DNA from: Georgenia thermotolerans
GTDB lineage: Bacteria; Actinomycetota; Actinomycetes; Actinomycetales; Actinomycetaceae
DNA: 53,617 nt
Reading direction: 5' to 3'
Assembly: GCF_009193185.1 (NCBI RefSeq)
Contig: NZ_VUKF01000031.1
Coordinates: forward strand, 1 to 53,617
The first letter of the stretch is position 1; each line of letters opens with the position of its first letter. Of the stretch, positions 1-53,617 are shown piece after piece. The notes under the pieces were generated by a model that did not search any database, was not told the origin of the DNA, and was given only the letters and a program-made list of their open reading frames with translations. The translations under genes were made by a program, and so were the position numbers.

Positions 1-1167
1 CTCGTAGGCGGCGGCCGCCGCCTCGTGCCCGCCGCGGCGCCGGGCCCGCCCGGCGGCCTGCTCGAGCTCGGCGACGACCGCCTCGTCCGGCTCCACCGTG
101 CCCGCGGCGCGGTGCCAGGCCCGCCGGTCGGCGTCCGCCTCGCCCAGGGCGTCCGCGAGCGCCCGGTGGGCCGCGCGCCGCTCGTGGCTGGTGGCGGCGT
201 CGTACACGGCGGAGCGCACGAGCGGGTGGCGCAGCTCCAGCTGCGTGCCGGCCACGCGCAGCAGCCCGGACCGCTCGGCCTCGTCCAGCGCCCCGGGTCC
301 GACGCCGAGGGCGCGGGCGGCCTGCTGGACCGTGCCGACCCGGGTCGAGTCGTCCGCGGCGGCGACGAGCAGCAGCCGCTGGGCGTCGTCGGACAGGCGG
401 CGGGCCCGGTCGAGGAAGACGCGCTCGACCCCGCCGGTCACCGGCAGCCGCTCCGGCAGCGGGGCCCGCCCGGCGAGCTGGTCGGTGCTGAGCACCTCGG
501 GCAGCTCGACCAGCGCGAGCGGGTTGCCGCCGGTGCTGGCCCGCAGCCGAGCCGCGACGCCCGCGGCCACCGGCGCACCGGCCTGGGCGGACAGGAGCGC
601 GGCGACGCCGTCGTCGTCGAGGCCGGCGACGGCGAGCTCGGGCAGCCCGGCGCCGTCGAAGGAGCGCACGTCGCCCTCCCGGGCGCCGAACAGCACCGCG
701 ACGCGCTCGCGCTGGAGCCGGCGGGCGGCGAAGAGCAGGGCCGCGGCGGAGGCGTCGTCGAGCCAGTGCGCGTCGTCGACGACGGCGAGGACCGGCTCGG
801 CCGCGGCGGCCTCGGCGAGGAGGTTGAGGGCGGCGAGGAAGACGAGGAACCGGTCGACCTCGCCGGCCTCCTCGCCGAGCACCACCCGCAGGGCGCGGGC
901 CTGCGGGGCGGCGATGCGGTCCGCACGGTCGAGCACCGGCCGCAGCAGCCGCTCGAGCGCGGCGAAGGGCAGCGGCGCCTCGGACTCGATGCCCTGGGTG
1001 CGCAGCACCTGCATCCCGTCGGCGCGCGCGGCGGCGTCGGCGAGCAGCACGGACTTGCCGGCCCCCGGCTCGCCGCGCACCACGAGGGCGCCGCCGCGAC
1101 CCTCGCGTGCGGCCCGGACCAGCTCGTCGATCGCGGCCTGCTCCCGCGCGCGTCCCTGCACTCTCAC
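1..1167 (-). CDS. LuxR-family AAA ATPase regulator, N-terminal part (runs off window)
   Basis: The minus strand is open from a GTG at 1167 to the window edge, so the C-terminus is missing. The product starts VRVQGRARE and has a Walker A motif GEPGAGKS at residues 32-39, then IESEAPLPFAALERLL and a Walker B-like VVDDAHWLDD near residue 130. This order is typical of large ATP-binding (MalT/LAL-like) transcription regulators of actinobacteria, whose LuxR helix-turn-helix lies at the far C-terminus, outside the window. It is divergent from the copper genes, but nothing seen shows that it controls them. The start is chosen because it directly precedes the conserved N-terminus. A long plus-strand frame across it is a high-GC shadow. 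Confidence 0.85.
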   Translation of the reverse strand, partial: MRVQGRAREQAAIDELVRAAREGRGGALVVRGEPGAGKSVLLADAAARADGMQVLRTQGIESEAPLPFAALERLLRPVLDRADRIAAPQARALRVVLGEEAGEVDRFLVFLAALNLLAEAAAAEPVLAVVDDAHWLDDASAAALLFAARRLQRERVAVLFGAREGDVRSFDGAGLPELAVAGLDDDGVAALLSAQAGAPVAAGVAARLRASTGGNPLALVELPEVLSTDQLAGRAPLPERLPVTGGVERVFLDRARRLSDDAQRLLLVAAADDSTRVGTVQQAARALGVGPGALDEAERSGLLRVAGTQLELRHPLVRSAVYDAATSHERRAAHRALADALGEADADRRAWHRAAGTVEPDEAVVAELEQAAGRARRRGGHEAAAAAYE

Positions 1168-1208
1168 GCGCCGGAGACTAGCGGCCCGCCGGCGTCCCGG
1201 TGACCATC

Positions 1209-1224
1209 CCGGTGATTTCACCGG
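1209..1224. promoter_or_regulatory. palindrome in the divergent luxR-like/copZ intergenic region
   Basis: A perfect inverted repeat CCGGTGA-tt-TCACCGG lies between the divergent regulator and copZ, about 85 bp upstream of copZ. Its size and place fit an operator for a dimeric regulator, for example a copper sensor, but no sensor gene is in the window. Function is inferred from position only. Confidence 0.35.
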
Positions 1225-1307
1225 CGCGAGGCGCGGCGCCGGCTCGCGACGATCGTCATGCCCGACCCGCTCGACCCACCCGGTCGACACACCCGAAGGA
1301 GCCCGAC

Positions 1308-1520
1308 ATGTCCCAAACCACCGCCGAGTACCAGGTCACCGGCATGACCTGCGACCACTGCGTCCGCGCCGTCACCCAGGAGGTCGGCGCCATTGCCGGG
1401 GTCGACGACGTCGCCGTCGACCTCGCCACCGGCCGGGTCACCGTCCGCAGCAGCCGCCCCCTCGGCGCCGAGGAGATGGCCGCCGCGATCGACGAGGCCG
1501 GCTACCAGCTCACCCACTGA
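1308..1520 (+). CDS. copZ: CopZ-like copper chaperone (HMA domain)
   Basis: The 70-residue product is a single heavy-metal-associated domain with the copper-binding motif MTCDHC at residues 13-18 (Cys15, Cys18). Proteins of this family carry Cu(I) in the cytosol to a CopA-type ATPase. That partner is encoded 30 bp downstream in the same direction, so the two are almost certainly an operon. The ATG at 1308 follows a GAAGGAG ribosome site. A longer reading frame starting at 1200 adds about 36 residues of unlikely sequence. Confidence 0.9.
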   Translation: MSQTTAEYQVTGMTCDHCVRAVTQEVGAIAGVDDVAVDLATGRVTVRSSRPLGAEEMAAAIDEAGYQLTH

Positions 1521-1550
1521 CCGCCCCGCCCCCGCGAGAGGAGACCCGCC

Positions 1551-4500
1551 GTGACCGCGACCGCCTCGACCACCCCCACCGGCACGTCCGCCCCGGCCCC
1601 GACGGTCGGGCCGGCCGGCCCGACCGTCGACCGCACCTTCGACATCGGCGGCATGACCTGCGCCTCGTGCGTCGGCCGGGTGCAGAAGGCCCTCGGCCGC
1701 GTGGACGGGGTGGTCGCGGCGGCGGTCAACCTCGCCACCGAGACCGCCACGGTGAGCTACGACCCCGCCGTGGTCGACGTCGCGGCAATGACCGCGGCGG
1801 TGACCCGGGCCGGCTACACCGCCGCGCCCCGCCCCGCCCCGCGCCCCGACGGCGGCACCCCGCCCGACGGCGCCACCCGGCTCGACGCCGGCACCGGCCC
1901 GGAGGCCGACCCCGGCCCCCGCGGGCAGGACGCGGAGGCCGCGGCCCTCGACGCCCGCCGCGACGCCGAGATCGCCCGGCTGGGCCGGCGCTGGAAGGTG
2001 GCCCTCGCCGTCGGCCTGGGCCTCATGGCCGTCATGTACGTGCCCATCCACCTCGACACGATGGACTGGCTCATGCCGCTGCTCTTCGTGGTCGCCACCG
2101 CCGTGCAGCTGTGGGCCGGCGCGGACATCTACCGCGCCGCCTGGACCGCGGCCCGCCACCGCGCCACGAGCATGAACACCCTCGTCGCGCTCGGCACCGG
2201 CGTCGCCTACGGCTACAGCGCCTTCGTCACCCTGTGGCCCGGCCCCGCCGAGCGGTGGGGCCTGCCGCTGCACGTGTACTTCGAGACCGCGCTGGTGGTC
2301 GTCGCGCTCGTGCTCCTCGGCCGCTGGCTGGAGCTGCGCGCCAAGAAGCGCACCGCCGCATCCCTGCGGGCGCTGGCCCGGCTCGCCCCGCGCACCGCCC
2401 GCGTCGTGCGCGACGGCGACGAGCGCGACGTCCCGCTCGAGCAGGTCCGGGTCGGCGACGTCGTGCGGGTGCGCCCCGGCGAGCAGGTGCCGGTGGACGG
2501 CGTCGTGACCGAGGGCGCCTCCGCCGTCGACGAGGCCATGCTCACCGGCGAGAGCGTCCCGGTGGAGAAGGCCCCCGGCGACGCGGTCATCGGCGCGACG
2601 GTCAACCGCACCGGCACGCTGCTGGTGCGGGCGGACGCCGTCGGCGCCGACAGCACCCTCGCCCAGATCATCCGGCTCGTCGAGGACGCCCAGGGGACCA
2701 AGCCCCCGATGCAGCAGCTCGTGGACAAGGTGGCCGCCTGGTTCGTGCCCGCCGTGCTCCTCGCCGCGGCGGCGACGTTCGCCGCGTGGATGACCTGGGG
2801 ACCGGCCGAGGACCGGCTGGTCCTGGCCATCACCGCCACCGTGGCGGTGCTCATCATCGCCTGCCCGTGCGCCCTGGGCCTGGCCACCCCCACCGCCGTC
2901 ATGGTCGGCACCGGCCGGGCGGCCGAGCTGGGCATCCTCGTCGGCGACGGCCAGGCGCTGGAGACCGCCCGCCGGATCAGCGCCGTCGTCCTCGACAAGA
3001 CCGGCACCATCACCCGCGGCCGCCCGGCCATGGTGGACCTGCACACCGTGGACGGCTGGGACGCCGAGGAGCTGCTCGCCGTGCTCGCGGCGGCGGAGGT
3101 GCCCAGCGAGCACCCCACCGGCGCCGCGCTGGTCGCCGCCGCCCGGGAGCGCGGCCTGGCGCTACCGCCCGTCGCCGGCTTCGCCGCCGTGCCCGGCCAC
3201 GGCATCACCGCCGAGGTGGGCGGCCGCCGGGTCGTCGTCGGCAACCGGGCGCTCCTGGCGGCCGAGGGGATCGACGCCGCGGCGCTCGAGCCCGCCGCCC
3301 GTGCCGCCGCGGCCGACGGCGCGACGCCCCTGTTCGCCGCCGTGGAGGGGCGGGCCGCCGGCCTCGCGGCCGTGCGCGACACCGTCCGGCCGGGCGCGGC
3401 CGACGCCGTCGCCCGGCTGCGGGCCCTGGGCCTGGAGGTCTGGATGATCACCGGCGACCACGCCGCCACCGCCCGCGCGGTGGCCGCGGAGGTCGGGATC
3501 GAGCACGTGCTGGCCGAGGTGCTGCCGGCCGGCAAGGCCGACGCCGTCGCCGGGCTGCAGCGCGCCGGGCACGTCGTGGCCATGGTCGGCGACGGCATCA
3601 ACGACGCCCCCGCCCTCGCCCAGGCCGACCTCGGCGTGGCCATCGGCACCGGCACCGACGTGGCCATGGCCGCCTCGGACCTGACCCTGGTCGGCGGCGA
3701 CCTCGGCGGCCTGGTCGGGGCCCTGGCCCTGTCGCGCCGCACCGTCGCGACCATCCGGCAGGGGCTGGTGTGGGCGTTCGCCTACAACGTCCTGCTCATC
3801 CCGGTCGCGGCCGGGGCGCTGTACGCCTGGGACGGCCTGCTCCTCGACCCGGTGCTCGCCAGCGCCGCGATGGCGATGAGCTCGGTGAGCGTGGTGACCA
3901 ACGCGCTGCGGCTGCGCCGCTTCCGCCCGCCGGCCACCGCCGCGGAGATCCTCCGCCCGCCGCTGCTCGCCCGGCTGCGCCAGGGCGCCTACCTGGCCGG
4001 CGTGGCCGTGGTCGCCCTCGCCCTGGGCGTCGCCTTCACCGTGGCCAGCCGCAGCGACGCCGCCGAGCGCGGCATGAACGGGCTGCTGGCGTGGCAGGCG
4101 GGGATGGGCATGCCGATGCGCCCGGCGATGAGTGCCATGGAGGAGGCCGAGGTGGCGCCGCTGCGCCCGCACGACGCAGGCCTGCGGGTGGACGTGGACG
4201 TGCCCGCCGACCTGGCCCCGGGCCGCCCGGCGACGCTGACCGTGTCGGTGCGCGACGCCGCCACCGGCGCGCTGGTCACCGACGTGGTGCGCACCCACCA
4301 GGTGTGGATGCACATGATCCTCACCCGCGCCGACCTGGGCACCTTCGCCCACATCCACCCCGAGCCCACCGGCACCCCCGGCGTCTTCGCCGTGACCGCG
4401 CAGCTGCCCACCGGCGGCCGGTACGCCCTGCACACCGAGTTCCGCCGGCAGGGGCAGATGGCCGACGTCCTCGACGCCCGCGAGCTGCGCGTGCCGGGCG

Positions 4501-4904
4501 CGGCCCCCGCCGCGGCGCCGCCCGTTGGCGAGGTGCGCGAGCAGGTGACCGGCGGGGTGCGGGTGCGCCTCGACGGCGAGGCCCACGCGGGCGGGCGCAG
4601 CGACCTGGCGTTCCGCTTCACCGACGCCGCCACCGGGCGGCCGGTGACCGACCTGCAGCCCTATCTCGGGGCGGCCGGGCACGTCGTGGTCATGGCCGCG
4701 GACGGGTCGTCCTTCGGGCACCGCCACGCCGAGACCGAGGACGGCCGCGGCCGCCCGGTCCTCGCCGTCCCGGGCACCCGGTTCGGGCCCGACCTCGACC
4801 TGCACGTGACGTTCGACCGGCCCGGCACCTACCGGCTGTGGGCACAGTTCCGGCTGGCGGACGGCACGGTGATCACCGCGCCGTTCACGCTCGAGGCGGA
4901 GTGA
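1551..4904 (+). CDS. copA: CopA-type copper P1B-ATPase with extended C-terminus
   Basis: This 1117-residue protein exports Cu(I) across the cytoplasmic membrane using ATP. It has an N-terminal HMA domain (MTCASC about residues 35-40), transmembrane segments, the actuator TGES near 332, the metal-channel CPC at 438-440, the phosphorylation motif DKTGT with Asp482, SEHPTG, and GDGINDAP near 680. Family members usually end near residue 750-830. Here about 280 extra residues follow the last membrane helices. They hold a Met-rich stretch ([10 protein letters not shown]) and two related beta-rich modules, each with His/Met clusters ([18 protein letters not shown], and [19 protein letters not shown]). 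These probably face the outside and bind metal. The GTG start at 1551 follows a GAGAGGAG ribosome site. Confidence 0.93.
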
Positions 4905-4935
4905 GCCACCGGCGGTGACGCCGACCGGGCAGGAC

Positions 4936-4982
4936 AGACGCGCGACGGCGCCGGACCAGGGGTCCGGCGCCGTCGCGCGTCT
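4936..4982. terminator. hairpin terminator between convergent genes
   Basis: A perfect 22-bp stem (4936-4957 with 4961-4982) with an AGG loop lies between the convergent copA and NADH dehydrogenase genes. Its length, its symmetry and the convergent genes support a bidirectional terminator, although no clear T-run follows. Confidence 0.8.
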
Positions 4983-4992
4983 GCGGTGCGGG

Positions 4993-6516
4993 TTACTGCT
5001 TGCCCGAGGGCTGCTTGCCGCCCGCCACGGCCGGGGTCTTGCTGCCCTTGGGGGCCGGCGTCGGCTTCTTGCCGGAGGCCACGGCCTCCTCCCAGGCGGC
5101 GCGGGGCCGGGAGAGGGCGCTCAGCGAGACGAGCTCGCGGCGGAAGACCAGCGCCTGGGTCCAGTCGGCGAGGATGCGGACCTTGCGCTCGAAGGAGGGC
5201 ATCGCCAGGACGTGGTAGCTGCGGTGCATGAACCAGGCCAGCGGGCCGCGGAACTTGAAGCCCTTGATCTGCGCCACGCCCTTGTACAGGCCGAGGGAGG
5301 CGACCGTGCCCACGTTCTCGTGCACGTAGTCCGTCGGCTGCTCGCCGCGCAGGACGCGCACGATGTTCTCGCCGAGGTGCTTGCCCTGGCGCACCGCGTG
5401 CTGGGCGGTCGGGCCGCAGGTGACGCCGGGGCCCTGGGTGAGGTCCGGGACGGCGGCGCAGTCGCCGGCGGCCCAGGCGTTCTCGACGGGGGTGCCGTCC
5501 TCCTGGGTCACCTGGAGGGTGGCGGCGGTGCGGACGCGGCCGCGCTCGTCGAGCGGGAGGTCGGTCTGCGCCAGGACCGGGTGCGGCTTGACGCCGGCGG
5601 TCCACACGACGGTGTCGGCCTCGAACTTCTCGCCGGTGGAGAGCTCGATGTGCCCGTCCACGCAGGAGTTGAGGAAGGTGTTGAGGTGGATCTCCACGCC
5701 GCGCTCGCGCAGCTGCTCGATGGCGTAGCCGCCGAGCTCCTCGCCCAGCTCGGGCAGGATGCGCCCGGCGCCCTCGACAACGACGAACCGGAGGTCCTCG
5801 GGCTCGATGGAGTCGTACTCCTTGGTGGCCGCGCGGGCCATGTCCTCGACCTCGCCGATGGCCTCGATGCCGGCGAAGCCGCCGCCGACGAAGACGAAGG
5901 TGAGCATGCGCTTGCGCTCGTCGGCGTCCCAGGTCGACGCCGCCATGGCGAGCTGGTTGAGGACGCGGTTGCGCAGCGCCGTGGCCTCCTCGATGTGCTT
6001 GAAGCCGATGCCCATCTCGGCCAGGCCCGGGATCGGCAGCACGCGGGCGACCGAGCCGAGGCCGACGACGAGGTGGTCGTAGGTGACCTCGTAGGCCGGG
6101 TCGTCGGTGAGCGGCTTGATGACGGCCTTGCGCTCGGCGTGGCGGATCTCGGTGATGTTGCCGTTGAGGACCGTGGTGCCCTCCAGCTCGCGGCGCAGCG
6201 AGGTGACGACGTGGCGCGGCTCGATCGAGCCGGCGGCGGCCTCGGGCAGGAACGGCTGGTAGGTCATGTACGGCCGGGGGTCCACGACGGCGATCTCCGC
6301 GTCCGCGCGCCCCAGGTGCTTGCGCAGCGTGGTCGCGGTGTACAGGCCGATGTACCCACCCCCGGCGATGAGGATGCGCGGCGTGCGACCGCCGTGGATG
6401 ACGGGCCGGACGCTCTCCTCGGAGCGGGCCGCCATCGTCTTCGCGGCGTAGACGCCGGCACCGGCGAGCGCGGCCACGGACGTGGTGGCGGCGAGAGAGC
6501 GCAGGAAGGAAGCCAT
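4993..6516 (-). CDS. type II NADH dehydrogenase-like FAD oxidoreductase
   Basis: The 507-residue product begins with a membrane-spanning or anchor segment (about residues 9-25). A first dinucleotide fold follows with GGGYIG (52-57, FAD), then a second with GGGFAG near residue 210 (NAD), and the ATCGPTAQHA and GDCAA regions typical of the pyridine nucleotide-disulfide oxidoreductase/NDH-2 group. Such enzymes pass electrons from NADH to quinone at the membrane without pumping protons. The C-terminus is a Lys/Pro/Ala tail. ATG 6516 is chosen; ATG 6525 or an extension to 6588 are less likely. The prophage attL lies just upstream, so the insertion may have separated this gene from a distal part of its promoter region. 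Confidence 0.85.
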   Translation of the reverse strand: MASFLRSLAATTSVAALAGAGVYAAKTMAARSEESVRPVIHGGRTPRILIAGGGYIGLYTATTLRKHLGRADAEIAVVDPRPYMTYQPFLPEAAAGSIEPRHVVTSLRRELEGTTVLNGNITEIRHAERKAVIKPLTDDPAYEVTYDHLVVGLGSVARVLPIPGLAEMGIGFKHIEEATALRNRVLNQLAMAASTWDADERKRMLTFVFVGGGFAGIEAIGEVEDMARAATKEYDSIEPEDLRFVVVEGAGRILPELGEELGGYAIEQLRERGVEIHLNTFLNSCVDGHIELSTGEKFEADTVVWTAGVKPHPVLAQTDLPLDERGRVRTAATLQVTQEDGTPVENAWAAGDCAAVPDLTQGPGVTCGPTAQHAVRQGKHLGENIVRVLRGEQPTDYVHENVGTVASLGLYKGVAQIKGFKFRGPLAWFMHRSYHVLAMPSFERKVRILADWTQALVFRRELVSLSALSRPRAAWEEAVASGKKPTPAPKGSKTPAVAGGKQPSGKQ

Positions 6517-6655
6517 GCGGCCCATCGTAGGAGCCCCGTCCGAGGCCCTCCACGTGAGAATGGGTGATTTGCCCGTGAGAAGCACCACGGTGCTGACGGC
6601 GCGTCAGATCGTGCTATGCGGCCCGCTCGGAGCGCCGCCGTCACGCCACCACGTC

Positions 6656-6680
6656 TGGTGCCCCCAGCGGGATTCGAACC
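6656..6680. repeat. attL core (25-bp copy of tRNA 3' end)
   Basis: These 25 bases are identical to 50536-50560 and correspond to the CCA end, the 3' acceptor strand and half of the T-arm of the minus-strand tRNA. After base 6680 the match breaks apart from a shared GCAC. The rest of the tRNA is absent, so this is the displaced bacterial 3' fragment beside the integrase gene. The stretch 6517-6829 otherwise holds only the upstream region of the flavoprotein gene and the integrase leader. Confidence 0.9.
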
Positions 6681-6829
6681 AGCACGGATCATTACTGGGG
6701 CCATGCGGTTTTCGGCATGATCCTGCGGAATCCCGCACTCGCCTCATCTCGCCCAGCCCCGTCGGATACCCTCGAAACACGTCCCCGTTGTTGACTCGTC
6801 AACACGCACCACACCCCTAGGAGGGACCT

Positions 6830-8044
6830 GTGGCATCCATCCGCCAACGCACCGGAGCGAAAGGCACCACCTGGGCCGTCCTCTTCCGCGACGACGACGG
6901 CCGGCAAACCTCCGAGACGTTCCCCACCAACGAGGCAGCCGAGGAGTTCCGCGCACTCGTCGACCGCATGGGAGCCGAAGCAGCCCGCCGCATCCTCGCC
7001 GTCTCCGAAGGGCTCACCCCCGGTGCACCACGACCACAAACCGTCGCCGAATACCTCACCGAATACATCCACCACCTCACCGGCATCGACGAAGGCACCC
7101 GCACCGGCTACCGGCAGCTCGCCAAAGCCGTCACCACCAAGCCCATCGGGGCGATCCCCCTCAGTGCCCTTGAGCGCCGCGACGTGGTGGCGTGGATACG
7201 GGACCAGGAGAGTTCCGGCCTGTCACAGAAGACAGTCATCAACCGCCGCGGCCTGCTCTCCGCCGCACTCGCCCGTGCCGTCGAAGACCAGATCATCCCC
7301 CGCAACCCCGCGTACCGGGTGCCAGTCGCCCGCACCGAACGTCAGGAAATGGTGTTCCTGACCCCGGCCGAGTTCCAGATCCTCAAGGCCAGAGCCACCC
7401 CACACTTCCGCCCCTTCCTCGACTTCCTTGTGCTCACGGGACTCCGGTTCGGGGAAGCCACCGCGCTACAGGCCAGGGACCTCCACCTCGAGGACTCCCC
7501 GCCAACACTGTCGGTCGTGCGGGCATGGAAAAAGTCAGGCAAGCTCGGCCCACCAAAGACAAAGAAGGCCCGCCGCACCATCTCCCTCCCACCCGAAGCC
7601 GTGACCATCCTGCGGGAAGCCATCAAGGGCAAAGCCCAGGACGAGTGGGTGTTCACGAACACCCAGGGGCGCCGCATCCTCCAGAACACGCTTTGGGGCC
7701 TGTGGGTCACGTGGCTCGATGACACCGAGCGGGCGCCGGGCGGTTGGGGTGGCCGGGGCAAGCCTGGCAGTCAGGCGCCCCGCCAGCCGCGCCACCCGCT
7801 GCTCGGGAAGAAGCCCCGCATCCACGACCTGCGCCACACCCACGCGTCGTGGATGCTCGCCGCCGGGATCAGTCTGCATGACTTGCGCCACCGCCTTGGG
7901 CACGAGTCGATCCAAACCACCTCGGACACCTACGGCCACTTGATGCCTGAGGCGCAGATCCAGGCCGCGCGCGCGGCATCACTCATGTATCAGCAGGGGT
8001 TGCCTCGCCTGGACGCCGCCGAGGTACTCGCCATCGAAGCCTGA
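6830..8044 (+). CDS. int: tyrosine recombinase (phage integrase)
   Basis: The 404-residue product has an N-terminal arm-binding part, a core-binding SAM-like domain (about residues 65-160) and the tyrosine recombinase catalytic domain. Visible catalytic residues are Arg206 (LTGLRFGEA), His332-x-x-Arg335 (HDLRHTHASW), His358 (LGHES) and the nucleophile Tyr368 (SDTYGHL). It would insert and excise the prophage at the adjacent tRNA-derived att site. GTG 6830 has an AGGAGG ribosome site at 6819-6824. The gene is single and followed by its own hairpin terminator. Confidence 0.97.
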   Translation: MASIRQRTGAKGTTWAVLFRDDDGRQTSETFPTNEAAEEFRALVDRMGAEAARRILAVSEGLTPGAPRPQTVAEYLTEYIHHLTGIDEGTRTGYRQLAKAVTTKPIGAIPLSALERRDVVAWIRDQESSGLSQKTVINRRGLLSAALARAVEDQIIPRNPAYRVPVARTERQEMVFLTPAEFQILKARATPHFRPFLDFLVLTGLRFGEATALQARDLHLEDSPPTLSVVRAWKKSGKLGPPKTKKARRTISLPPEAVTILREAIKGKAQDEWVFTNTQGRRILQNTLWGLWVTWLDDTERAPGGWGGRGKPGSQAPRQPRHPLLGKKPRIHDLRHTHASWMLAAGISLHDLRHRLGHESIQTTSDTYGHLMPEAQIQAARAASLMYQQGLPRLDAAEVLAIEA

Positions 8045-8054
8045 CCCCGCACGC

Positions 8055-8092
8055 GAAACGCCCCGCTTACCGACTTGGTAGCGGGGCGTTTC
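8055..8092 (+). terminator. terminator after integrase
   Basis: A long inverted repeat (about 8055-8071 with 8077-8092, one unpaired base) begins 11 bases after the integrase stop and ends in GTTTCGTC. It separates the integrase from the convergent repressor gene. Between 8093 and 8290 I see no convincing gene. Confidence 0.75.
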
Positions 8093-8290
8093 GTCGTCTC
8101 AGGGAATAACACCAGTGTCGTTCACCCCTGGCGGTGACCTACGTCACCGTTTAGCGTCAGTGGTCTCCGAAACTATGCCCATACGGACGTCACCGCTCGC
8201 CAATGTCGGCGGTCACCACTACGTTCGCACGCATGTTCGAAGACGCACCAACCGGGGGGAACCTGATGCCGTACCACCAACCGCAACCGC

Positions 8291-8923
8291 TCACGAAGAC
8301 GTGCCGCCTGACCTGCCCGCTCGCTTCCCAATGCCCCTGGTCTGTCGCTTACGTTGGGGCGGGACACCGTACTGAATGCCGAGGCCGTTGGCGCCGCTGC
8401 CGTCAGGTGCGGCGGGCGTTTGCGGAGTTCCGGCGCCTGTCCCGTCTGCGGGATCAGTCGCGCCGTCCAGTGCGCCACCGGATCCCGCACTGCCTGTAGT
8501 CATGGGGGCGGAACGCTGGAGGGCATGTTCCGTCACCTCTTCCTGTCGTTGGCGAAGCTCGAATAGTTCACGGTTGAGCCGAGCGAGCATCCGCACAACG
8601 TCATAGACGATGCGGCGCTGCTCGGGGTCAAGCAGATCGGCGTCTTCCGGAAGGTTGTCCGCAAACGAAGTGCCAGCGAAAGGGACGCCGGCTGCCTCAT
8701 ACACAACCTGCCGGGATTCACCGGACAGCTCTGCTAGTGCGTCAAGCGTTTTGCGTGACGGCTTCGACAGGTACGTGCCAGCACGGATCTTGTCGACCGT
8801 CGTGTAGGACAACGTGAGCCCTCGAGCCTCGGCGGCACGCCCCAGGGCGCGTCCACCGCGGCCACCGTTGCGGGCCACCGCGAGGTCTGCGATGTCCCGC
8901 AGACTCGGCTTGCTGTTCTCCAT
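8291..8923 (-). CDS. probable lysogeny (immunity) repressor, HTH protein
   Basis: The 210-residue product starts with a helix-turn-helix region (about residues 8-65: LRDIADLAVAR...SYTTVDKIRAGTYLSKPSRKTLDALAELSG) like that of actinophage immunity repressors. A helical segment with a short coiled coil (about 100-140) follows, then a Ser/Gly/Pro-rich, probably disordered tail. It is the only minus-strand gene in the left arm and is divergent from a Cro-like gene across an intergenic region with repeated GACAAGT sites. This is the classic layout of a lysogeny switch. ATG 8923 has GAGAGGA upstream. The repressor role is inferred from domain and position. Confidence 0.75.
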   Translation of the reverse strand: MENSKPSLRDIADLAVARNGGRGGRALGRAAEARGLTLSYTTVDKIRAGTYLSKPSRKTLDALAELSGESRQVVYEAAGVPFAGTSFADNLPEDADLLDPEQRRIVYDVVRMLARLNRELFELRQRQEEVTEHALQRSAPMTTGSAGSGGALDGATDPADGTGAGTPQTPAAPDGSGANGLGIQYGVPPQRKRQTRGIGKRAGRSGGTSS

Positions 8924-9033
8924 GCCGCAGATCCTCTCGGCGCTTTTCCCACTGGTTCAACGATCGACGCAAGTCCCGAAGACAAGTCGGATGCTCAGAG
9001 TACGCAGAATGACGCCAGATTCATGCCTCATGC

Positions 9034-9073
9034 TTGACAAGTGAGTGACACGTGCAGCATGCTCCACTTGTCA
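9034..9073. promoter_or_regulatory. candidate early promoter/operator of the lysogeny switch
   Basis: A consensus -35 TTGACA lies at 9034-9039, within the half-site TGACAAGTG (9035-9043). A perfectly inverted copy CACTTGTCA lies at 9065-9073, and a further GACAAGTC at 8981-8988. No good -10 is seen at the ideal distance. The repeats between two divergent regulator genes suggest repressor binding sites. CTTGACAAG recurs exactly at the strong promoter at 22230. Confidence 0.45.
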
Positions 9074-9094
9074 GATCGAACGAAAGGAGGCATG

Positions 9095-9415
9095 ATGAGT
9101 ACACGACGCCCGAAGGTCCGTTATCTCAGGGAGGTCTGGATGAAGGTGATCAGCGGAGAGCGGATCGCCAAGGCCCGACGCAGAGCCGGCTACACGCAGT
9201 ACGAGCTGGCCGCACTCACCAAGTGCACACAAGCCGCCATCTCCGGCCTAGAGACCGGGAACATGCCCCGGTGCTCCGAAGACCTAGCCAAGGCCATCTG
9301 CAAGTGGCTCGACCGCGACGTGGAGGAACTGTTCGAACGCCACGGCGACTCTCGCGTTGAGCGAGTGACAAACGCAGCCGGCTCCACTCACCAACGGAAG
9401 AAGGTTGCAGCGTGA
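9095..9415 (+). CDS. Cro-like helix-turn-helix regulator
   Basis: The product is an XRE/Cro-type HTH protein: MKVISGERIAKARRRAGYTQYELAALTKCTQAAISGLETGN is a standard HTH_3 fold of about 60 residues. It is the first gene of the rightward early operon and faces the probable repressor, so it may act as the lytic-side switch or as an early activator. The start is uncertain. AAAGGAGG at 9083-9090 favours ATG 9095 (106 aa), but AGGGAGG at 9128-9134 would place the start at ATG 9140, exactly at the domain border. The stop overlaps the next start (GTGA). Confidence 0.8.
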   Translation: MSTRRPKVRYLREVWMKVISGERIAKARRRAGYTQYELAALTKCTQAAISGLETGNMPRCSEDLAKAICKWLDRDVEELFERHGDSRVERVTNAAGSTHQRKKVAA

Positions 9416-9807
9416 ACCACCGAGACCCATCCCTGCGGGAGCACTACGTGTACCGCTTCTACGACGCGGACGGCGCACTCCTCTACATCGGCTGCACGGT
9501 CGATCCGCGGATGCGCTGGAAGGAACACAAGAGCTTCCGCCGGGAGATGACGGACCGGGTCGCCAAGGTCCGGATGCAAGGCCCGTACAACTACGACACC
9601 GCCCGCGCCATCGAGAAGCAGGCCATCAAGGACGAGCACCCCACAGAGAACGTCATCTACAACCGGCCGGCGGGCTTCATCGCTGAGAAGCGCCGCCGGA
9701 GCCGCTTCGTCGAGGCCGAGATGGTCCGGCTCATGGATCTAGGTCTCGGCATGGCTGAGGCGCTGAAGGTCGCGGACGCCGCCTACGACAAGCGGGTGGC
9801 GGCATGA
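9412..9807 (+). CDS. GIY-YIG nuclease-domain protein
   Basis: The 131-residue protein has the GIY-YIG hallmark in the form YVY (residues 12-14) and YIG (25-27), followed by Arg33/Arg35 and a basic helix WKEHKSF. The family contains homing nucleases, UvrC and phage endonucleases that cut one DNA strand at a time. The C-terminal half (about 85-131) is helical and may bind DNA. It overlaps both neighbours by four bases, at the head of the early operon, where regulatory genes are more usual. It could be a free-standing homing nuclease or an early nuclease acting on host DNA; the sequence does not decide. Confidence 0.75.
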   Translation: MNHRDPSLREHYVYRFYDADGALLYIGCTVDPRMRWKEHKSFRREMTDRVAKVRMQGPYNYDTARAIEKQAIKDEHPTENVIYNRPAGFIAEKRRRSRFVEAEMVRLMDLGLGMAEALKVADAAYDKRVAA

Positions 9808-10034
9808 GCGACGTGCGACTGATGACGGTTGAGGAAGCCGCAGCAGCACTCAACCTGTCCGAGTACACGGTGCGTGCTGAGCAGAAGCGCGGCCGACTCC
9901 CCTACCGCCGCGTGGGCCGGTTCATCCGGTTTACCGAGGCCGACCTGGACGCGTACACGGAGCGGATTCGTGGTGAGGAAGCGCCGACGCTTCGCCGCAC
10001 TGCCGCTTCCCAGGCCCGTCGTAGGGCGTCTTAA
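9804..10034 (+). CDS. excisionase-family (MerR-like) HTH protein
   Basis: The 76-residue product matches the small winged-helix family of excisionases and DNA-binding adaptors: MTVEEAAAALNLSEYTVRAEQKRGRLPYRRVGRFIRFTEADLDAYTERI. The family recognises DNA through a MerR-type helix-turn-helix plus wing. In this prophage it is the best candidate for the recombination directionality factor that switches the integrase to excision. The basic C-terminal tail is typical. It overlaps the GIY-YIG gene by ATGA, so it belongs to the early lytic operon rather than to the integrase. Confidence 0.8.
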   Translation: MSDVRLMTVEEAAAALNLSEYTVRAEQKRGRLPYRRVGRFIRFTEADLDAYTERIRGEEAPTLRRTAASQARRRAS

Positions 10035-10104
10035 CAACCAGTAAGGCCGGGCGCCCCGTCCTGGACAACCCGGCCTCACCGATACAACGACAAGGAGTTT
10101 ACCC

Positions 10105-10347
10105 GTGAACCAGAACATCCCTGCTGAGGCCATCGAGGCCGCGACCCGCTCCATCGTTGCGGACCATCACCTCATCACGGAGGGGGACGCCTACGACCTG
10201 GCCTGCAACGCCTTGGCCGCCGCTCTCCCCTCCATCCGTGAGCAGATCGCTCGCGACATCGAGGCGGCAGTGGACGTGGACGCTCACCCTGGCCGGAACG
10301 TCGGGCTCCGCATCGCGGCTCGTGTCGCGCGGGGCGGTGAGGCGTGA
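10105..10347 (+). CDS. hypothetical phage protein (80 aa)
   Basis: This small acidic protein is probably all-helical (MNQNIPAEAIEAATRSIVADHHL...). I do not recognise a family. It has a good AAGGAG ribosome site, and a hairpin (AGGCCGGG at 10044-10051 paired with CCCGGCCT at 10069-10076) lies in the 70-bp gap before it, which might tune expression of this part of the operon. Its stop overlaps the next gene. Confidence 0.65.
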   Translation: MNQNIPAEAIEAATRSIVADHHLITEGDAYDLACNALAAALPSIREQIARDIEAAVDVDAHPGRNVGLRIAARVARGGEA

Positions 10348-10532
10348 TGACCACCACCACGGAGCTTGCTGAGGTCCGTGAGGCCCTTGTGCATCTGATG
10401 CAGCCTGCGTGCCGGGCGATGCTGCCGGGGTTCGACCCTTACGCGTGTAACCGGCGCCAGGGGCATTTCGGGGAGCACGTTTGGTCCTCGCCACTGGGTG
10501 GGGCGGCTATCCGTTGGGGTGAAGCCGCATGA
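10347..10532 (+). CDS. small Cys/His protein (61 aa), unknown
   Basis: The protein has a C-x10-C-x5-H-x3-H arrangement (CRAMLPGFDPYACNRRQGHFGEH) that could hold one zinc ion. The same general pattern occurs in the tiny protein at 14507. GTG 10344 is an alternative start. It is coupled to both neighbours by overlaps of one to four bases. No function can be named. Confidence 0.65.
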   Translation: MTTTTELAEVREALVHLMQPACRAMLPGFDPYACNRRQGHFGEHVWSSPLGGAAIRWGEAA

Positions 10533-10780
10533 ACGCCCTGGACCGTCTAGCCCAGATCGAAGCGATGGATCTGCCCGAGTTCCTTCAGGGTCAGGCAGCC
10601 GTGAGCGACCCCAACCACCCGATCCGTGGGCGCGCGCTCAACAAGGCCGCCAAGGAAGTTGAGGGGCTGGTCGCCGCCCTACGTGCCGTCCTTACAGAGG
10701 TTGAGGCATGGAAGCGCGTGCCGCCCGTAGATGTCGGCGTGCTCCGCATCGAAGCCGCGATCACGGAGATTCTGTCGTGA
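10529..10780 (+). CDS. hypothetical phage protein (83 aa)
   Basis: A small helical protein (MNALDRLAQIEAMDLPEFLQGQ...), overlapping its neighbours by ATGA and GTGA. Codon choice and coupling support a real gene; no family is recognised. Confidence 0.65.
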   Translation: MNALDRLAQIEAMDLPEFLQGQAAVSDPNHPIRGRALNKAAKEVEGLVAALRAVLTEVEAWKRVPPVDVGVLRIEAAITEILS

Positions 10781-11136
10781 GCGCGCAGCCGACGCACACG
10801 TGGTCGCGGACGTACTGCGCGGACCACCACTGGGTCCCGGTCGTGGGCTGTGACTGGTGCCCGAGCGAGAAGGCCCGCCTGAGCCTGGCGAAGGCGGCTC
10901 ACCCGGCCGGCAGCAAGAGGCACCTCGCCCCTGTCCCCACGTGGGAGCAGCAACGCACCGAAGGGCAGGCCAGCGCCCGCGCTCTCGGGGCCGTCATCGG
11001 CTGGGCCGTCTTCGCCGCACTCCTACTCATTGCGTTCGCAGAAGCCACACCCGCAGGTGTCGACATCGCTTGCGGCCTCATCGCCCTCCCCCTCGCCATC
11101 AAGCTCCCATTCCCATCCCGAAAGGCCAAGCCATGA
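10777..11136 (+). CDS. small membrane protein with N-terminal Cys motif
   Basis: The 119-residue product has an N-terminal cytosolic part with C-x10-C-x2-C (YCADHHWVPVVGCDWC), which may bind zinc. Two hydrophobic segments near the C-terminus (about residues 68-85 and 92-108) form a probable helical hairpin in the membrane. GTG 10777 overlaps the previous stop. The role is unknown; early membrane proteins of phages sometimes affect host physiology or superinfection, but nothing here shows that. Confidence 0.65.
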   Translation: MSAQPTHTWSRTYCADHHWVPVVGCDWCPSEKARLSLAKAAHPAGSKRHLAPVPTWEQQRTEGQASARALGAVIGWAVFAALLLIAFAEATPAGVDIACGLIALPLAIKLPFPSRKAKP

Positions 11137-11624
11137 CCACCACCATCCGGGGCGCGCTCGTTCCCGATTCGTACAGCACCACGATTGACGGTAGCCGCGC
11201 CGACATCCGTGTCACGTTTAAGACTCCGACCGTCCCCAGCGCCACGACGATCCTCGACCGTGACGAACTCCTGGCGGCTGTGGCTGCCGAGCTGGGCGTC
11301 ATCATCATCAACCGCGCCGACCTCCCCGAAGTTGTCATCAACGGGGACGAGGTCAAGGCATCTTCCGGTCCCGGCTACGTCGCGACCAGTGTGGGCTGGG
11401 AAACCGCCGAGAAGCTCCGCGGAGTCGCCTACGGGTGGCTCGCTATCGCGGAGTACCTGGACGCGCACCCGCCCGTGGACGAAGCCCAGGTGGACGCCCT
11501 CGCCGAACTCCTCGTCGCGCACTCCGCCGAGATGGTCTCCGCCGCATTCACCAACGACACCAGCGCGAGAGACGCCGCACGCCGCCTGCTCGCCACCGGC
11601 CGCGTCACGGTTCGGGAGGCGTGA
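11133..11624 (+). CDS. hypothetical phage protein (163 aa)
   Basis: An alpha/beta protein starting MTTTIRGALVPDSYSTTIDG, with a hydrophobic strand GVIIINRADLPEVVING and a helical C-terminal half. No known motif is visible. It is coupled to both neighbours (ATGA overlaps), so it is translated with the early operon. The longer in-frame extension upstream overlaps the previous gene and is rejected. Confidence 0.65.
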   Translation: MTTTIRGALVPDSYSTTIDGSRADIRVTFKTPTVPSATTILDRDELLAAVAAELGVIIINRADLPEVVINGDEVKASSGPGYVATSVGWETAEKLRGVAYGWLAIAEYLDAHPPVDEAQVDALAELLVAHSAEMVSAAFTNDTSARDAARRLLATGRVTVREA

Positions 11625-11953
11625 TGTCCGCTGATTTTGACCAGGACGTGTACCTGTCCCGCCCAGCCATGACCGACCCCGAACAGGCCGCGGCACCACA
11701 GTGGCAGTACACGGCACAAGACGTGCTGTCCCTCGTCAGTGAGGTGTGCGGCGAGAACCCGTTCACCGTCACCACCGCCCAATACAGGGACACCATCACC
11801 CTCGAGGTGTGGACCCTCAACCCCAACGACGCCCACACCATCGCCGAAAACCTCAACCTCGCCCGCCACCCCGTCCCCTCACGATGGACCGGCGCCTATG
11901 AGGGCCTGGCCGTGTGCCTCATCACCCAGCCCATTGCGCAGGTGGCCGCATGA
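11624..11953 (+). CDS. hypothetical phage protein (109 aa)
   Basis: The product starts MSADFDQDVYLSRPAMT and is acidic, with mixed strands and helices and no recognised domain. A GGGAGG site just upstream favours ATG 11624; GTG 11621 is also possible. Coupled to both neighbours. Confidence 0.65.
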   Translation: MSADFDQDVYLSRPAMTDPEQAAAPQWQYTAQDVLSLVSEVCGENPFTVTTAQYRDTITLEVWTLNPNDAHTIAENLNLARHPVPSRWTGAYEGLAVCLITQPIAQVAA

Positions 11954-12102
11954 GCGCCATTTCGATCTGCTGGCACACCTGGGGTCTGAACCCGTACAAG
12001 GTCGGCGCGGTCCACTGCACCCGGTGTGGCGCTCTGCCTGAACTGTTCGCCGTCGCGACCACCACTAGCAGCAAGACCGACTTTGGGGCGGTGGCCGCAT
12101 GA
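11950..12102 (+). CDS. tiny zinc-ribbon-like protein (50 aa)
   Basis: The 50-residue protein contains CWHTW and a CTRCGALPE knuckle, consistent with a small zinc-binding fold. The ATG overlaps the previous stop and the stop overlaps the next start. It belongs to a group of very short cysteine-pair proteins in this operon. Function unknown. Confidence 0.6.
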   Translation: MSAISICWHTWGLNPYKVGAVHCTRCGALPELFAVATTTSSKTDFGAVAA

Positions 12103-12599
12103 GCCTCCGCGAGTACCCCGAAGTCATCCAAGGCGACGAGCGCACAGCCGCCCGCTTCCGCAAGTTCGTTCCAACGACCGACCCCAGCCAGTGCTGGGAG
12201 TGGCAGAGCGTAAGAAACCCGTCCGGCTACGGGAAGTTCTGGCTCAACGGCAGAACTGACTTGGCCCACCGAGTCTCCTACAAGCTCCACCACGGCCCCA
12301 TTCCTCCCGGCATCCACGTTCGCCATACCTGCGACAACCCGCCGTGCGTGAATCCGTCCCACCTTCTCCTTGGTACAGGGAAGGACAACGCGCGCGACGC
12401 CCTCGAGCGCGGCCGGTACCGCCGTGGCGCCAGCAACGGGCGGGCGAAGCTCACGCCGCAGCAAGTGAGTGAGATTCGTACGGGCTGGCACCGAGGCGAG
12501 ACGCAGGTCTCTATGGCGCGCCGGTTCGGTGTCTCCCGTTCCGCCATCCAGTGGGTTCTGAACGGCCAGAACTGGGCCGGGATTGGGGAGACACCGTGA
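12099..12599 (+). CDS. HNH homing-type endonuclease with HTH tail
   Basis: The 166-residue product has an N-terminal NUMOD-like/beta part (WEWQSVRNPSGYGKFWLNG), an HNH_3 nuclease core (AHRVSYKLHHGPIPPGIHVRHTCDNPPCVNPSHL, about residues 55-90) and a C-terminal helix-turn-helix (LTPQQVSEIRTGW...MARRFGVSRSAIQWVLNG) for target recognition. This is the usual form of free-standing phage homing endonucleases. It sits seamlessly inside the overlapping early genes, so it is co-expressed with them. Confidence 0.85.
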   Translation: MSLREYPEVIQGDERTAARFRKFVPTTDPSQCWEWQSVRNPSGYGKFWLNGRTDLAHRVSYKLHHGPIPPGIHVRHTCDNPPCVNPSHLLLGTGKDNARDALERGRYRRGASNGRAKLTPQQVSEIRTGWHRGETQVSMARRFGVSRSAIQWVLNGQNWAGIGETP

Positions 12600-13270
12600 G
12601 CCTCATTGAGTTTCCGGACGTCGTTCAAGGGTCGGACGCTTGGCATGAGCAGCGTCGCGGCATCGTCACCGCATCCGTCGTCGCCAAGCTCATCACCCCC
12701 AGCACCCTCAAGCCCGCGAACAACCCCGAGTCGCGCGGCCTGACTGCGCTACTCGCGGCCGAACGCATCACGGGGTACACGGACCCCACCCACATGACCG
12801 ATGACATGTGGCGTGGCGTTGAGGACGAACCCCGCGCCCGCGACAAGTACGCCGAGCACTACGCCCCCGTAACCGAGACCGGGTTCATGGTTCGTGACGA
12901 CTGGGGCTTCCCAATCGGCTACTCACCCGACGGCTTGGTGGGTGACAACGGGCTCATCGAAATCAAGTCGCGCCGGCAGAAGAAGCATTTGCAGACGATT
13001 CTTGCCGACGCTGTTCCGGCCGAGAACATGGCCCAGCTCCAAACGGGGCTGCTCGTTTCTGGCCGTGACTGGATCGACTACATCTCCTACTGCGGCGGGA
13101 TGCCCATGTGGGTTAAGCGCGTGACCCCCGATCCGCGGTGGCAGACCGCGATTGTCGACGCGGTCCGCGCATTCGAGAAGGCGGCCGACGAGATGGCCGC
13201 GAGATACCTGGACGCCGTCAAGGGACTGCCCACGACCGAGCGCGTGACCGAACTGGAAATGGTGATCTGA
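12596..13270 (+). CDS. YqaJ-like phage recombination exonuclease
   Basis: The 224-residue protein matches YqaJ/lambda-exonuclease-type nucleases: WHEQRRGIVTAS at the start, SPDGLVGDNGLIEIKSR (catalytic Asp and Glu-x-Lys, about residues 112-125) and LQTGLLVSGRDWIDYISYC downstream. Such enzymes digest the 5' strand at DNA ends to make 3' tails for a single-strand annealing partner. No clear RecT/Beta gene is seen; the product of the gene at 13535 could be the partner but is not recognised as one. GTG 12596 overlaps the HNH stop. Confidence 0.85.
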   Translation: MSLIEFPDVVQGSDAWHEQRRGIVTASVVAKLITPSTLKPANNPESRGLTALLAAERITGYTDPTHMTDDMWRGVEDEPRARDKYAEHYAPVTETGFMVRDDWGFPIGYSPDGLVGDNGLIEIKSRRQKKHLQTILADAVPAENMAQLQTGLLVSGRDWIDYISYCGGMPMWVKRVTPDPRWQTAIVDAVRAFEKAADEMAARYLDAVKGLPTTERVTELEMVI

Positions 13271-13271
13271 C

Positions 13272-13532
13272 ATGGCGACTAAATCCACTCCTCGTGCCGC
13301 ACGGGCTGAGGAGCGTGGGGAAGGCATTTGCCGCACTTGCCTCGCGCCCATCTGGAACGAGGGCGGAACGGTCGGCCACACCCGCCGCGAAGAAGGTTGG
13401 TCCGACCGTGTCGAAAGCGGCGGAGATTCCCTCGTTTGCTTCTCGGCGGTCGACTACCGCCACGTCCCCCTCACTGGCCGCGAGGCCGCCATTTACGACC
13501 ACGCCTACACCCTCGGCACGAAGGGCATCTGA
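13272..13532 (+). CDS. small CxxC protein (86 aa), unknown
   Basis: A small protein with one CRTC knuckle near residue 20 and otherwise polar sequence (GICRTCLAPIWNEGGTVGHTRRE). It lies one base after the exonuclease gene and two before the next gene, between recombination genes, so a helper role in that step is possible but not shown. Confidence 0.6.
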   Translation: MATKSTPRAARAEERGEGICRTCLAPIWNEGGTVGHTRREEGWSDRVESGGDSLVCFSAVDYRHVPLTGREAAIYDHAYTLGTKGI

Positions 13533-13534
13533 CC

Positions 13535-14071
13535 ATGGACCTCACCCAGACCATCGCCCCTAAGAGCGACCAGCAGAACTACGACGACTACATCAGTGGC
13601 CCGAAGACCGTCACCGTGTCTGAGGTCCGCGCCGGCAACGCTGAGCAGCCGGTGGAAGTCCATTTGGTGGAGTTCCCCGGCCGCCCCTACAAGCCGTCCA
13701 AGTCCATGCGCCGTGTCCTCGTGGCCGCATGGGGACCTGAGGCGGCGAACTACGCGGGCAGGCGCATGACTTTGTACGGCGACCCAACTGTGCGCTTTGG
13801 TGGGCAGGTCGTGGGGGGCATCAAGATTTCGCACCTGTCCCACATCGACAAGCGCCTCACCCTGGCTCTCACGGCAACCCGGGGCAAGCGCGCACCCCAC
13901 GTCGTCGAACCCCTCACCGACGACGCCCCGGACCTGTTCGCGGAGATTAAGCGCATCACCAAGCCCGGCGACCTGAACGCGCTCTACAACCGCCACAAGA
14001 ACGTGTGGACCGACGAGCACACCGCTGCCGCGTCCGCACGTAAGGCCGAGCTGACCGGCGGTGCCGCATGA
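13535..14071 (+). CDS. phage protein beside YqaJ exonuclease (178 aa)
   Basis: The product begins MDLTQTIAPKSDQQNYDDY and continues with beta-rich sequence (GPKTVTVSEVRAGNAEQPVEVHLVEFPGRPYKPSK, RRMTLYGDP, GGIKISHLSHID) and a helical C-terminus. I know similar proteins only as conserved neighbours of phage YqaJ exonucleases and cannot name a domain. The context suggests a DNA-binding or annealing partner; that is inference. ATG 13535 follows the previous stop by two bases. Confidence 0.7.
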   Translation: MDLTQTIAPKSDQQNYDDYISGPKTVTVSEVRAGNAEQPVEVHLVEFPGRPYKPSKSMRRVLVAAWGPEAANYAGRRMTLYGDPTVRFGGQVVGGIKISHLSHIDKRLTLALTATRGKRAPHVVEPLTDDAPDLFAEIKRITKPGDLNALYNRHKNVWTDEHTAAASARKAELTGGAA

Positions 14072-14388
14072 GCGACTACACCCCGAACACCGAGTACGTG
14101 CGCGACTTCTACGCCAAGTTCCAAGCCAACCTCGAACTCACCTTCGGCTACGAAGACGAACGGTACGAGGCAGCCGAAGCCGAGTTCGACAGGTGGCTCA
14201 CGACCGTGAGGGCCGAAGCGATCCGGGAATCTGCGCAGTCCCCCCGGATCACTGATATCGGCCGCAACGTTCGCGAGTTCGGTGAACCCGGCACGCCCTA
14301 CTCGAACGGCGCAAGGCACGCGGTCGCTGCCGTCCGTGAAGCGATGCACTCGCAGGCAACCCGCATTGAGTCGGGTGAGCGGCCATGA
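14068..14388 (+). CDS. hypothetical protein, paralogue of the gene at 23165
   Basis: This 106-residue protein begins MSDYTPNTEYVRDFY and contains AEFDRWLTTVRAEAIRESA. The same frame of residues (MSDYTPxTExVR, then FDRWLxxVRAEAxxEAA) appears in the product of the gene at 23165, 9 kb away in the same operon. The proteins are acidic and helical. The duplication suggests a working family, but the function is unknown. Confidence 0.65.
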   Translation: MSDYTPNTEYVRDFYAKFQANLELTFGYEDERYEAAEAEFDRWLTTVRAEAIRESAQSPRITDIGRNVREFGEPGTPYSNGARHAVAAVREAMHSQATRIESGERP

Positions 14389-14510
14389 ATCTGACTGTGC
14401 TGCGTCTTCGTGCCGCGTCCCGGCGTCGTGAACTCACCGACCAGGAGCGCGACCACCTCGAGTCCGTGGCTGAGGACATGGCCGAGGACCGCAAAAGGGG
14501 CTGGTCATGA
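14385..14510 (+). CDS. tiny hypothetical protein (41 aa)
   Basis: A 41-residue helical, highly charged peptide (MNLTVLRLRAASRRRELTDQERDHLESVAED). It is too short for ordinary gene calls, but ATGA overlaps join it to both neighbours and fill the gap in the operon exactly, which supports it. Confidence 0.5.
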   Translation: MNLTVLRLRAASRRRELTDQERDHLESVAEDMAEDRKRGWS

Positions 14511-14662
14511 AGCTCAATCCGTCCGGACAGCCCCCATGCGGCTACCCCTGGGCCGACGGATGGGGCCCCCACGAATGCCACCTCAACCAGCACCACACCG
14601 GCAAACACAGGTGCGCATGCGACGCCAACACCTGGGACGCCGAAGACAAGGAGGCGGCGTGA
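14507..14662 (+). CDS. tiny Cys/His-rich protein (51 aa)
   Basis: This 51-residue protein has the pattern C-x11-C...H-x3-H-C-x-C (CGYPWADGWGPHECHLNQHHTGKHRCAC), a probable single zinc site. It resembles the spacing in the protein at 10347. ATGA/GTGA overlaps on both sides support translation. Role unknown. Confidence 0.55.
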   Translation: MKLNPSGQPPCGYPWADGWGPHECHLNQHHTGKHRCACDANTWDAEDKEAA

Positions 14663-14772
14663 TCGTGTCCGTCCCGTGCAAGGGCTGCGGTGAACCCGTC
14701 GTGTACACGCAAACCAGCCCACTCCCCGAAGGCATGGGCATCTACCACGGCGCCTGCTGGGAGAAGCGATGA
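14659..14772 (+). CDS. tiny zinc-knuckle protein (37 aa)
   Basis: The 37-residue product VIVSVPCKGCGEPVVYTQ... carries a CKGC knuckle and a GACW near the end, forming a four-part site if all cysteines and a His join in. GTG 14659 overlaps the previous stop, and the stop overlaps ATG 14769. It is supported mainly by its exact fit in the operon. Confidence 0.5.
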   Translation: MIVSVPCKGCGEPVVYTQTSPLPEGMGIYHGACWEKR

Positions 14773-14981
14773 CCGATCCAGTCGACCACCCCCAGCACTA
14801 CACCTCCCACCCCTCCGGCATCGAAGTCATCCAAATCACCGAACACATGAACTTCTGCCTCGGCAACGCCATCAAGTACATCCTCCGCGCCGACCACAAA
14901 GGCAAACCCATAGAAGACCTACGCAAAGCCCGCTGGTACATCGACCGCGAACTCGCACGCAGAACAGGAGAAACACAGTGA
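14769..14981 (+). CDS. DUF3310 protein
   Basis: The 70-residue protein matches DUF3310, a small family common in phages: VDHPQHYTSHPSGIEVIQ, NFCLGNAIKYILRADHKG, IEDLRKARWYIDREL. Its biochemical role is not known to me; it is usually encoded among nucleotide and replication genes, as here. It overlaps both neighbours. Confidence 0.85.
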   Translation: MTDPVDHPQHYTSHPSGIEVIQITEHMNFCLGNAIKYILRADHKGKPIEDLRKARWYIDRELARRTGETQ

Positions 14982-15664
14982 CCGCCGTATGGGAGGTCTC
15001 CCCAACCACCACCGACCTCGAGGCGTGGCGCGCACAGGTGGAAGCCAAGCGGGAACGCTCCATCTACTTCCGCCAGCTTGAGAAGGCCGCGAAGGACTCC
15101 CAGTCACCCCAGGCACTCGCGAAGGCGGCCCGCCTCGTGAAGCCGAAGCGGACCCGTAAGCCGGCCAAGCCGCGGAAGCCAAGGGCACCCCAGCTCCGCC
15201 CCTGTGCCGCATGCGGGTACCTCACCCGACCGAACGGCACCAAGGCCGAAGACTTCCCCGACGTCGTCACCCTCGTCCGAGGCAATGCCGACATGTGCAA
15301 GACCTGCCACAGACACGGCCCCCGCCAAGGCCCCCCGCGGCAGGAAATGGTCATCAAGGACTGCGAAGACTGCGGCCGGAAGACCCGCCCCAACCGGCGC
15401 AAGGCCAGTGAGTTCCCCTTCCCCACCGTCGCCCGCCACGACTCCAAGGTGTGCGCGTCCTGCTACGCCCGCCGCGAATACCAGCGACTCACCGGAGAAG
15501 AGCGGTACCGCCGCACCGACTTCCTCCGACCCTGCGCCGGCACCTGCGGCAGGCTCACCCGCCCCCACAACAAGCCCCGCGAACTGTTCCTCCCCACCGT
15601 CACTGTCCCCCGCACCGGACGCGGCATGTGCTCCGCGTGCTACCGAAAGGCCATGAAGCCATGA
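14978..15664 (+). CDS. protein with three tandem zinc-ribbon repeats
   Basis: The 228-residue protein has a helical, basic N-terminal half (about residues 1-70, ending in a Lys/Arg/Pro linker). Three repeats of about 35-45 residues follow, each with C-x2/3-C-G-x-x-TRP at the front and C-x2-C at the end (CAACGYLTRP...CKTC; CEDCGRKTRP...CASC; CAGTCGRLTRP...CSAC). This suggests a nucleic-acid-binding or late-activator protein. GTG 14978 overlaps the DUF3310 stop. Immediately downstream is a WhiB gene. I cannot place it in a named family. Confidence 0.7.
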   Translation: MTAVWEVSPTTTDLEAWRAQVEAKRERSIYFRQLEKAAKDSQSPQALAKAARLVKPKRTRKPAKPRKPRAPQLRPCAACGYLTRPNGTKAEDFPDVVTLVRGNADMCKTCHRHGPRQGPPRQEMVIKDCEDCGRKTRPNRRKASEFPFPTVARHDSKVCASCYARREYQRLTGEERYRRTDFLRPCAGTCGRLTRPHNKPRELFLPTVTVPRTGRGMCSACYRKAMKP

Positions 15665-15999
15665 ACAACGACGACCTCTTCACCGACCACCCCGAGGTCC
15701 CTCTCCCGCCCGTCATCGAGTTCGACCCGCTCCCGGTCGCCCCGGACGGTGACCGCACGTGGATGGAGGACGGCCTCTGCGCTACTTCCAGCACCCCGGA
15801 TGCCTGGTACCCAGAGCGCAACTACCCATCCCACAAGGCCCAGCGTCTCTGCGACGGCTGCCCAGTCATCGACCAGTGCGGCGAGTGGGCGCTAACAGTT
15901 CAGGAAGAGTGGGGGATCTGGGGCGGACTCACCGAAGAGGACCGCCGCGCCATCCTCCGTACACGCCGTAAGCGCAGTGCCAGGCGGGCCGTCGCGTGA
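15661..15999 (+). CDS. WhiB-family Fe-S transcription regulator
   Basis: The 112-residue product has the four WhiB cysteines Cys40, Cys64, Cys67 and Cys73 (LCAT; LCDGCPVIDQC), which hold a 4Fe-4S cluster. Next come the turn GIWGGLTEEDRR and a basic tail RTRRKRSARR that contacts DNA or sigma factor. WhiB proteins are limited to actinobacteria and their phages. Phage copies can act on host RNA polymerase, for example in competition with host WhiB proteins at sigma. It is fully embedded in the early operon. Confidence 0.92.
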   Translation: MNNDDLFTDHPEVPLPPVIEFDPLPVAPDGDRTWMEDGLCATSSTPDAWYPERNYPSHKAQRLCDGCPVIDQCGEWALTVQEEWGIWGGLTEEDRRAILRTRRKRSARRAVA

Positions 16000-16277
16000 G
16001 GACCGCCATCCGTATCGACGCAGACACGGTGGCGAAGCTCCCCGCCGACCGGTCCCGCAGTTACCTCATCGCCCTGCTCAAGCGTGAGCAGGAGTTGGAA
16101 GCACAGCGCCGCCGCGACTACCAGCTTCGCAAGAGGCGCCGGCAGAAGATGGGCGGCAGCAACCCCGCCTGGCGTGACCGGATGCTGCTGTTGGCCGAGA
16201 TGCACCGCCTCGAGACCGAAGCGCAGGAGAAGTACGCGCGGATGCTCGCCAAGTCCGGCGGGAGGCCCAACAAGTGA
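15996..16277 (+). CDS. hypothetical basic helical protein (93 aa)
   Basis: The protein is strongly helical and basic (SRSYLIALLKREQELEAQRRRDYQLRKRRRQKMGG), ending in a second helix. The charge suggests nucleic-acid contact. No family is recognised. GTG 15996 overlaps the WhiB stop, and its stop overlaps the nuclease start. Confidence 0.65.
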   Translation: MRTAIRIDADTVAKLPADRSRSYLIALLKREQELEAQRRRDYQLRKRRRQKMGGSNPAWRDRMLLLAEMHRLETEAQEKYARMLAKSGGRPNK

Positions 16278-16642
16278 GCCGATCCCGAAAGTCAGCCCGC
16301 GCGGCCGGCACATGGTTCGAAACCGCCGTAGCCGAATACCTCGCCCAGCACGTAGACGACCGCATCGAACGGCGCACCAGAAACGGCAGCAAGGACCGCG
16401 GCGACATCGGCGGCGTCAGGCACATGGGAAACCGTGTCGTCATTGAAGCCAAGAACGCCGTCACCCTAAACCTGTCCGGCTGGGTGAACGAGGCCGAGAT
16501 TGAGCGCGGAAATGACGACGCGATGGTTGGCCTGGTTGTCCACAAGCGCAAGGGGAAGGGCGCCAAGCAAATGGGCGACCAATACGTGACACTCACCCTC
16601 GCGGACCTCGTCGCCCTGCTTACTGGGGATCGCCCTTCATAG
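16274..16642 (+). CDS. PD-(D/E)XK nuclease, Holliday-junction-resolvase-like
   Basis: The 122-residue protein shows the resolvase-like pattern: an N-terminal helix GTWFETAVAEYL with Glu16, then RGDIGGV with the catalytic Asp, then VVIEAKN (Glu-x-Lys). The size and motif order match archaeal Hjc/phage resolvase-type nucleases that cut branched DNA before packaging. It closes the first part of the early operon; a 122-bp gap with a possible hairpin follows. Confidence 0.75.
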   Translation: MSRSRKSARAAGTWFETAVAEYLAQHVDDRIERRTRNGSKDRGDIGGVRHMGNRVVIEAKNAVTLNLSGWVNEAEIERGNDDAMVGLVVHKRKGKGAKQMGDQYVTLTLADLVALLTGDRPS

Positions 16643-16740
16643 CCTGTGGAAAACCCCGGCCGTGCTACCTCGGCCACCCTTTCCGGGCATACCATGAAGC
16701 AATAAGCGAGGCCGCCCAGGAATGCGCCCCGGACGGCCTC
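16641..16740 (+). promoter_or_regulatory. intergenic motif region with hairpin
   Basis: This gap between operon parts carries AGCCTGTGGA-AAACC at 16641 and CCGGGCAT at 16683-16690, overlapping TACCAT (16690-16695), a possible -10. It ends with a hairpin GAGGCCG/CGGCCTC (16708-16714 with 16734-16740). The first two elements recur in the same order at 47672-47713, before another leader gene. It may be a secondary promoter; evidence is limited. Confidence 0.35.
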
Positions 16741-16764
16741 AACGGAACCGCTAGGAGGTCCCGC

Positions 16765-16917
16765 GTGAACGATTTTACCCCACCAGAGCCACGACCAATC
16801 GGCGCAATTATCGGCCCCGACCCGGCCGCATGGCTCGCCAAGGTCATGGGCCTGCCACGCGACTACGTCGCAGCAAAGCTCGCCCAGGCCAACGCAACCC
16901 TTAAGGACGCCGCCTGA
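16765..16917 (+). CDS. small hypothetical protein (50 aa)
   Basis: The 50-residue product starts VNDFTPPEPRPIGAIIGPDP and has one helix with KVMGLPRDYVAAKLAQANA. AGGAGG at 16753-16758 gives a textbook ribosome site for GTG 16765. Its stop abuts the replication gene, so it leads the replication cassette. No function is known. Confidence 0.6.
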   Translation: MNDFTPPEPRPIGAIIGPDPAAWLAKVMGLPRDYVAAKLAQANATLKDAA

Positions 16918-17690
16918 TGGCCATGCGCAAGCCCGGCGTGTACGTGGCACTATCCGCGAACTACGCAGACGACGAGAAGATCATGGAAGCCGGCGAGGAC
17001 GCGGAACTCCTCTACATCCGCATGCTCGCCTACTGCGCCCGCACCCCCCTCACCGAGGGGTGGATCAGTGAGCGTGTCATCCTGTCCCGCCTCGGCATCC
17101 TCCCCCGCATGACGGGAACCGGTGCGGGAATTGAGCCGGGAACCGATGCGGGAAGCCGTGCGGAGAAGTTGCGGGAAGTCGGACTCATCTCCCGTGAGGG
17201 CGAAGGGTTCCGGATCACTTCGTGGCTCAAGTGGAACAAGTCCGCCGAGGAGATGGGCCGGGAGCGCGCCAGGGACCGCCAGCGCAAGACCAGCGCAAAC
17301 GACGGAACCGGTACGGGAAACGATGCGGGAACGGATGCGGGAACCGGCCCGGGACTCCCTGACCCGATCCGTAGGGCAGATCAGAATACAGATCAGAACC
17401 AGAAACAGAGCACGCCCGCCAAGCGCGCGACCTCTCTCCCTGCCGACTGGGAACCCACCCAAGAGCACATCGAGCGCGCAGCCCAGGACGGCATCGACCT
17501 CGGGCGGGAACTCATCAAGTTCCGCGCCTACGTCGATGAGAAGGGCCTCACGTCCAAGTCCTGGAACCAGCGCTTTACCCGGTGGCTGATGCAGGCCGCG
17601 GACTACGCCAAGGCCCGACCAGGGGGGAACGTCACCGCCATCACCGGCCGTCCCCGCCGTGATGTGGGGGTGGACCAGTGGCTGGCCTGA
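16917..17690 (+). CDS. phage replication initiator/replisome organizer
   Basis: The 257-residue protein begins with a winged-helix-like region (KPGVYVALSANYADDEKI...LLYIRMLAYCARTPLTEGWIS...LREVGLISREGEGFRI). A Gly/Thr/Asp linker follows, then a C-terminal DnaT/DnaD-like domain (LPADWEPTQEHIERAAQDGIDLGRELIKFRAYV...SWNQRFTRWL). This fits phage initiators that bind the origin and load a helicase, and the helicase-like gene comes next, overlapping by 13 bases. Two blocks of 12-bp direct repeats inside the gene encode the low-complexity parts (GTGAGIEPGTDAG and GTGTGNDAGTDAGTG). An initiator gene containing its own origin would be comparable to lambda O. Confidence 0.75.
   Translation: MAMRKPGVYVALSANYADDEKIMEAGEDAELLYIRMLAYCARTPLTEGWISERVILSRLGILPRMTGTGAGIEPGTDAGSRAEKLREVGLISREGEGFRITSWLKWNKSAEEMGRERARDRQRKTSANDGTGTGNDAGTDAGTGPGLPDPIRRADQNTDQNQKQSTPAKRATSLPADWEPTQEHIERAAQDGIDLGRELIKFRAYVDEKGLTSKSWNQRFTRWLMQAADYAKARPGGNVTAITGRPRRDVGVDQWLA
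17113..17182 (+). repeat. 12-bp iteron block 1 (candidate replication origin)
   Basis: Tandem units begin with CGGGAA at 17113, 17125, 17137 and 17149, spaced exactly 12 bp apart; a degenerate unit follows at 17161 and a sixth at 17172. The best unit is CGGGAACCGATG. The array lies inside the initiator gene and in its reading frame. Iterons within an initiator gene are a known origin design. Confidence 0.6.
17303..17361 (+). repeat. 12-bp iteron block 2 (candidate replication origin)
   Basis: A second array of the same unit: a degenerate copy at 17303 and CGGGA-starting units at 17314, 17326, 17338 and 17350. It is separated from block 1 by about 120 bp of ordinary coding sequence and lies in the same reading frame. 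Confidence 0.6.
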
Positions 17691-18934
17691 CCGCACACGA
17701 AGCCGAGCAGGCCGTCATCGGGGCCTTGCTCCAGGCACCGGGGAAGATGCGCGAGGTTTCGCAGATCGTCGCCCCCAGCGACTTCGAGTCCATGCCCTTG
17801 GGTGAGCTGTATTCACTCATGGCGGGACAGGCAGCGACCGGGCAACCCTTCGACTCGTTGACCCTGTGGCCGGCGGTGCACGCCCACCCGATCCTGTCCC
17901 GGACGTTCCGGTCTGCGGCGCAGTTGCATGACCTGATCGAGGCAACCCCGACGGCGTCGAACGTTGCTCGCTACGCCAAGCAGGTCCAGGAAGCCGGGCA
18001 GTCACGGCGGCTCCGGGCGGCGGCCATCCGGTTCGACCAGCTCGCCGGGGACGTGTCGCTCACTGCGGCGGAGAAGTTGACCCTGGCGCGTCAGGAACTC
18101 GACCACATCGCTTCCGAGTACGCGACCGCGGTTGATGCGCCCACCCTCGCGGAAATCCTCGCCGTCCCCGACGCCGAAATTGAGTGGGTCATCCCCGGGT
18201 TCCTCGCCAAGCGCGACCGGTTCGTCCTCACCGGCGCCGAAGGTCTCGGGAAGACAACCCTGCTGCGGCAAGTCCTCATCTGCGCCGCCGCTGGCATCCA
18301 CCCCGTCACGTTCGAGCGGATGCGGCCCCTCACCGGTGTCGTCATCGACACCGAGAACAGTGAGGACCAGTGGCGGTGGGAGACCCGCCGCATGGTCGCC
18401 CAAGCCCGCCGATACGGTGCCGCCGACCCGGGCGAGAACATCCGCCTGCACTGCGCGGGGCGGCTCACCATCACGTCCGAGCGTGACCTGGGGATGGTGC
18501 ACTCCCTGCTGGACCAGCACCAGCCCGACCTTCTCGTGATCGGCCCCCTGTACAAGCTCAGCCCGGGCGGCATGAACGACGACAAGGACGCCTCCCCGGT
18601 CCTCACCGCTCTGGACAGCATCCGGGACCGCCCCGACGGTCCCGCGATGCTCATGGAAGCCCACGCCGGCCACGCCACTGGCGGGGACGGTGAGAGGAAC
18701 CTGCGCCCGCGTGGCTCGTCTATGCAGCTCGGGTGGCCTGAGTTCGGTTTGGGCCTCGCCCCCGATAAGGACGCCGACCCGTCGGAAGGGCTGGCCGTTG
18801 TTAAGCGGTGGCGCGGTAACCGTATTCGTGGCCGCTATTTCCCTGAGCGTCTGCGTTCCGGTGGGGATTGGCCGTGGATGGAAGACGGTGCAGCGATGAA
18901 CTGGATTGACATGAAGAGTGGTCGCGCTGCCTGA
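17678..18934 (+). CDS. DnaB/RepA-like replicative ATPase
   Basis: The 418-residue protein has an N-terminal DnaB-like helical domain (AHEAEQAVIGALLQAPGKM..., about residues 4-110), a linker, and a RecA-fold ATPase of the RepA/AAA_25 type. The Walker A motif is GAEGLGKTT (186-194), a Walker B-like strand is DLLVIGPLYKLSPGG, and later motifs are MEAHAGH and LRPRGSSMQLGWPEFGL. It should unwind DNA at the phage origin, loaded by the initiator encoded upstream. The fusion of a DnaB N-domain with a RepA-like core is known in actinophages. GTG 17678 overlaps the initiator gene. Confidence 0.88.
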   Translation: MAGLTAHEAEQAVIGALLQAPGKMREVSQIVAPSDFESMPLGELYSLMAGQAATGQPFDSLTLWPAVHAHPILSRTFRSAAQLHDLIEATPTASNVARYAKQVQEAGQSRRLRAAAIRFDQLAGDVSLTAAEKLTLARQELDHIASEYATAVDAPTLAEILAVPDAEIEWVIPGFLAKRDRFVLTGAEGLGKTTLLRQVLICAAAGIHPVTFERMRPLTGVVIDTENSEDQWRWETRRMVAQARRYGAADPGENIRLHCAGRLTITSERDLGMVHSLLDQHQPDLLVIGPLYKLSPGGMNDDKDASPVLTALDSIRDRPDGPAMLMEAHAGHATGGDGERNLRPRGSSMQLGWPEFGLGLAPDKDADPSEGLAVVKRWRGNRIRGRYFPERLRSGGDWPWMEDGAAMNWIDMKSGRAA

Positions 18935-19003
18935 TTTCGACCTCAGCAGCGCCCGCCCATTTCTGAAACAATATGAGCGACCCCGAAACTAAGGAGAACC
19001 CCC

Positions 19004-19456
19004 GTGGCTGGCGACACCATCATTACGGTTGTTGGAAACCTGACCGCTGACCCCGAGCTGCGCTTTACGCCCAACGGCGCAGCGGTCGCGTCTTTCACCG
19101 TGGCTTCGACCCCGCGCAGTTTCGACAAGAACGCGAATGAGTGGAAGGACGGGGAGACACTCTTCCTGCGCTGCTCGGTGTGGCGTGAGGCCGCGGAGAA
19201 CATCGCGGAATCGCTGACCAAGGGTGCGCGGGTGATCGTGCAGGGGCGCCTCGTGTCCCGGTCGTTCGAGACCCGCGAAGGTGAGAAGCGCACCGTGACC
19301 GAGATGCAGGTGGATGAGGTGGGCCCGTCCCTCACCTACGCCACTGCGAAGGTCACCCGGTCTTCGAAGGGCGGGCAGCGTTCGTCCTACGCGCCGGCCG
19401 GTGGCAGCGCCCAGGACCCGTGGGCGTCCGCCGCTAACGACCCGGCCCCCTTCTGA
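19004..19456 (+). CDS. ssb: single-stranded DNA-binding protein
   Basis: The 150-residue product is an SSB with the OB fold at residues 1-110 ([33 protein letters not shown]..., [31 protein letters not shown]) and a flexible tail ending NDPAPF, a reduced form of the acidic tip that recruits repair and replication proteins. It would coat single strands during phage replication and recombination. GTG 19004 has an AAGGAGAA ribosome site after a 69-bp gap from the helicase gene. Confidence 0.95.
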
Positions 19457-19457
19457 C

Positions 19458-19634
19458 GTGCGCGCGTTCTTCTACCGCCGCCCCCGCCTGTTCTTCGGGG
19501 TCCGCATCGGCGGCAGGCAGTTCGACTACGGGGCCGGAACATGGCGGCCCCTGTTCTTCCCCACCCCGGAGGAACGCGGCACCTACCTGGACCTCGGCCG
19601 AGGCGGGATCTTCCGATGGGGGCGAGTCAGATGA
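19458..19634 (+). CDS. small aromatic-rich protein (58 aa)
   Basis: The 58-residue basic protein is rich in Phe, Tyr and Arg (VRAFFYRRPRLFFGVRIGGRQFDYGAGTWRP...) and looks like a small beta-sheet fold. It lies one base after ssb and overlaps the methyltransferase start. I do not recognise it. Confidence 0.6.
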   Translation: MRAFFYRRPRLFFGVRIGGRQFDYGAGTWRPLFFPTPEERGTYLDLGRGGIFRWGRVR

Positions 19635-20395
19635 GCACCCCGTACTACGACGACGACGAAACTCTCATCACTCTCCACAACGGCGACTGCCTCGAAGTCA
19701 TGGCCGAGATGTCAAGCGACTCGGTCGACATCGTTGTCACATCCCCGCCCTACAACATGGGTCTAACTCCCGGCGGCAACGGGCGTGGCACGTACAAGCA
19801 CACGACCCAGAAGGCACGACGGTTCGCTGACGGGTACGGGCAGCACGACGACGCCATGGCACAGGACGACTACGACGCCTGGCAGCGGAAGGTGCTGGCC
19901 GAGTGCTGGCGCATCGCCCGCAAGGCCGTGTTCTACAACCACCGGCCCCGCATCGAGCACGGTGTCCTGCGTGACCCGCTCGGCAACGACTTCGGTATCC
20001 CGCTTCGTCAGCGCATCATCTGGAACCGGGGCACCGGCATCGACGTGAACCTCCGGAACTTCTGCACGCGAGGCGAGTACATCTATCTGTTCGCTAAGCC
20101 CGACTTTCAGCTTGTCACCCATGCCGCCTCGGGCATGGGTGACGTGTGGGACCTCGGCATCGAGTACGGCATCAAGGATCACCCGGCGCCGTTCCCCATC
20201 TCCCTCCCCGCGCGGTGCATTGAAGCCACCGGGGCGCAGTCCGTCCTAGATCCGTTCAGTGGCTCAGGCACGACACTCCGCGCCGCCATGGACCACGGCA
20301 TCCGCGGCATCGGCATCGAGTTGGAAGAGAAGTTTTGCGCCATGACGGTGGGCCGCCTCCAGCAGCAGGCCCTAGACCTTTGGAGTGCGGCATGA
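19631..20395 (+). CDS. DNA methyltransferase (amino-methylating, beta-type order)
   Basis: The 254-residue protein has TSPPYN (residues 37-42, catalytic motif IV) before the AdoMet-binding DPFSGSGTT (207-215, motif I). This order is typical of beta-class N4-cytosine/N6-adenine methyltransferases of site-specific type. No restriction endonuclease gene is next to it, so it probably protects phage DNA from host restriction or marks sites for phage use. The target sequence cannot be read from the protein. A related but different enzyme is encoded at 49531. Confidence 0.9.
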   Translation: MSTPYYDDDETLITLHNGDCLEVMAEMSSDSVDIVVTSPPYNMGLTPGGNGRGTYKHTTQKARRFADGYGQHDDAMAQDDYDAWQRKVLAECWRIARKAVFYNHRPRIEHGVLRDPLGNDFGIPLRQRIIWNRGTGIDVNLRNFCTRGEYIYLFAKPDFQLVTHAASGMGDVWDLGIEYGIKDHPAPFPISLPARCIEATGAQSVLDPFSGSGTTLRAAMDHGIRGIGIELEEKFCAMTVGRLQQQALDLWSAA

Positions 20396-20583
20396 GCGAG
20401 TACTTCGAGACGTCTGCGGATCGCCGGTACAACGCCCTCCTCGACGAATACGCGGCCACCCTGCGCACGGTGGAGAACCTGACCGTCGAACGCAACCAGT
20501 TGCACCGCGACAACTATTTGCTCGGCCTGCGGGTGCAACAGCTCGAAGCCCGCCTCAACAGGCTCAAAGAAGGAGCAGCGTGA
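20392..20583 (+). CDS. small coiled-coil protein (63 aa)
   Basis: The 63-residue protein is almost entirely one heptad-like helix (NALLDEYAATLRTVENLTVERNQLHRDNYLLGLRVQQLEARLNRL), so it probably forms a dimer or binds a partner helix. It overlaps both neighbours by ATGA/GTGA. Function unknown. Confidence 0.65.
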   Translation: MSEYFETSADRRYNALLDEYAATLRTVENLTVERNQLHRDNYLLGLRVQQLEARLNRLKEGAA

Positions 20584-20801
20584 ACGTCTCCGAGTGGATC
20601 GACCGAGTCATTCACGGCCCCGGCGGCATGGACGACTACGGGCGGTACGAGATCGTCGCCTTCAACGATGAGCGTGTGGACGCTGTGACGTGGGCTATCC
20701 GGTGCCTCGCCAATCCGAACAACAAGGGCGCCGCAGAAGTGCTGGACGCCATCCAGCATCAGCGCGCAACGGCCATCAGTCAGAGTGAGGCGGCGGCGTG
20801 A
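20580..20801 (+). CDS. hypothetical protein (73 aa)
   Basis: A small acidic alpha/beta protein (VNVSEWIDRVIHGPGGMDDYGRYEIVAFNDERVDAVTW...). No family is recognised. Coupled at both ends in the early operon. Confidence 0.6.
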   Translation: MNVSEWIDRVIHGPGGMDDYGRYEIVAFNDERVDAVTWAIRCLANPNNKGAAEVLDAIQHQRATAISQSEAAA

Positions 20802-21094
20802 ACGATCCCATGGTGTGCAGTGGCCGCCCGCACCCGCATCTGCCGAACGTGCACGACCTGACCGTGGAACGTGACCACTGGTTAGGCGAGGCCGCGAGGT
20901 GGCGGGGCTTGTTCGAGAGGGCCGCTAGGGAACTCGCCCGCTCGCATGGTCTGACCCCGGAGCAGGAGTACGTGCGGTGGAACCTGGAACCGCCCGAATG
21001 GCGCACGCAAACCGGCCCAGGACAGCCTGAAACCGGCCCCGGGTACACCGAGCCACCCCTACCCGTATTCGACGCCCAGGAGGCAGCAGCGTGA
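20798..21094 (+). CDS. hypothetical protein (98 aa)
   Basis: The product has a central helix (LTVERDHWLGEAARWRGLFERAARELARS) and a Pro/Gly-rich C-terminus. The LTVERxxxxxE stretch resembles the helix of the coiled-coil protein at 20392, so the two may share ancestry. Coupled to neighbours. Confidence 0.6.
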   Translation: MNDPMVCSGRPHPHLPNVHDLTVERDHWLGEAARWRGLFERAARELARSHGLTPEQEYVRWNLEPPEWRTQTGPGQPETGPGYTEPPLPVFDAQEAAA

Positions 21095-21312
21095 CCGAGA
21101 GACTGCAAGCCGCAGCCGATGTCGCACACTCTGCCGGATTCGCCTCGGTCAGCATGGTGCAGCGCAAGTTGGGCATCGGGTTCGTTGAGGCACGCAACCT
21201 CTGCCAGCGACTCGAAGACCTAGGCGTGTTCGCTCCGACGGTCGGCAGCAAGGCGCGGGACATCCTCACTGCCCGCGAGGAAACCCGCCGAATCATCGAG
21301 GGGGCAGCGTGA
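21091..21312 (+). CDS. stand-alone FtsK-gamma-like winged-helix protein
   Basis: The 73-residue protein closely resembles the gamma domain of FtsK/SpoIIIE translocases: AADVAHSAGFASVSMVQRKLGIGFVEARNLCQRLEDLGVFAPTVGSKARDIL matches its SxSxLQRxxxIGYxRAxxxxxxLExxGxVxP pattern. In FtsK this winged helix reads polar DNA motifs (KOPS) and contacts XerD. Here it is separate from any motor. It may act as a small DNA-binding regulator or touch the host chromosome-segregation system. It is coupled to both neighbours. Confidence 0.75.
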   Translation: MTERLQAAADVAHSAGFASVSMVQRKLGIGFVEARNLCQRLEDLGVFAPTVGSKARDILTAREETRRIIEGAA

Positions 21313-21500
21313 TGAGCTACGGCGCAATCCACGTCGGATCCATCCACATCGGCTACGACCTCGCCGACGACGGAGAACCCATCACCACGGTCACCACCGA
21401 CGGAGACATGCCCCTCGTCACCCAACTCGGCCTACTCCGCCTCGCCGAAGACACCCTCATGAACGGCGCACTGGACGACGAGGAGGACGGCGATGACTGA
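21312..21500 (+). CDS. small acidic protein (62 aa)
   Basis: The 62-residue product (MSYGAIHVGSIHIGYDLADDGEPITTVTTDGDMP...) is beta-rich at the start and ends in a very acidic tail (DDEEDGDD). GTG 21309 is an alternative start. No family is recognised. Confidence 0.6.
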   Translation: MSYGAIHVGSIHIGYDLADDGEPITTVTTDGDMPLVTQLGLLRLAEDTLMNGALDDEEDGDD

Positions 21501-22209
21501 GCCAACCGAGCGGGCGTACAAGCCTGACCACGTGTACCGGGCGGCGATCCTTGACCGGGTGAACCGGCTCACGCGCCCGATCACGACCCGGGAAAAGTAC
21601 GACACCGAGGACGGCACGAGGACGCACGTCACCCGGCACCCGTCGCTGTTGGGGCAGCTCGCGTCCGCGGTCACCGGCACCACCGGACCTTCGACGGCTG
21701 GCGGGAAGGGGTTTGAGTCCAAGCCCGCCGCCAGGTTGGACGCCCTCGACGCACTCACCCGCATCGAGCAGGAAGCCCGCTGGTGGGTCGCAGCACTGTA
21801 CGGCCCCCGACGCGCAACCGCTGCCGCGAACCTCCAATGGCTCGCCGGCCACGCAACCACCATGCCCACCCACGACCTCGCAGACCTCGACCACGACACC
21901 CGCTCATGGGTCGCAGCCGCCACCACCATCTCAGGTATCGACCAGCCCGCATGGCGCCCCTACATCCCCTGCCCCAACTGTGACGAAAAGGGCACGCTCA
22001 GGATCAGGACTGATCCCGTGTACGCCACCTGTGTCGCATGCGGCGAAGGGTGGGACCGGTCCACGGTTGGCGCCATTGCTGACCACCTCGACATCGTGAC
22101 CCAGAGTCACGAAATCCCGACAGTCCCCGCAAGTCACGAAATGCTGACGGGCGGCAGCGGGCGAGGGCTGGTTGCGTCGGATGAGTACGACCTTCCCGGG
22201 GCTGCCTGA
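21493..22209 (+). CDS. phage protein with C-terminal zinc ribbon
   Basis: The 238-residue protein is mainly helical (about residues 1-150, with WWVAALYGPRRATAAANLQWLAGH). It carries a zinc ribbon CPNC-x15-CVAC near 160-185 (PCPNCDEKGTLRIRTDP...CVACGEGWDRSTVG) and a disordered tail. I know such proteins only as conserved actinophage early proteins of unknown role. It ends the second block of the early operon; a strong promoter follows. Confidence 0.7.
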   Translation: MTEPTERAYKPDHVYRAAILDRVNRLTRPITTREKYDTEDGTRTHVTRHPSLLGQLASAVTGTTGPSTAGGKGFESKPAARLDALDALTRIEQEARWWVAALYGPRRATAAANLQWLAGHATTMPTHDLADLDHDTRSWVAAATTISGIDQPAWRPYIPCPNCDEKGTLRIRTDPVYATCVACGEGWDRSTVGAIADHLDIVTQSHEIPTVPASHEMLTGGSGRGLVASDEYDLPGAA

Positions 22210-22229
22210 AAATTGGGTGTGTAGTGGGC

Positions 22230-22263
22230 TTGACAAGGGTGTCTAGCGCGCTATACAGTTGTC
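22230..22263 (+). promoter_or_regulatory. strong internal early promoter with palindromic operator
   Basis: A consensus -35 TTGACA (22230-22235), 16-bp spacer and -10 TATACA (22252-22257) lie upstream of the gene at 22300. The spacer and -10 hold the perfect palindrome TAGCGCGCTA (22244-22253), extendable to TGTnTAGCGCGCTAnACA. CTTGACAAG and a downstream TTGTC are shared with the repressor/Cro region (9033-9072). A regulated phage promoter is likely. Confidence 0.75.
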
Positions 22264-22299
22264 TCAACAGCAAGGGACAACAACCAAGGAGCAGGAACC

Positions 22300-22482
22300 A
22301 TGACCGAAATCAAGTTCACCGCCACCCGCACCGGCCGCCGCGCCTACCGCTACGAGGCCCGCCAGATGCGCTGGTTCCCCATCGGAGTCGCCAAGGCCGA
22401 ACTCCTCATCGCCACCGGCGCCGGCAAGGACATCACCGCCCAGGCCGCCAACCACCGCTCCACCCTCGTCCGCTACCGCTGA
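22300..22482 (+). CDS. small basic protein (60 aa)
   Basis: The 60-residue product (MTEIKFTATRTGRRAYRYEARQMRWFPI...) is a compact basic alpha/beta protein, first gene after the strong promoter at 22230 and preceded by AAGGAG. It should be among the best expressed early proteins. No family is recognised. A 9-bp GC hairpin (22490-22498 with 22503-22511) follows. Confidence 0.65.
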   Translation: MTEIKFTATRTGRRAYRYEARQMRWFPIGVAKAELLIATGAGKDITAQAANHRSTLVRYR

Positions 22483-22489
22483 CCAAACC

Positions 22490-22511
22490 GCCCGGGGCTA
22501 CGGCCCCGGGC
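22490..22511 (+). terminator. GC hairpin, possible attenuator
   Basis: GCCCGGGGC-TACG-GCCCCGGGC forms a perfect 9-bp stem between the promoter-proximal gene and the next one. No T-run follows, so it is more likely an attenuator or RNA-stability element than a full terminator. Confidence 0.4.
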
Positions 22512-22530
22512 AAACCCGAAAGGGAAAGCC

Positions 22531-22995
22531 GTGAACCCGATTCACACCAAGCTCACCAAAGCCCGCACCCGCGTAGATGCGCTAGAGAAAGCCCTACAGC
22601 GCGCCCGCGGCTCAGCGGAGGCAAACACCCCAGGCGGCCTCAGCGGCTACGACTCCGCCATCCTCTCCGGCATCCGCCGCAAGCCCAACCACAAAGCCGA
22701 CAACCGCAGGTGGGCCGCCTACGACCGCGAAGCCGCCATCACCCTCGAACTCGAAAGCGCACGCCGCGACGTCGAAACGCTAGAGGCGCAACTCAAGCGA
22801 GCCGAACAAGACGCTAACGCCCCGCGCGACCTCAACAACCTCGAGCCCGGCGACCTCGTCCGCGACTCCGTTGGCTGGCACCGCGTCACCCGCGTCAACG
22901 CCAAGAGCGTGTCAGTCGAAACCGGCTACTCATGGACCGACCGAATCCCCCACGAACGCATCATCGAAACCCGCGCCGCTAAGGTCGCAGCATGA
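22531..22995 (+). CDS. coiled-coil protein with SH3/KOW-like end (154 aa)
   Basis: Two helical heptad-type segments (about residues 5-30 and 66-98: KLTKARTRVDALEKALQRA; LELESARRDVETLEAQLKRAEQDA) are followed by a small beta domain (LEPGDLVRDSVGWHRVTRVNAKSVSVETGYSW). The layout suggests a dimer with a binding module. GTG 22531 has a GAAAGGGAAAG upstream. Function unknown. Confidence 0.65.
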   Translation: MNPIHTKLTKARTRVDALEKALQRARGSAEANTPGGLSGYDSAILSGIRRKPNHKADNRRWAAYDREAAITLELESARRDVETLEAQLKRAEQDANAPRDLNNLEPGDLVRDSVGWHRVTRVNAKSVSVETGYSWTDRIPHERIIETRAAKVAA

Positions 22996-23168
22996 CCGCC
23001 TACACCGAATGGACCGCCCAGGGTGAGGAGAACGGCGAGGGCTGGATTGCCGAACTCAATGAGTACACCCGTGATGAAGCGGAGGCATACGTCAAGCGCC
23101 ACGGCGGCTACCTCATGCGACGCGAAGTCACCGAATGGGAACGGGTACTGGGAAAGGACAAGAAGTGA
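22992..23168 (+). CDS. tiny acidic protein (58 aa)
   Basis: The 58-residue product (MTAYTEWTAQGEENGEGWIAELNEYTRDEAEAYVKRHGGYLMRREVTEW) has one helix and one strand pair. The ATGA overlap with the gene before and the GTGA overlap with the gene after support it. Confidence 0.55.
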   Translation: MTAYTEWTAQGEENGEGWIAELNEYTRDEAEAYVKRHGGYLMRREVTEWERVLGKDKK

Positions 23169-23398
23169 GCGACTACACGCCCACCACCGAAGCGGTGCGC
23201 ACTGACTGGGTCGAGGGCTGGAACGGCTGGCTCCACGCAGGTGCCGCGTTCGACCGGTGGCTCGCCCAGGTCAGGGCCGAGGCGCTATGGGAGGCTGCGG
23301 ACTTCCTGCGTGACGACATGGACGAGCCGTGGGGGACGCGGGCTGCTAACCGCCTTGATGAGCGCGCCAACCAGATTAGGCGAGGTGAGGTCGCGTGA
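23165..23398 (+). CDS. hypothetical protein, paralogue of the gene at 14068
   Basis: The 77-residue product begins VSDYTPTTEAVRTDW and contains FDRWLAQVRAEALWEAADFLRDD, matching the product of the gene at 14068 in its N-terminal SDYTPxTExVR and the FDRWLxxVRAEA core. It ends with RANQIRRGE where the other ends TRIESGE. It is translationally coupled to both neighbours. Confidence 0.65.
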   Translation: MSDYTPTTEAVRTDWVEGWNGWLHAGAAFDRWLAQVRAEALWEAADFLRDDMDEPWGTRAANRLDERANQIRRGEVA

Positions 23399-23745
23399 CC
23401 ATCACAGAGTTCCTGCTAGCCCGTATCGCTGAGGATGAGGCGGAGGCGCGGTCAAAGCCGACGACTTACCTGTACATCCACCCGGACGGGTACGACATGG
23501 CCGACATGGGCCCCGGGTATGTGCTGGCAGCCAATCCCGCCCGGGTGCTGGCCGAGTGTGCGGCCAAGCGGGCGATCATCGAACCCGCCCGTGATGCGAC
23601 CTACTACGCCAAGCGAGTAGACAGGGAACTCCTCGGCGGCCCCCGGGACGCCATGGCCGACCCCTACCCTGGCGACGTCATCCTCCGCCATCTCGCCGCC
23701 GTCTACGCTGACCACCCGGACTATCAGCAAGAGTGGAAGCCGTGA
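23395..23745 (+). CDS. DUF6221-like actinobacterial protein
   Basis: The 116-residue protein has the pattern FLLARIAEDEAEA... ANPARVLAECAAKRAIIEP... LRHLAAVYADHPDYQQEWKP, which I recognise as a small family (DUF6221) common in actinobacterial prophages and mobile elements. No function is known. Coupled to neighbours near the end of the early operon. Confidence 0.75.
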   Translation: MTITEFLLARIAEDEAEARSKPTTYLYIHPDGYDMADMGPGYVLAANPARVLAECAAKRAIIEPARDATYYAKRVDRELLGGPRDAMADPYPGDVILRHLAAVYADHPDYQQEWKP

Positions 23746-23927
23746 CGAACCTAACCGCCGCTACAGAAGCCCGCCAGCTCGCCCAAGCCCAACTAGAACA
23801 AGCCGACAAGGAATGGCGGCAAGCCATCCGAGAAGAAGTCGCACGCGGCAAGTCCTATGCCCAAATAGCCGAGGTAGCAGGAATCACCCGCGGCCGAGTC
23901 GCCCAGATCATCCACGAAAATCGGTGA
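23742..23927 (+). CDS. small HTH protein (sigma-region-4-like)
   Basis: The 61-residue product carries a helix (ATEARQLAQAQLEQADKEWRQAIREEVARG) followed by a helix-turn-helix KSYAQIAEVAGITRGRVAQIIHEN similar to those in sigma region 4 and small phage regulators. As the last early gene, just before the late promoter and structured region, it could control the early-to-late change. GTG 23742 overlaps the previous stop. Confidence 0.65.
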   Translation: MTNLTAATEARQLAQAQLEQADKEWRQAIREEVARGKSYAQIAEVAGITRGRVAQIIHENR

Positions 23928-23947
23928 CGTCCTATCGGCGTGTCGCG

Positions 23948-23976
23948 TTGACGAACGTCGACAAAACCCATACCAT
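23948..23976 (+). promoter_or_regulatory. promoter of the early-late intergenic region
   Basis: TTGACG (23948-23953), a 17-bp spacer and TACCAT (23971-23976) form a good sigma-70-type promoter 20 bases after the last early gene. Transcription would begin near 23983, exactly where the first hairpin of the structured region starts. It may also feed the late operon. Confidence 0.65.
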
Positions 23977-23982
23977 TACCCC

Positions 23983-24365
23983 TCGTAGGGATTAGTGTCT
24001 CTACGATCAGGAAGCCGCCCCAGCCCCACCGCTGACGGGCGGCTTTCCCACATTCTCCCCACCTAGCCTCTCAACGATGCTCACTACGGTTGGCGAACCC
24101 ACTGGCAGACGTGCCAGAAACGGGGCGCCACACGGCACCTCAGCGTGGGGCACTGAGGTCAAGTTTCCCAGCCATGACGGCTGGGCGGGGTCGGCCCTCG
24201 ATAGCTCGCTACTTAGCAGGGCACGCCGAAAGGGACCGCCATCCATCTACCGTTCGTGGATGCTGGCTGGACTGGTCAGCCCGGTCCCCACCATTCACCC
24301 GCCCGCTGGCATCGACCCACCACACACAACCACGAACCTGGGTGCGAGCGTGCCAGCAGGGCGGG
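23983..24365 (+). ncRNA. candidate structured non-coding RNA upstream of HNH-terminase
   Basis: No convincing protein gene occupies 23928-24510. The first ~380 nt after the promoter fold into consecutive stems: 23983-23988/24001-24006 (6 bp); 24010-24020/24037-24048 (11 bp, one bulge); 24102-24107/24112-24117 (6 bp, inside TGGCG/CGCCA 24091-24095/24126-24130); 24137-24143/24153-24159 (7 bp); 24167-24173/24179-24185 (7 bp); GCCCT/AGGGC 24194-24198/24218-24222. A three-way junction is closed by GGGACCG/CGGTCCC (24232-24238/24282-24288) and holds two hairpins with almost no spare bases. Last comes 24298-24311/24351-24365 (14 bp, one bulge) around a nested ACCCA/TGGGT. The second stem alone could be a weak terminator for the early operon. 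The remaining 24366-24510 is GC-rich without a gene. Confidence 0.6.
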
Positions 24366-24510
24366 ACCACACTCATGCCCGACCCCCACCCATTACCCCG
24401 GCCTATACCCGGACCCCCCTTGATACCCGGGGCCGGGATAAGCCCGGGGAGGTGCAAGCGTCGCGGGGCCGTGGCGCGGGAGGTCAAGCGAACAACAAGA
24501 GGTCAACGGC

Positions 24511-24840
24511 ATGGCAACGTCGCGCACAGGCACAACGAAGTACCTACGCAACCGCGCACGAGTCCTACGCCAAGCACAAACCAACGGCCTCACACACTGC
24601 CCAGGCTACGAAGACGGCCAAGGCAACCACATCAACTGCGGACGCGAACTCAACTACCAAGTACCAAAGCTCCCGGAGTCCGCAGAAGCAGACCACATCC
24701 TTGAACATCGACACGGCGGAACAGACGACGTCGACAACCTGCGCGTGATCTGCCGAACCTGCAACCTCGCACGCAACAGGACACGCGTCCGAGTCAGCGT
24801 GCCGGCCGATGACGGATTCCCAACCAGTCAAGCCTGGTGA
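24511..24840 (+). CDS. HNH endonuclease of the packaging module
   Basis: The 109-residue protein is a compact HNH nuclease with a zinc site: HCPGYEDGQGNHINCG, EADHILEHRHGGTDDVDNLRVICRTCNLARN (the DH of the nuclease near residue 60 and CRTC). HNH genes directly upstream of the terminase are typical of HK97-like cos phages, where the nuclease works with terminase at the cos site. This placement distinguishes it from the two homing-type HNH genes in the window. Confidence 0.85.
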   Translation: MATSRTGTTKYLRNRARVLRQAQTNGLTHCPGYEDGQGNHINCGRELNYQVPKLPESAEADHILEHRHGGTDDVDNLRVICRTCNLARNRTRVRVSVPADDGFPTSQAW

Positions 24841-24964
24841 CCGTTCCACATGCCGGAACATTCCGCGTGGTGGAAGGGGTGGGGGGCCACCCCCGCCCCC
24901 GGCCCCCGCGCCCGCCCCCCTGCGCATAGCGAGATCCCCCCGAGACCCAGGGAGGGGGTGCCGG
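24841..24964 (+). other. GC-tract region, candidate cos site
   Basis: This 124-bp gap between the HNH and small terminase genes has G and C tracts (G-run at about 24875-24890, C-runs to 24920) and ends in AGGGAGGGGGTG. In cos phages with an HNH nuclease the cohesive-end site is commonly here. Position and composition only; the cut cannot be located by eye. Confidence 0.35.
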
Positions 24965-25225
24965 ATGGCCCCGAAGAAGGAAACAACCGTGTCCCGCATT
25001 GACCGTCTCCGCGCCCTCGCGGACCTGCTTGAGGCGTCTTTGGACGAGGCGACGGTTGGTGTGCGCGCGCAGATTGCGGCGCAGTACCGGGCGACGCTTG
25101 CGGAGATTGCGGAGATTGAGAAGGCCGCGCCTGAGCAGAAGGGGACGGCGTTAGATGAGCTCAACGCACGTCGTGCTGCTCGGGAAGCAGGAGCCTCGCG
25201 TAAGGCTGGAGCCGCGCCGGTCTGA
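24965..25225 (+). CDS. terminase small subunit
   Basis: The 86-residue protein is a short helical protein typical of actinophage small terminases: SRIDRLRALADLLEASLDEATVGVRAQIAAQYRATLAEIAEIEKA, then GTALDELNARRA and a basic tail. It would recognise the packaging site and bring the large subunit to DNA. It overlaps the large terminase by 71 bases. ATG 24965 fits the domain; the longer in-frame upstream part is Pro/Gly-rich and runs through the presumed cos region, so I reject it. Confidence 0.75.
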   Translation: MAPKKETTVSRIDRLRALADLLEASLDEATVGVRAQIAAQYRATLAEIAEIEKAAPEQKGTALDELNARRAAREAGASRKAGAAPV

Positions 25226-26630
25226 GAAGTGGACTGATGGTGATGACGCGTGTTTTTTGGCGTCGTCGTATGGGTTGACGCCTGATCCGTGGCAGACGCT
25301 GGTTATTGCGTCGTGGTTGGGGCGTAAGGCTGATGGGAAGTTGGCTGCCGGCCGGTGTGGGTTGGCGGTGCCGCGTCAGAATGGCAAGAACGGCATCCTT
25401 GAGGTTGTCGAGCTGTTCAAGATTGTGGTGTTGGGCCGGAAGGTTCTGCACACGGCGCATGAGGTGAAGACGGCGCGGAAGGCGTTTCTGCGGCTTAAGT
25501 CGTTCTTTGAGAACGAGCGGAAGTATCCGGAGCTGGCTGCGCTTGTGCAGGATATTCGGCAGACGAACGGTCAGGAAGCCATTGTTTTGACGAACGGTGG
25601 TTCGGTTGAGTTTGTGGCTCGGTCCCGTGGGTCGGGTCGTGGCTTCACGGTCGATGACCTCGTGCTTGATGAGGCGCAGGAACTGTCGGATGAGCAGCTT
25701 GAGGCGCTGCTGCCGACGACTTCTGCTGCGCCGTCGGGTGATCCGCAGATCATCATGACGGGGACGCCTCCGCCGCCGCACGCGGATGGTGCGCCGTTTA
25801 AGCGGATGCGCGCTTCGGGTGTTGAGGGCAAGGACAAGCGGCTGTCGTGGCATGAGTGGTCGCCTGAGCGTGTGCCTGACCCATCGGACCGGGATGGGCT
25901 GTTGGAGGCGGCTGCTGAGACGAATCCGGCGCTTGGTTTGCGGTTGCAGATGCAGGTCGTTGAGGACGAGTTGGCGCAGATGTCGTTTGCGGGGTTCATG
26001 CGTGAGCGGTGTGGCGCTTGGGATTCTGACGCGCTTGGTGGGGTGATCGACTTCCCGCGGTGGTTGGGCCTGGCTATCCCGGCCGAGGGTGCGCCGTCTG
26101 ATGGTGCGCGCGCGTATGCGGTGAAGTTCTCCGCTGATGGTGAGCGTGTCGGTGTGGCTGTCGGGGTTCAGGTTGAGGGTGCCCCGTGCCATGTGGAGGC
26201 GTTGGGTGTTCGGCCGGCGTCTGATGGCGTGGCTGGGCTGGTGGCGTGGTTGGCGGAGCGTGCTCGTTCGGCGGCGGTGATTCTGGTCGACGGTAAGGCG
26301 GGCGCGGGTGACATGGTCGCGTCTCTGCTCGCCGCGGGGGTTCCGAAGCGGCGGGTGCGTCTGGTGTCGACGGATGAGGCGATCACGGCGCATGCGGGGT
26401 TCCTACGCGCGATCAATGAAGGCGATTTGACGCATTTGGCGCAGCCGGGTTTGGACTCTCAGGTGCGCGTGGCCGGCAAACGGAAGATCGGCAATGCGGG
26501 CGGGTGGGGTTGGCAGTCGGTCACCCCGGGCGCTGATGTGACGGCTCTTGATGCGGTGACTCTTGCGCGCCATGGCGCGGCTACAGCGAAGAAGCGAACT
26601 AGTGACGATGGGAGCGTGGTGATCCTGTGA
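25155..26630 (+). CDS. terminase large subunit
   Basis: The 491-residue protein is the ATP-driven DNA packaging motor and nuclease. The Walker A variant is PRQNGKN (residues 73-79), Walker B with the catalytic Glu is VLDEAQE (about 171-177), the coupling region is MTGTPPPPHADG, and the C-terminal RNase H-like nuclease domain has VILVDGKAGAGD and GADVTALDAVTLARHG. This matches actinophage terminases of HK97 type. The start at 25155 lies within the small subunit gene. From here on the coding strand becomes G/T-rich, unlike the C-rich early genes. Confidence 0.95.
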   Translation: MSSTHVVLLGKQEPRVRLEPRRSEKWTDGDDACFLASSYGLTPDPWQTLVIASWLGRKADGKLAAGRCGLAVPRQNGKNGILEVVELFKIVVLGRKVLHTAHEVKTARKAFLRLKSFFENERKYPELAALVQDIRQTNGQEAIVLTNGGSVEFVARSRGSGRGFTVDDLVLDEAQELSDEQLEALLPTTSAAPSGDPQIIMTGTPPPPHADGAPFKRMRASGVEGKDKRLSWHEWSPERVPDPSDRDGLLEAAAETNPALGLRLQMQVVEDELAQMSFAGFMRERCGAWDSDALGGVIDFPRWLGLAIPAEGAPSDGARAYAVKFSADGERVGVAVGVQVEGAPCHVEALGVRPASDGVAGLVAWLAERARSAAVILVDGKAGAGDMVASLLAAGVPKRRVRLVSTDEAITAHAGFLRAINEGDLTHLAQPGLDSQVRVAGKRKIGNAGGWGWQSVTPGADVTALDAVTLARHGAATAKKRTSDDGSVVIL

Positions 26631-28030
26631 GCATTCTCCCTCTGTCTCCGGTTCTGCTCGGTGGCCTGTCCAATGACGAGGCTGAGCTGATTGAGGCGCT
26701 GACTGACCAGTTGGGGCGTGTGGCTGGCCCGAACATGGAGGCCAACGCCTACTACGAGGCGCGGCACGTTCTGTCGTCGCCGGGGTTCACGATCCCGCAG
26801 GAGGTGGCGTCTCGCCTCGCTCCGGTGGTTGGCGCGCCGGGCACGGTCGTTGACGTGCTGGATGAGCGGCTGGACTTCCTTGGCTGGGATGACGCGGGCG
26901 CGGATGACCTCGGTTTGGGCGAGGTGTATGACGCGAACGAGCTGGACGCTGAGGCGCCGATGGTGCACCTTGACGCCCTGATCTTCGGGACGGCGTTCGC
27001 GCGGGTCGGAACGGGTGCTGGGACGCCGCTGGTGACGATGCATCCGCCGACGACGACGACGGGTCTGCGTGACCCTGCTACGCGGCGTCTGCGGGCGGCG
27101 TGGACGTCCCTCGAGGTCCGCGACGGGGAGACCGTCCGCGGTGTCCTGGACGTGCCCGATGAGGCTGTCACGGTTGAGCGTCGCCAGGGCCGTTGGGTTG
27201 TGGTGGACCGGGATCAGCACCGTATGGGCCGTGTGCCGGTGGTGCAGTTCTCGAACCGTCCGCGGGCGTCGCGTCGTGGTGGCCGGTCGGAGATTACGCC
27301 GGCTATTCGGTCGCTGACTGAGGACATGATGCGTGCGGCGCTGGGGATGAACGTCAATACGATGTTCTACTCGATTCCGCAGCTGATGGTGCTGGGGCGC
27401 GGGCCGGATGCGTTCAAGGATCGCAACGGTAACCCGGTTCCGGGGTGGAAGATCCTGGCGGGTCACGCGTTGGCGATCAACAAGGACGCCGACGGTGACA
27501 TCCCGGAGATTCACCAGTTGCAGGTGGCGTCGCCGCAGCCGTTCATTGAGCAGTTGCGGGATTTCCGGATGCAGGTGGCTTCCGAGGCTGGCATGCCTGC
27601 GGACTACCTCGGTATCCAGACGTCGAACCCGTCGAGCGCAGACGCGATTCGTATGGGTGAGTCCCGTTTGGTGAAGCGCACGGAGCGGCGCCAGTCGGGG
27701 TTTGGGCGGTCGTGGCTTGAGGTGGCGCGCCTGTCGCTGCTGGTGCGCGATGGCGGGGTCCCGGAGGACTTCGCGTCGCGCATTGCGGTGGATTGGCAGA
27801 ATGCGGCGACTCCGACGCGGGCTGCGGCAGCGGATGAGGTCACGAAGCTCGTCGGCGTTGGCGTGCTGGAGCCTGGGTCTGAGGTGGTCCGCAAGCGGCT
27901 GTCTCTGACCCGGTCGGAGACGCGCCTTCTGGATGCTGAGCAGGCGCGTGCGCGTGCTCGCCGGTCCGTGGATGAGCTGATCGCTGCGGCCGGGAACAGG
28001 ACGGCGGTGACCGGTGGCGACGGCGACTGA
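26627..28030 (+). CDS. portal protein
   Basis: The 467-residue protein is an SPP1-gp6-like portal: an N-terminal MSILPLSPVLLGGLSNDEAELIEALTDQ, a wing domain (FGTAFARVGTGAGTPLVTMHPPTTTTG...), the stem/clip region NRPRASRRGGRSEITPAIRSLTEDMMRAALGMNVN, and a helical crown with PADYLGIQTSNPSSADAIR. Twelve copies form the DNA channel at one capsid vertex. It overlaps the terminase stop by GTGA and the next gene by 17 bases. Confidence 0.92.
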   Translation: MSILPLSPVLLGGLSNDEAELIEALTDQLGRVAGPNMEANAYYEARHVLSSPGFTIPQEVASRLAPVVGAPGTVVDVLDERLDFLGWDDAGADDLGLGEVYDANELDAEAPMVHLDALIFGTAFARVGTGAGTPLVTMHPPTTTTGLRDPATRRLRAAWTSLEVRDGETVRGVLDVPDEAVTVERRQGRWVVVDRDQHRMGRVPVVQFSNRPRASRRGGRSEITPAIRSLTEDMMRAALGMNVNTMFYSIPQLMVLGRGPDAFKDRNGNPVPGWKILAGHALAINKDADGDIPEIHQLQVASPQPFIEQLRDFRMQVASEAGMPADYLGIQTSNPSSADAIRMGESRLVKRTERRQSGFGRSWLEVARLSLLVRDGGVPEDFASRIAVDWQNAATPTRAAAADEVTKLVGVGVLEPGSEVVRKRLSLTRSETRLLDAEQARARARRSVDELIAAAGNRTAVTGGDGD

Positions 28031-28793
28031 CGTTGGCCGGCTCCGGGAAGCGAATGCGGCGCTGGAAACGCTTGCCCTCGATGCCCTCCGGGGCTTTTGG
28101 GCGTCTTTGGACCTCTCGAAGCCGGAGAAGGTTCGGGATGCGCTGGTCGAGTTCCTTCCGGCGCTGACGGCCAAGTATGGGGAGGTCGCGGCGGTTGTCG
28201 CGGCGGACTGGTATGACGAGTTGCGGGCCTCTATGGGGGTCCGTGGCCGGTTCGCCGCGGTGATGGCCGCCCCTGTCCCCGCGGCGGCTGCTGTGGCGCA
28301 GGTGCGGTTCGGTGCGCAGCACTTGTTCACTCCGACACCGCAGCAGACGTTGGCGTTCCTCGAGGGTGTGGCGTCTAAGTACGTTCTCCAGCCTGGACGG
28401 GACACGGTGCAGCAGTCTGCGGCTGCTGATCCTGCCGCGTCTGGGTGGCACCGCGAGACTCGTCACGAGGCGTGCGACTTCTGCCGCCTTCTGGCAGGCC
28501 GGGGCGGGGTGTATCGCAAGGCCACGGCAGCATTCGCGGCGCATCACAACTGCCATTGCGTAGCCGTTCCGTCCTGGGACGCGAACGCGCCCGAGGTGCC
28601 TGTTGAGGCTTATGTGGCTTCGCAGCGTCTCGACTCTTTGCGCCGCCAGGCCGCAGGCGAGCCCGTCACGCTCTCCACGCGCCGGAAGAGGTACCTGGAG
28701 CGGCGTGGTTTGACCGCGCAGGAAGACGCGCAACGGCAACTCGACGCCCACCGCGCCCGGGTGCGCGAGTACATGGCATCGATGGACGACTAG
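28014..28793 (+). CDS. MuF-like minor head protein
   Basis: The 259-residue protein has an N-terminal helical part and a C-terminal MuF-type domain with the zinc-like signature CDFCRLLAGRGGVY...AAHHNCHC (about residues 156-185). Such proteins are few-copy capsid proteins attached to the portal and sometimes injected with DNA. The final ~50 residues are charged helices. I see no separate capsid protease gene, so maturation may need no proteolysis or may use a domain here that I do not recognise. Confidence 0.85.
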   Translation: MATATDVGRLREANAALETLALDALRGFWASLDLSKPEKVRDALVEFLPALTAKYGEVAAVVAADWYDELRASMGVRGRFAAVMAAPVPAAAAVAQVRFGAQHLFTPTPQQTLAFLEGVASKYVLQPGRDTVQQSAAADPAASGWHRETRHEACDFCRLLAGRGGVYRKATAAFAAHHNCHCVAVPSWDANAPEVPVEAYVASQRLDSLRRQAAGEPVTLSTRRKRYLERRGLTAQEDAQRQLDAHRARVREYMASMDD

Positions 28794-28842
28794 ACCACCC
28801 CAAGCCGCACGGCACAGGGGACCTACCCGCACGGGAGCAACA

Positions 28843-29325
28843 ATGAGCGACGGCACGACCACCCCTGCCCCGGAGGCGCCTGCACAGGACGCCGCTGAGG
28901 CCCAGCAGAAGACCCCGCCCGCTGAGGACTCGACCGACTGGAAGGCTGAGGCCCGAAAGTGGGAGACGCGCGCCAAGGAGAACAAGGCTGCCGCCGAGCG
29001 GCTTGCCGAGCTTGAGCAGGCGCAGATGACCGAGGCTGAGAAGGCCGCGGCACGGGTCAAGGCCGCTGAGGAGCGGGCCGCCCAACTGGAGGCCGCGAAC
29101 ATCCGCAAGGACGTCGCGATTCAGTACGGGCTTACCGCTGACGATGTGGCGCTTCTGGAAGGTGTGACGGACGCGGACGCTATGCGGCGTCTCGCGGAAC
29201 GTCTCGCACGGCAGGCACGTGAGGATGCCGCGCCGCGTTCCCCCCGCCCGAACCCCGCTCAGTGGGAGGGCGATTCCCCCGCCGAAGACAAGGACGCGGT
29301 CGCCCGCGCCTTCTTCGGCATCTAA
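28843..29325 (+). CDS. scaffolding protein
   Basis: The 160-residue protein is acidic and disordered at the start. A long coiled coil follows (about residues 30-95: WKAEARKWETRAKENKAAAERLAELEQAQ, AARVKAAEERAAQLEAAN), then LADDVALLEG-type helices and a C-terminal charged hook (AEDKDAVARAFFGI). Position between the MuF-like and capsid genes and this makeup are typical of phage scaffolds that guide shell assembly and then leave. Confidence 0.88.
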   Translation: MSDGTTTPAPEAPAQDAAEAQQKTPPAEDSTDWKAEARKWETRAKENKAAAERLAELEQAQMTEAEKAAARVKAAEERAAQLEAANIRKDVAIQYGLTADDVALLEGVTDADAMRRLAERLARQAREDAAPRSPRPNPAQWEGDSPAEDKDAVARAFFGI

Positions 29326-29349
29326 CACTTCACGAAAGAGGAACCCATC

Positions 29350-30267
29350 ATGGCAGTTCTCCTTGACGGGATTGAGGTCCCGCTGCCCAAGGACTGGGCT
29401 CGCACCCAGCTTTCCCAGGCGTTCGAGCAGTCCGTTGTCGGTCAGCTCACCAACGCCCAGCCGATTCCCCTCGGTGAGCAGGTCATCCCCGTTTACGAGG
29501 GTGGCTTCGAGGTTGGCTACACCGCTGAGGGTGGCCGCAAGCCCGTCTCTGAGGTCGGCTTCTCGCACCGGGTGCTGTCCCCGAACAAGTTCGCGGGCAT
29601 CATCCTTGTGTCGCAGGAGGCCGCGCGGCGCAACCCCGCGCAGATGCTGGAGAACATCCAGCAGGACATGCGTAACGGTGTCCAGCGCCAGATCGACTAC
29701 GGCATCTTCTACGGTAAGTCGGCTCGCACCGGCAACCCGGTCCCGAACGTGACGTTCGTGAACCAGACCACGGCCCGCACGACCGTCGGTGCCGGCGACC
29801 TGGCCGACGAGGTTCTCGCTGGCTATGACCTGGCCGTCGCGGGGAACCCGAATGGTGACCCCAACGGGTTCGCGTTCGACACCGCGTACCGGACCAAGAT
29901 CGCTCGCGCCGGCGCCGTGTCCAACACCGTCGGCGCCACCGTCCCGGCGATCCCGTCCCTGACCGGTGCGGGCGCCACCCTCGGTGGCCTGCCCGTCGCC
30001 TACGGCCGCACCGTCTCGGGTCGTGTCGGCACCCAGGACGCCACCGTCACCAAGGGCTTCGTCGGTGACTGGAACAGTGGCCTCACCTGGGGCTTCGCGG
30101 ACCGTATCGAGCTTAAGCGGTCCACCGAGGCGACGGTCGTGGACGGTGCTGGCAAGGAGTGGCACCTGTTCCAGGACAACATGATTGCCTACCTGATCGA
30201 GTTCACGGCCGGTTGGTCCGTTGACCCGACCAAGTTCGCTGCCTACGACGAGGGCGCCGGGGCCTGA
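29350..30267 (+). CDS. major capsid protein (HK97 fold)
   Basis: The 305-residue protein fits the actinophage HK97-fold capsid family: IPLGEQVIPVYEGGFEVGYTAEGGRKPVSEVGFSHRVLSPNKFAGIILVSQEAARRNP (E-loop and spine helix region), IDYGIFYGKSARTGNPVP, and the C-terminal GDWNSGLTWGFADRIELKRSTEATVVDGAGKEWHLFQDNMIAYLIEF. No long N-terminal delta domain is seen, in line with the separate scaffold gene. ATG 29350 has a GAAAGAGG site. Confidence 0.95.
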   Translation: MAVLLDGIEVPLPKDWARTQLSQAFEQSVVGQLTNAQPIPLGEQVIPVYEGGFEVGYTAEGGRKPVSEVGFSHRVLSPNKFAGIILVSQEAARRNPAQMLENIQQDMRNGVQRQIDYGIFYGKSARTGNPVPNVTFVNQTTARTTVGAGDLADEVLAGYDLAVAGNPNGDPNGFAFDTAYRTKIARAGAVSNTVGATVPAIPSLTGAGATLGGLPVAYGRTVSGRVGTQDATVTKGFVGDWNSGLTWGFADRIELKRSTEATVVDGAGKEWHLFQDNMIAYLIEFTAGWSVDPTKFAAYDEGAGA

Positions 30268-30407
30268 TGGCTAAGGCAACCAACAAGGTGACGGGGGTGA
30301 CGGTCGCCGCTGATGAGGCGGTGATTCGTCGCCTCGGTCCCGAGTGGGAGGCCGAGAAGCCTGCCAGGCGGGGACGTCGCCCGAAGGTAGAGAACGACGA
30401 CGAGTGA
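30267..30407 (+). CDS. small head-region protein (46 aa)
   Basis: The 46-residue product (MAKATNKVTGVTVAADEAVIRRLGPEWEAEKPARRGRRPKVENDDE) has a short beta part, then a basic stretch and an acidic end. Tiny proteins of this type commonly follow capsid genes in actinophages, some possibly decorating the head. The ATG shares one base with the capsid stop. Confidence 0.7.
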   Translation: MAKATNKVTGVTVAADEAVIRRLGPEWEAEKPARRGRRPKVENDDE

Positions 30408-30425
30408 TGTGAGGGGGTGGCCGGT

Positions 30426-30884
30426 GTGACCTTCCTTGTACCGGATGACCTGGCTGCGTTCGCGGACATTGAGCCTGTCAAGGCGCAGGCGATGATCGAG
30501 GACGCAGAGGCTATGGCGGCGCTGGCCGCCCCCTGCATCACCAACCCGGACTTCGCCGCGGACGCCGCGTTACTTGGTGCGCTCAAGGCGATTCTGCGGG
30601 CGGCGATCCTGCGGTGGAACGACACCGGCTCCGGGGCTGTGACCCAGATCGGTGCGGGGTCGTTCCAGCAGACCATCGACACCAGGTCTGGTGTGCGCCG
30701 TGGGATGTTCTGGCCGTCGGAGATTGAACAGCTTCGGGACCTGTGCGCGAAGTTCAGCGGCAACGCGGATGATGATGCGGCGTTCATGGTGAACATGACC
30801 CCGGATGCGCCGGTGCCGTCGCTGGCGTCCCGGCCGGATCTGTGGTTCCAGTGGGTCAATCCGACACCTCCGGGGGCGCCATGA
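30426..30884 (+). CDS. head-tail connector protein
   Basis: The ~152-residue protein (VTFLVPDDLAAFADIEPVKAQAMIEDAEAMAALAAPCI...LGALKAILRAAILRW) has the helical layout of gp6/gp15-type adaptors that bind below the portal, with a C-terminal arm. GAGGGGG at 30411-30417 favours GTG 30426; GTG 30417 would add three residues. Position after the capsid supports the role. Confidence 0.78.
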   Translation: MTFLVPDDLAAFADIEPVKAQAMIEDAEAMAALAAPCITNPDFAADAALLGALKAILRAAILRWNDTGSGAVTQIGAGSFQQTIDTRSGVRRGMFWPSEIEQLRDLCAKFSGNADDDAAFMVNMTPDAPVPSLASRPDLWFQWVNPTPPGAP

Positions 30885-31222
30885 ACCTGACTGGCCGTTT
30901 CCCTGGCGAGTGGTTGGTGTCGGTGACGGTGACCCGGTCGGGTGGCACGGACCGTAAGGGCAACCCGCTGCCGGCGACTGAGCACACGGTGGATGACTGC
31001 CTGGTGAGCACGCAGACGTCCGCTGAGGAGGCGTTGGCGCGGTCGGACAGGCCGGACACTACGGCGTGGCTGTATGCGCCTGCCGGGGCTGATTTCACGT
31101 CGACTGACACGGTGACTGTGCCGCCGTCGCCGAAGCGACTCTGGCCGGATGGTGTGTTCACGGTGAACGGTCGCCCCGACGTCGGCCCACTCGGCGTCCG
31201 CGTTCAACTCCGGGAGGCGTGA
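30881..31222 (+). CDS. head-closure (stopper) protein
   Basis: The 113-residue protein is beta-rich (WLVSVTVTRSGGTDRKGNPLPATEHTVDDCLVS..., STDTVTVPPSPKRLWPDGVFTVNGRPDVGPLGVRVQL), like phage stopper/head-completion proteins that plug the portal and receive the tail. Assigned by fold impression and by position as second connector. Confidence 0.7.
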   Translation: MNLTGRFPGEWLVSVTVTRSGGTDRKGNPLPATEHTVDDCLVSTQTSAEEALARSDRPDTTAWLYAPAGADFTSTDTVTVPPSPKRLWPDGVFTVNGRPDVGPLGVRVQLREA

Positions 31223-31491
31223 TGGCTACCAAGTATGAGCCGGACCGTAATGGGATGCGGGAGTTGTCGCGGTTAGCCGGTGTGCAGGGTGTCGCGCTAG
31301 AAGCTGGGCGTGCGGTTGCCGATGCGGCTCGTGCGCTTGACCCCAGGGGCGGCTATGAGGTGCGCGCGGCGACGGTGACGGCTGGTTGGCAGAACGAGCA
31401 CCGCGCCGGGGCTGAGGTTGTCGAGACGGACCGGGCGAAGGGTGCCCATGTTCGCGCGTTGGCTCGTGCTTCCCAGACTGCGAGGCTCTGA
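31222..31491 (+). CDS. neck/tail-completion protein, HK97 gp10-like
   Basis: The 89-residue protein (MATKYEPDRNGMRELSRLAGVQGVALEAGRAVADAARALDPRGGYEVRAATVTAGWQNEHRAGAEVVETDRAKGAH) follows the short-helix-then-strands pattern of HK97 gp10-type proteins needed for tail joining. GTG 31219 is an alternative start. Confidence 0.68.
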   Translation: MATKYEPDRNGMRELSRLAGVQGVALEAGRAVADAARALDPRGGYEVRAATVTAGWQNEHRAGAEVVETDRAKGAHVRALARASQTARL

Positions 31492-31910
31492 TGGCGTTTC
31501 CTGATACGCGTGACGTGTTCGATGAGCTGGTGCACGGGAAGGTGTTCGCGGGTCGCACCGTGGAGCTGTTCTACCGGCTGCCGGCGGACTTCACGACGAG
31601 GGCTGGGAAGCCTGATGGTGCGGTGGCGCTGGTGTACACGACGGGCGGCAGTGAGGGCCTGGATCGTGTGGACCGGGCCACGCTCGAGGTGTACGCCCCG
31701 GGCACGGACGCTGACGATGTTGCTGAGGCTATTCGGGATGCGGTGGCTGGTGACCCGATTCTGTGGGGTGACGAGGGCCAGCCGCATGACCTCGAGGCGG
31801 GGTATGTGGATGGTATTCGCTGTGATGTGACCCCGCATGAGGTGCCGTTCCCGTCTGACAGTGTGCGGCAGGTTAACGCCTTGTATTTGGTGACGTCCCG
31901 CCAGCAATAA
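31491..31910 (+). CDS. tail terminator protein
   Basis: The 139-residue protein (FPDTRDVFDELVHGKVFAGRTVELFYRLPADF...LDRVDRATLEVYAPGTDADDVAEAIRDAVAGDP...DVTPHEVPFPSDSVRQVNALYLVTSR) has the alpha/beta makeup of tail terminators that cap the tube and join it to the head. Placed one gene before the tube protein, as in most siphoviruses. Confidence 0.78.
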   Translation: MAFPDTRDVFDELVHGKVFAGRTVELFYRLPADFTTRAGKPDGAVALVYTTGGSEGLDRVDRATLEVYAPGTDADDVAEAIRDAVAGDPILWGDEGQPHDLEAGYVDGIRCDVTPHEVPFPSDSVRQVNALYLVTSRQQ

Positions 31911-31925
31911 CACTTGGGGGCGCCT

Positions 31926-32105
31926 GTGGCGATGTTGACCATTGTTACGAGTGATGACGTGACGCAGGTGTTCCGGGTTGATAAGCATTCGGTTGCTGAC
32001 TTGCCCGAGAGACTGCACGAGTCACGGTTCATCCAGTTCAGGTCCGGGAACAAGGACCACATTTTTAACCGGGCGCACATAATCCGGGTCGACATAGAAG
32101 ATTGA
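31926..32105 (+). CDS. small hypothetical protein (59 aa)
   Basis: A 59-residue beta-rich protein (MLTIVTSDDVTQVFRVDKHSVADLPERLHESRFIQFRSGNKDHIFNRAHIIRVD). The GTG at 31926 follows a GGGGGCG site; ATG 31932 is also possible. Such small proteins between terminator and tube genes vary among phages; role unknown. A short hairpin CGCCCC/GGGGCG (32132-32150) follows and may adjust tube-protein expression. Confidence 0.6.
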   Translation: MAMLTIVTSDDVTQVFRVDKHSVADLPERLHESRFIQFRSGNKDHIFNRAHIIRVDIED

Positions 32106-32176
32106 CCGGCGCCCAACCGATCTAGACGCAGCGCCCCCGTTTGCGGGGCGTCCCCCGATGAAAGGAAACCCCGCAA

Positions 32177-32845
32177 ATGCCTACCTTCGCTGAGCTGATG
32201 AAGGACGCGGACCACCGCGGACTTGTCCGGAAGTCAAAGCGCGCAATGGGATTCATCCGTCGCGCTTCCGAGGGCGAGCTGCCCGAGGCCATCACCGGCC
32301 CCAACAGCCTGCCCGTCGACCTCAAGGCCCTCGGCTTCAAGCCCATCGGCCTGGTCACCCCGGACGGTTACCGGTTCGGCCGTGACGTCGAGAAGGACGA
32401 CGTGGACGCCCTCGGCTACTCCTCGTTCGTCCGCACCGACGTTCTCCGGGTCGCCCGCACCATCGCGTTCAACCCGCTCCAGTTCGGGCAGCGGCACCTC
32501 AACGAGATTCGCTACGGCATGGACCTCTCCGGTGTCACCCCCGACGCCACCACCGGCGAAATCGTCTTCGACGAGCCCGACCTGCCCATCGATGACGAGT
32601 ACCAGCTCATCGTCGTGGCCGACGACGGGCCGGCCGCGAACAACTGGATCATGGGCCGCGGTTACGGCGCCGTGAAACTGGCGAACGCGGACGAGGAGGC
32701 GTGGGGCCAGTCGGTCATCCAGAACGCGCTGACGTTTGATGTGTTCACGGATGACGAGCTGGGTACGCCGGTTCGGCACTACCTGGGTGGCACTGGGGCG
32801 AAGGCGTCTGCGGACATCCTGGGTTACGCGTCGGCTGGGGCCTAA
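32177..32845 (+). CDS. major tail (tube) protein
   Basis: The 222-residue protein has the beta-sandwich pattern of siphovirus tube proteins: PVDLKALGFKPIGLVTPDGYRFGRDVEKDDVDALGYSSFVRTDVLRVARTIAFNPLQ..., GEIVFDEPDLPIDDEYQLIVVADD, and ALTFDVFTDDELGTPVRHYLGG. Hexamer rings stack to form the tail tube. AAAGGAAA precedes ATG 32177. Codon choice returns to the C-ending style for most of this gene, as expected for a very highly expressed protein. Confidence 0.9.
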   Translation: MPTFAELMKDADHRGLVRKSKRAMGFIRRASEGELPEAITGPNSLPVDLKALGFKPIGLVTPDGYRFGRDVEKDDVDALGYSSFVRTDVLRVARTIAFNPLQFGQRHLNEIRYGMDLSGVTPDATTGEIVFDEPDLPIDDEYQLIVVADDGPAANNWIMGRGYGAVKLANADEEAWGQSVIQNALTFDVFTDDELGTPVRHYLGGTGAKASADILGYASAGA

Positions 32846-32942
32846 CAGTCTCCTGGTCGGCGGTGCGCTCCGGGTGTCGTGCCGCCGGCCAGGCTCCTCC
32901 ATCTTTCACACCCGCCCATATCAGCCCTGACGAGAGGGAGGC

Positions 32943-33095
32943 ATGACCATGCCCCGTTTCACTCACAAGGACACCGGTCACGTCGTGGAGACGTCCGACG
33001 CCCGCGAGCGGGTCACCCTGCTCGCCTCTGGTTACCGCGAGCAGGCCGCGAAGACCGCCGCCGTGCGCGAGGCCGACGCCAAGAACAGCAAGTAA
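32943..33095 (+). CDS. small DUF7302-like protein (50 aa)
   Basis: The 50-residue product (MTMPRFTHKDTGHVVETSDARERVTLLASGYREQ...) resembles small actinophage proteins that begin with an FTHxxTGxVV strand pair and end in a helix. A GAGGGAGG site precedes ATG 32943. It lies between the tube and chaperone genes. Function unknown. Confidence 0.65.
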   Translation: MTMPRFTHKDTGHVVETSDARERVTLLASGYREQAAKTAAVREADAKNSK

Positions 33096-33125
33096 CCACC
33101 AACCAACACCCGGGAAGGTTCCATC

Positions 33126-33473
33126 GTGGCTAACGACAAGCCGAAGAACGTCATCAGCGTCAGCGACCTCGACAGCGAGGTCAACCACGACCCCGTTCGG
33201 GTCCCCCTCAAGTCGGGCAAGTTCGTCACGTTCCCCGACATCTACGACGCCCCCGTTGAGGAAGCTGAGGCGTTCTTCCAGGAGATTGCACACGGGCAGG
33301 CCACCGGGAAGATCACCCCGGCCCTGCGTAAGTGGCTGTCCCCGGAGGACTATGACGCACTCCTCGAGCAGTTCCCCACCCTCCGCGCCCTGACTCCGGT
33401 GATTGAGCGGGTCATGGCCGCCTATGAGAAGTCGTGGGGGACGCCGGGGGAAGAGCGCGCCTCCGCGAACTGA
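33126..33473 (+). CDS. tail assembly chaperone, short form
   Basis: The 115-residue protein (NVISVSDLDSEVNHDPVRVPLKSGKFVTFPDIYDAPVEEAEAFFQEIAHGQATGKITPALRKWLSPEDYDALLEQFPTLRAL...) is a typical actinophage gpG-like chaperone placed before the tape measure. It ends within the start of the next frame, where two GGGGG runs (33436-33440 and 33446-33450) lie; ribosomes probably shift -1 there to make the long form. AAGGTT precedes GTG 33126. Confidence 0.9.
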   Translation: MANDKPKNVISVSDLDSEVNHDPVRVPLKSGKFVTFPDIYDAPVEEAEAFFQEIAHGQATGKITPALRKWLSPEDYDALLEQFPTLRALTPVIERVMAAYEKSWGTPGEERASAN

Positions 33474-33928
33474 TCCGCCGCTACCGGGCCGAGATTCGCG
33501 CCGACCTGTTGCAGGTGTTCGGTGTGGACTTGGCCCGGTGGTGGGTGGACCGGCGGTGGAAGGCGTTGCTTGAACTGATCGACCAACTGCCGTCGGCGTC
33601 ACGGTTCAACGAGGCAGTGCAGAACGATCCGGAGCAGGCGGAGTTGATCGCCTTGGCCCGGGAGGAAGCGGCAGACCAGGACACTGAGGGTGAGGCGTGG
33701 TCGCCGCGGGTTGCGGAGTACGACCTGCACGCGAACCTGCTGCGCGACCTCATCCAAGCCGTCCTCGGGTTGCAGGCCGCCACGGTCGCAGCGCAAGGCG
33801 GCAAACCCGGGCAAGTCATGGACTACCCCACACCCAAGACCGAGGTCGACCGGGCTGTCGCCCGCATGAACCTTGCGTGGGCGAAGAACATGGCCGCCCG
33901 GTTCGGGTTCGACCCTGACGAAATCTAG
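33434..33928 (+). CDS. tail assembly chaperone, frameshift extension (gpT-like)
   Basis: This frame is -1 relative to the upstream chaperone and overlaps it by 40 bases. The 164-codon frame encodes RLRELIRRYRAEIRADLLQVFGVDLARWWVDRRWKALLELIDQLP..., EYDLHANLLRDLIQAVLGL, and KTEVDRAVARMNLAWAKNMAARFG, the usual second half of actinophage chaperones. It has no good ribosome site of its own, so it is most likely made as a fusion (33126-33928) by slippage on a G-run. Its stop shares the bases CTAG with the opposite-strand gene. Confidence 0.85.
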   Translation: MGDAGGRARLRELIRRYRAEIRADLLQVFGVDLARWWVDRRWKALLELIDQLPSASRFNEAVQNDPEQAELIALAREEAADQDTEGEAWSPRVAEYDLHANLLRDLIQAVLGLQAATVAAQGGKPGQVMDYPTPKTEVDRAVARMNLAWAKNMAARFGFDPDEI

Positions 33929-34302
33929 ACGGGGGCACCCAGTTCGCGTGCCAGTGCGGTGAAGTCGCTGTTGTCCTTGCGGCGGAAGTGCAGTTGGTAC
34001 TTCTTCCCGCCGTTAGCCCGAAGGACGAGTTTGCCGTTGACCAAGGCGTTGCCCGTCTTGAACTGCTCAACGGTGAACTCGTCCCGGGTGAGAACAAGAT
34101 CGGGCTGGGCGGCGCCAACCGCCAGGACCGCCCTCCCCATGCCCTTGACGGTTTCCCTGTCCGACTGCCCCTCGTGGACGTAATCGTCAACGTCCACATC
34201 ACTCGGCCCCATAAGGCCAAAGTGGGCCGCCTTGTTCGTGCCCCGGGCACGGAGAGTGTGACCGTCCCACTCAACCTCGCACATGTAGCCCCTGAGCTTC
34301 AT
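33925..34302 (-). CDS. DUF4429/bacterial PH-like cargo protein
   Basis: The 125-residue protein (MKLRGYMCEVEWDGHTLRARGTNKAAHFGLMGPSDVDVDD...VNGKLVLRANGGKKYQLHFRRKDNSDFTALARELGAPV) fits the DUF4429/bPH-type fold seen in actinobacterial proteins: strands carrying FDG-x-TL and the final helix FRRKDNxDFTALAREL. It is encoded against the late operon between the tail chaperones and the tape measure, so it is probably cargo expressed in the lysogen from its own promoter. The stop codon overlaps the chaperone stop (CTAG). An upstream in-frame extension to 34515 looks non-coding and overlaps the HNH gene. Confidence 0.6.
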   Translation of the reverse strand: MKLRGYMCEVEWDGHTLRARGTNKAAHFGLMGPSDVDVDDYVHEGQSDRETVKGMGRAVLAVGAAQPDLVLTRDEFTVEQFKTGNALVNGKLVLRANGGKKYQLHFRRKDNSDFTALARELGAPV

Positions 34303-34453
34303 CCCCCACACACCCCTCACCGCCGGCCAAAACTTGTCGGGCTCACAATAGCGTGTCGCACACCAAAACGACACCCATTTCGATACAATGAGCCCACAAC
34401 AAAAATAGACCCCGCGACGGCCAGGTGTTAGCGCACCGAAAGCCGCCCGGGGC

Positions 34454-35392
34454 ATGGCCGACCGGATAGGGGTCGACGTGGCTAATTCTACATGCTCAAT
34501 CGACGGATGTGTCAAGAAGGTGCGGGCACGCGGTCTCTGCGGCGCCCACTACGAAGCGCAGCGGCAAGCCAACGGCGGCACCCGCCAGACCGCCCCCTGT
34601 AGAGGGTGTGGCAAGCCGATCCAACGCGAACCCGGGTCCACACAGATCCGCCACTACTGCGACGACGGCTGCCGGCCCAGGTGTGACATCGACGGATGCG
34701 ATGAGCCTGTTGTGGGGCGCGGCTGGTGCGCATTTCATTACACGCGCTGGAAGCTGGCAGGCGATCCGACCGCCCCACTGACGAAGTCTAGCCCGTATCG
34801 CGGTGCGAAATGCTCCGTTGAAGGATGCGACAGGGCGAAGCGCAAACTCGGCATGTGCGCGGTCCACTACGGATAGTTTCAACGCACTGGTCAGGTTAAG
34901 CCGATTGCCGAGCGGTATCAAGGCGAAACGTGCATCGCTTGCGGTGGCCCGTCCGGCTTGCTCTGGGGTATGCGCAAGTTCTGCTCGTCTCGGTGTCAGC
35001 AACTCTATTACCGTCACGACGGACAGATTCCCGAGACGTTCACCTGCGTTATCTGTGGCGGCGAGTTCCCCATGGAAAGAACTGACGGAGAGCGCCGGCT
35101 ACGCCGTCGCAACAAGCGGATCAAGCAGTGCAAGCGATGCAGTCAGGATCGCAGGAAGCACGGCGTATCCGTTGGCTGGCTTGCCGCTCGTGACGGTACC
35201 GACTGCTCGATCTGCGGTGACCCTGTCGATATGACGTTGCGGTACCCGGATGGCATGTGCCCGTCAATCGACCACGTTATTCCGCGCGCGAAGGGCGGAA
35301 CGAACGACCCCGAAAACCTGGCGCTTGCCCACATGCAATGCAACCGAATCAAGTCGGACTCCGGCCACAGGCTGGGGGTGAAGCGCGTCTAA
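34454..35392 (+). pseudogene. HNH endonuclease gene split by an in-frame amber codon
   Basis: Two reading frames (34454-34876, 140 aa; and from about 34877 to 35392, with first ATG at 34958) lie in the same frame, separated only by TAG at 34874-34876. The N-part has two CSIDGC...GLCGAHY-type zinc knuckles plus an RGCGKPI motif; just before the stop is CSVEGCDRAKRKLGMCAVHYG. Reading on gives FQRTGQ, GETCIACGG and KFCSSRCQQLYY, then CSICGDPVD and the HNH core SIDHVIPRAKGGTNDPENLALAHMQCNRIKSD. The earlier knuckle reads HYTRWKLAG, so TAG occupies the place of a single residue (Arg there). It is a homing-type nuclease beside the tape measure gene. Truncation, or amber readthrough, are both possible. 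Confidence 0.8.
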
Positions 35393-35406
35393 GCCGGAGG
35401 TAAACA

Positions 35407-38400
35407 GTGGCGACAGTTGGCTCGGCGCAGGTACTCATTCGCCCTGTATTTGGAAATTTTCAGCGGGATATCGCGAAGGAACTCGGCGGCACTGGCACTC
35501 AGGCCGGCAAGGCTGCCGGCTCATCTCTTGGTGACAGTCTCGCGAAGTGGGGGAAGCGCGGCGCGGTCGTTGCCGGTGCGGCTATCTCGACTGTGGTTGG
35601 CGCTTCGCTTGTGCGCGGATTCGGGCGCCTGTCCGCTATCGAGAACGCGCAGGCAAAGCTTCGTGGGCTTGGGCATGACGCTGACTCGGTCAGGGCCATC
35701 ATGGACAACGCGTTGACGTCCGTGAAGGGCACTGCGTTTGGGCTTGGTGAGGCGGCGACCATCGCGGCTTCGGCTGTTGCTGCCGGTATCAAGCCGGGTG
35801 AGAAGCTGGCGAAGCACCTGACCAACGTGGCTAACAATGCGGCCGCTGCGGGCATCTCCATGGAGGAGATGGGGGGCGTGTTCAACAAGGCGGCCACGCA
35901 GGCGAATGGTGTGCAGAACGACGTCATTTCGCAGTTGGCTGACCGGGGCATTCCGATTTACCAGGCGCTGGCTGATCAGATGGGTGTCACGGCTGGCGAG
36001 GTGTTCAAGCTCGCCTCCGAGGGCAAGGTTAACTTCGAGACGTTCTCGGCGGCGGCAGAGAAGGCGGCGGGCACCGTCTCTGCGGAGATGGGTGGCACGG
36101 TCACTGGTTCGTGGAAGAACATGTGGGCTTCGATTGGGCGCGTCGGTGCGAACGCCCTGTCTGGCGTGTTCCCCCAGATTGCTCCGGCCTTGCAGGGTGT
36201 CATGAACGCACTCGGGCCCGTGGAGGAGAAGGCCAAGGTCGTAGGCGAGGCCGTCGGCAAGTGGCTTTCACGCGGCGCCGAGGCGGTGAAGACGTTCATT
36301 GCCGAGTGGAAGTCTGGTGAGGGTCTGGGTGGTCGTGCCGCTGAGATGTTCACGAGGATCACGGACGGGGCTAAGGGCCTGTTCGATCTGCTCGTGCGCG
36401 GGGACTACTCGGGTGCGTTGCGGAACGCGTTCGGGTGGGAAGAGGATTCGGGCGCGGTCGATGCGCTGTTCCGTCTGCGGGATGCGGTGATTGACCTTGG
36501 CGGGTGGATCAAGGACACCCTGCTCCCGGCTGCCCGCGACTTCGGCGGCTGGTTGAAGGACCACAAGGGTGTCGTGATCGGTGTGGCTGCCGCGTATGGG
36601 GCGCTCAAGCTTGCGGTGATTGCGCACACGGCGGCGATGGCGGCTCAGAAGGCCGGCGGCTTTGGCGCGATGCTGATGACGTGGGTTAAGAGTCTGAATT
36701 TTGTTCAGACTGCCACGAAGATGGCTGCGGCTGTGCAGTGGTTGTGGAATGCGGCAATCACGGCTAACCCCATTGGCATCATCATTGTGGCTGTCACTGC
36801 CCTTGTTGGTGCTTTGGTGTGGTTCTTCACGAAGACCGAGACCGGGCAGCGGATTGTCACGGCCGCGTGGGAGGGCATTAAGACGGTTGTGTCGGCCGTG
36901 GTGGGTTGGTTCACCGGGACTGCGCTGCCGTTCATGAAGGGTGTGTGGGATGGGATCGCGGCGGGTGCGTCCCGGCTGTGGGGTGTCCTGTCCCCGGTCT
37001 TCTCGGCCATTGGTGTCGCTTTCAAGACCGTCGGTGGGTTTATCTGGTCGGTCTGGTCAAGCGTCATCAAGCTCGCCTGGGATCTGATCGCTTTCGGTGC
37101 GAAGGCGCTGTGGAACAACGTCCTCAAGCCGGTGTTCGGGTACATTAAGGCCGGCTGGGATGTGCTGGCGCAGGGCGTCAGGTGGGCGTGGACCAACCTG
37201 CTCAAGCCAGCGTGGGATGCCGTGTCGGCGGGTGCGTCGTGGTTGTGGAAGAGCGCACTCAAGCCCGCGTTCGACGGCATCAAGGCCGGGTGGGATTTCG
37301 CGATCCAGGGCATCAAGTGGGCCTGGGACAACATTCTCAAGCCCGTGTTTAATGCCGTCAGTTCGTTTGTGACCGACACGGTCGTTCCAGGTGTGCAGCG
37401 TGGCGTCGACACTCTCAAGAGCATCTGGACGACGGTCGCGAACTTGTTCCGGTCGCCTATCAACTGGGTTATTAACACGGTTTGGAACAACGGGCTCAAG
37501 AAGGCGTTCGACAACGTCGCCACGGCGATTGGGTCGAGTTCGCGTCTTCCGCAGGCGCCGACGATTCCGGCGTTCGCTAAGGGTGGATACCACAAGGGTG
37601 GTTGGGCTCTTGTGGGTGAGGAAGGCCCTGAGCTTATTAACACGTCGAACCCGGCTCGGGTGTACACCGCCGCTCAGACGGCGGCGATGCTCGGTGCCGG
37701 TGAGGGCTCTGAGGGTGGGTCTGTCGGTTCGGTTGTGCGGGCTGCCGTGGACTGGATTCGGGGTGGTCTCGCGTCGGCGGCTGGGGCGATTCTTGATCCG
37801 CTCAAGCGGCTCATCTCGTCCTCTGTGGGGCAGTGGGGCACGTCCGGGCGCCTGGCTGGGGATGTGGCCGGCTCGGCCATCGACCGGTTGGTGTCGTGGA
37901 TCCGAGGGAAGGACGCTGAGGCGCCCACCATCGGCGGGTCTGGTTGGGCGCGTCCCGCGAACGGCCCGGTGTCGCAGCGGTTCGGTGTCGCCGGGGTCCT
38001 CTCCGGTCTGCCGCACGCCGGTATTGACATCGCCACCACCGGCAAGACGTTCGCGGCGGCGGCCGGGCAGGTTCTCAAGACGGGGATGAACATTCTCGGT
38101 GGCCGGTCTGGTATCGGCATTCTGCTCCAGCACGCCCAGGATCTGTTCACCTACTACGGCCACAACCCGGTCGGCGGTGTACAGGTCAAGCCGGGGCAGT
38201 CGGTCAAGGCCGGTCAGCACATTGGGTTCGGTGGGTCGACCGGGAACGTGACGGGTCCGCACCTGCACTTCGAGCTACACAAGGGCGGCATCGGGCGGGC
38301 CGTTGACCCGGCACAACTTGGCGTGTTCGACAACGGCGGGTTTCTCCAGCCGGGGGCGTTGGGGACGAACTTCACGGGGAAGCCGGAACCGGTGCTGACG

Positions 38401-38556
38401 TCCCAGCAGTGGGCGGACATTCACCGGCTCGCCGTGGACCGTCGCAGCCGCCCAGATGGGCCGCAGCGCATTGAGGGCACCTTGGACCTCGGCAACGGCC
38501 TCAAGGGGTACGTGCGAGGCACCATCCAGGAAACGTTGAGAGGGGCGGGGCGCTGA
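35407..38556 (+). CDS. tape measure protein with C-terminal M23 peptidase
   Basis: The 1049-residue protein sets tail length and is threaded inside the tube. It has an N-terminal tape-measure domain (VGSAQVLIRPVFGNFQRDIAKELG..., NALTSVKGTAFGLGEAATIAASAVAAGIKPG), hydrophobic segments around residues 390-480, and tandem Trp-rich repeats (W-(A/G)-W-x-x-L-KPAWDAVSAG-type, about 500-690). The C-terminal LytM/M23 peptidase has HAGID (His870, Asp874) and HLH (His952, His954), the zinc and catalytic residues. The peptidase probably opens peptidoglycan during DNA entry. GGAGG precedes GTG 35407. Confidence 0.95.
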   Translation: MATVGSAQVLIRPVFGNFQRDIAKELGGTGTQAGKAAGSSLGDSLAKWGKRGAVVAGAAISTVVGASLVRGFGRLSAIENAQAKLRGLGHDADSVRAIMDNALTSVKGTAFGLGEAATIAASAVAAGIKPGEKLAKHLTNVANNAAAAGISMEEMGGVFNKAATQANGVQNDVISQLADRGIPIYQALADQMGVTAGEVFKLASEGKVNFETFSAAAEKAAGTVSAEMGGTVTGSWKNMWASIGRVGANALSGVFPQIAPALQGVMNALGPVEEKAKVVGEAVGKWLSRGAEAVKTFIAEWKSGEGLGGRAAEMFTRITDGAKGLFDLLVRGDYSGALRNAFGWEEDSGAVDALFRLRDAVIDLGGWIKDTLLPAARDFGGWLKDHKGVVIGVAAAYGALKLAVIAHTAAMAAQKAGGFGAMLMTWVKSLNFVQTATKMAAAVQWLWNAAITANPIGIIIVAVTALVGALVWFFTKTETGQRIVTAAWEGIKTVVSAVVGWFTGTALPFMKGVWDGIAAGASRLWGVLSPVFSAIGVAFKTVGGFIWSVWSSVIKLAWDLIAFGAKALWNNVLKPVFGYIKAGWDVLAQGVRWAWTNLLKPAWDAVSAGASWLWKSALKPAFDGIKAGWDFAIQGIKWAWDNILKPVFNAVSSFVTDTVVPGVQRGVDTLKSIWTTVANLFRSPINWVINTVWNNGLKKAFDNVATAIGSSSRLPQAPTIPAFAKGGYHKGGWALVGEEGPELINTSNPARVYTAAQTAAMLGAGEGSEGGSVGSVVRAAVDWIRGGLASAAGAILDPLKRLISSSVGQWGTSGRLAGDVAGSAIDRLVSWIRGKDAEAPTIGGSGWARPANGPVSQRFGVAGVLSGLPHAGIDIATTGKTFAAAAGQVLKTGMNILGGRSGIGILLQHAQDLFTYYGHNPVGGVQVKPGQSVKAGQHIGFGGSTGNVTGPHLHFELHKGGIGRAVDPAQLGVFDNGGFLQPGALGTNFTGKPEPVLTSQQWADIHRLAVDRRSRPDGPQRIEGTLDLGNGLKGYVRGTIQETLRGAGR

Positions 38557-39428
38557 TGGCTGGTCTGTCTCTCGAGGTGTTGTCTGATCCGGTGCCGTCG
38601 GTTGGGGTGACGGTGGATGGCCTGGATGCGTCTGGGCCGTCCACCGTGACGGTGGAGCGGTCTATTCCTGGTGAGGGTTGGACCCAGGTGCCGGGGATGG
38701 CGGGCCGCCAGGTGACGGGCGGGTTCTATGAGGTGGATTACGCGGCGCCGCTTGCTGTGCCGGTGACGTACCGGGCGACCGTCGTTGGTGCGGTGCAGCC
38801 GGCCACGCTCGAGGCTGTGGTCACGGTCGTTTCGGGAACCTGTTGGTTGCAGGACCCGGTGAACCCCTTCACCGCTGTGCCTGTTCATGTCGGCAGCGGC
38901 GCCAGAAGGGGTGGGGCCTTCTTCACGAAGGCGTCGTTCGCTTCGCTGTCGTGGCAGTTGCCGGGTGCGGTGGAGCGGGTCATGGGAGCTACTACCCCTG
39001 TTGGTATGGGTGGGGTGCGGCAGGCGCCCTCGGGTCTGCCGATGACGATTGTTACGCAGTCCCGGGAACAGGCGAACCGGCTGCGGACCCTGCTGACGAC
39101 CGCGTACCCGCTGATGCTGCGGGTGGTTCCTCCGGTCACACAGTTCCCGGCGGTGTCATTCCTGCACGCCGAGGTCGAGGAGCGGCCCCGCTTCGACGTG
39201 GCACCGTTCGATGGGAGCCGGGAGGACTGGGTCCTTACGGCAGATGTCGTGCGGGCTCCGCGGGTGCGTGTGTTGGTGCCGCGGTGGACGTATGGGGACG
39301 TGCAGGCGTTGTGGGAGACACACGGGCAGGCGGTTGCGGCTGGGGGGAGTTACCTGGACTGGTTGCGTGACCCGACCCCGGCGGGTCGGGGTGGCGCAGC
39401 ACCTATGACGATGGCGGTGGAGGGCTGA
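38556..39428 (+). CDS. distal tail (Dit-like) minor tail protein
   Basis: The 290-residue protein is beta-rich (LSLEVLSDPVPSVGVTVDGLDASGPSTVTVERSIPGEGWTQVPGMAGRQVTGGFYEVDYAAPLAVPVTYRATV...) with a C-terminal domain ending in RVRVLVPRWTYGDVQALWETHG. As the first gene after the tape measure it is expected to form the ring at the tail tip. Shares one base with the tape measure gene. Confidence 0.78.
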   Translation: MAGLSLEVLSDPVPSVGVTVDGLDASGPSTVTVERSIPGEGWTQVPGMAGRQVTGGFYEVDYAAPLAVPVTYRATVVGAVQPATLEAVVTVVSGTCWLQDPVNPFTAVPVHVGSGARRGGAFFTKASFASLSWQLPGAVERVMGATTPVGMGGVRQAPSGLPMTIVTQSREQANRLRTLLTTAYPLMLRVVPPVTQFPAVSFLHAEVEERPRFDVAPFDGSREDWVLTADVVRAPRVRVLVPRWTYGDVQALWETHGQAVAAGGSYLDWLRDPTPAGRGGAAPMTMAVEG

Positions 39429-40624
39429 TGCTGAACCTCAGCGACGATGTCCGGGAGGCGCTGTCGGGGTCGCGGCCGGCTGATCGGGTGGTGGGCGAGG
39501 TCTGGTACGACGGGCAGCTGGTGGTGCCGAACCTTGACATTGGTTCGTGGCGGATTGACACGGATGCCACCCGGTCGGTGCGCCGGCAAGTCACCGTCAC
39601 TGTGACTTCCGATGATGGTGCTCTGGCGCCGTGGGCGGTTGATGACGCCCTCGGTGTGGCCGGGTCTGTTCTGCGGCTGGTGTACATCGTGGGTGGGGTG
39701 GCGGACGGGCAGGTTCCCATGGGGGAGTTCCGCATCACGCGCCCGTCGGTTGCGGAGTCGTGGCGTTCGCAGCGCCTTATTCGGGCGTTTGATGATGAGG
39801 GCCGGTCGGTGGTCGCGGAGGAGTTGCCGGCGCAGTGGTCGTCGTCGGCGGCTGTCGAGGTGCAGGCTGATGATCTGACGCGTACTGCGGAGCTTGGCCG
39901 GTTTGTGGCGCCGGAGGCGGTGAAGCACACCGGGTCGGTGATTCAGGAGGTGGCGCGCCTGCTCGATGGGATTGTGCCGGTCACTGTCGCGGCGGGGGTG
40001 GTGGACGGTCGGGTGCCGGCGTCGGTGACGTATGAGCGTGACCGTATGCCTGCGGTGGAGGCTCTGCTGGGGTCGATTAACGCGACGCATCGGATGACTG
40101 GTGATGGCCGTTTCGAGGTTATCCCTGTGGCTGGTGGTGCGCCGGTGTGGGACATCGCGGGTGGGGATGATGGTGTGCTGGTCGACTTCGGTCGGGCGAT
40201 GGATGTGCGGGATTTTCCCAACATTGCCGTCGTGGAGGGCAAGAGTGCGACCGACCTGCCGCTGATTGGGGTGGCCCGGGAGACTGGTGGGGCGCTGCGT
40301 GCTAGTGGCCCGCACGGGCAGATCCCGGAGTTCATGTATTCCGACATTATGGACACGCAGGCCAAGGTGACCGCTGCGGCGAAGACCCGGCTGGCGAATC
40401 TGATCGCTTCACGGTCGGTGGTGTTGCCGGTGACGTGTCTGCCGCATCCGGGGTTGCAGGAGTATGACGTGGTCACGTTGACCACGCCGGCTGGGACGCT
40501 GACCGGTCAGGTTCAGACGGTCAATATCTCGGGTGGGCCGGGTGGGGTGGACCCGATGGGGTTGGGCATGGTCGTGGCGTGGGAGCAGATGGCCGCTATC
40601 GCCCGCGAGCTGCGGAGGAGGTAG
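39428..40624 (+). CDS. tail hub protein, DUF5047-like
   Basis: The 398-residue protein (LNLSDDVREALSGSRPADRVVGEVWYDGQLVVPNLDIGSWRIDTDATRSVRRQVTVTVTSDDGALAPW...) fits the DUF5047 type of actinophage minor tail proteins, with the later region RDFPNIAVVEGKSATDLP... LANLIASRSVVLPVTCLPHPGLQEYDVVTLTTPAG typical of gp27/gpD-like hubs. It probably forms the central hub beneath the distal tail ring. Confidence 0.82.
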   Translation: MLNLSDDVREALSGSRPADRVVGEVWYDGQLVVPNLDIGSWRIDTDATRSVRRQVTVTVTSDDGALAPWAVDDALGVAGSVLRLVYIVGGVADGQVPMGEFRITRPSVAESWRSQRLIRAFDDEGRSVVAEELPAQWSSSAAVEVQADDLTRTAELGRFVAPEAVKHTGSVIQEVARLLDGIVPVTVAAGVVDGRVPASVTYERDRMPAVEALLGSINATHRMTGDGRFEVIPVAGGAPVWDIAGGDDGVLVDFGRAMDVRDFPNIAVVEGKSATDLPLIGVARETGGALRASGPHGQIPEFMYSDIMDTQAKVTAAAKTRLANLIASRSVVLPVTCLPHPGLQEYDVVTLTTPAGTLTGQVQTVNISGGPGGVDPMGLGMVVAWEQMAAIARELRRR

Positions 40625-40626
40625 CG

Positions 40627-41622
40627 GTGACGCTTGAGCAGGACTTCCGTCGTGCCCTGACCGGTGAGGTTGGGGCTCGGGTGGCACGTGGTCAGGTCGA
40701 GCAGGACGACGCTGGGGTGCTGCGGGTGGTTATTGAGGGTGCCCGCCCTCCGGTGCGGGCCCTGGGGCGCCCGAACCTGCGGGTCGGTGACGCCGTGGGG
40801 TGTATCCGTATCGGTGACCAGTGGTACGTCCTGGGCGCCTCCACGGACCAGCTCGCCCCCACCCCGGCGCGCCCGTCGACTGGGCGGGTGACCGCTGTGA
40901 CGGCTGGGGCGAAGACGATCACGCTCACCGCGGGTGGGGTGACTCACCAGTCGCCGTTCCTGGGGGTGTGGTCCCCGACGGTTGGTCAGGACGTGACGTT
41001 GCTGTGGCCGGAGGACGACACGGTGCCGGTTGCGCTCGGCCCGATTGGGCAGGTTCCGGCCCCGGCTCCCGCACCGACACCCGAGGTGCCTCCGGCGCCG
41101 ACGAACCCTGCCACGCCCGCGCCGGAGAGCGGGTGGACGTGGTTCACGGCAACTGATTCGGGGACGATGAACCAGAACAACAACTGGAACGCGTCGACCG
41201 GGCGGGCTGTGCGTCAGGGGTCGGGGTACGGGCTGACCGGGCAGGGGGCCTGGTGGTACGGCACGAAACCGTCTGACACGTTGCGTGGGCGCACCATCAC
41301 CCGCATGCAGATTCGGCTTCCGGCGCGTGAACGGATCGGCAACTACAACGCCGCCGTCACGTTCCACTTCTACCTGCACGACCAGGCATCCCGTGGTGGG
41401 CGGCCGGCCCGCCTGGACGGCCCCCACAATCACGCCCTTTCTGCGGGTTACCGGGGTGGGGACATGATCGATCTGCCCGCCTCGTGGGGGCAGCACATTG
41501 TCAACAACGGGGGCGGCATCACCATTTGGGGTGACCCTTACGCGGGCCTTGTTGGTGTCGGTGCCGCCTTTGAGGGGCTGGACCCGGCGTCGGGGCAGAT
41601 CGTTCTCGACTGGACCCGCTGA
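40627..41622 (+). CDS. minor tail protein with Pro-rich linker
   Basis: The 331-residue protein has an OB-like N-terminal domain (about residues 1-140: LRVVIEGARPPVRALGRPNLRVGDAVGCIRIGDQWYVLGAS...), a Pro/Ala linker (PAPAPAPTPEVPPAPTNP), and a C-terminal beta domain (WTWFTATDSGTMNQNNNWNASTGRAVRQGSGYG...GQIVLDWTR) that may bind sugars. It is likely part of the tail tip or a receptor-binding element. GTG 40627 has GGAGG just upstream. Confidence 0.75.
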   Translation: MTLEQDFRRALTGEVGARVARGQVEQDDAGVLRVVIEGARPPVRALGRPNLRVGDAVGCIRIGDQWYVLGASTDQLAPTPARPSTGRVTAVTAGAKTITLTAGGVTHQSPFLGVWSPTVGQDVTLLWPEDDTVPVALGPIGQVPAPAPAPTPEVPPAPTNPATPAPESGWTWFTATDSGTMNQNNNWNASTGRAVRQGSGYGLTGQGAWWYGTKPSDTLRGRTITRMQIRLPARERIGNYNAAVTFHFYLHDQASRGGRPARLDGPHNHALSAGYRGGDMIDLPASWGQHIVNNGGGITIWGDPYAGLVGVGAAFEGLDPASGQIVLDWTR

Positions 41623-41661
41623 CGAACCACTAGCTGGACAACTACATCGAGGAGGCCCGCT

Positions 41662-42297
41662 GTGGCTCAGACCGCGGATGGCATCTACTACCCGACCCAG
41701 ACCGACGCGTTTAACCCTGCCGGGGACATGGAGGCTATTGCGCGGTCCGTCCCGGGCATTATCGTCCCGGTCGCGAATGTCACCGAGCGGAATGCTTACG
41801 CTGCGGCGCGGGCCGCTGAGGGGCGCCCGGCTTCGGCCTCTGATCCGATTTATGTCGACCGTGCGGACACCGGCACCACGGAACGCAATAGTGGTTCGGG
41901 GTGGCGCACGGTCGGCGCGGAGGCTGTGTCGGGTCATGACGCCGGGTACCCGCAGGGTGGGCCGTTCACGATTTCCGCGCTGGTTGGGCTGCTGACCGTA
42001 CCTGCGGTGCCGTTCAACCGAATCTTGACGGTGTCCGCGTCCCTGACCGCGTTGTCCGTGACGAACATTTGGGACGCGGCGCTCTCGGTGAATCAGAACA
42101 CGGTGGCGGGCGCGCAGCGTAAGGCACGGTTCGCGGGCGCTAACTCGGCGGCGCATCTGAGCATGGCGTTCGCGTTGCCGGGTGGGACAGCGGCGACCGT
42201 GCGCACGTGGGTGGAGCGGGTCAGTGCGACCGGTTCGATTCAGCTCAGTTCGGCCACGGCGTACCACACCATTGACGTCACGGCGCATCGCGCCTAG
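41662..42297 (+). CDS. minor tail/receptor-region protein (211 aa)
   Basis: The product begins MAQTADGIYYPTQTDAFNPAGDMEAIARSVPGIIVPVANVTERNAYAAARAAEG, the start usual for actinophage tail-tip or fibre proteins, and ends in a beta domain (ILTVSASLTALSVTNIWDAALSVNQNTVAGAQ...). GAGGAGG precedes the GTG start. Its TAG stop shares CTAG with the opposite-strand membrane protein gene. Confidence 0.75.
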   Translation: MAQTADGIYYPTQTDAFNPAGDMEAIARSVPGIIVPVANVTERNAYAAARAAEGRPASASDPIYVDRADTGTTERNSGSGWRTVGAEAVSGHDAGYPQGGPFTISALVGLLTVPAVPFNRILTVSASLTALSVTNIWDAALSVNQNTVAGAQRKARFAGANSAAHLSMAFALPGGTAATVRTWVERVSATGSIQLSSATAYHTIDVTAHRA

Positions 42298-43499
42298 AGC
42301 CGTGCCACCTCGGCGGCTTTGGGGCTGTGGGCGCCACCCAAGGTGCGGGTGTCGTCCGGGGCCGCGTCTTGCAGCACGGGGAGGATGAGGGCGGCACCGA
42401 GGGCGACCCACATCCCACGGTTGGCGGAGATGTCACCGGACACCATGGCGTTCGTGACGTGGAAGACGAGCAGGCCGAGCATGGCCTTCTCCACCAGCCC
42501 TGTGGCGGCGCGCCGTTGCCGCCGCAGGGCCACCACAACGGCGACGACGAACACGGTGCCGGCGATCCACCCGCCCTCGGTGAACACCTCGAGCACGATG
42601 TTGTGGGGGTACTGGGCCCACCCGGACGCGAGTAGCAGGTCTGGGGGTAGGTGGACGTAGAGGCTGCCCCACCCGACGCCCATCGGTGTCGTGTCGATCA
42701 GCTCCGCCGATTCCTCCCAGAGCCCTGCCCGGGCCTGTGCGGAGTTGTCGCCGAGCGAGACGAGCCGGGCGGGGACTAGCCCGGCCCGGGCGGCGAGGAA
42801 CACCGCCAGGAAGGCGCCCACCCCGGCGACGGCGAGCCCGACAAGGCGCCGCGGCCCACCCCCGGCGGCGACACCGGCGGCGAGGATCGCGGCGAGCGTG
42901 GCGAGGAGCGGCCCACGGGAGGCGGTGTCGACCGTCGCACCGGCCAGCACCAGAGCCCCGGCCACAGCCCAGAAACGGTGCTTCCGGGTGGACATGGCGG
43001 TGATCGCCAGGACGACCGCGGCGGCCCCAACAGCACGCCCCGCCGAAATGGTGTTGCCACCGTCGATCCCGAACCGCCCGAGGCCCCCCGGATCCTGGTA
43101 CGGGAACACCAGGGCCAGGGCGACCACGCCGAACCCGAGGATGACCGTCAGCTTGAGCCAATGCGCCCGGGCTGCGGTGCCCCGTAGAAGGAACATGCCG
43201 CCCAGGATCGCGAGCGGGACGAGGGTGGCCAGGTCGAGAACCTTGTCCCTGGCGTAGGGGTTCCATTGCCCGAACGGGATGCCTGAGAGGAAGGCGAGCC
43301 AGAGCCAGATCACGGTCCCGAGGCCGCGGGGTAGTTCCGTGCCCTTCAGCAGCGCACCGATGAGCTGGTTGCCGACCGTCACGGCGACGATCCCGGCACC
43401 TATGAGGGTGATGTCGACTGGGATCCATGCCAGGCCGGGTGCGCCTTTGAAGTAGCCGGCGAACGCCAGGAGCAGGAGGCCCAGCGTCGTGGTTCGCAT
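42294..43499 (-). CDS. O-antigen ligase/polymerase-like membrane protein (cargo)
   Basis: The 401-residue protein has about ten hydrophobic helices. A signature of the Wzy/WaaL O-antigen ligase family lies between them: ARAGLWEESAELIDTTPMGVGWGSLYVHLPP, YPHNIVLEVFTEGGWIAG, and NAMVSGDISANRGMW. Such enzymes join lipid-linked glycans to acceptors or polymerise them at the outer face of the membrane. Inside a tail/lysis module and on the opposite strand, it is probably a lysogenic-conversion gene that changes surface glycans. ATG 43499 fits the first helix. No other glycan gene is nearby. Confidence 0.8.
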   Translation of the reverse strand: MRTTTLGLLLLAFAGYFKGAPGLAWIPVDITLIGAGIVAVTVGNQLIGALLKGTELPRGLGTVIWLWLAFLSGIPFGQWNPYARDKVLDLATLVPLAILGGMFLLRGTAARAHWLKLTVILGFGVVALALVFPYQDPGGLGRFGIDGGNTISAGRAVGAAAVVLAITAMSTRKHRFWAVAGALVLAGATVDTASRGPLLATLAAILAAGVAAGGGPRRLVGLAVAGVGAFLAVFLAARAGLVPARLVSLGDNSAQARAGLWEESAELIDTTPMGVGWGSLYVHLPPDLLLASGWAQYPHNIVLEVFTEGGWIAGTVFVVAVVVALRRQRRAATGLVEKAMLGLLVFHVTNAMVSGDISANRGMWVALGAALILPVLQDAAPDDTRTLGGAHSPKAAEVARL

Positions 43500-43538
43500 G
43501 CCCGGATGCTACCGGGTCCGTCCGTAACAACAGCAAGC

Positions 43539-43573
43539 GCCCCCACACCGCCGGCCAGGGCTGGTGTGGGGGC
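43539..43573 (+). terminator. 11-bp stem between divergent cargo and lysis genes
   Basis: GCCCCCACACC (43539-43549) pairs perfectly with GGTGTGGGGGC (43563-43573) around a 13-base loop. It lies between the divergent membrane protein and lysis-region genes. It may stop tail-operon transcription that passes antisense through the cargo gene, or shape the leader of the next transcript. Confidence 0.45.
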
Positions 43574-43668
43574 TGAGCCAGACCCCCGTTTGGGAAGGGC
43601 CTGACCTAATGACACCCAACAGCAGAAACGGCCCGTGCGCCAATGCGCCACACCAGGGGGACCCGCTC

Positions 43669-44139
43669 ATGGACCGATACCGAGGACATAAGTTGCCCGT
43701 GGTCCTGTACCGGCACCCCTACCAGCTCTCTATTGGTGTGGCTCTGGCGGTGATGGGGACACGGAACCTGCTCACCCCGGCCGCGCTCCCCTCCGCGATT
43801 GAGGCCCTGCCGGTGGTGGTCGCCTACGGGTACACCGTCGCGCTCACCTTGGGCGGGATCGGGATGTTCCTGGGGCCGGTCATCAACGGGCGCACCACGT
43901 GGGGCCTGTTCATTGAGCAGATCGGGTTGTGGTTCACGGCGTTCGCGATGGGCGTTTACGCGGCGGGCCTGGTGGTGGTTATCGGCTCCCCACGCGTGGC
44001 GATTTCCGTGGTCCTGCTGTGTTCCCTGGCGTTCGCGTGCGTGGTCCGGTCTCGGGCGTCTGTCCTTGACTCCGGGTACACGTTGCACGGGGTTCGCACG
44101 GAGCTGGCCCGCCGTCGCCGAAACGGTGAGGACTGCTGA
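43669..44139 (+). CDS. four-helix membrane protein of lysis region
   Basis: The 156-residue protein has about four hydrophobic segments (QLSIGVALAVMGTRNLL; ALPVVVAYGYTVALTLGGIGMFLGPVI; WGLFIEQIGLWFTAFAMGVYAAGLVVVIG; VAISVVLLCSLAFACVV) and an Arg-rich C-terminus. Such proteins near actinophage lysis genes are candidate holins or holin partners. AGGGGGA favours ATG 43669; ATG 43609 would add 20 residues. It abuts the next gene. Confidence 0.68.
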   Translation: MDRYRGHKLPVVLYRHPYQLSIGVALAVMGTRNLLTPAALPSAIEALPVVVAYGYTVALTLGGIGMFLGPVINGRTTWGLFIEQIGLWFTAFAMGVYAAGLVVVIGSPRVAISVVLLCSLAFACVVRSRASVLDSGYTLHGVRTELARRRRNGEDC

Positions 44140-44540
44140 TGGAGATTTACTCCGCCATCGTGACCGTGGTGGGCGCTGTGGTCGGCGGTATCGCGATAAA
44201 GCAGGCGTACCTCAACAAGCGGCTCGGGGACAAGGCGTCCGCTGAGGGGAAGTCCATTGGGGCGAAGACTCCCGCCGAGGTTGAGTCGATCAGTGTGACG
44301 ACGATGAAGACGGCCCTGGACGCGGCGAACAAGCGCGCGGACGAGGCTGAGGCGCGTGAGCGTCGGGCGTTGGCGGAACGGGACGAGGAACGTGAGGGCC
44401 GGCGCCTCGACCGTGAGGAACACCGCCGCGAGATGTTGCAACTCGAGGGCCGGTTGAAGAAGTTGCAGCAGGAGTTCACGGCCCTGCACACCGAACTGTT
44501 GCGGTACAAGGCCCGGTTCATAGCCGAAGACGTCACCTAA
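44139..44540 (+). CDS. membrane-anchored coiled-coil protein of lysis region
   Basis: The 133-residue protein has one N-terminal membrane helix (YSAIVTVVGAVVGGIAI) followed by a long charged coiled coil (about residues 55-115: ALDAANKRADEAEARERRALAERDEEREGRRLDREEHRREMLQLEGRLKKLQQEF). The layout is that of small actinophage membrane proteins near the endolysin, possibly a holin regulator. A T-tailed terminator follows at once. Confidence 0.68.
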   Translation: MEIYSAIVTVVGAVVGGIAIKQAYLNKRLGDKASAEGKSIGAKTPAEVESISVTTMKTALDAANKRADEAEARERRALAERDEEREGRRLDREEHRREMLQLEGRLKKLQQEFTALHTELLRYKARFIAEDVT

Positions 44541-44544
44541 CCCC

Positions 44545-44565
44545 AGCCCCGCAAGGGGCTTTTTT
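44545..44565 (+). terminator. rho-independent terminator before endolysin
   Basis: AGCCCC-GCAA-GGGGCT followed by six T residues is a textbook intrinsic terminator just after the coiled-coil gene and about 24 bases before the endolysin start. It may limit endolysin expression until an antiterminated or separate transcript appears. Confidence 0.8.
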
Positions 44566-44588
44566 AGTGCCCAGGAAGGGGCCGTGTC

Positions 44589-45407
44589 GTGGCTTACGAC
44601 TACATCACGCAGTACAACTCCCCGAACTACACCCCGAACGCGAAGGTCCCGGCCGCTTTCGGGGGGCCGCGCACCATCGAGGCCATCACCATCCACCACT
44701 GGGGCAGCCTCGGGCAGAAGTTCCAGAACGTCGTCAACTACCTGTGCCGCAAGGGCGGGAACACGTCCGCCCACGAGGTCATCGAAGCGGGCAAGGTCGC
44801 GGTCATTGTGAACCACCGGGACGTGGCCTGGCACTCTGGCAACGGGAAGGGCAACCGGACCACCATCGGGCTCGAGCTGCGCCCCGAGGCCACGGATGCC
44901 GACTATGCGACGGCGGCTGAGCGGATCCGGGATCTGCGCGCCGAGTACGGGAACCTGCCGCTGATCCCGCACCGGGCGTGGAAGGCGACGGCGTGCCCGG
45001 GGAAGTGGGACCTGGCGCGGCTTGATGCGCTGGCCCGTGGCGGGTCGTTCGTCAAGCCCGTCACCGACACTGTCACCCTGCCCAAGCCCACGCCGACACC
45101 CAAGCCGTCCGGGTTTGACGCGAAGGTGAAGGCGTACCAGGACGCGCAGCGGTACTACCCGGGCATGGTGCGCGACGGTATCGACGGGCCGATGAACCGG
45201 GCGCACAAGGCGTGGGTGAAGACCCTCCAGGCGACCCTGAACAAGTACAAGTCCGACCTGCCCCCGGTGCGCGTGGACGGCGGTTACGAGGACTTCACGG
45301 TTCGCAAGGTCGCCAACATTCAGAAGCGCAACGGCCTCGTGCCGGACGGTATCGCCGGGCCTGTCACGTGCCGTTTCCTCCGCATCCCCAAGCACCCGTC
45401 CGCCTGA
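44589..45407 (+). CDS. endolysin: N-acetylmuramoyl-L-alanine amidase
   Basis: The 272-residue enzyme has an Amidase_2/PGRP domain (about residues 25-150) with the zinc His in ITIHHWG (His36/37), a central GLELRPEA, and the HRAWKATACPGKWDL segment with Cys136. A Pro/Thr linker (LPKPTPTPKPSG) leads to a C-terminal peptidoglycan-binding region (ARDGIDGPMNRAHKAWVKTLQATLNKY...VRKVANIQKRNGLVPDGIAGPVTCRFL). It cuts the amide between muramic acid and the stem peptide to lyse the cell. No signal peptide, so a holin is needed. Confidence 0.93.
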   Translation: MAYDYITQYNSPNYTPNAKVPAAFGGPRTIEAITIHHWGSLGQKFQNVVNYLCRKGGNTSAHEVIEAGKVAVIVNHRDVAWHSGNGKGNRTTIGLELRPEATDADYATAAERIRDLRAEYGNLPLIPHRAWKATACPGKWDLARLDALARGGSFVKPVTDTVTLPKPTPTPKPSGFDAKVKAYQDAQRYYPGMVRDGIDGPMNRAHKAWVKTLQATLNKYKSDLPPVRVDGGYEDFTVRKVANIQKRNGLVPDGIAGPVTCRFLRIPKHPSA

Positions 45408-45418
45408 TTGGAGACCCC

Positions 45419-45652
45419 ATGCTGACTGACATCCTCTCCCCCGCGCACCGCAAGGTCTTCTATGCCGTGTACGCGTTCATCGGTGTGGTCCTCGGGGCCG
45501 TGCAGGTGGCTTACGCGACGGTGAACGCGGGGCAGCCTGTCGCGTTGACGGTGGCGCTGGCGGTGTACGCGTTCCTTGGCACGGCCCTGGGCGCGACTGC
45601 CGCGTCTAACACCCCGACGGGCCGCCACGTGGCGGAGGCCGACTATGTCTGA
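45419..45652 (+). CDS. holin-like two-helix membrane protein
   Basis: The 77-residue protein has two hydrophobic helices (KVFYAVYAFIGVVLGAVQVAYATV and PVALTVALAVYAFLGTALGATAA) with a short turn and a charged end, the usual form of actinophage holins encoded right after the endolysin. It would form the pore that lets the amidase reach the wall. GGAGA precedes ATG 45419. Confidence 0.82.
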   Translation: MLTDILSPAHRKVFYAVYAFIGVVLGAVQVAYATVNAGQPVALTVALAVYAFLGTALGATAASNTPTGRHVAEADYV

Positions 45653-45812
45653 GTTCCCGTGCGCGTGCGGCCACCAGTACCCGTCGTATGAGGCGTCTGC
45701 CGCGTGTGAACGCACCTGCGATTCCGAGGACAGGGCCACCCGCTCGATCTTCTCGCACAAGCGGATTCGTGACATGCGCCCGGACCCGGACAACTTCCCC
45801 GACGCCGCCTAG
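45645..45812 (+). CDS. small Cys-pair protein (55 aa)
   Basis: The 55-residue product MSEFPCACGHQYPSYEASAACERTC... contains CAC, His and a later C-x3-C, a probable small zinc fold. It overlaps the holin gene by eight bases. Function unknown. The following 222 bp hold only a GC palindrome (CCCCCGGCCGGGGG at 45861-45874) and no convincing gene. Confidence 0.6.
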   Translation: MSEFPCACGHQYPSYEASAACERTCDSEDRATRSIFSHKRIRDMRPDPDNFPDAA

Positions 45813-46034
45813 ATGCACGACACCCCCCGGCTGCGGCTCGGTCCTCCCCTGGAGGGCCAGCCCCCGGCCGGGGGGTGAAGGCGGGGCGGGTGCCACTGTC
45901 GCTTGGGTTCCCGCGTGGCTATCGCGGCCCAGAGGCGAGACCGGGGCCTAACCGATCAGCAATGACTACCCGCCCGAAAAGAGTACCACATCCCTCCCAA
46001 TTCCTTGCATGACTGACACCGCCTAGGAGACGAC

Positions 46035-46883
46035 GTGTCCGTGCAACTCCCCACTGAGGTTCTGTACGGCCACGTCGTTGGCCGGTTCCTGCTCGCCCAA
46101 GCTGACGGCCCGGACCCGGACCGGATGCCTGACGCTGTGGCGGCTAGTGGTTCGGTGAAGTTCACCCCCGTCACCACGATCCACCGCACTGTGCAGGAAC
46201 CGGCCACCATCCTCCGCACCCCCATCACCTGCGCCGTAGGTCCGGACGGATGGATCATCGACCCGCAAGGCAAACCCGGCGTGTGGTTAGCGGTCGGGCA
46301 ATACGACGTGGCCTCGTCCTTCACGGCCGGGTCCGTGCAGGGGTTCCGCATCGACGTAACCTCCGGGCACACCGAGGCGGCGCCGCTTGACCTGACCATG
46401 GCGGCGCCCCTCGTGCCCTCCCCGGCGACAGTGTTCGTGGTCAATGAGCAGGTGTACCGGGACACCCTCGCTGCCGCTGAGCGTGCGGAGGTCGCAGCGG
46501 GGAACGCGGGCGCACCCGACCCGGCCGTGGTTGAGCGGGCGGTTGAGACGTACCTGGCGGCGAACCCGGGAGGCGTTGAGGGACCGCAAGGCCCGGAGGG
46601 TCCGCAGGGTCCGCAGGGTCCGCAGGGTCCGCAGGGTCCGCAGGGTCCGCAGGGTCCGGAAGGTCCCCGTGGGCCGAAGGGTGACCCTGGCGCGGACGGT
46701 GCCCCCGGCCAGAAGGGCGACAAGGGGGACCCCGGCACACAAGGTCTCAAGGGCGACAAGGGAGACAAGGGAGACCGAGGCGACAAGGGCGACCCCGGCA
46801 CCGCCGCCTTCCTCTACCTCACCGGAGGCGCGCCCGTACCTGGTGGCACACCCGCCGGCACCCTCATCGTGAGGCCCGCCTGA
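46035..46883 (+). CDS. tail fibre with collagen-like repeats
   Basis: The 282-residue protein has an N-terminal beta domain (about residues 1-150) that may attach to the tail, a short helix ([18 protein letters not shown]), and about 26 Gly-X-Y triplets (residues ~179-256), first GPQ-rich and then GDKGD-rich, followed by a short C-terminal tip. Such repeats form a collagen-type triple helix in phage fibres. The GPQ codons are exact 9-bp tandem copies, so length variants could arise by slippage. GGAGA precedes GTG 46035. Confidence 0.82.
46599..46652 (+). repeat. six exact 9-bp tandem repeats in the collagen-like fibre
   Basis: The unit GGTCCGCAG (Gly-Pro-Gln) occurs six times in a row without change, then once as GGTCCGGAA. 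Units are a multiple of three, so gain or loss keeps the reading frame. Confidence 0.95.
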
Positions 46884-46884
46884 C

Positions 46885-47571
46885 ATGGCCGTTCCCACGA
46901 TCACAGCGACGGTCACGGGTGGGCGCACCGGGGCTGGGTCGTTCACTGTCGCCCCACCCGCTGCGGTGTCGTGGCTTGCGGTGGTGGCGGTGTCGTCCAA
47001 CTCGACTGTCACAGCGCCGTCCGGGTGGGTCCAGATCGACACTCAGTCGTCGGCCCGTTACCGCCTGTTCCGCGCCGACAGCACACCGGGTGCGAGCTGG
47101 TCCGCCCAGGACACATGCTCAGTCGTCATCATCGGGTACGGGCAGCCCGTGACCGTCGCGCAGATGCTGTCGGCCGGGTCCCTCACCTCCCCCGCACTCA
47201 CCACCACCGAACCCGCGCTACTCATGCGGGCACTCACGGACCTCAACGACGGGGTCAACACAGACGCCGGCTACCCGTCGTCAGCCACGGTCGGGCGGGC
47301 GCAGTCGCATCCGGTTGACGACTCGGGGAACTGGCAGGCAACGGCTGCCGTGGCGCACAGCGACGAACCCACACCCGGGGCTAAGGCGTCGGCCGCGTGG
47401 ACGCTGTCGGCGTCGTGGACGCCCCGCGCGTGGACGCTCGCCCTCACCGCCCCCGACCCGGCACCGTCGGGGAACGTGGCCCGCTGGTGGAACGGCACCA
47501 CGGAGACACCCGCCAGTGTGACCCGCTGGGACGGAACGCAAGAGCAACCGGTCACCCTCGAAATCGCATGA
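46885..47571 (+). CDS. fibre-associated/receptor-binding candidate (228 aa)
   Basis: The product (AVPTITATVTGGRTGAGSFTVAPPAAVSWLAVVAVSSNSTVTAPSGWVQIDTQSSARYRLFRADSTPG...SGNVARWWNGTTETPASVTRWDGTQEQPVTLEIA) is a beta-sandwich protein of the kind found after tail fibres in actinophages. The ending WWNGTTETPASVTRWDGT suggests two short repeats at the tip. It lies one base after the fibre gene, so they are co-translated and probably assemble together. Confidence 0.7.
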   Translation: MAVPTITATVTGGRTGAGSFTVAPPAAVSWLAVVAVSSNSTVTAPSGWVQIDTQSSARYRLFRADSTPGASWSAQDTCSVVIIGYGQPVTVAQMLSAGSLTSPALTTTEPALLMRALTDLNDGVNTDAGYPSSATVGRAQSHPVDDSGNWQATAAVAHSDEPTPGAKASAAWTLSASWTPRAWTLALTAPDPAPSGNVARWWNGTTETPASVTRWDGTQEQPVTLEIA

Positions 47572-47576
47572 CAGAT

Positions 47577-47625
47577 GGCCTCCACTTCTCTAGTCGGTTG
47601 ACTAGGGAAGTGGAGGCCTTTCTTT
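47577..47625 (+). terminator. strong terminator at the end of the late operon
   Basis: A 19-bp stem with one wobble (about 47577-47595 with 47600-47618) and a GGTT loop, followed by TTTCTTTG, begins six bases after the last tail gene. It ends the late transcript and separates it from the right-end cluster. Confidence 0.88.
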
Positions 47626-47671
47626 GTCGGTGCTGCAAAGGTATCCGTGGGCGATACTTTCGCAGCGCATC

Positions 47672-47730
47672 AGCCTGTGGATAAACCAAAACGGGCGCAA
47701 CCTCACCGGGCATGTTCCCGATAAACTAAA
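47672..47730 (+). promoter_or_regulatory. leader region of the right-end cluster
   Basis: After the late terminator, AGCCTGTGGATAAACC (47672) and CCGGGCAT (47706-47713) precede a possible -10 TAAACT. The same two elements lie in the same order at 16641-16690. A promoter for the right-end genes is likely somewhere here; the exact boxes are uncertain. Confidence 0.4.
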
Positions 47731-47787
47731 CCCGCACACGATGGCAACGGGGCCAGACCTGGAAACGCACACGAAAGGTCAACCACA

Positions 47788-48009
47788 ATGAGCCTCAGAC
47801 CATGGTTCCCTGACGTTGGGCGCCTCACACCTAAGCAGTTCGCGATGCTTGGCAAGGCGCACCGGAGGTCTGTCGGGTATTTCGCTGCTGGACCCATCGC
47901 AATCATCGTCGACCTCCCTAAGCGGTGGCAGGTTAGCGACCCCGAGAAGGTACCCGTCGCGTCAATCGGAATCAACCCGAAGCGCGCCCGGAAGGAGAGC
48001 GACCGATGA
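47788..48009 (+). CDS. small basic protein, first of right-end cluster (73 aa)
   Basis: The product MSLRPWFPDVGRLTPKQFAMLGKAHRRSVGYFAAGPIAIIVDLPKRWQV... is a small alpha/beta protein of no recognised family. It has a GAAAGG site and leads a new run of overlapping genes to the right att site. Its stop overlaps the next ATG. Confidence 0.62.
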   Translation: MSLRPWFPDVGRLTPKQFAMLGKAHRRSVGYFAAGPIAIIVDLPKRWQVSDPEKVPVASIGINPKRARKESDR

Positions 48010-48275
48010 GCCTCCTCACCGCCACCAAAACCGGGCCACGACACAAGCCCAAGGGACCCAAGTGCGGCGTCGGCAAAGTAATGGAATCGCTCGCCATCCA
48101 CGCTGACGCCGACAACGAAGCGTCCATCAAGCTCGCCAACCTCTACCTGATCCTCGAGAACCCCGAATGGACAGGGGAGGAAATCGCCGCCGAAATGCGC
48201 GAAGACGGCTACGACATCCAAGGCCCCGCCGTAGCACGACACCGTCGCGGCGCATGCAAATGCGAGGAACTGTGA
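48006..48275 (+). CDS. phage HTH-like small protein (89 aa)
   Basis: The protein (KGPKCGVGKVMESLAIHADADNEASIKLANLYLILENPEWTGEEIAAEMREDGYDIQGPAVARHRRGACKCEEL) has a helical core with a likely helix-turn-helix (TGEEIAAEMREDGYDIQGPAVARHRRG) and a C-terminal CKC. It resembles small DNA-binding phage proteins. Role unknown. Confidence 0.65.
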   Translation: MSLLTATKTGPRHKPKGPKCGVGKVMESLAIHADADNEASIKLANLYLILENPEWTGEEIAAEMREDGYDIQGPAVARHRRGACKCEEL

Positions 48276-48448
48276 AAGGCGAGCACCGCTGGGACGGCGA
48301 CGAATGGGACGCGTTCAGCGGCTGGCGCAAGGTCTACGCCTACATCCAGCGGCCGGGGGTCCGCAAGAGCATCAAGCGCAAGTCCCACAAGAAGGACCGA
48401 CGCAACTGGCGGCGGGACCCCTACTACCGAACGGATGACGCCGCGTGA
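48272..48448 (+). CDS. tiny basic protein (58 aa)
   Basis: The product VKGEHRWDGDEWDAFSGWRKVYAYIQRPGVRKSIKRKSHKKDRRNWRRDPYYRTDD is strongly basic with aromatic residues, suggesting nucleic-acid contact. GTG 48272 overlaps the previous stop, and its stop overlaps the exonuclease start. Confidence 0.58.
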   Translation: MKGEHRWDGDEWDAFSGWRKVYAYIQRPGVRKSIKRKSHKKDRRNWRRDPYYRTDDAA

Positions 48449-49248
48449 GTCTCACCAACGCCGTCAACGACGGCCCACCCTCCAAGCGTGTCGCACCCGC
48501 ACTCGCAGCGTCACGGGTCCTCATCTTCGACATCGAAACCATCCCCGCACGGGTCGAGTTCGACACCTACGACCTCAAGATGCGCAACCCGTACATCCCG
48601 CACAAGGCCGTCAAGGAACCGGGCCGGATGCTCGCCTGGGGTGCGCAGTGGTACCACGAACCCACGAAGGTGATGTACCGGGACGTGCGCCACCCCGACA
48701 TGCTCGAGGATCTGTGGCAGCTCATCGACTCCGCCTCATACGTGGTGACGTTCAACGGTGACCGGTTCGACCTCAAGAAGGTCCGCGGCTACTTCGCTAG
48801 GGCCGGCCTGCCCCCGTTCCGGCAACCCAAGTCCATCGACCTCATCAAGACCGCCCGCACCTTCGGGTTCGAGTCCGGGTCCCTCGACTACACGTGCCGC
48901 ATGTTCGGAGTCCGCCGCAAAATCGACAACGGCGGCGCCAACCTCTGGCGCGCCTGCCTCGCCGGAGACGACAAAGCCTGGCGAGACATGCGCACCTACT
49001 GCGTAGGCGACGTCCGCGCCACCACCGACCTCTGGGACGCCCTCCGCCCCTGGGTCCCCGGCCACCCCATCATGGGCTACCCCGGCGACGACCAGACACG
49101 CTGCCCCCGCTGCCTCTCCACCGAGGTCACCGACGTGGGCGCCGTGCAGGCACAGGTCATCAGGTACCGCCAGTTCCGCTGCTCGTCATGCACCGGCCTG
49201 TTCCGCACCACCGTCCACTCACGCACCGGCATCGTCCGCGCACTCTAG
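48445..49248 (+). CDS. DEDD 3'-5' exonuclease with C-terminal zinc ribbon
   Basis: The 267-residue protein has RNase H-fold exonuclease motifs: VLIFDIETIPA (Asp29, Glu31), VVTFNGDRFDLKKV (motif II Asp near residue 110), and TYCVGDVRATTDLW (motif III, Tyr...Asp), typical of proofreading-type DEDDy nucleases. A C-terminal ribbon CPRC...CSSC (about residues 224-250) may bind nucleic acid. It has no polymerase domain. In a cluster with a methyltransferase it could act in phage DNA processing or against competing DNA. Confidence 0.82.
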   Translation: MSLTNAVNDGPPSKRVAPALAASRVLIFDIETIPARVEFDTYDLKMRNPYIPHKAVKEPGRMLAWGAQWYHEPTKVMYRDVRHPDMLEDLWQLIDSASYVVTFNGDRFDLKKVRGYFARAGLPPFRQPKSIDLIKTARTFGFESGSLDYTCRMFGVRRKIDNGGANLWRACLAGDDKAWRDMRTYCVGDVRATTDLWDALRPWVPGHPIMGYPGDDQTRCPRCLSTEVTDVGAVQAQVIRYRQFRCSSCTGLFRTTVHSRTGIVRAL

Positions 49249-49258
49249 GAGCACTGTG

Positions 49259-49534
49259 ATGACTGACTTGGCCGAACGTATTGCCGCTGAGCACGCATTC
49301 ATCTGGGAGGAACTGAACAGGGGGAACATGATGATTCCCCGTTGCACCTGCGGCGCGTACCCCGGAGCCAACGAAGGGCACGCCAAGCACGTCGCAGAGG
49401 TCACCGAGAAGGCCGTGCGCGAGCAGATCGCCGAGAGCATCAAGTCTTACATGGACAGTCGCGCCAGCGACCCGTACTTCCCCGTAATCCCATACGCCCG
49501 CATGGCCAAGATCGCCCGCGGGGAGGCTGCGTGA
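49259..49534 (+). CDS. hypothetical Cys-pair protein (91 aa)
   Basis: The product (MTDLAERIAAEHAFIWEELNRGNMMIPRCTCGAYPGANEGHAKHVAEVTEKAVREQIAES...) has a CTCG-x-H-x-x-H cluster in the middle and helices on both sides; it resembles small actinophage proteins of unknown role. AGGAG favours ATG 49259; GTG 49256 is possible. The stop overlaps the methyltransferase start. Confidence 0.62.
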   Translation: MTDLAERIAAEHAFIWEELNRGNMMIPRCTCGAYPGANEGHAKHVAEVTEKAVREQIAESIKSYMDSRASDPYFPVIPYARMAKIARGEAA

Positions 49535-50331
49535 GCCTTTTTGACATCTTCCCCGGCGATTGCGTCGAGGTCATGCGGACACTTCCGGCCGAGTCTGTAG
49601 ACGCGGTGATTACTTCCCCGCCGTATGCGGAGCAGCGAAAGTCCACCTACGGCGGCATCCCCGAGAAGGACTACCCCGCGTGGACTGTGGCGTGGATGCG
49701 CGAGGCCCGCCGCCTGTTGAAGCCTGACGGGTCCGTCATCATCAACATCAGCCCCCACATCAACAAGGGGCAACTGTCTGACTACGTGCTCCGCACTCGC
49801 CTCGCTCTCCGCCAAGACGGGTGGAACGAGTGCGACGAACTGATCTGGCACAAGACCAACGCGATGCCCGTCGGCCCGAACAATCGGCCTCGACGGTCCT
49901 GGGAATCGCTGCTGTGGTACTCGAAGACACCGAAGTGCTACACCGACCCGACAGCGAATGGTGCAGCCCCGCTGAGGGCCACCGCCGTTGTGACCTCCGG
50001 GCAGCACGTAAAGCAAGGCGGGTTCGACCACTACACGGACGGCGGTAACAAGAACACCACACCCAAAGTGGCACGGTCCCAGAACGTCGTCGCCATGTCC
50101 AAGGGCTCCGAGACGACAGGGCATCCGGCTCCCTTCCCGTGGCAGTTGGCCGAGTGGTGCGGGCGGCTCATCTGCCCTCCCGGCGGCACGGTCCTGGACC
50201 CCTTCAACGGGTCCGGGTCCACTGGCGTCGCGGCCCTCCGCAACGGGTGGGACTACATCGGCATCGAGAAAGTCCCCGAGTACGTCGCCATGAGCAAACG
50301 CAGACTCGCAGCCATCGAAGACGCCGCCTGA
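49531..50331 (+). CDS. second DNA methyltransferase (beta-type order)
   Basis: The 266-residue enzyme has TSPPY (residues 28-32, motif IV) before DPFNGSGST (about 223-231, AdoMet motif I). This is the same overall type as the protein encoded at 19631 but clearly different in sequence, so it probably has a different target. Its motif context (ELIWHKTNAMPVGPNNRPRRSWESLLWYSKT) is that of N4/N6 amino-methyltransferases. No restriction gene is nearby. It is the last prophage gene before attR. Confidence 0.9.
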   Translation: MSLFDIFPGDCVEVMRTLPAESVDAVITSPPYAEQRKSTYGGIPEKDYPAWTVAWMREARRLLKPDGSVIINISPHINKGQLSDYVLRTRLALRQDGWNECDELIWHKTNAMPVGPNNRPRRSWESLLWYSKTPKCYTDPTANGAAPLRATAVVTSGQHVKQGGFDHYTDGGNKNTTPKVARSQNVVAMSKGSETTGHPAPFPWQLAEWCGRLICPPGGTVLDPFNGSGSTGVAALRNGWDYIGIEKVPEYVAMSKRRLAAIEDAA

Positions 50332-50368
50332 GCCTTGATCCGGACTGATCTAGTCCACACCGTTGATT

Positions 50369-50398
50369 GCGCCCCCATCCCAACCGGGACGGGGGCGC
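50369..50398. terminator. hairpin after the last prophage gene
   Basis: GCGCCCCC (50369-50376) pairs with GGGGGCGC (50391-50398), with TCCC/GGGA continuing inside after one mismatch. It lies 37 bases after the methyltransferase gene and before attR, so it probably ends the right-end transcript. From 50400 to 50535 I see no gene. Confidence 0.65.
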
Positions 50399-50535
50399 GA
50401 CGGTGGTGGCGGTCGGGGCGTGTTCCGTGTCGGCTGGGTGCGTCTAGCGTGCTGCTCATGTTGACGAGACCTGTTGACGTGAGTCTGACACCCGTCCGGA
50501 TCGGTACATCGCCGCAGGTCAGAGCCTCGCAAACG

Positions 50536-50560
50536 TGGTGCCCCCAGCGGGATTCGAACC
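50536..50560. repeat. attR core (tRNA 3' end)
   Basis: These 25 bases match 6656-6680 exactly and form the 3' acceptor strand, CCA and part of the T-arm of the minus-strand tRNA. The complete tRNA lies on this side, so the phage attP supplied its 3' end on integration. Confidence 0.9.
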
Positions 50561-50612
50561 CGCACTTGGCCGGGTTTAAGCCGGCTGCCTCTGCCAGTTG
50601 GGCTATGGGGGC
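50536..50612 (-). tRNA. tRNA with UAA anticodon (Leu by anticodon), CCA encoded
   Basis: Reading the minus strand from 50612: acceptor GCCCCCA pairs with TGGGGGC, a D-arm with 3-4 pairs, anticodon stem GCCGG/CCGGC with loop CTTAAAC (anticodon TAA), a five-base variable region CAAGT, T-arm GCGGG-TTCGAAT-CCCGC, discriminator A and encoded CCA. By anticodon it is a leucine tRNA for UUA/UUG. The variable region is short, whereas leucine tRNAs normally have a long extra arm, so the isotype deserves checking. It is the prophage attachment gene, next to ppx/gppA. Confidence 0.9.
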
Positions 50613-50719
50613 CCGCGATGCGGCGGCCCGGTGCGCCGCGGGGCACGTGCTGCGGCCTGGGCCGGTGGCCGCCGCGCGGCACGCCCGCCCATCCTGCCGC
50701 ACCCCGGGCGCGGACGAGG

Positions 50720-51694
50720 TCAGGCGCCGGTGGTGGCGCCCGCCCCGATCGACAGCGCGATGCCGTCGAGGATGTCGTGCTCGCTGGTCACGACGGTGGT
50801 CAGCGCCCCGCCGCGGGCGGCGACCTCGCGGGCCACGCGGCTGATGACCTCCGACCACACCAGCGCCCCGGCGCCGATGACGTCCACCCGGCCCGGGTGC
50901 ATGAAGCCCATCGCCGCGCGCTCCTCCCGGGTGGCGTGGACCAGCGCCCGGCACGAGCCCAGGGCGTCGGCCAGGGACAGCGCCGCGCCGTCGATCGCCG
51001 TCGGGTCATAGGCGGACAGGCCCAGGGCGTGGGCGGTGACGGTGGTCACGGAGCCGGCGAGCCCGACGAGGGTGCGGGCCCGGCCCAGCGGGACGACGGC
51101 GCCGGCGGCGTCGAGCATGGCGCGGACGTCGGCGCGGGCGGCCTCCTCCTGCGCGGCGGTGGGCGGGTCGTCGTGCAGGTGGCGCTCGGTGAGGCGGACG
51201 CAGCCGACGTCCATGGAGTACGCCACCTCGGGCTCGCCGTCGCCGAGCACCAGCTCGGTGGACCCGCCGCCGATGTCGACGACGAGGTGGGGGCCGGGGT
51301 GGGCCTGCGGGTCGAGGACGCTGGCGGCGCCGCGGAAGCTCAGCGCGGCCTCCTCCTCGCCGGAGACCACCTCGGGCTCGACGCCGAGGGCGTCGCGGAC
51401 GCCGTTGACGAACTCCTGCCGGTTCTCGGCGTCGCGGGTGGCCGAGGTGGCCACGAAGCGCACCGCCGCGACGTCGTGCTCACGGCACAGCGCGGCGTAG
51501 TCGCGGGCGGCGTCGAGGGTGCGGGCCAGCGCCGCGGGGTCCAGGCGGCCGGTGCGGTCCACGCCCTGGCCGAGCCGGACGATCTCCATGCGCCGGACCA
51601 CGTCGGTCAGCCGGGGCACCGGCCCGGTGCCGACGTCGGCGATGAGCAGGCGGATGGAGTTGGTCCCACAGTCGATGGCAGCTACCCGAGTCAC
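50720..51694 (-). CDS. Ppx/GppA family phosphatase
   Basis: The 324-residue protein has the actin-like ATPase fold of exopolyphosphatase/pppGpp phosphatase: VTRVAAIDCGTNSIRLLIADVG at the start, FVATSATRDAENRQEF, HLVVDIGGGSTELVLGDG, and GLAGSVTTVTAHALGL. It is shorter than E. coli Ppx, as is usual for the actinobacterial form that lies beside DUF501. The exact substrate (polyphosphate or pppGpp) cannot be read from the sequence. GTG 51694 matches the family start; an extension to 51826 overlaps the divergent gene. Confidence 0.9.
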   Translation of the reverse strand: MTRVAAIDCGTNSIRLLIADVGTGPVPRLTDVVRRMEIVRLGQGVDRTGRLDPAALARTLDAARDYAALCREHDVAAVRFVATSATRDAENRQEFVNGVRDALGVEPEVVSGEEEAALSFRGAASVLDPQAHPGPHLVVDIGGGSTELVLGDGEPEVAYSMDVGCVRLTERHLHDDPPTAAQEEAARADVRAMLDAAGAVVPLGRARTLVGLAGSVTTVTAHALGLSAYDPTAIDGAALSLADALGSCRALVHATREERAAMGFMHPGRVDVIGAGALVWSEVISRVAREVAARGGALTTVVTSEHDILDGIALSIGAGATTGA

Positions 51695-51760
51695 GGGACA
51701 ACCCTGCCACGCCCCTCGGACGCGGGCTTCGCCGGGCACGGCCGCCTTAGGGTGGCGCGC

Positions 51761-52225
51761 ATGAGCGAGGAGAGCGCGCGGCAGGCGCTGGAGCGGTCCG
51801 GGATCGACTTCGCGATCACCCGGCACGGCCGGGTCGGGTCACTGGCCGAGGCCGCCGCGGCCCGCGGCGTCGCCCCCTCGGCGATCGTCAAGACGATCGT
51901 CGTCCGGCGCGGGGAGGGCGACTACCTCTTCGTGCTCGTGCCCGGCGGCCGGACCATCGCCTGGCCCAAGCTGCGCGCGCTGCTCGGCGTCAGCCGGCTC
52001 TCGATGCCCGACGCGGCCACCGCCAAGGACGTCACCGGGTACGAGCGCGGGACGATCACGCCCTTCGGGGCGTCGACGGCGTGGCCGGTCATCGCCGACG
52101 CGGAGGTGACCGGCACGGTCTCCATCGGCGCCGGCGCCCACGGGGTGGCCGCGACGGTGCAGGCCGACGCCCTCGTGGCCGCGCTGGGCGCGCAGGTCGC
52201 GGACGTCACCGAGCCGGAGGGGTGA
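51761..52225 (+). CDS. YbaK/EbsC-type aminoacyl-tRNA editing protein
   Basis: The 154-residue protein is a single YbaK domain: EESARQALERSGIDFAITRHGRVGSLAEAAAARGVAPSAIVKTIVVRRGEGDYLFVLVPGGRTIAWPKLRALLGVSRLSMPDAATAKDVTGYERGTITPFG. It includes the conserved Lys of AIVKTIVV and the GYExGTITPFG loop. Relatives hydrolyse wrongly charged tRNAs such as Cys-tRNA(Pro). It is divergent from ppx/gppA and its start ATG 51761 fits the domain. Confidence 0.88.
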   Translation: MSEESARQALERSGIDFAITRHGRVGSLAEAAAARGVAPSAIVKTIVVRRGEGDYLFVLVPGGRTIAWPKLRALLGVSRLSMPDAATAKDVTGYERGTITPFGASTAWPVIADAEVTGTVSIGAGAHGVAATVQADALVAALGAQVADVTEPEG

Positions 52226-52256
52226 GGGCGGGCGGCCGGGGTCCGGCCGGCGCGCC

Positions 52257-52748
52257 TCAGCACGAGCAGCGGTGCGGGCTCCAGCTTCCCTCGAGCAGGC
52301 GCAGGGTCTCGTCCCCGAAGGGGTTGACGCCCTCCCCCACGGCGAGCGTGTGACCGAGCAGGGCGTGCAGGCACTTCACCCGGGTGGGCATGCCGCCGGC
52401 CGAGACCCCAGCGATCTCGGGGACCTCTCCCAGCTCCGCCCGCCGGGCGAGGTAGTCCTCGTGGGCGCGGCGGTAGGCGGCGGCGACGTCGGGGTCGCTC
52501 GCCAGGCGCTCGTTCATGCCCACCATGACCTGCTCGGCCTCGAGCCGGCTGACCGCTTTCACCGCGGGCGGGCAGGTGAGGTAGTACGACGTCGGGAAGG
52601 GGGTGCCGTCGTCGAGCCGTGGCGCGGTGCGCACCACCGTCGGGCGGCCGCAGACGCAGCGGGCGGCGACGGCGACGACGCCGCGCGGCACCCGGCCGAG
52701 CTGCTCGGCGAGCACCTCGAGATCGCGCTCGGTGACGGTGGGGTCCAC
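52257..52748 (-). CDS. DUF501 protein
   Basis: The 163-residue product matches DUF501, an actinobacterial family found between FtsB-like and Ppx/GppA genes: LAEQLGRVPRGVVAVAARCVCGRPTVVRTAPRLDDGTPFPTSYYLTCP, VSRLEAEQVM, SAGGMPTRVKCLHALLGHTLAVGEGVNPFGDETL. Conserved Cys and His residues (CVCG, CP, KCLHAL) suggest a metal site. Function is unknown. Here the YbaK gene lies between it and ppx/gppA on the other strand. GTG 52748. Confidence 0.88.
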   Translation of the reverse strand: MDPTVTERDLEVLAEQLGRVPRGVVAVAARCVCGRPTVVRTAPRLDDGTPFPTSYYLTCPPAVKAVSRLEAEQVMVGMNERLASDPDVAAAYRRAHEDYLARRAELGEVPEIAGVSAGGMPTRVKCLHALLGHTLAVGEGVNPFGDETLRLLEGSWSPHRCSC

Positions 52749-52940
52749 GCCTTCTCCTCTGTCGGTCTGTGGCGACTGCCCGCCTCACGCGGACGCTCGG
52801 TCGGTGTGCGAGGCCGGGTGCCGTCGAAGCTCATGCCGCTACGGCCTCACCGCACGATAGGTCATGTCTGCAGGCACGCCGGGCTTCGCGTGGGGCGTCA
52901 CAGGCGTCGGCGGGGTCCGCGCGTGATCCGCGGCTCGCGC

Positions 52941-52997
52941 GCACGACTTGACGCCTCGCGCACGACTTGACGCCTCGCGACCAACTTGACGTCTCGC
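52941..52997. repeat. three 19-bp tandem repeats
   Basis: GCACGACTTGACGCCTCGC occurs at 52941-52959 and 52960-52978 exactly, and with four changes at 52979-52997. The array lies in the 262-bp gap between DUF501 and the ftsB-like gene, just after the ftsB-like stop region. Each unit holds CTTGACG, a -35-like hexamer. Origin and role unknown. Confidence 0.85.
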
Positions 52998-53010
52998 GCT
53001 CTGGTGGGGG

Positions 53011-53617
53011 TCAGGGGGTTGGCGGCGGCTCCGGGGTGACCAGCCCGGAGGGGTCGGCGTCCTCGCCGGTGGCCGACTCCCCCGCCACCTGCACCGACTC
53101 CCACATGTGCAGGTACCAGGGGGTGGCGGCCACGCGCGCCTCCTGCCGTCGCTCGGCCTCCGCCTCGGCCTTGCTCTGCCCGCCGGTGACGGTCTCGGGG
53201 TCGACCACGACGTAGGGCGTCTCGCCGGGCATGACGTACCCGAGCCGGTCGCGCGCCTGGGCCTGGACGTACTGCTCGTCCTGCCACAGCTTGAGCTGCC
53301 GCTGCAGCTCGGCGTTGCGCGCGGTCGCGTCCGAGACGCGGGTGTTGAGCTCGCGCAGCTGCTCCTGCTGGGCGACGGCGAAGCGCAGCGTCGGGGCGAG
53401 CACGGCGAAGGCGACGAGGCACACGAGGAAGATGCCCAGGGCGCGCAGGGTGATGGTCGGGCTGGGCGCGCCGTCGTCCCCGCCGAAGGTGACCGCCCGG
53501 CGCGTGCGGGCGCCGGATCCGCGCGGGGCGGCGGCCGCGGCGCTCCGGGACGCCTGGGCGGCGGGCTTCTTGCGGGCGGCCCGGCCGGACGAGCCCGTCG
53601 GGCCGGCGCCGCGCGTC
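53011..53617 (-). CDS. FtsB/DivIC-type septum formation initiator (N-terminus outside window)
   Basis: The minus strand stays open to the window edge. The visible ~200 residues have an Ala/Arg/Gly-rich cytosolic part, a membrane helix (LRALGIFLVCLVAFAVLAPTLRFAV), a periplasmic coiled coil (QQEQLRELNTRVSDATARNAELQRQLKLWQDEQYVQAQARDRLGYVMPGETPYVVVDP), and a disordered acidic/Pro tail. This is the FtsB/DivIC architecture, a divisome protein that links FtsL and FtsQ. Its place before DUF501 agrees with actinobacterial gene order. Confidence 0.9.
   Translation of the reverse strand, partial: TRGAGPTGSSGRAARKKPAAQASRSAAAAAPRGSGARTRRAVTFGGDDGAPSPTITLRALGIFLVCLVAFAVLAPTLRFAVAQQEQLRELNTRVSDATARNAELQRQLKLWQDEQYVQAQARDRLGYVMPGETPYVVVDPETVTGGQSKAEAEAERRQEARVAATPWYLHMWESVQVAGESATGEDADPSGLVTPEPPPTP

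Follow-up and report, generated by a model that had tools for sequence, protein, structure and literature searches.

What lies between the early and the late genes of a prophage is the question raised by positions 23928-24510 of a sequence from Georgenia thermotolerans, where a gap separates a small HTH gene (23733-23927) from an HNH gene (24511-24840), with replication genes on its 5′ side and terminase, portal, protease and capsid genes on its 3′ side. The window analysed here, that is the whole stretch of DNA in which this locus lies, is 53,617 nucleotides long. An original prediction had described the gap as a candidate structured non-coding RNA that it did not match to a known class, and had suggested for it a role in packaging, in the early-late switch or as a large ornate phage RNA. 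Of that interpretation the structured non-coding element is retained and the lack of a known class is given up; for packaging, the early-late switch and the large ornate RNA no support was found. The reading that we favour, to which we assign a probability of roughly 0.57, is that positions 24054-24099 would encode an abiF-type RNA acting as a phage-borne decoy antitoxin against the AbiF of the host. The features of the locus are as follows.

23948..23976, + strand: sigma-70-type promoter-like site TTGACG-17-TACCAT; consensus match, predicted start at about 23983
23983..24006, + strand: 10-bp hairpin where the predicted transcript begins; z -5.2
24010..24047, + strand: 11-bp G+C-rich stem, a bulge and 4 further pairs; z -4.5
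24054..24099, + strand: abiF-like RNA; RF03085 27.9 bits (cut-off 37, not reached), R1 35.8 bits, outer-stem test
24102..24117, + strand: 6-bp hairpin CUGGCA-GACG-UGCCAG; z -3.6
24137..24159, + strand: 7-bp hairpin, alone not beyond chance; z -0.7
24167..24185, + strand: 7-bp hairpin; z -3.6
24232..24288, + strand: three-way junction, modest (z -2.0) and without convincing relatives
24298..24365, + strand: 14-bp stem with one bulge (24298-24311/24351-24365); z -4.8
24511..24840, + strand: HNH endonuclease gene (downstream context)
25155..26630, + strand: terminase large subunit gene (context)

Folding and coding potential of the gap

The gap is structured and probably non-coding, as judged from its folding, its composition by codon phase and its open reading frames. 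Specifically, the plus strand of 23983-24510 has a minimum free energy (MFE) of -247.4, versus -215.7 ± 6.1 in 100 dinucleotide shuffles (z -5.2), and none of the 100 folds as well; for the minus strand the value is z -1.7, with 5/100 shuffles equally good. G+C content per codon phase is flat (0.67/0.64/0.66, versus 0.72/0.46/0.81 in the DUF6221 gene), and of the five gap ORFs compared with Pfam none gave a match below E 0.17. The earlier statements that the gap holds no convincing gene and that its stems exceed what G+C content would give are borne out, the latter on the plus strand, and to this extent the proposed structured non-coding element between the early and the late genes finds support. 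In 150-nt windows of the plus strand the mean z is -2.3 inside the gap (9 windows) versus -0.2 outside it (125 windows, 21000-28150). The signal is uneven along the gap: the strongest contributions come from the hairpins at 23983-24047 and the stem at 24298-24365, and when the first two hairpins are left out (24050-24510) z is -2.9.

The individual elements named in the original prediction were largely recovered. The promoter TTGACG-17-TACCAT is present at 23948-23976 and is the sole promoter-like site in 23600-25100, where 0.2 would be expected from shuffles; the same scan found no U-tract terminator. The 11-bp stem exists at 24010-24020/24037-24047, its 3′ end being one base shorter than the claimed 24048. 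It may represent a candidate early-operon terminator without a U tract and, if it were a terminator, this would bear on the transcription of the downstream elements. The 14-bp stem with one bulge is present exactly as described, and the three-way junction closed by seven pairs is found in its place, though with a z of only -2.0: GGGACCG (24232-24238) and CGGTCCC (24282-24288) enclose two hairpins, the first of which has two near-equal pairings, the MFE one at 24244-24262 and the one proposed earlier at 24240-24262. As a tRNA-like structure the junction was rejected, having no tRNA match, and neither ARAGORN nor Rfam found a tRNA or tRNA-like element in the gap. Rfam matches to GlsR4 (25.0 bits, cut-off 70) and SNORA49 (16.9 bits, cut-off 35) were taken as chance. 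The hairpins neighbouring the abiF-like RNA may be candidate terminators or stabilisers. In addition, two direct repeats of 24 nt each, 75% alike, lie at 24110-24133 and 24349-24372; each contains TGCCAG, which is the 3′ arm in a stem of the form CTGGCA/TGCCAG.

Kinship with abiF RNA

AbiF is a HEPN-RNase toxin, a relative and proposed ancestor of Cas13, whose effect on phages is poorly known. Against the original prediction, which matched the gap to no known class, positions 24054-24099 are very likely kin of abiF RNA, being a near relative by both the Rfam model RF03085 and our own model R1. The search of Rfam that had been proposed gave a divided answer, as a permissive run returned abiF RNA at full length (24058-24094, 27.9 bits, E 0.0077, or 0.015 in another run), below the curated gathering threshold of 37 bits, and at curated cut-offs abiF RNA is not reported in the window. 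Because of this score we name the element abiF-like and do not count it as a full member. The match is more than a weak hit, since the 19 consecutive bases of the conserved loop and inner 3-bp stem, AGCCUCUCAACGAUGCUCA, equal the Rfam consensus at 19/19 positions. A genome-wide search with the Rfam model at E 0.001 gave no match, and is uninformative because its 14 control genomes were likewise silent.

In the window copy the loop is conserved, the inner stem AGC/GCU is intact and the outer stem CCCACC/GGUUGG forms 5/6 pairs in the standard register, with one C-U mismatch; 5/6 pairs arise by chance in 1.0% of shuffled flanks and in 2.7% of random gap segments. The hairpin is identified by its sequence and not by its stability, its z being only -0.2. 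By simple arithmetic with even base use, chance would place an exact 18-mer in the window about 2e-6 times, and the core with up to three mismatches occurs 0.05 times in shuffles. The exact 16-nt core is found in 1 of 213 genomes of the host's family, namely the window's own, and its reversed control in none. The copy is a single motif, with a linker, CACUAC, unlike the common CAAACC or CAAAUC. R1 is a covariance model derived from 60 viral copies; it finds one match in the window up to E 10 (24054-24099, 35.8 bits, E 1.3e-9), its E-values being partly circular because the copies were picked for the exact core. Across 9 same-genus genomes, up to E 1, the window copy is the only R1 match.

Toxin-less copies in viral genomes

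At E 10 the ORFs of the window contain no AbiF. Pfam Abi_2 is absent from the window's genome and from 8/8 other same-genus genomes, and AbiF is common in the family at large, with Abi_2 in 105/213 genomes.

At least 120 stretches of IMG/VR contigs contain the exact 18-nt core, as do at least 119 cellular loci, a redundant collection that is neither complete nor random, the cellular part being largely Bacteroidales and the viral part mostly fragments (2 of the 120 listed viral segments are cut by a contig end). By a profile that was built on 16 AbiF sequences from the family of the host and then iterated, and that may miss remote forms, an AbiF frame follows the core in 1 of the 120 viral loci listed, 103 having none in at least 1 kb and 16 being too short; for the 119 cellular loci listed, the corresponding numbers are 66, 42 and 11. 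Over whole records, Pfam Abi_2 was found in 1 of 94 IMG/VR contigs, taken from the at least 120 viral stretches, and in 0/6 complete named phages, the check being made in two batches (1/50, then 0/50, the latter including the six named phages). In the sole viral locus with AbiF among those listed (L095), the AbiF frame opens 44 nt after the core start, and because this matches the layout in Gordonia effusa (L264, 43 nt), the usual RNA-then-AbiF arrangement is detectable when present. Toxin-less copies are not confined to viruses, as the 42 listed cellular loci with no AbiF frame indicate; some AbiF-less cellular loci have non-pairing flanks, e.g. L197, L223, L224 and L230. In an Ignavibacteriales MAG (L272, 7433-7720), three exact abiF cores follow one another at 135-nt spacing, in an array-like manner.

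Similarity searches of phages returned 44 records at E ≤10 with the window segment as query and 50 at E ≤1 with a viral segment, including Synechococcus phages, Arthrobacter phages Mimi and Talia1610 and mycobacteriophages (e.g. Redno2 and Lolly9), all as judged by similarity; R1 matches 6/6 of the named phages fetched from among them. In mycobacteriophages Wanda, Optimus and Baka (H97-H101), gene calls labelled 'hypothetical protein' cover the abiF RNA match, and these calls may be wrong.

In the viral copies the outer stem pairs and covaries beyond shuffles, from which we take these hairpins to be RNAs under maintenance. In particular, 86% of cells pair in A2 (88 unique viral segments plus the window), and 99 cells are changed on both sides versus 31.7 in shuffles (0/500 as high), a comparison uncorrected for kinship; when the partner column is shifted by 1-3 positions, only 32-50% of cells still pair. 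By contrast, how many of the six pairs show double changes (6/6) does not set the alignments apart from shuffles, 208/500 and 352/500 of which reach that number in the two tests. A1 comprised 60 of the 88 unique viral segments, 28, mostly near-duplicates, having been omitted by hand. Among these were L052, L106 and L114, whose flanks misfit the stem; A2 restored all of them, with similar results.

The viral cores often have a tRNA nearby, within 300 nt in 44 of the 120 listed loci, versus 8.8% of random positions there; among the listed cellular loci this holds for 1/119. On the same strand, a tRNA starts at most 60 nt downstream in 27 of the 120 listed viral loci (18 distinct flanks), and in 26 of these 27 the distance from the core is 15-20 nt; no such tRNA lies on the opposite strand. 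Processing of the tRNA 5′ end could then shorten the abiF RNA at its 3′ end. The only tRNA of the window is at 50536, and none is near the abiF-like copy. In phage sk1 (L315, 27645-27717) there is a second tRNA match, of 39.9 bits, that is not listed for phage 712.

AbiF loci of the host's family as possible targets

With strict filters, R1 has matches in 16/213 genomes of the family, the window's included, and at the other 15 an AbiF frame is present in nine and absent in six (L335 and L341-L345, within the fetched flanks). Among the best-scoring 20 Abi_2 loci, five, all belonging to these nine AbiF-linked matches, show a clear upstream R1 match, and the remaining 15 a weak one or none. Comparison of the inner stem and loop of one locus, L331, CGCCTCTCAACGATGCGC, with those of the window, AGCCTCTCAACGATGCTC, reveals a single exchanged inner-stem base pair; the AbiF of L331 is split over two frames and may be broken. 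The CGC/GCG type to which L331 belongs is found on nine viral contigs, with Abi_2 in 0/9 of the records. Phages thus carry close copies of the antitoxin types present at AbiF loci of this family. At three further AbiF loci of the family (L168, L173 and L185) the loop is 8 nt longer, the core is interrupted and the outer stem is perfect; their RNAs are perhaps a distinct antitoxin subtype.

Packaging, large RNA families and relatives of the gap

The suggested role in packaging found no support. In 4/4 related records no annotated gene follows HNH, and the terminase starts 380-400 nt from the left end of the record in 26 of the 30 listed (the other 4 opened elsewhere), so that the genome ends probably lie after HNH and outside the gap; a cos site in the gap was accordingly set aside. 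Two IMG/VR portal relatives (L317 and L319) both begin, at positions 1-60, with AGGCACGAT, about 1.8 kb before the portal gene. This start resembles a physical genome end; judged by distance, the equivalent place in the window would be at about 24810-24840, close to where the HNH gene ends. A part in the early-late switch likewise gained no support and was not contradicted. Nor was support found for a large ornate phage RNA: GOLLD, ROOL and OLE gave no match at gathering scores and, over 23700-24900, none up to E 10, and for the hairpin chain only short, weak matches turned up.

When the whole gap was compared with phages, eight records matched over 27-37 nt (E 0.7), six of the eight through the abiF core at 24057-24083. 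Among 9 same-genus genomes the best other match had E 0.009, and in the 213 family genomes the window itself was joined by just two matches, 27 and 47 nt long. These two were also the best outside the core among 325 fetched loci (E 5e-5 and 6e-4). We took the matches outside the core as chance, and none of them is known to lie beside a related phage gene. The closest portal relatives, three at 71-78% identity and one at 29%, are fragments ending short of the gap. The abiF site is not conserved beside related HNH genes, as 23 loci with such a gene hold no abiF RNA by R1, nor by Rfam in the 16 of them searched. In Propionibacterium phage P9.1 (L027, 1839-2991), about 1.15 kb without annotated genes lies upstream of a related HNH gene, with no Rfam match up to E 1 and no R1 match.

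A decoy antitoxin and its alternatives

In known AbiF systems, an RNA of this type, produced just ahead of abiF, binds the HEPN ribonuclease AbiF and neutralises it. On the proposed mechanism, a phage would transcribe its own abiF-like RNA on infection or induction. This RNA would stand in for the cognate antitoxin by binding the AbiF that the infected cell contains, and the abortive response would be blocked, as by pseudo-ToxI in the case of ToxIN. The computed basis of this reading is the motif, the lack of a detectable AbiF, the toxin-less viral copies, the covariation of their stem and the AbiF loci of the family with near-identical RNAs. Transcription, binding to AbiF and benefit to the phage we infer, and that a toxin-less phage abiF RNA would silence AbiF is suggested by analogy with RCd22 and pseudo-ToxI. 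Counting against a decoy are the broken C-U outer pair, the single copy, the unusual linker and the sub-threshold Rfam score, together with a possible end of transcription at the 24010-24047 stem, ahead of the motif. The loss of RCd22 activity on removal of one pair per motif stem, the failure of the wild-type PhiTE locus to suppress abortive infection, both described below, and the toxin-less copies outside viruses weigh the same way. Moreover, a region of phage sk1 reportedly, by the title of a report, protects phage 712 from AbiF; the abiF motif is absent from both phages, and its absence from sk1 argues against a simple generalisation of decoy RNAs.

A decaying relic would account for the same motif if a whole AbiF module had once been in the phage, the toxin being lost and the RNA left as a functionless remnant. 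The outer-stem mismatch and low Rfam score of the window copy would fit such a history, as would the viral contig L095, which has both RNA and AbiF, and the occurrence of AbiF genes in prophages, described in PMC12373285. Nevertheless, the ORFs of the window hold no trace of AbiF, the loop and inner stem are intact, and the toxin-less viral copies show compensatory pairing, which plain decay would not give; a search for sister prophages of the element found none. We regard the relic as unlikely. Distinctly unlikely, in our view, is that the gap consists mainly of transcription signals (early terminators, a late promoter, a leader) among which the abiF motif is incidental. The strong hairpins at 23983-24047 directly follow the last early gene and have the strongest local folding z, and one promoter-like site is present, but this explanation leaves the abiF loop unaccounted for, lacks a U-tract terminator and is in any case compatible with the decoy.

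A role in the lysogen, such as protection from AbiF modules on incoming elements, rather than in lytic growth, we hold to be very unlikely: the element does sit in a prophage, but toxin-less copies occur also in phages such as cyanophage S-SZBM1, for which lysogeny is presumably not to be expected. The action of RCd22 in trans, documented in PMC12373285, would favour such a role. Finally, the gap could be one large structured RNA of a new class, of which the abiF hairpin is one domain, a view to which z -5.2 over 528 nt, the lack of a coding signal and several perfect stems lend themselves. It appears highly improbable, as the other parts have no convincing homologue in phages, the 213 family genomes or the 325 loci and the folding signal is uneven along the gap.

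If the decoy antitoxin is taken as the working interpretation, its generality can be considered. With odds only slightly better than even, toxin-less abiF RNAs would form a widespread class of phage counter-defence (in phages of cyanobacteria, mycobacteria, Arthrobacter and many others), often placed 15-20 nt before a tRNA whose 5′ processing would trim their 3′ end, and the window would hold a member in a new setting, the structured early/late gap. If phages widely carry a toxin-less antitoxin RNA, AbiF must exert real pressure on them. Such a class would be searchable by sequence and testable by plasmid assays, and it would explain small, mostly unannotated elements in phage tRNA clusters.

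Comparison with known systems

The window element shares with abiF RNA (RF03085; RCd22; AbiFr of PbAbiF) the loop, the inner stem, the hairpin geometry and the length, and the viral outer stems covary; it differs in having no adjoining AbiF gene, one copy where RCd22 has two, a broken outer pair and a score below the cut-off. Unlike the type III-like AbiF toxin-antitoxin module, it comes without a toxin gene. According to PMC12373285, RCd22 of C. difficile carries two abiF motifs and binds AbiF directly, neutralising it both in cis and in trans; the stems of RCd22 are required for this, since removing one pair per motif stem abolished activity. In a review, AbiF is presented as an RNase that acts on single-stranded RNA and is kept in check by its own RNA (PMC12737573), and AbiD/F has been linked to RF03085 and Cas13 (PMC12165695).

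A phage-borne motif has been recorded before in cyanophage S-CREM1, where an abiF sRNA was annotated by Rfam and called possibly functional in infection (PMC9964418), a statement repeated in PMC12197685. That phage and its host are different from ours, and in the accessible part of PMC9964418 no counter-defence role was found proposed. More generally, the literature searched, which left subscription papers mostly uncovered, yielded no proposal of a toxin-less phage abiF RNA as a decoy. What is new here is the combination of a known RNA type with a known antitoxin mimicry, not found described for AbiF in that literature.

The mimicry itself is known from phage PhiTE, which escapes ToxIN abortive infection via pseudo-ToxI repeats; the wild-type locus with its short pseudo-ToxI gave no suppression and only expanded or recombined loci worked (PMC3475682). 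Like pseudo-ToxI, the abiF-like RNA is phage-encoded, toxin-less and similar to a host antitoxin RNA, and a like action is proposed for it; toxin and RNA are different, and what was established for PhiTE by experiment, for the expanded or recombined loci only, is here inferred. A further parallel is offered by the phage tRNAs that evade tRNA-degrading defences (PMC11555353), which also represent an RNA-only counter-defence, and many viral abiF RNAs adjoin tRNA genes, unlike the window copy. The two strategies would nonetheless differ in principle, as such tRNAs replace the target of the nuclease, whereas an abiF-like RNA would bind the nuclease itself.
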